Assembly: GCA_027596195.1 (NCBI GenBank)
Contig: JADGJG010000654.1
Span: 1-14,688, forward strand
Reading direction: 5' to 3'
DNA from: Podochytrium sp. JEL0797
Taxonomy: Eukaryota; Chytridiomycota; Chytridiomycetes; Chytridiales; Chytriomycetaceae
DNA: 14,688 nucleotides
The notes under the pieces were generated by a model that had not been told where the DNA came from, did not search any database, and saw only the letters and a program-made list of their open reading frames with translations. A program made the position numbers and the translations under genes. The number at the start of each line of letters is the position of its first letter. The first letter of the stretch is position 1. Positions 1 through 14,688 of the stretch are shown here, piece after piece.

Positions 1-306
1 ATGAACCCGGGCCGTCGCGACGACGCGTCTGTCCCCGAGGCTGTTCCAGAGGTCCCTGCTGTCGAAGCGCCAGTTGTCGTTGTTGCTCCAGTCGTCGAAG
101 AGCCCGTTGTTGCCGAGGCTCCTGCTACCGTCGACGAGAGTCACACGCAAGAATCCGAGGTGGACCCAGTCACCGGGGAGCCAGTCAAGAGAGCCAGATG
201 GTGTATGCAGCAGTTTTGTGCCATGATGAACCCGGGACGTCGTGACGGCGAAGATGCTGCGGCTCCACCTGCTGTTGAGGCGCCCGCTGCTCCCGCCAGA
301 GGATGA
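1..306 (+). CDS. Secreted Kex2-processed peptide precursor, 5'-truncated by the window edge
   Basis: This is the last 101 codons of a precursor whose 5' end lies outside the window. The first codon (ATG) is not a true start. It aligns with Met43 of the 143-aa precursor at 13921-14352, inside the first core peptide, and 42 + 101 gives the same full length. Visible parts are the end of core 1 (MNPG-RRD), an acidic Pro/Ala/Val/Glu spacer, a second unit KR-ARWCMQQFCAMMNPG-RRD (core at 193-237), and a tail ending APARG. Differences from the other long copy lie in the spacer and tail; the second core is identical in protein, with synonymous changes in DNA. A poly(A)-like AATAAA lies at 342-347. By family logic the product enters the secretory pathway and is cut at KR/RR by a kexin. 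A pheromone or other signalling role is inference. Confidence 0.8.
   Translation: MNPGRRDDASVPEAVPEVPAVEAPVVVVAPVVEEPVVAEAPATVDESHTQESEVDPVTGEPVKRARWCMQQFCAMMNPGRRDGEDAAAPPAVEAPAAPARG
193..237 (+). other. Predicted mature core peptide ARWCMQQFCAMMNPG (second unit of the truncated copy)
   Basis: The unit is preceded by Lys-Arg and followed by Arg-Arg-Asp. It contains a CX4C pair (C-MQQF-C). It encodes the same 15 residues as the cores at 14014-14058 and 14239-14283. Compared with 14239-14283 it has three silent third-position changes (Cys, Phe and Pro codons). Confidence 0.65.
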
Positions 307-475
307 TTGTCTTTTGAATTCTTTATTTCATTTTTAAGTTTAATAAAATGAAATCATGAAAGAATTTGCAGATCAAAAAATGACAAGGGGGGTGGGGATC
401 AGGTGGGGATGGGTGGTTGTTGGTGGATTCGAAGCCAACAATTTTCAATTTTTCCAACCGACAAAAACACAAAAG
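307..475. other. Intergenic: 3' UTR of peptide gene and 5' flank of ZFC3H1-like gene
   Basis: The first 40 bases are AT-rich and contain an ATTTCATTTTTAA stretch also seen after the copy at 14352, then AATAAA at 342-347. The rest is a G-rich run (about 385-425) followed by a T/A-rich leader ending directly at the ATG at 476. I see no TATA box or other gene. Confidence 0.5.
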
Positions 476-3400
476 ATGGAAGCGAACGACTCGTCCGACT
501 TTGAAGAAGGCGAGATCTCGTACGCGGCGCCCGCGGTGCCCATCGCCGTGCCCATCGCGTACTTCAACCCAGCAGCCGCGCCGCCGCTCGCGCCGTTCGT
601 GAACCTACAGCCCGTGCACCTGCCGCCCTCGCTCGAGTCGCTAGGCCCGCACTTTGAGCCCCTGGTCCAGCTGGCCAACACTGAGCCGGCGTACCAGCAG
701 CAAGGTAGAGTGTACTACGTAGCTAGTTGGTTGGCGATTCTCACCCCGTCTTGTCAGCCCTCAACCAGGCTTCCGCGCCCATGCGCAGACAAGTCCAGGG
801 CCTGATTGCCCTGCTGCTGTCTAGACACGTCCCACATACTCACGTGATGGCGCTCGGGCTGTCGCGTGAGGTTGTGCTGACTGCTGCGGGCGTCCCTCCC
901 CTTCACGAGCAGCAACATCCCCAAATGGTGAGCGTTATTTTTATTATCAAGCGAGGAGCTTTGTTGCGTGACTACGATGGAAAGCGACAGTCCTTGTTTC
1001 GAGCGCTGTGGGAATTTTTTCTAGGCGGGTCGTTTCAGTTTCTTGGCCTCTTCTTGCTAACTGACAATTCTTTTGACAGACCAAAAAAGAGCGCAAGCGT
1101 GTAAGGAAGCAGGAGCTGCAGCAGCAACAAGAGCAACAGCAACAAGACAGGTATCAAGCTCTCATGCACACTCCCGACCTTCTTCGCGAGCAGGCCCAAC
1201 GCGAACGCTTGTTGGCCCTCCAAGAAGCATACGGAAACAACTACATGCCGATAGCTCCTGCTCGTTATGCGAGAATGAGCGAGAACTCGATCAGTCAAAG
1301 TCCCCCCACGAGGCCTTCTCCACTTGCTCCGCCACCACCAGCCGCTCCTGCCCCACCACCCTCGAACCCGGGGCCGTCGCCCGCAGAGATCCTTGCTCGT
1401 CTCCGCTCGACTATTCGTGCCTCCAATCTCGGCGTTGTCACTTCCTCCGCATCCACTGCAGCTGACGGGGTCGTTTCTTCCACCACAAAGTCGCTGTCTC
1501 CAACTACCATGAATGATGCACCCAATGGTTCGTCAGCGGGCACAGCTGTCAGCCGATCTCCCGAATCAGCGAAGCCGTCTTCAGATGATGCCGATGGTTC
1601 AGGAAGTGACATGGACTTTGGTGGGAATTCAGACAACGACGCACCGGCGGAGCAAAGCGACCACGCGTCTGGGAGCGATATGGAAATTTCCGCTTCCGAG
1701 TCCCAAAGCAGCAGCGACTCCGAAGACCCCGGCAGTGCGATCGCGAAAAACTGGCGCAACAAAATCACCGGGTTCAAAATCCCTCCGAGCAGCCTCTCCA
1801 CTGCGCAGTCATCGCCGACCCCCTTGTATTTCAGCCCGTCCATTCATGTTGCCGCCACTCGATCTGCGTCTGTCCCCGACCTCCAGTCACATGTTGTTCC
1901 GCAACCCGCTACCGCGAACAGACCTGCTGTGCCGACGGTCCCTCGCATCCGCCCTTCTGCAAGCGAAATGAACCTCCGCTCCCATTCGTACACAACACAG
2001 TCCCGGAACAACAAATACCAGTCGCAGCAGCAACGTCGCACTTTCGTTCCAGTCGTGTCGTACCACAACTTTAGCATCGAGCTCAGCAGCGATTCGGAGG
2101 ACGATGAGCGTCTTCGCGATATTTCCGACAGGCAACTCAGGCAACTCACACTCGACGAGGAGATTCGCTTGATGAGGGAGCGTATTGCCGAGAAGGAGAG
2201 GGAAAAGCGGTTGCAGAGGTTGAATGGTGGGGAATCGGCGCAGAGTCTTGCATCGAGCGTGAGCTCTTCCGTGTCTACAGCTACTACCGTCGTTCCTGCG
2301 GTTTCCAAACCGCTTTCGGATCCCAACGCGACAAATGGTCCGTCTTCGGCGTCGGCCCCGTCACCTTCTGTTGCCAAACTTTTGAATTCCGTCGTTTCGC
2401 ATCAACCAACACCCACACCGTCCGGGACCATCACGCCTTCCTCACCCCCACGCGCCGCTGCATCTGTAACCAGCACGTCGCCACCCATCCTGTCGAATCC
2501 CTCCCCTTCCACTCTCGAAGCGCAGCTACAAGAAGACCAAAGACTTCTCACTCGCGGACTCGCAGACATCCAAGCCAAAGAGCAGCAACTCGAGGAACTC
2601 TCGTTGGTATTAGTGGAACACGACTTGGCCGTGACTGTAGCGAGTGGGGAGGTGTTGGAAGTTCAACTCGAGATGGCGAGGTTACAAGCCGTTTTGTCGG
2701 CCAAGCAGGCCGTGTTTGAGCGGAAGGAGGCGGAGCGGAGGGAGGTGCAGGTGCAGCAGGATAAGTTGCGGAAGCTTGTTCAGGAGAAGGGGAAAGTGGC
2801 TGGGATGTTGCGGGCGGCTGTGGAAGCGCGGATGAAGGAGATTGAGAGGAAGGAAGTGCGGGAACGGGAGGAGAAGGTTGCGGTGCAGAAGAGGGCTTTG
2901 CAGCAGCAGGTGGAGAAGAAGTTGTTGCAGCAGCGGATTGAGGAGCAGGCTGTGAAGTTGCAGGAGCAGAAGCAGCAGCAGTCTGAGAAAAGGGCTGTGC
3001 AGCAACAGTTGGATAAGAGGGCGTTGCAGCAGCGGATTGAGGCGCAGGCTGTGAAGCTTGAAGAGCAGAAGCAGCAGATTAAGCTGCGAAATCAAGAGAG
3101 GGGGGTGGATGGGGAATCGGAGGCGAAGCGGGCCAAGGTTGGGGTGGACGATGGGATTCCGTTGTCGTTGTTTGCGAATGGGGATTTTATGGTGGTGGAC
3201 AAGGGGAGGCGAGCGTCTTCTGTGGCGGAGGTTTTGTTGAACGTTGACGAGAAGGAGCGGGCGCGGAAGTTTGATGCGATTGTGTGGAAGCCCGAGGCGA
3301 CCACGGAGCGGTTGTATTTGTTGAATGGTTTGTTGATGACGGAGGGTGAGGTTTGTGGGGGGAACGATTTGGTCGAGTCGGGTGTGCCGATGGTGGAGAG

Positions 3401-6400
3401 CTTTGCTTCAGATCGTTTGGTTCGTTCAGTTTTTTTTTTCCACGCAAGCTGACTTGGATTTTTGAAGGATGCATCACAGAAACCAGCCGACCCTGTATCC
3501 GATCCAGCAATCTTCCGAGACTCGACCTTCCGAAGTGCAATCGTGTCCAAGGATAAATATCCCGCCGCCATGACGCCTCTCTCGCAAGTTGCGTCCCTTC
3601 AGGGTCTCGACGACCTGTTGACTGGTGCCAAAAAGTCCAAATTCGTTCGGATCCACGAGGCGCCTTTGGACGAGCAGCGTTACAAGGACTTGATTGCTCT
3701 TGAACCTCTGAATGTCGAACGTCGCATCCAGTATGCTGAGTCTCTGCTGCCGGATTCAATGTCTCTCAAGGAACTTTTACGCACGCACAAGGGCATCACG
3801 CCTTGCGTCAACGTGTTGGCCGAAGCTCTTCCTACAAATCGTGATAGTGAGGACTTGTGGCTGATGTATGTCGAGTTGTACATGAAGCGCGCGGGGGATC
3901 AGGACGTGAGGGACATTTTCGAACAAGGTGTTGCGTTTGTGCCTGAAAGTCTTGCGCTCTGGTGGCGCTATTTTGTGTGGGAGACGGCGTTTGAAGCGAA
4001 GGAGAAGGTGTTGAAGCGGATGTTGGACAAGTTTGGTGGAGGCGAGTGTGCGGCGATGGGTTCAGTTTTTTTTGCCCTTTTTGTCTTTGATTGTTGCAAT
4101 CGCTGACCATTTTCCTCCGTCTTGACAGATGCGCTTGTCAGATCGAGCACCGTGCTCGCTGTCGTCGTACAACTCGTGAAACTGTACGTGGGCAACTCGG
4201 ACTCTACGGATGCCGCGCGCGCCTTCATGTCGCTGTTCCTCATGACCAAAGACGTTCAAGAGCTTGCCAAGTTTTCTCCCACCACGTACACGTCGCGTTT
4301 GGCCAGTGGAACCTACCTGCCCGCCTTTGCGACCACTTGGGTGTCCACCGTTCTCAACTTTGGTGACCTCGCGCGCGCATGGCTCATTTATTTGCATCTA
4401 TTATACCACGGCACCATCCCGGACTCTGTCTTTCTGGCGTACCCAAACAACTTTTTGCTACGCGACGAGTTTTTCATGATCAAATGGGACGTTTCATCCA
4501 TCACGGCAACCTCCAAAAACACGCCGAGCGGGACCGAAATGACGTGGTTCAAGCAAATGTTCCAAAACTGCGTGTCGAGCTGGAGACTCGCGATCCCCGC
4601 CTCCGCATCCGATACCGAATCCCCACGCCGAGCCGAGTTTTTGGTTGCGTTCCTTGCCATTATCAAAAACTTGCATGCGTGTTTGGAGGTGACGAGCAGT
4701 GCGAAGCGCGTGTGGGTCAAGATTTGGGAGAGTGTGCGTCGGGTTTTGGAGGCGGGGGAGGAGGATGGGTTTTTGCTTGTGGATGGGTGGAAAGGGTTGG
4801 AAGTGCGCGGGGGCCAGTTTGCGGTTGTGAATCGACGCGTGAAGGAGTTGTTGAGGAACTCGAGTGGACCGAGTATGGCGCCGACGTGTGCTGTGGATGC
4901 GGTTGTGATGTTGGTGAATTCGATTCGGATGTGTTTTGAGGGGTTGGAGCCGGTGAGTTTTCTTTTTGCGAATGATTTTTCGGTTGGTTGGATTTATGCG
5001 CTGACGCCTGGGAACAGGTGAAATTCCCGAACCTTGCCAATATCCCTGTTGCGATTGAAGAGACTTTGGTGCTGTACGAGAAAGCGCTGTCCATCTCCAC
5101 GAAGCTCCAGACGCCGGACCTCCTCGCGCCCTTCAAACAAAGCGAGCTGACGAGCAACGTGTTTGTCTGGCTCAATTATCTCCTTCTGTCGAGCATCCAG
5201 TTCAGCGAAACTCCCGTCGACGTGAACATCCGTTCGCTCTTGGACGAATCCTTCAAACGATGCGCCTCGAAACACGAGCGATACTTTTTGTGGCGCGAGT
5301 TGGTTCAGGTTGCCGTGCGGGGGAGGAAAGTTGGGGAATGGAACGCGGGTGTGGCGGAGTTGGAGGAGGCGATGGATGATTTGGGGGTGGTGGGTGTGAA
5401 TCCTGTTCAGAGGACGAGAGGGGAGGGGGGTGCTGAGTTTTGTAGGCTTGTGGGTGTTGTTGAGAGTCATGATGCTGTGCGGTTGATTCGGCTCGTGTTG
5501 GATGGGTTGCAGGGTGGTGGGGAGCGTGTTCGGGTCGTGGATTTGCTTTATAAGTCCAGGGCGGACTTGGTGGATCAGTGCCCAGAGTGAGTTTATTTTG
5601 CTGCTCGCTCGTGTTGTGTGGCTTGCTGATTTTTTATTCGTTGCAGACTGGCCAAGTTATATTTCGAATCGAATTCGATCAAGGTAGGAAAAGACCGCAT
5701 GCTCGCGTGCTTGAAACGAGACCCAACCTCCAAATTCTTGTGGAAACTGTAAGCTGTTGTTTGACATTTGTCATATCTTGAAATTGGGTTTTTGTGTTTT
5801 GGGGGACAGGTTGCACTCGATTGAGCAGTTGGGCGGGTTGTTTGGGACCGTTGAAAATGTCAAGAAGCTCACTGAACGGGCGGCCGAGTTTTTGAGTCCT
5901 CTGGATATCCGAAATGTATGTTCAGGTTTTTTGGTGTGGTATGACTCATGAAGGAAATTCAAGGTCTTTGCGAACACGAATGCGGCAAGTAAACGGCGGC
6001 AGTAGTTGCCATCCCCAATCATGCATGTTGTAAGTGTTGGTTTCTGCTTTTTTCTTCTTGTGTGGTTGAAGTAGATTCAACGATCGCTGGCGACTGGGAC
6101 GCGTTTCGCTAATCGGCTACCGAGCAAACCATTCCTCCCCCATTCTTTCTTTCTCCCATTTCTCACTGTGATGTTAACGTGACTCTCGCACCGGTATGTG
6201 CTTGTTTTTTTTTGCGTTGCGCGCGTTTTTTTTGATTTGCTAAATTTTGGTTCGGTTCTTCCCAAGTTCTTGGTGAACCTCCCTCCCTTTCCCCCTCTAC
6301 CCCTTCCGATGTAACTAGGTATCATATCTTTGTCCGTTATTCGTTTGGTTGGCTTCGGTTTGTATTTCTTGTCTTTTTTGTGCCCCCCTCTTCCCGTTTG

Positions 6401-6816
6401 GTGCGCAAAAACGACTCGTGGTGGCTTTTTCGAAAAAAAGCCTGTGTTTGAGTTAAAAGAGTTGGGATTTGGTTGGGAATGGTGGTTTTTTTTCTTCGTG
6501 TTTGGTGATAGAGGGAGTGCGTGGTAGAGGTTGGGTGTGGTTGGATGGTGGGAGGAAGAAGAGACAAAAATACATTCCCTTTATTTATTATTTAATTTGG
6601 AATGATTGTATTTTGATTGATTTTTCGAGTACTGTACCCTTTCCCCGTTTTAATGAGCGCATTCCCTCGCGGGGCGTGTGGTGACAGGTGGATACATGGA
6701 TTCGCTTCAGCCGTGTCGAGCAAGTCTTTGTCTTGTATTCTCGCGTTCTTCGACGCGTTTGCAAACCCAAAAAGATGGCAGAAATCATCCTTGTGCTGCA
6801 TGCAAGGGAGCTTTAG
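476..6816 (+). CDS. ZFC3H1-like RNA exosome adaptor with C-terminal HAT/TPR repeats; nine exons
   Basis: Exons by splice sites and reading frame: 476-704, 758-927, 1080-3419, 3468-4059, 4129-4952, 5018-5586, 5647-5748, 5810-5915, 6688-6816; 1686 aa. The N-terminus has an acidic FEEGEIS motif (residues 9-15), like the EDGEI motif of ZFC3H1/Red1 proteins. A long Ser/Pro-rich disordered region follows. Residues ~610-806 are a Glu/Gln coiled coil, then a basic KRAKV stretch. From ~968 there are HAT-type helices (LWWRYFVWETAFEAKEKVLKRML; AWLIYLHLLYHGTIPDS at ~1194) that resemble the C-terminus of animal ZFC3H1. ZFC3H1 works in the nucleus with the MTR4 helicase to send poly(A) RNA to the exosome. 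The family's CCCH zinc finger is not visible. The start is the first ATG before EEGEIS. The last exon is the least certain: an alternative stop at 6003 follows if the intron from 5916 ends at 5963. Confidence 0.72.
2889..3086 (+). repeat. Tandem 99-bp (33-aa) repeat in the coiled coil
   Basis: Two adjacent in-frame units, 2889-2987 and 2988-3086. Each begins KRA(L/V)QQQ(V/L) and continues through LQQRIE-QAVKL-EQKQQ. The units share the codon string for LQQRIE and AVKL almost base for base, so this is a fairly recent internal duplication that lengthens the helix by 33 residues. It lies inside exon 3 of the ZFC3H1-like gene. Confidence 0.8.
5916..6687 (+). other. Unusually long (772 nt) terminal intron of the ZFC3H1-like gene
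   Basis: The donor is GTATGT at 5916, phase 0 after DIRN; the acceptor is GACAG at 6683-6687. The exon after it reads VDTWIRFSRVEQVFVLYSRV, which fits a HAT helix pair and joins in phase with the preceding repeat. Other introns of this gene are 48-152 nt. The interior has T-rich runs, no convincing ORF, and a near-perfect hairpin GGCTTTTT-CG-AAAAAAAGCC at 6423-6442. A short intron 5916-5963, giving an early stop at 6003, is also possible and could be an alternative 3' end. Confidence 0.55.
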
Positions 6817-6898
6817 ATGCTGATGATAATGTTATTTTCCCCTTTCTCCGAACTCTGCACCCAGAAATGAGTGGTTGGTGCCCAAACAAAAATAATAA
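6817..6898. other. 82-bp convergent intergenic gap
   Basis: The ZFC3H1-like stop (6814-6816) and the arrestin stop (6899-6901) face each other. The gap is A/T-rich on both strands with no canonical AATAAA, so the two 3' UTRs very likely overlap. Confidence 0.5.
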
Positions 6899-9800
6899 TC
6901 ACAAATTCCGCCACGAAACCGCAGCAACCTCCACCTCCCTCCCCACACTCCCACAACTCGCCACAGACAGTCCCGCCACACTCTCAGCCTTATTCCCTTT
7001 CCTCCTCACCTTCCCACCGGCCACCAAACTCTCGACACTCAACCTTTCCCTAAAACCACCACCACCCGGCGGTCCCATTTCAACCACTTCTTCCACAAAC
7101 CCCAGTGGAACTCCAAAAAGTCCATCACTCGTGAGTCCCGGGTTCTCGACCGCAATGCGTCGACATTCGGGGAGCCCGAGCGGGCTGATTGTGATTCTGT
7201 GGCGGAGCTCGAACGTGCGCGTGCGTTTCGCGGGGGAAGGTGCGGCTTCTGGATCGTCGTGGTGGAGAAGATGTTGGAACAGGGTTGGACGGGATTTGAG
7301 GGTCGCGTGGGAGAAGAGGGTTGGATGGGAAAAGAGGGTTGGATGGGTGGGGAGCGGTTCTTGAGCGGGGAGGATTGTGTCTTCGGTGATTTCGTTGTCT
7401 TCGTTCACGGAGGAGATTGAGATGCTTGGCCAGAGAGGTCCCGCTGCGGGTTGTCGTGGTGGTGGTGCCAAAGTGGAGAGGTTCGGTAAGGATGCTGATA
7501 GGATCGGTTGTGGTGGTGCGAGGGGGGCAAGAACAAACGGTGGGTCTTCTTCCTCCACTTTGGTGACATGCAACTCCGGGGTCGACTGTGACACAATCGC
7601 TCCGCCACCCACTCCTTGTTCCAGAATCTTGTTGAGTTTCTTGAACCGCGCGGGGAGAATCAACGGCTGCTGCTCAATCTCAATTTGTCGCGGTGGTAAC
7701 GGAGTCGTCGCCTGCTTGATTGCACCCACTTCAGGAGCCACCACAACCACCCCCGGCTGTTGCTCCATCACATCACCGTCATCCTCTTCACCCTCCACAA
7801 CAGGAACCTGCACAACAACCACAACCTCATGCCATACCTCCACCGCCGCACTCCCACAAGTGGGATGAAGTCCTTCCCCAACCGCCTCCCCCAAAACACC
7901 ATCACCAAGTTGATTCTTGCGCACAAATTTCCCCAAATCCCTCCCAGCAGACTCCACCAACGTTCGCGTCCCTACCCCAGCCTGCAACCTCCCCACCGGC
8001 GAACTCGCGCGCTTCGCAGACCGCAGACTGACCTGCTTTGTGGTGGCCATTCCGCCCGCAACCGGGGCCACACTGCGTCGACCTTCACCGGCGTCTTCAA
8101 TGCTCAGGAGAGAGGCGTGCGAGAGCGTTGGGGAGGGGATGCGTAAGGAATTGCAAGAGTCGCGGAGCGGTTCTTGGTGTGTCGCGGGTGGGTCGACGGA
8201 GATGCGGGGGAGGTTTGTACCAGAGGAGGAGGCCAAGTGTCGAGATTCTCGCGATTCTTCGGGCTCAATGAATTCAACCGAGATGTGTGGCGTTGATGGG
8301 TATATTACTGAATCGAGACTCTTGCGTAACGGCGGTGGCGGAGAGATGGACCCGCATTCACTTCTTGCTGGGGTTTCGTCAAAGGACGTCAGGGACCCCG
8401 GGCGGGACGTGGGTAGTGGTTCGGGAAATGCTTCGTCTTGGATTCCATACAACGGTGGCACATTGAACACGAGTCGCGTTGGGTGCTGATACTCGCCTTT
8501 AAATGATTCCACCTGGTCGAGACATTGCAGACGGTTGGTTCGCGAGACGGAGCGGATTGAGTCGTCTGGGTGGGCGTGTAGGAGGGGTGGGATAGTTGAA
8601 TTGGAGGAAGGTGCGGATGTGGGGAAAAAGCCTGGGATGTGTGGGGATGTGAGGTTGTTGGCCACGAAGGTTTCGAGGCGGGATTCGTGGAATTGAGCAA
8701 TCGCAAACGCGTGCGCCGCATCGACGGGAGCTCGGATCGTTTGGGTTTCGTGGATATATACTTGGACCGAGATGAGATCAAGGGGGAGGGCTGCTGATAC
8801 AGGTGGTGGTGGTGGTGGTGGGGGCGGCTGGGGCTCGAGGATGGCCAACCGTGCAGCGGCGGATTCATCCCTCCGTCGCTTCTTTTTATCCATTTTCTCG
8901 CGCCATTTGCGTTTCATTCGGTTGATCCACGCCGAAACGCCCGCACAAATCGTTGGCGGACGCGAAACAGTATGCTGCCTCGCGAGCGGAACCAATCCAC
9001 CAGTTTTTTCACCCCCCTCAACTTCAGGAACCTGCACAACATCAGACAGTACGCCCACCTGTGGATCCAAGCCCCTGCGATCCACACACGCCGTCAAACT
9101 CAAACTCTCCCCGCCCGTCGCAACAGACCGGTTCAATTCGAACCGATACCCCTGTCCTTCCCACACAATCTGACCAGGTACTTCGTTCGTGGGGTCATTC
9201 GAAGTCGCAATTGACAGCCTGCGGTCAGACTCGCCAGCGGGGCCCGCAAAATTCGTTGAAAGCATGGACCGCGAAACAGACACCGTGTCGCTGGCGCGAG
9301 AGAGAATCGAGCCCGTGGAGGACCGGCGGAATAAGGAGGGTCCTGAAGATCGACCCACTAGCATTCCGCTGAGGGTTTGTGGTGTCATGGGGGTCATCCA
9401 GATTTCGATGGCGACGCGTTTTTCAGACAGAATGCCCCCTTGTCGGTACCAGTTCATGGTGCATTCGAGCCAATGTCGGGTTTCGGCGCGACTATTTGTC
9501 GGGTGTAATATGAAAAAACAGGGGGTGGAGTTGTGTGAGCGACCATGGATCGATGGGAGACTGCTAGGAAAGGACTACGAAATAGTGTTGGTCTTACCTC
9601 CGCAAATCATTCACGTCGGGGAGAATCAGAGAAGCTGGGAAATCGCGGACGGCTTCATGTTTGCCGACGCGGAATTCGAACGGCAAGTCTTCGACCGTGT
9701 TGGGTTCGAGAGATAGTGGTTCCGTGTTGTGTGAGCCGCCACCGTAGAGAATACACGGCCTGCAACATTATGTAAGTTACCGGGTTGAATTACAATCTAC

Positions 9801-10180
9801 ACCGCGAAAATAAGGCGGAGCCATCACTTCAAAACGAACACCACTTACGGTACGGCAGCATGCAAAAGCCATTTGCCTTTAAACTTGGTGCCTTTGGTGC
9901 CCCAGTGACTCTCCGGCCTTACTTTGGTCACCACAAGGCCCCGCAGACGAACTGCGATGAAGGGAATCTGCTTTTCGGCGCGTTCGTTGTCGTGGTATAT
10001 TCGAACGATGCCTTTGATGCTGACAGAGTCGAGGCCGGGCAAGCCGTGCACGAAGGAGGAGTCTGTGGAGGGGAGATTGGAATCGGGGTGTGGCGGATTC
10101 GATGAATGAGTTCTTGGTGCGTTTTACTGGTGGGGAGGTGGCTTACAGGTTGGCAGAGGGAGGAGTTCTATGGTGGGCAT
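6899..10180 (-). CDS. Alpha-arrestin (ART-type trafficking adaptor), four exons
   Basis: Exons in transcript order: 10180-10147, 10062-9849, 9759-9598, 9491-6899; 1000 aa, starting MPTIELLPLPT. The arrestin N-domain spans the short exons: FVHGLPGLDSVSIKGIVRIY, IPFIAVRLRGLVVTKV, EDLPFEFRVG, DFPASLILPDV, then RHWLECTMNWYRQGG. The C-domain strand set includes LPLDLISVQVYIHETQTIRAP. A nine-proline run (8802-8827) precedes that strand set. A PPLY motif at residues ~482-485 (8447-8458) is a candidate site for a WW-domain (Rsp5/NEDD4) ubiquitin ligase. Fungal ARTs recruit that ligase to plasma-membrane transporters for endocytosis. The remaining ~500 residues are Pro/Ser/Val-rich and look disordered. 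The first exon is only 34 nt and its small size makes the start slightly uncertain, but all splice phases agree. The cargo cannot be read from the sequence. Confidence 0.8.
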
Positions 10181-10258
10181 AGTAGGCAAGAGGGGGACTG
10201 TCTGGGTGACTCCGGTTCTCGACAGCGAATTCCGCTCGAATTCGTCGAAGACAAAAAA
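10181..10258. promoter_or_regulatory. Shared divergent promoter between arrestin and MED31
   Basis: Only 78 bp separate the two start codons (10180 on -, 10259 on +). There is no TATA box. The segment contains GAATTCCGCTCGAATTCG, two GAATTC sites four bases apart. Both leaders must be very short, or transcription of each gene starts inside the other's first exon. Confidence 0.5.
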
Positions 10259-10799
10259 ATGGAAATCGATCCCCAGCCAACACCGCCAACACCCGTCGAG
10301 ACAACAAGCAGTGCAGATGAACGACGGCTAATTCTCGAACTTGAGTTTGTGCAGTGCCTTGCGAACCCAAAGTATCTGCAGTGTGCGTAAGCATCCTTAG
10401 GAAATTCGGAGTTGTTGACCAGGCACAACAGTCCTCGCACAGCACGGATACCTCGCGGACCCTGAGTTCATCAACTACCTCGCATATCTGCAGTACTTTC
10501 TGGAGCCCGAGTACGCACAGCTCGTGGTGTATCCGTACGGCCTCGAGATGCTTGTTCTGCTGCAGCACGAGGGGTTCCGCCGCAGCGTGGCCCTGGAGGC
10601 AACAGTGCAGCTGATCCACCAGAAGGAGTTCTACCACTGGCAGCACTGGCGCCAGAACGAGCGGCGCGTCGTGTTTCGCCAGCAGGAGGAGCTGGGCGGG
10701 TCGGCTCCCGCATTATCGGTGGAGGAGTTGCGGCGGATGTTTGCGGGTGGAAACGATGCAGTTGAGGCAAAGAAGGAAGAAGGACGCGTTGGTGAATAA
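10259..10799 (+). CDS. MED31: Mediator complex subunit 31 (Soh1)
   Basis: Exons 10259-10382 and 10432-10799 with a 49-nt intron (GTGCGT..CAACAG); 163 aa, slightly longer than the ~130 aa usual for the family. The conserved core is plain: LELEFVQCLANPKYLQ, then FLAQHGYLADPEFINYLAY, FLEPEYAQLVVYPYGLEML, HEGFRRSV and QIIHQ-like LIHQKEFYHWQHW. The intron splits the phenylalanine of YLQ-F-LAQ, and this is the only splice choice that restores the family sequence. MED31 sits in the Mediator middle module in the nucleus and helps RNA polymerase II initiation. An acidic/Gln/Glu tail of ~45 residues is an extension. The TAA stop lies inside an AATAAA at 10795-10800. It is transcribed divergently from the arrestin gene. 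Confidence 0.95.
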
Positions 10800-11013
10800 A
10801 CTGATCAAGTGCGAAAAAAAAGGACCGGCTCTCCCACTGAAACAGTCTCCTGCGCGAAATCAAACGAATTGGCCTCGGCAAGGCTTTGATCTGTTTGAAT
10901 CAGCCCAATCGTGTATCACCATATCTGACCCGAAGGAACCGCCGTCGAACGCGACTTTGAAGAACACCTGTCCGGCTGTCCCAAATGCTCGAAAACTTGT
11001 AGCATTCCTTTCA
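10800..11013. other. Intergenic, no gene recognised
   Basis: This is downstream of MED31. On the + strand a short stretch reads EEHLSGCPKCSKTC (about 10953-10994), with a CXXC-like pattern, but it is bounded by stops and has no partner exons that I can see. It may be remnant coding sequence at the left edge of the duplicated block that follows. Confidence 0.3.
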
Positions 11014-11310
11014 GACGGAGTCGTGTCGAGGAGTGTTGTTTTGGGTGGGTTATCTCGCTCGAGAGTGAAAGAAAAACGGAGACGTGAACCTCGTTTGTTT
11101 GCGATTCGCTACTGTGAGGATTCGTGTCTCGCTTCAAAAAGAAAGTCAATGGCTCGAGAAGGAGTATGAAGATGAATTATCGCAGGGACTCGTTACTCGA
11201 AACAGAAGAATTGATCGGCCGCAGTTTCAATATATAATTTGTTCGCGCACCCTCGAGGCTGGTAACTATTTTTTCAGCCAATCACAGCTGGTATCCATTG
11301 ACCCGTTGGC
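11014..11310 (+). repeat. Duplicated block, copy A: decayed 3' end of membrane-protein gene plus peptide-gene upstream region
   Basis: This matches 13414-13800 with indels. Shared segments include ATGGCTCGAGAAGGAG, GAAGATGAATT, GAAGAATTGATCGG, GCGCACCCTCG, TTTTTTCAGCCAATCACA and CCATTGACCC. Its first ~120 bp still read RREPRLFAIRYCEDS on the + strand, matching RREPPSFAIRYREDS at the C-terminus of the membrane protein at 12604-13597. No transmembrane-coding sequence of that gene remains directly upstream of it, so it is a fragment. Confidence 0.75.
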
Positions 11311-11566
11311 TTTTGATGAAGGCTCGCAAAGATGTGGATATTTGTGGGCTCAGAGAGGCAACGGAGACTAAATTGACGGGCGAGAGACAGGACAGAGGGT
11401 GCTTAAATCACGAGCCATAGTGACACTCGAATCTCCTCCGCGTGTGAGTCCATGAGACGTGGCTTGTAGCATGCAATTGGGGTTCCTACCACATTTCTAA
11501 CACATTTCGGCGTTTCCATTCCATGGGCCCGGATGGCAGGGCCGCTGAACAACACTATCGGACAAA
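11311..11566. other. Segment unique to copy A; no gene recognised
   Basis: This sequence has no counterpart in the other copy. Together with the inverted fragment and its right flank it makes about 600 bp inserted between the CCAAT-bearing block and the TATA box of the 12061 peptide gene. I see no long ORF with credible content and no terminal repeats. Confidence 0.4.
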
Positions 11567-11690
11567 TACGGCGAATGCAGAATGCAATGAGGGCAACGCA
11601 TTGGATCACGTAGATGCGGTTGAGGTGATTTGCCATTCGTCGGGAAGTTGGGGCATGGCCCAATACTTAAAGTGGTCCATTCGGCACCCC
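11567..11690 (-). pseudogene. Inverted, frameshifted fragment of the membrane-protein gene
   Basis: Read on the - strand, this matches 12670-12797 of the membrane-protein gene: Met-Asp-His-Phe-Lys-Tyr-Trp and LPDEWQI are kept (ATG at 11680-11678). One A is lost in AAATCAACCTCAACC, which shifts the frame. The match resumes through the codons for IQCVALIAFCI in another frame and then ends. It cannot make the full protein. Its orientation is opposite to the intact gene and to the 3' fragment at 11014-11310, so the parent copy was broken and rearranged. Confidence 0.8.
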
Positions 11691-11944
11691 CATCTTCACG
11701 ATGGCGCTTTTGTTTGTCGCTGATCCGCGGCATGTTTGGAGAAAACGGTGAGCTTGTGATATCAAAGAAAGGGGTGGGAAAGGAGTCCCTCAGTTCTTTC
11801 ACGTTTTCTAAAAAGGCTTATCAAATTTTTTGAATGCAGACTGGGCTGAGACTGGGCCCACACTTTCATCAACTTTTTTTTCACATTCTTTCTCGAAGTG
11901 GCTGAAGACACTTCCAGCAAACTTGAAATATCGCCGAACAAGAA

Positions 11945-12060
11945 CTGAGACACTAATCACCGGGAGCCCAGAAAAGGGGGTATAAAGCGCGACCCTTTTC
12001 TGCCCCCCTTCCCCAACCAGCAACCACAACCAAAAAACTCCCCACTTCTCTCTACCAAAG
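11945..12060 (+). promoter_or_regulatory. TATA promoter and C/A-rich leader of the 67-aa peptide gene
   Basis: GGGGTATAAAGCGCGAC, with TATAAA at 11981-11986, lies 80 bp before the ATG. It is followed by a CCC/CTT patch and a CAACCACAACCAAAAAACTCC leader ending CCAAAG-ATG. The same string precedes the gene at 13921. Homology with that promoter starts near 11945. The CCAAT box of the homologous block (11278-11282) is about 700 bp away here, not 87 bp. Confidence 0.7.
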
Positions 12061-12264
12061 ATGAAATTCTCCAACGTCCTCCTCCTTGCCTCCCTCGTCT
12101 TGGCCGCCCCCGCCCCCACTGACAAATCCACCGGCGAAGTTTTCCAAAAGAGAGGCGGGGAGCGATGCAGGCCAGGATACTGCGGCAAGCCCCCCAGACG
12201 TGACGGCGAAGATGTTGCGGCTCCACCTGCTGTTCAGGCCCCCGTTGCACACGCCAGAGGATGA
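12061..12264 (+). CDS. Secreted Kex2-processed peptide precursor, single divergent core
   Basis: 67 aa, no intron. MKFSNVLLLASLVLAAPAP is a signal peptide (hydrophobic ~5-16), followed by a short pro-segment ending in QKR (residues 29-31). The predicted core is GGERCRPGYCGKPP (32-45), then RRDGED and an AAPPAVQAPVAHARG tail. The signal and pro-region are nearly identical to the 143-aa paralog, and the tail matches that paralog's second unit (RRDGED, not RRDDAS). So the two-unit layout seems to have collapsed to one unit, taking the left flank of unit 1 and the right flank of unit 2. The core keeps only the CX4C spacing with an aromatic before the second Cys. It lacks the Gly before RR, so it would not be amidated. 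It probably acts outside the cell. Pheromone, other signal or defence peptide cannot be told apart from sequence. Confidence 0.8.
   Translation: MKFSNVLLLASLVLAAPAPTDKSTGEVFQKRGGERCRPGYCGKPPRRDGEDVAAPPAVQAPVAHARG
12154..12195 (+). other. Predicted mature core peptide GGERCRPGYCGKPP
   Basis: The core lies between Lys-Arg and Arg-Arg. Cys36 and Cys41 of the precursor form a CX4C pair that could make a small disulfide loop. It is basic and Gly/Pro-rich, unlike the Met/Gln-rich core of the long precursors. Confidence 0.55.
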
Positions 12265-12603
12265 TTTTATTTTTCATTTTTGAGTTTACAAAATAATGTT
12301 AGAAGAGGAATGCGATTCTTCAATGTGGCGCTTATTTCAACTTTGTTAAGAGTATTGGCTCTCCAGTGACAGTACCCACACCATTTTTAATAGGTTGGGG
12401 AGGCCGGAACGCAGGTTTGAAAGCGTCGGAAGAAAGAGGTTAGAAGAAAGAGGGCATCCAATGTGAAGGGCGCGTGGAAACGGACGAGTTCACAGTGAGG
12501 GATTGGGGCCGATGGAGCGTGATTCGCGAAACAATTTAGCCGGCAATGTGGGATCAAAAAAAAAGCTGTCAAAAAATCTCAAGCCTCCTTCCTCAATGGG
12601 TCA
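12265..12603. other. Intergenic, no gene recognised
   Basis: The first ~50 bases are the 3' UTR of the peptide gene, with a CATTTTTGAGTTTA run similar to those after the other two copies. The rest is purine-rich on the + strand, with an A-run at about 12556-12563 just before the membrane-protein gene. No TATA box, tRNA or credible ORF was seen. Confidence 0.45.
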
Positions 12604-13597
12604 ATGGGCCTTCCTCCAACATACTACCTAAGATCACTCTGCATCCGCCCAAAAAATATCACCGAACCTGCCGTGCGAATGGACCTCTTCAAGTATTGGG
12701 CCTTGCCCCACCTTCCAGACGAATGGCAAATCAACCTCAACCGCATCTACTTTATCCAATGCGTTGCCCTCATTGCATTCTGCATTCTCCGCCGTAAAGG
12801 CAGGGAGGGCAAGATTGGAAGCGGCAGTCGATGGGTGCCTTGCCCTGATGTGCCTGATCACTGGATTATCAAATCGTTTCAAGGGATGCTCTGGGGCCAT
12901 ATCATTTATTACCTCCTGGAAGTGAACTTCAGCGCCATGTGGTCCATATACACAATCGTTGGTAAGACAACCCAACATTTGATTGAACCGAATTTCTTCT
13001 GACTCGCCGTCCAACAGCCATGCACCATTTCTTTGGCATTCTCGTATCACTCGGCATCATTTTTCAACCCACCATGATCTCTGTCCTAACGGCAACGCCT
13101 TATTTCATACACATTGTCCTGTGGGCGTTCAACCTCCACTCGCTCGAAATCCTTTTCATCTACAACACGAGTCTCCTCGTGGTAGCCAGTTTCATTTACT
13201 TTACAAGCGTCGCATTGGATCCACAAGCACGACCCGTTCGATACGGCGCCACAGTGTGTCTCATGTGTGTGAGCTTGTTTTTCACAAACTACTTTCAGTA
13301 TTGCTACACGTTTGTGGGGACGGTTTGCGTCACTGTCGACCCAGTATGGTTGATGGGACTCGGTGGAGACGAGGTGGGGTTGCACACGGAGGAGTGGGAA
13401 GGAAGCACGTTTGGGACGGGGTCGTATCGCGGGCGTTGTTTTGGGTTGTGTTGTGGTGGGTTCTGTGGGTGGGTGGGTTGACGCTCTCTGCGCTGTGGGT
13501 GAAAGAAGGGTGGAGACGAGAGCCTCCTTCGTTTGCGATTCGGTATCGTGAGGATTCGTTGGATTGTGAAGCTGCGCTGATTGGGAAGGACGAGTGA
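12604..13597 (+). CDS. Multi-pass membrane protein, family not certain (TLC-like features)
   Basis: Best model: exons 12604-12961, 13018-13343, 13406-13597; 291 aa. The first intron (GTAAGA..CAACAG, 56 nt) is clear. The second (GTATGG..GGAAG, 62 nt) is inferred because the reading frame must shift to reach the C-terminus RREPPSFAIRYREDS, a stretch that is conserved in the decayed copy at 11014. About six hydrophobic spans are visible: YFIQCVALIAFCIL; MLWGHIIYYLLEV; a span around the MHHFFGIL motif; PYFIHIVLWAF; TSLLVVASFIYF; LFWVVLWWVLWVGGLTL. The paired histidines after a membrane span recall TLC-domain (LAG1/TRAM) proteins, but I do not claim that family. ATG at 12679 (MDLFKYW) is an alternative start and is the one kept in the inverted pseudogene. 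Without the second intron the frame stops at 13481. Confidence 0.6.
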
Positions 13598-13800
13598 TGC
13601 ATTAGAACTTTTCGATTACAATTAAAATGTATTTTCAATGGCTCGAGAAGGAGGATGAAGATGAATTGGGGTTTTTTGCGGGGAGTTGTTACTCGAAACG
13701 GAAGAATTGATCGGTTACAGTTTGATTAAATTGCGCACCCTCGGGGCTGGAATTTTTTTTCAGCCAATCACACCCCCCTTGTCCATTGACCCTTTGACCC
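13414..13800 (+). repeat. Duplicated block, copy B: membrane-protein 3' end plus peptide-gene upstream region
   Basis: This is the counterpart of 11014-11310 in the same orientation. It covers the last exon of the membrane protein, its short 3' flank, and the distal promoter of the 13921 gene, including a CCAAT box at 13764-13768. Copy B is about 90 bp longer, mainly from the transmembrane-coding stretch and the region around the stop codon. Confidence 0.75.
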
Positions 13801-13920
13801 ATTGGAGTCCTCCTTGTTGCACAGTCTGTAATCAATGGTTGCTCCAAAAAGGGGTATAAAGCGCGACACCCTTCCCCTCCCAACCATCACAACCAAAAAC
13901 TCCACCACTCTCTGCCAAAG
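13764..13920 (+). promoter_or_regulatory. CCAAT + TATA promoter and leader of the 143-aa peptide gene
   Basis: CAGCCAATCACAC (CCAAT at 13764-13768) is followed by GGGGTATAAAGCGCGAC (TATAAA at 13855-13860), 66 bp before the ATG. A C/A-rich leader with few G residues ends CCAAAG-ATG. The TATA-to-ATG segment is conserved with the 12061 gene. This suggests strong, shared control of both peptide genes. Confidence 0.7.
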
Positions 13921-14352
13921 ATGAAATTCACCAACGTCCTCCTCCTTGCCTCCCTCGCCTTGGCCGCCCCCGCCCCCATCGACAAATCCACAGGCGAAGT
14001 GGTCCAAAAGAGAGCCAGGTGGTGCATGCAGCAATTCTGCGCCATGATGAACCCGGGCCGTCGCGACGACGCGTCCATCCCCGAGGCTGTTCCAGAGCTC
14101 CCCGCCATCGAAGCACCAGCTGCTGTTGTTGCTCCAGTCGTCGAAGAGCCCGCTGCTGTCGAGACTCCTGCTACCGTGGACGAGAGTGTCGCGCCAGAAT
14201 CAGAGGTGGACCCAGTGACTGGAGAGCCAGTCAAGAGAGCCAGATGGTGCATGCAGCAGTTCTGTGCCATGATGAACCCAGGACGTCGTGACGGTGAAGA
14301 CGTTGAGGCTCCACCTGCTGTTCAGGCGCCTGCTGCTCCCGCCAGAGGATAA
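13921..14352 (+). CDS. Secreted Kex2-processed repeat precursor with two identical CX4C cores (pheromone-like)
   Basis: 143 aa, no intron. Residues 1-16 (MKFTNVLLLASLALA) are a signal peptide, with likely cleavage before APAP. A pro-segment ends in QKR (29-31). Core 1 ARWCMQQFCAMMNPG (32-46) is followed by RRD. An acidic Pro/Ala/Val/Glu spacer (50-104) ends GEPVKR, then comes an identical core 2 (107-121), RRDGED and a tail ending APARG. The layout is that of fungal alpha-factor-type pheromone precursors and other KEPs: secretion, kexin cleavage at KR and RR, then release. The WC...C pattern recalls ascomycete alpha pheromones (WCxxxGxxCW), but the loop here is four residues, not six, and the closing W is absent. 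Gly before RR could allow C-terminal amidation if the host has such an enzyme. Target receptor unknown; none is encoded here. Confidence 0.85.
   Translation: MKFTNVLLLASLALAAPAPIDKSTGEVVQKRARWCMQQFCAMMNPGRRDDASIPEAVPELPAIEAPAAVVAPVVEEPAAVETPATVDESVAPESEVDPVTGEPVKRARWCMQQFCAMMNPGRRDGEDVEAPPAVQAPAAPARG
14014..14058 (+). other. Predicted mature core peptide ARWCMQQFCAMMNPG, unit 1
   Basis: Flanked by KR and RRDD. It differs from unit 2 at five third codon positions (Arg, Gln, Cys, Pro, Gly), all silent. Confidence 0.7.
14239..14283 (+). other. Predicted mature core peptide ARWCMQQFCAMMNPG, unit 2
   Basis: Flanked by VKR and RRDGED. The protein sequence is identical to unit 1 and to the core at 193-237. 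The codons differ only silently. Confidence 0.7.
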
Positions 14353-14688
14353 CTTGCGTCATTTCATTTCATTTTTAACTTAGAAAAAGGAATAGATATG
14401 ATTTTAACGCTTTAATCTTGCTGTGGTTCTTATGTGTTTGGTGGTTTGATTCCCTTTGGCAAGATCGCCTCCATTTCCAACTTTTCTGTGGATTATGAGC
14501 CACATGGAATGGAGCGGCATTGGCATCTGTTCCCATGCAATGAAACGTATATAGTGAAAATGGACGCGACGAACGTCAACCTTTTATTTTCTCCGTCCAA
14601 ACTCACAATTTCGCGCGCAAAAGTCACAACCCCTTACTCTTCAAAAACGCCTCCTGACTCGGCTCCCTCCCCAAAAACTCTCTCAAAC
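14353..14688 (+). promoter_or_regulatory. 3' UTR of peptide gene, then probable promoter and leader of a gene beyond the window
   Basis: The first ~50 bases repeat the ATTTCATTTTTAA motif of the family's 3' UTRs. A TATATA at 14548-14553 is followed by a C/A-rich, G-poor stretch to the window end (from about 14600), similar in composition to the leaders of the two complete peptide genes. No start codon with a credible ORF lies inside the window, so the gene itself is not seen. Confidence 0.35.

Follow-up and report, generated by a model that had tools for sequence, protein, structure and literature searches.

A multicopy precursor gene with conserved CX4C cores and a possible peptide self-signal in the chytrid Podochytrium sp. 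JEL0797

Introduction

What is made from a chytrid reading frame in which two identical short peptides, each framed by dibasic sites, follow a signal-peptide-like start? Chytrid cell-to-cell signalling is little known at the gene level. According to the available excerpts, no mating-type genes were found in the chytrids analysed and their sexual cycle was left open (PMC6572847), and a review cites pheromone responses in chytrids (PMC10643281). Among the open PubMed Central papers matched, titles and abstract starts (supplements excluded) named no peptide signal of a true chytrid together with its gene. The peptides described here were likewise unnamed in the titles and abstract starts of matching open papers (partly the best 20 of 58; supplements excluded). 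A defined peptide in a named strain would offer a handle for zoospore tests and receptor finding.

The window analysed here is the whole of contig C617 (14,688 nucleotides) in the 24.4 Mb genome of Podochytrium sp. JEL0797 (Chytridiomycota, Chytriomycetaceae). The original prediction, made from the sequence of this window, had placed a precursor of a secreted, pheromone-like peptide at 13921-14352.

Results

Anatomy of the precursor

Translation of the window gives a 143-aa precursor from the open reading frame at 13921-14352 on the forward strand, with the same 15-residue protein sequence encoded at 14014-14058 and 14239-14283. Each core is directly preceded by KR and directly followed by RR-D, giving the unit KR-ARWCMQQFCAMMNPG-RR. 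On re-reading, the reading frame, the signal-peptide-like start (judged by eye), the KR-core-RR units and the identical cores of the original prediction were all present, as were the five silent differences it had counted between the cores (AGG/AGA, CAA/CAG, TGC/TGT, CCG/CCA and GGC/GGA over 45 bases). The RR after the two cores contributes a sixth silent change. The parts of the gene are as follows.

13853..13867, +, core promoter element GGTATAAAGCGCGAC, 5' of the precursor, from an alignment of upstream regions
13921..13965, +, signal-peptide-like start MKFTNVLLLASLALA, residues 1-15, judged by eye
13966..14013, +, pro-region APAPIDKSTGEVVQKR, ending with the first Kex2-type site, KR
14014..14058, +, core unit 1, ARWCMQQFCAMMNPG (CX4C)
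14059..14064, +, RR following core 1
14065..14232, +, acidic spacer rich in Ala, Val, Pro and Glu, last residues DPVTGEPV; pN/pS 0.38
14233..14238, +, KR preceding core 2
14239..14283, +, core unit 2, ARWCMQQFCAMMNPG; no replacement differences across five genes compared
14284..14289, +, RR following core 2
14290..14352, +, variable C-terminal tail and stop

All five aligned upstream regions of the family have the same TATA element, GGTATAAAG.GCG.C. With the 143-aa precursor, a Pfam search at E<=1 returned three matches that stay under their cut-offs and are regarded as chance. The strongest is EF_HAND_1_PLCG (E 0.0013; 19.1 bits, cut-off 23.9), which falls on core 2, at residues 107-121. No NCBIfam profile matched the precursor, and no PDB chain matched core 2 with the tail at E<=10.

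A gene family within one genome

A search of the fungus's own genome with the precursor gave at least ten matches at E<=10 and revealed a family of at least seven gene copies. Three lie in the window (1-306, 12061-12264, which was matched twice, and 13921-14352; hereafter C617a, C617b and C617c), one on contig C924, two on C179 and one on C959. Contig C263 carries a family remnant (E 0.12), and a match on C890 (E 0.8) is chance-like. The predicted locus is thus real, but the family reaches well past it.

1..306, +, paralogue C617a; the contig end cuts inside core 1; core 2 (193-237) has the same protein sequence
12061..12264, +, paralogue C617b, 67 aa, with a single unit and a different CX4C core, GGERCRPGYCGKPP-RR

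Frames are intact in C617b, C617c, C924, C179a and C179b. The C959 copy is degenerate, with a stop within its second unit and no Cys pair at CX4C spacing in unit 1. The two paralogues on C179, a contig of 79,293 bases, are deposited as HDU98_005770 and HDU98_005766 and annotated as hypothetical proteins. A precursor gene on C179 is adjoined by P0007 (L010 9168-9713, minus strand), which encodes a secreted-looking protein rich in Tyr, Lys and Glu. In one protein-database search, which covered candidates of about 79-250 aa, no relative outside the genome was found at E<=10: four of the 2203 candidates matched, all four from Podochytrium sp. JEL0797.

The units of the family differ in constancy. 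Unit 2 is invariant in the five genes compared, whereas unit-1 or single units are variable, reading SKWCAQQFCAMMNPG in unit 1 of C924 and NVYCVTESCREGMRKMFS in unit 1 of C179b. The CX4C spacing of the Cys residues is retained in all three diverged cores (SKWCAQQFCAMMNPG, NVYCVTESCREGMRKMFS and GGERCRPGYCGKPP), and the residues after KR across units are ARW, SKW, NVY or GGE. This pattern of a constant unit 2 beside variable unit-1 and single units suggests that one constant peptide, together with variants, may be released from the family's precursors.

Selection on the core peptide

Eight ARW/SKW-type units from five genes were compared, a count that does not take in unit 1 of C179b and the cores of C617b and C959, which are different, or unit 1 of C617a, which is cut. 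The protein sequence is identical in seven of the eight complete ARW/SKW-type units, and differs in C179b unit 1 and C617b, which are also complete. Summed over all pairs, the seven identical cores show 77 silent differences and none that replaces a residue (pS 0.55, pN 0), and all eight units have 106 silent and 28 replacement differences. Since pairwise differences are not independent, sites were also counted: the seven identical cores, from five genes, contain 8 variable silent sites with at least 9 changes, and zero replacement sites. Nine unconstrained changes would all be silent with a probability between 3e-8 and 1e-6, depending on the transition weight (1 to 8).

Across the five genes, core 2 has a pS of 0.45 and a pN of 0, and the spacer has the pN/pS of 0.38 given above. 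The ratio is 0.40 for the tail (0.45 without C179b), 0.31 for the signal and pro-region (0.18 without C179b) and 0.72 for core 1 (0.22 without C179b), C617a contributing neither a signal region nor the greater part of core 1. The claim of the original prediction that selection preserves the core peptide is borne out by the silent-only change in seven cores, with a pN of 0 against a pN/pS of about 0.4 in spacer and tail. These values support the core as the selected part of the precursor, with spacers and tails changing more freely. The further claim that paralogues differ at silent sites only holds for the ARW-type cores but not for C924 unit 1, C179b unit 1 or the core at 12061, all changed, nor for the degenerate C959; to that extent the prediction overstated conservation.

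Two silent differences separate the units themselves. All three unit-1 sequences are silently distinct from all five unit-2 sequences at two codons, that of the second Cys and that of the second Arg in RR. These fixed differences indicate that the two units have had separate histories and that their protein identity is not due to recent homogenisation.

Processing enzymes

The original prediction had proposed looking for kexin; a genome profile search found it encoded on contig C967 as a peptidase S8 domain with a P-domain (P_proprotein). Contig C90 holds more P-domain stretches and an S8 pro-domain. With KR before and RR after both cores and a kexin in the genome, the Kex2-type layout stands, secretion being apparent only.

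A Gly lies immediately before RR in all eight ARW/SKW-type units, with the codons GGC, GGA and GGT all used; C617b and C179b unit 1 have no Gly before the dibasic site. In animals, a Gly at this position is the classical amidation signal. One PF01082 stretch (copper type II monooxygenase, PHM/DBH-like) was found on C542 at 35.8 bits against a cut-off of 30. Nearby pieces of PF03712 (C-domain) are below cut-off, and the reading frames of the gene (L018 4864-6048) do not join cleanly by eye. When joined, the pieces had no hit at E<=0.001 in a set of 2865 candidate proteins, and the stretch is therefore neither placed among PHM nor established as intact. NHL repeats, the fold of the amidating lyase (PAL), were not found over cut-off in the genome. 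Amidation at the Gly that precedes RR can be regarded only as a weak lead. As an observation in its own right, a PHM/DBH-like copper type II monooxygenase gene here occurs in a fungus.

A membrane-protein gene between precursors

12679..13481, +, HDU98_009912 (P0005), two exons, several predicted membrane spans; sits between two precursor genes

Outside the genome, the one relative of HDU98_009912 at E<=1 is P0006 from Entophlyctis luteolus, with 40% identity. Neither protein gave a Pfam, NCBIfam or PDB match, part of this search being made with P0006 only. No close paralogue was found in the genome, where two stretches of C437 matched at E 0.075 and 0.51; one of these looks unrelated on inspection by eye. 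Seven long helices are seen in the AlphaFold model of P0006, but its mean pLDDT of 37 is too low to draw a conclusion from, and the best Foldseek match to it has an E of 2.4. A TLC (lipid-type) fold was considered for HDU98_009912 and rejected, the profile score not exceeding shuffled controls in three of four stretches; the excess in the fourth was marginal (a score of 6.98, where the highest of 20 shuffles reached 6.69). In the flanking stretches examined beside the C924, C179 and C959 precursors, there was no copy of the gene. This absence, together with the lack of a second good match in the genome, weakens a functional tie to the peptide. The idea of HDU98_009912 as an adjacent receptor was accordingly set aside, its link to the peptide being putative.

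Parts of HDU98_009912 and its 3' flank recur at 11065-11683 as short direct and inverted copies, which point to local duplication and rearrangement. The direct copy repeats 13499-13559, a stretch 3' of where the deposited gene stops (13481), and the 3' end of the deposited gene may therefore be incorrect. Elsewhere in the window are a gene for Mediator subunit 31 that is interrupted by an intron (10259-10796; Med31, PF05669; first piece above cut-off, second below) and a HAT-repeat protein resembling the PRP39 N-terminus (3570-4103; PF23240).

Receptor repertoire

The original prediction had also pointed to Ste2/Ste3-type receptors. The STE2 (PF02116) and STE3 profiles had no match in the genome, nor in any control genome, so that this absence alone says little. 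It agrees with excerpts of two papers, one reporting that Chytridiomycota lack reliable Ste2, Ste3 or Git3 and have animal-like receptors instead (PMC3251606), the other that Ste2 is restricted to Ascomycota (PMC12842992). Cut-offs were exceeded by 14 of the 20 rhodopsin-type (7tm_1) stretches listed and by 43 of the 49 glutamate-type (7tm_3) stretches listed, stretches not being gene counts; among 14 control genomes, one matched per family, below cut-off. Clusters of glutamate-type stretches lie on contigs C201, C212 and C368. A weak rhodopsin-type stretch with one stop lies at C179:54853-55458 (25.1 bits, below cut-off), about 8 kb from a precursor gene.

Discussion

We favour, with a confidence slightly above even, the reading that 13921-14352 encodes a Kex2-processed precursor of a probably disulfide-looped, diffusible self-signal. 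The N-terminal start would direct the prepro-protein to the secretory pathway, where kexin would cleave after KR and RR and a carboxypeptidase would remove RR. Two copies of ARWCMQQFCAMMNPG would thereby be freed, probably ringed by a disulfide across the CX4C motif. The calculated [M+H]+ of this peptide is 1773.715 in linear form and 1771.699 with the disulfide; for an amide lacking the Gly it would be 1715.710 reduced and 1713.694 with the disulfide. The peptide would act as a diffusible signal to cells of the same fungus, its receptor most likely being among the fungus's many 7TM proteins. Mating, zoospore attraction or settlement, and density sensing are candidate behaviours under its control. 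Counting for a self-signal are the frozen cores, the fixed silent differences between units 1 and 2, the shared TATA element, the kexin, the kept CX4C and the plentiful receptors. Counting against it are the divergence of unit-1 cores, which also fits an effector or toxin, the degenerate C959 copy, and the finding of no relative in another species among proteins of about 79-250 aa.

An effector or antimicrobial peptide, secreted against a host, prey or competitor, with the gene copies raising the dose and unit 1 diversifying, is possible but doubtful. The variable unit-1 cores (SKWC..., NVYC..., GGERC...) are what such a role would predict. Fungi are known to have KEP-derived effectors as well as a cytolytic peptide (PMC7329392, excerpt), and several species of Podochytrium are recorded from diatoms (PMC10643281, excerpt). 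However, seven cores are frozen in protein sequence, which is unexpected for arms-race peptides, and ARWCMQQFCAMMNPG contains one Arg but lacks Lys; the available part of PMC7537106 does not give the lifestyle of JEL0797.

An animal-style hormone is unlikely. The peptide would in that case be disulfide-ringed, amidated at the Gly before RR, and sensed as a mating or zoospore signal by the fungus's own rhodopsin- or glutamate-type receptor, possibly HDU98_009912.

Slightly less probable again is a surface or structural peptide acting without a receptor, as Rep1 of Ustilago maydis does. Surface-active peptides do occur among KEPs (PMC7329392, excerpt), but each precursor here has just one or two small cores, with a strictly kept sequence and a Cys pair.

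It is very unlikely that the core is not the product and that a dying gene family has been retained by chance. The stop in C959 and the mere remnant on C263 would fit decay, but the silent-only change in seven cores (at the probability given above), the five intact frames and the common promoter element argue against it. A ustiloxin-type RiPP cyclised by UstYa enzymes is hardly credible: a signal peptide with repeated cores between Kex2 sites is a layout that both share (PMC7329392, excerpt), but the ARW-type cores have no Tyr. UstYa (PF11807, DUF3328) gave a single stretch of 17.1 bits against a cut-off of 25, a result that says little about absence, as no control genome matched.

Among known systems, the self-signal precursor that we favour can be set beside four. 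Animal neuropeptide precursors of the oxytocin/vasopressin kind have a CX4C ring, a short tail and a Gly before the dibasic site. The likeness lies in the layout, and the corresponding Pfam domain did not match the precursor. Ustiloxin-type RiPPs share the repeated cores between Kex2 sites and differ in the features named above. The alpha-type pheromone precursors of Ascomycota share with the chytrid gene a secretory start (by eye), KR sites, short repeated cores and a disposable backbone. Some alpha pheromones contain two Cys, and MF(ALPHA)2 likewise has two repeats (PMC6339444, excerpt). Alpha pheromones differ, however, in having STE13-type XA/XP dipeptides, of which there are none after KR here, and the chytrid precursor differs from them in its RR after every core, its long spacer and its lack of a sequence match; the MF_alpha Pfam domain had no match on it at E<=1. 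Since these alpha-pheromone features fail, we do not class the precursor among the alpha pheromones. The layout of alpha-pheromone precursors and KEPs that the original prediction drew on is similar, but it comes with no MF_alpha domain, no outside relative among proteins of about 79-250 aa and no STE13 dipeptides.

Kex2-processed repeat proteins (KEPs) share with the chytrid precursor a secretory start (by eye) and cores that recur between sites of the Kex2 type. Such proteins are frequent in fungi, most of them being confined to one genus, with 9.37 per strain in Chytridiomycota (PMC7329392, excerpt). The chytrid genes read here have one or two units each, whereas the pipeline of one KEP survey demanded at least three repeats (PMC6339444, excerpt), and a two-unit precursor would therefore be missed there. 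Together, these comparisons indicate that the precursor works like a KEP or alpha-type precursor and represents, within that broad class, a new orphan family.
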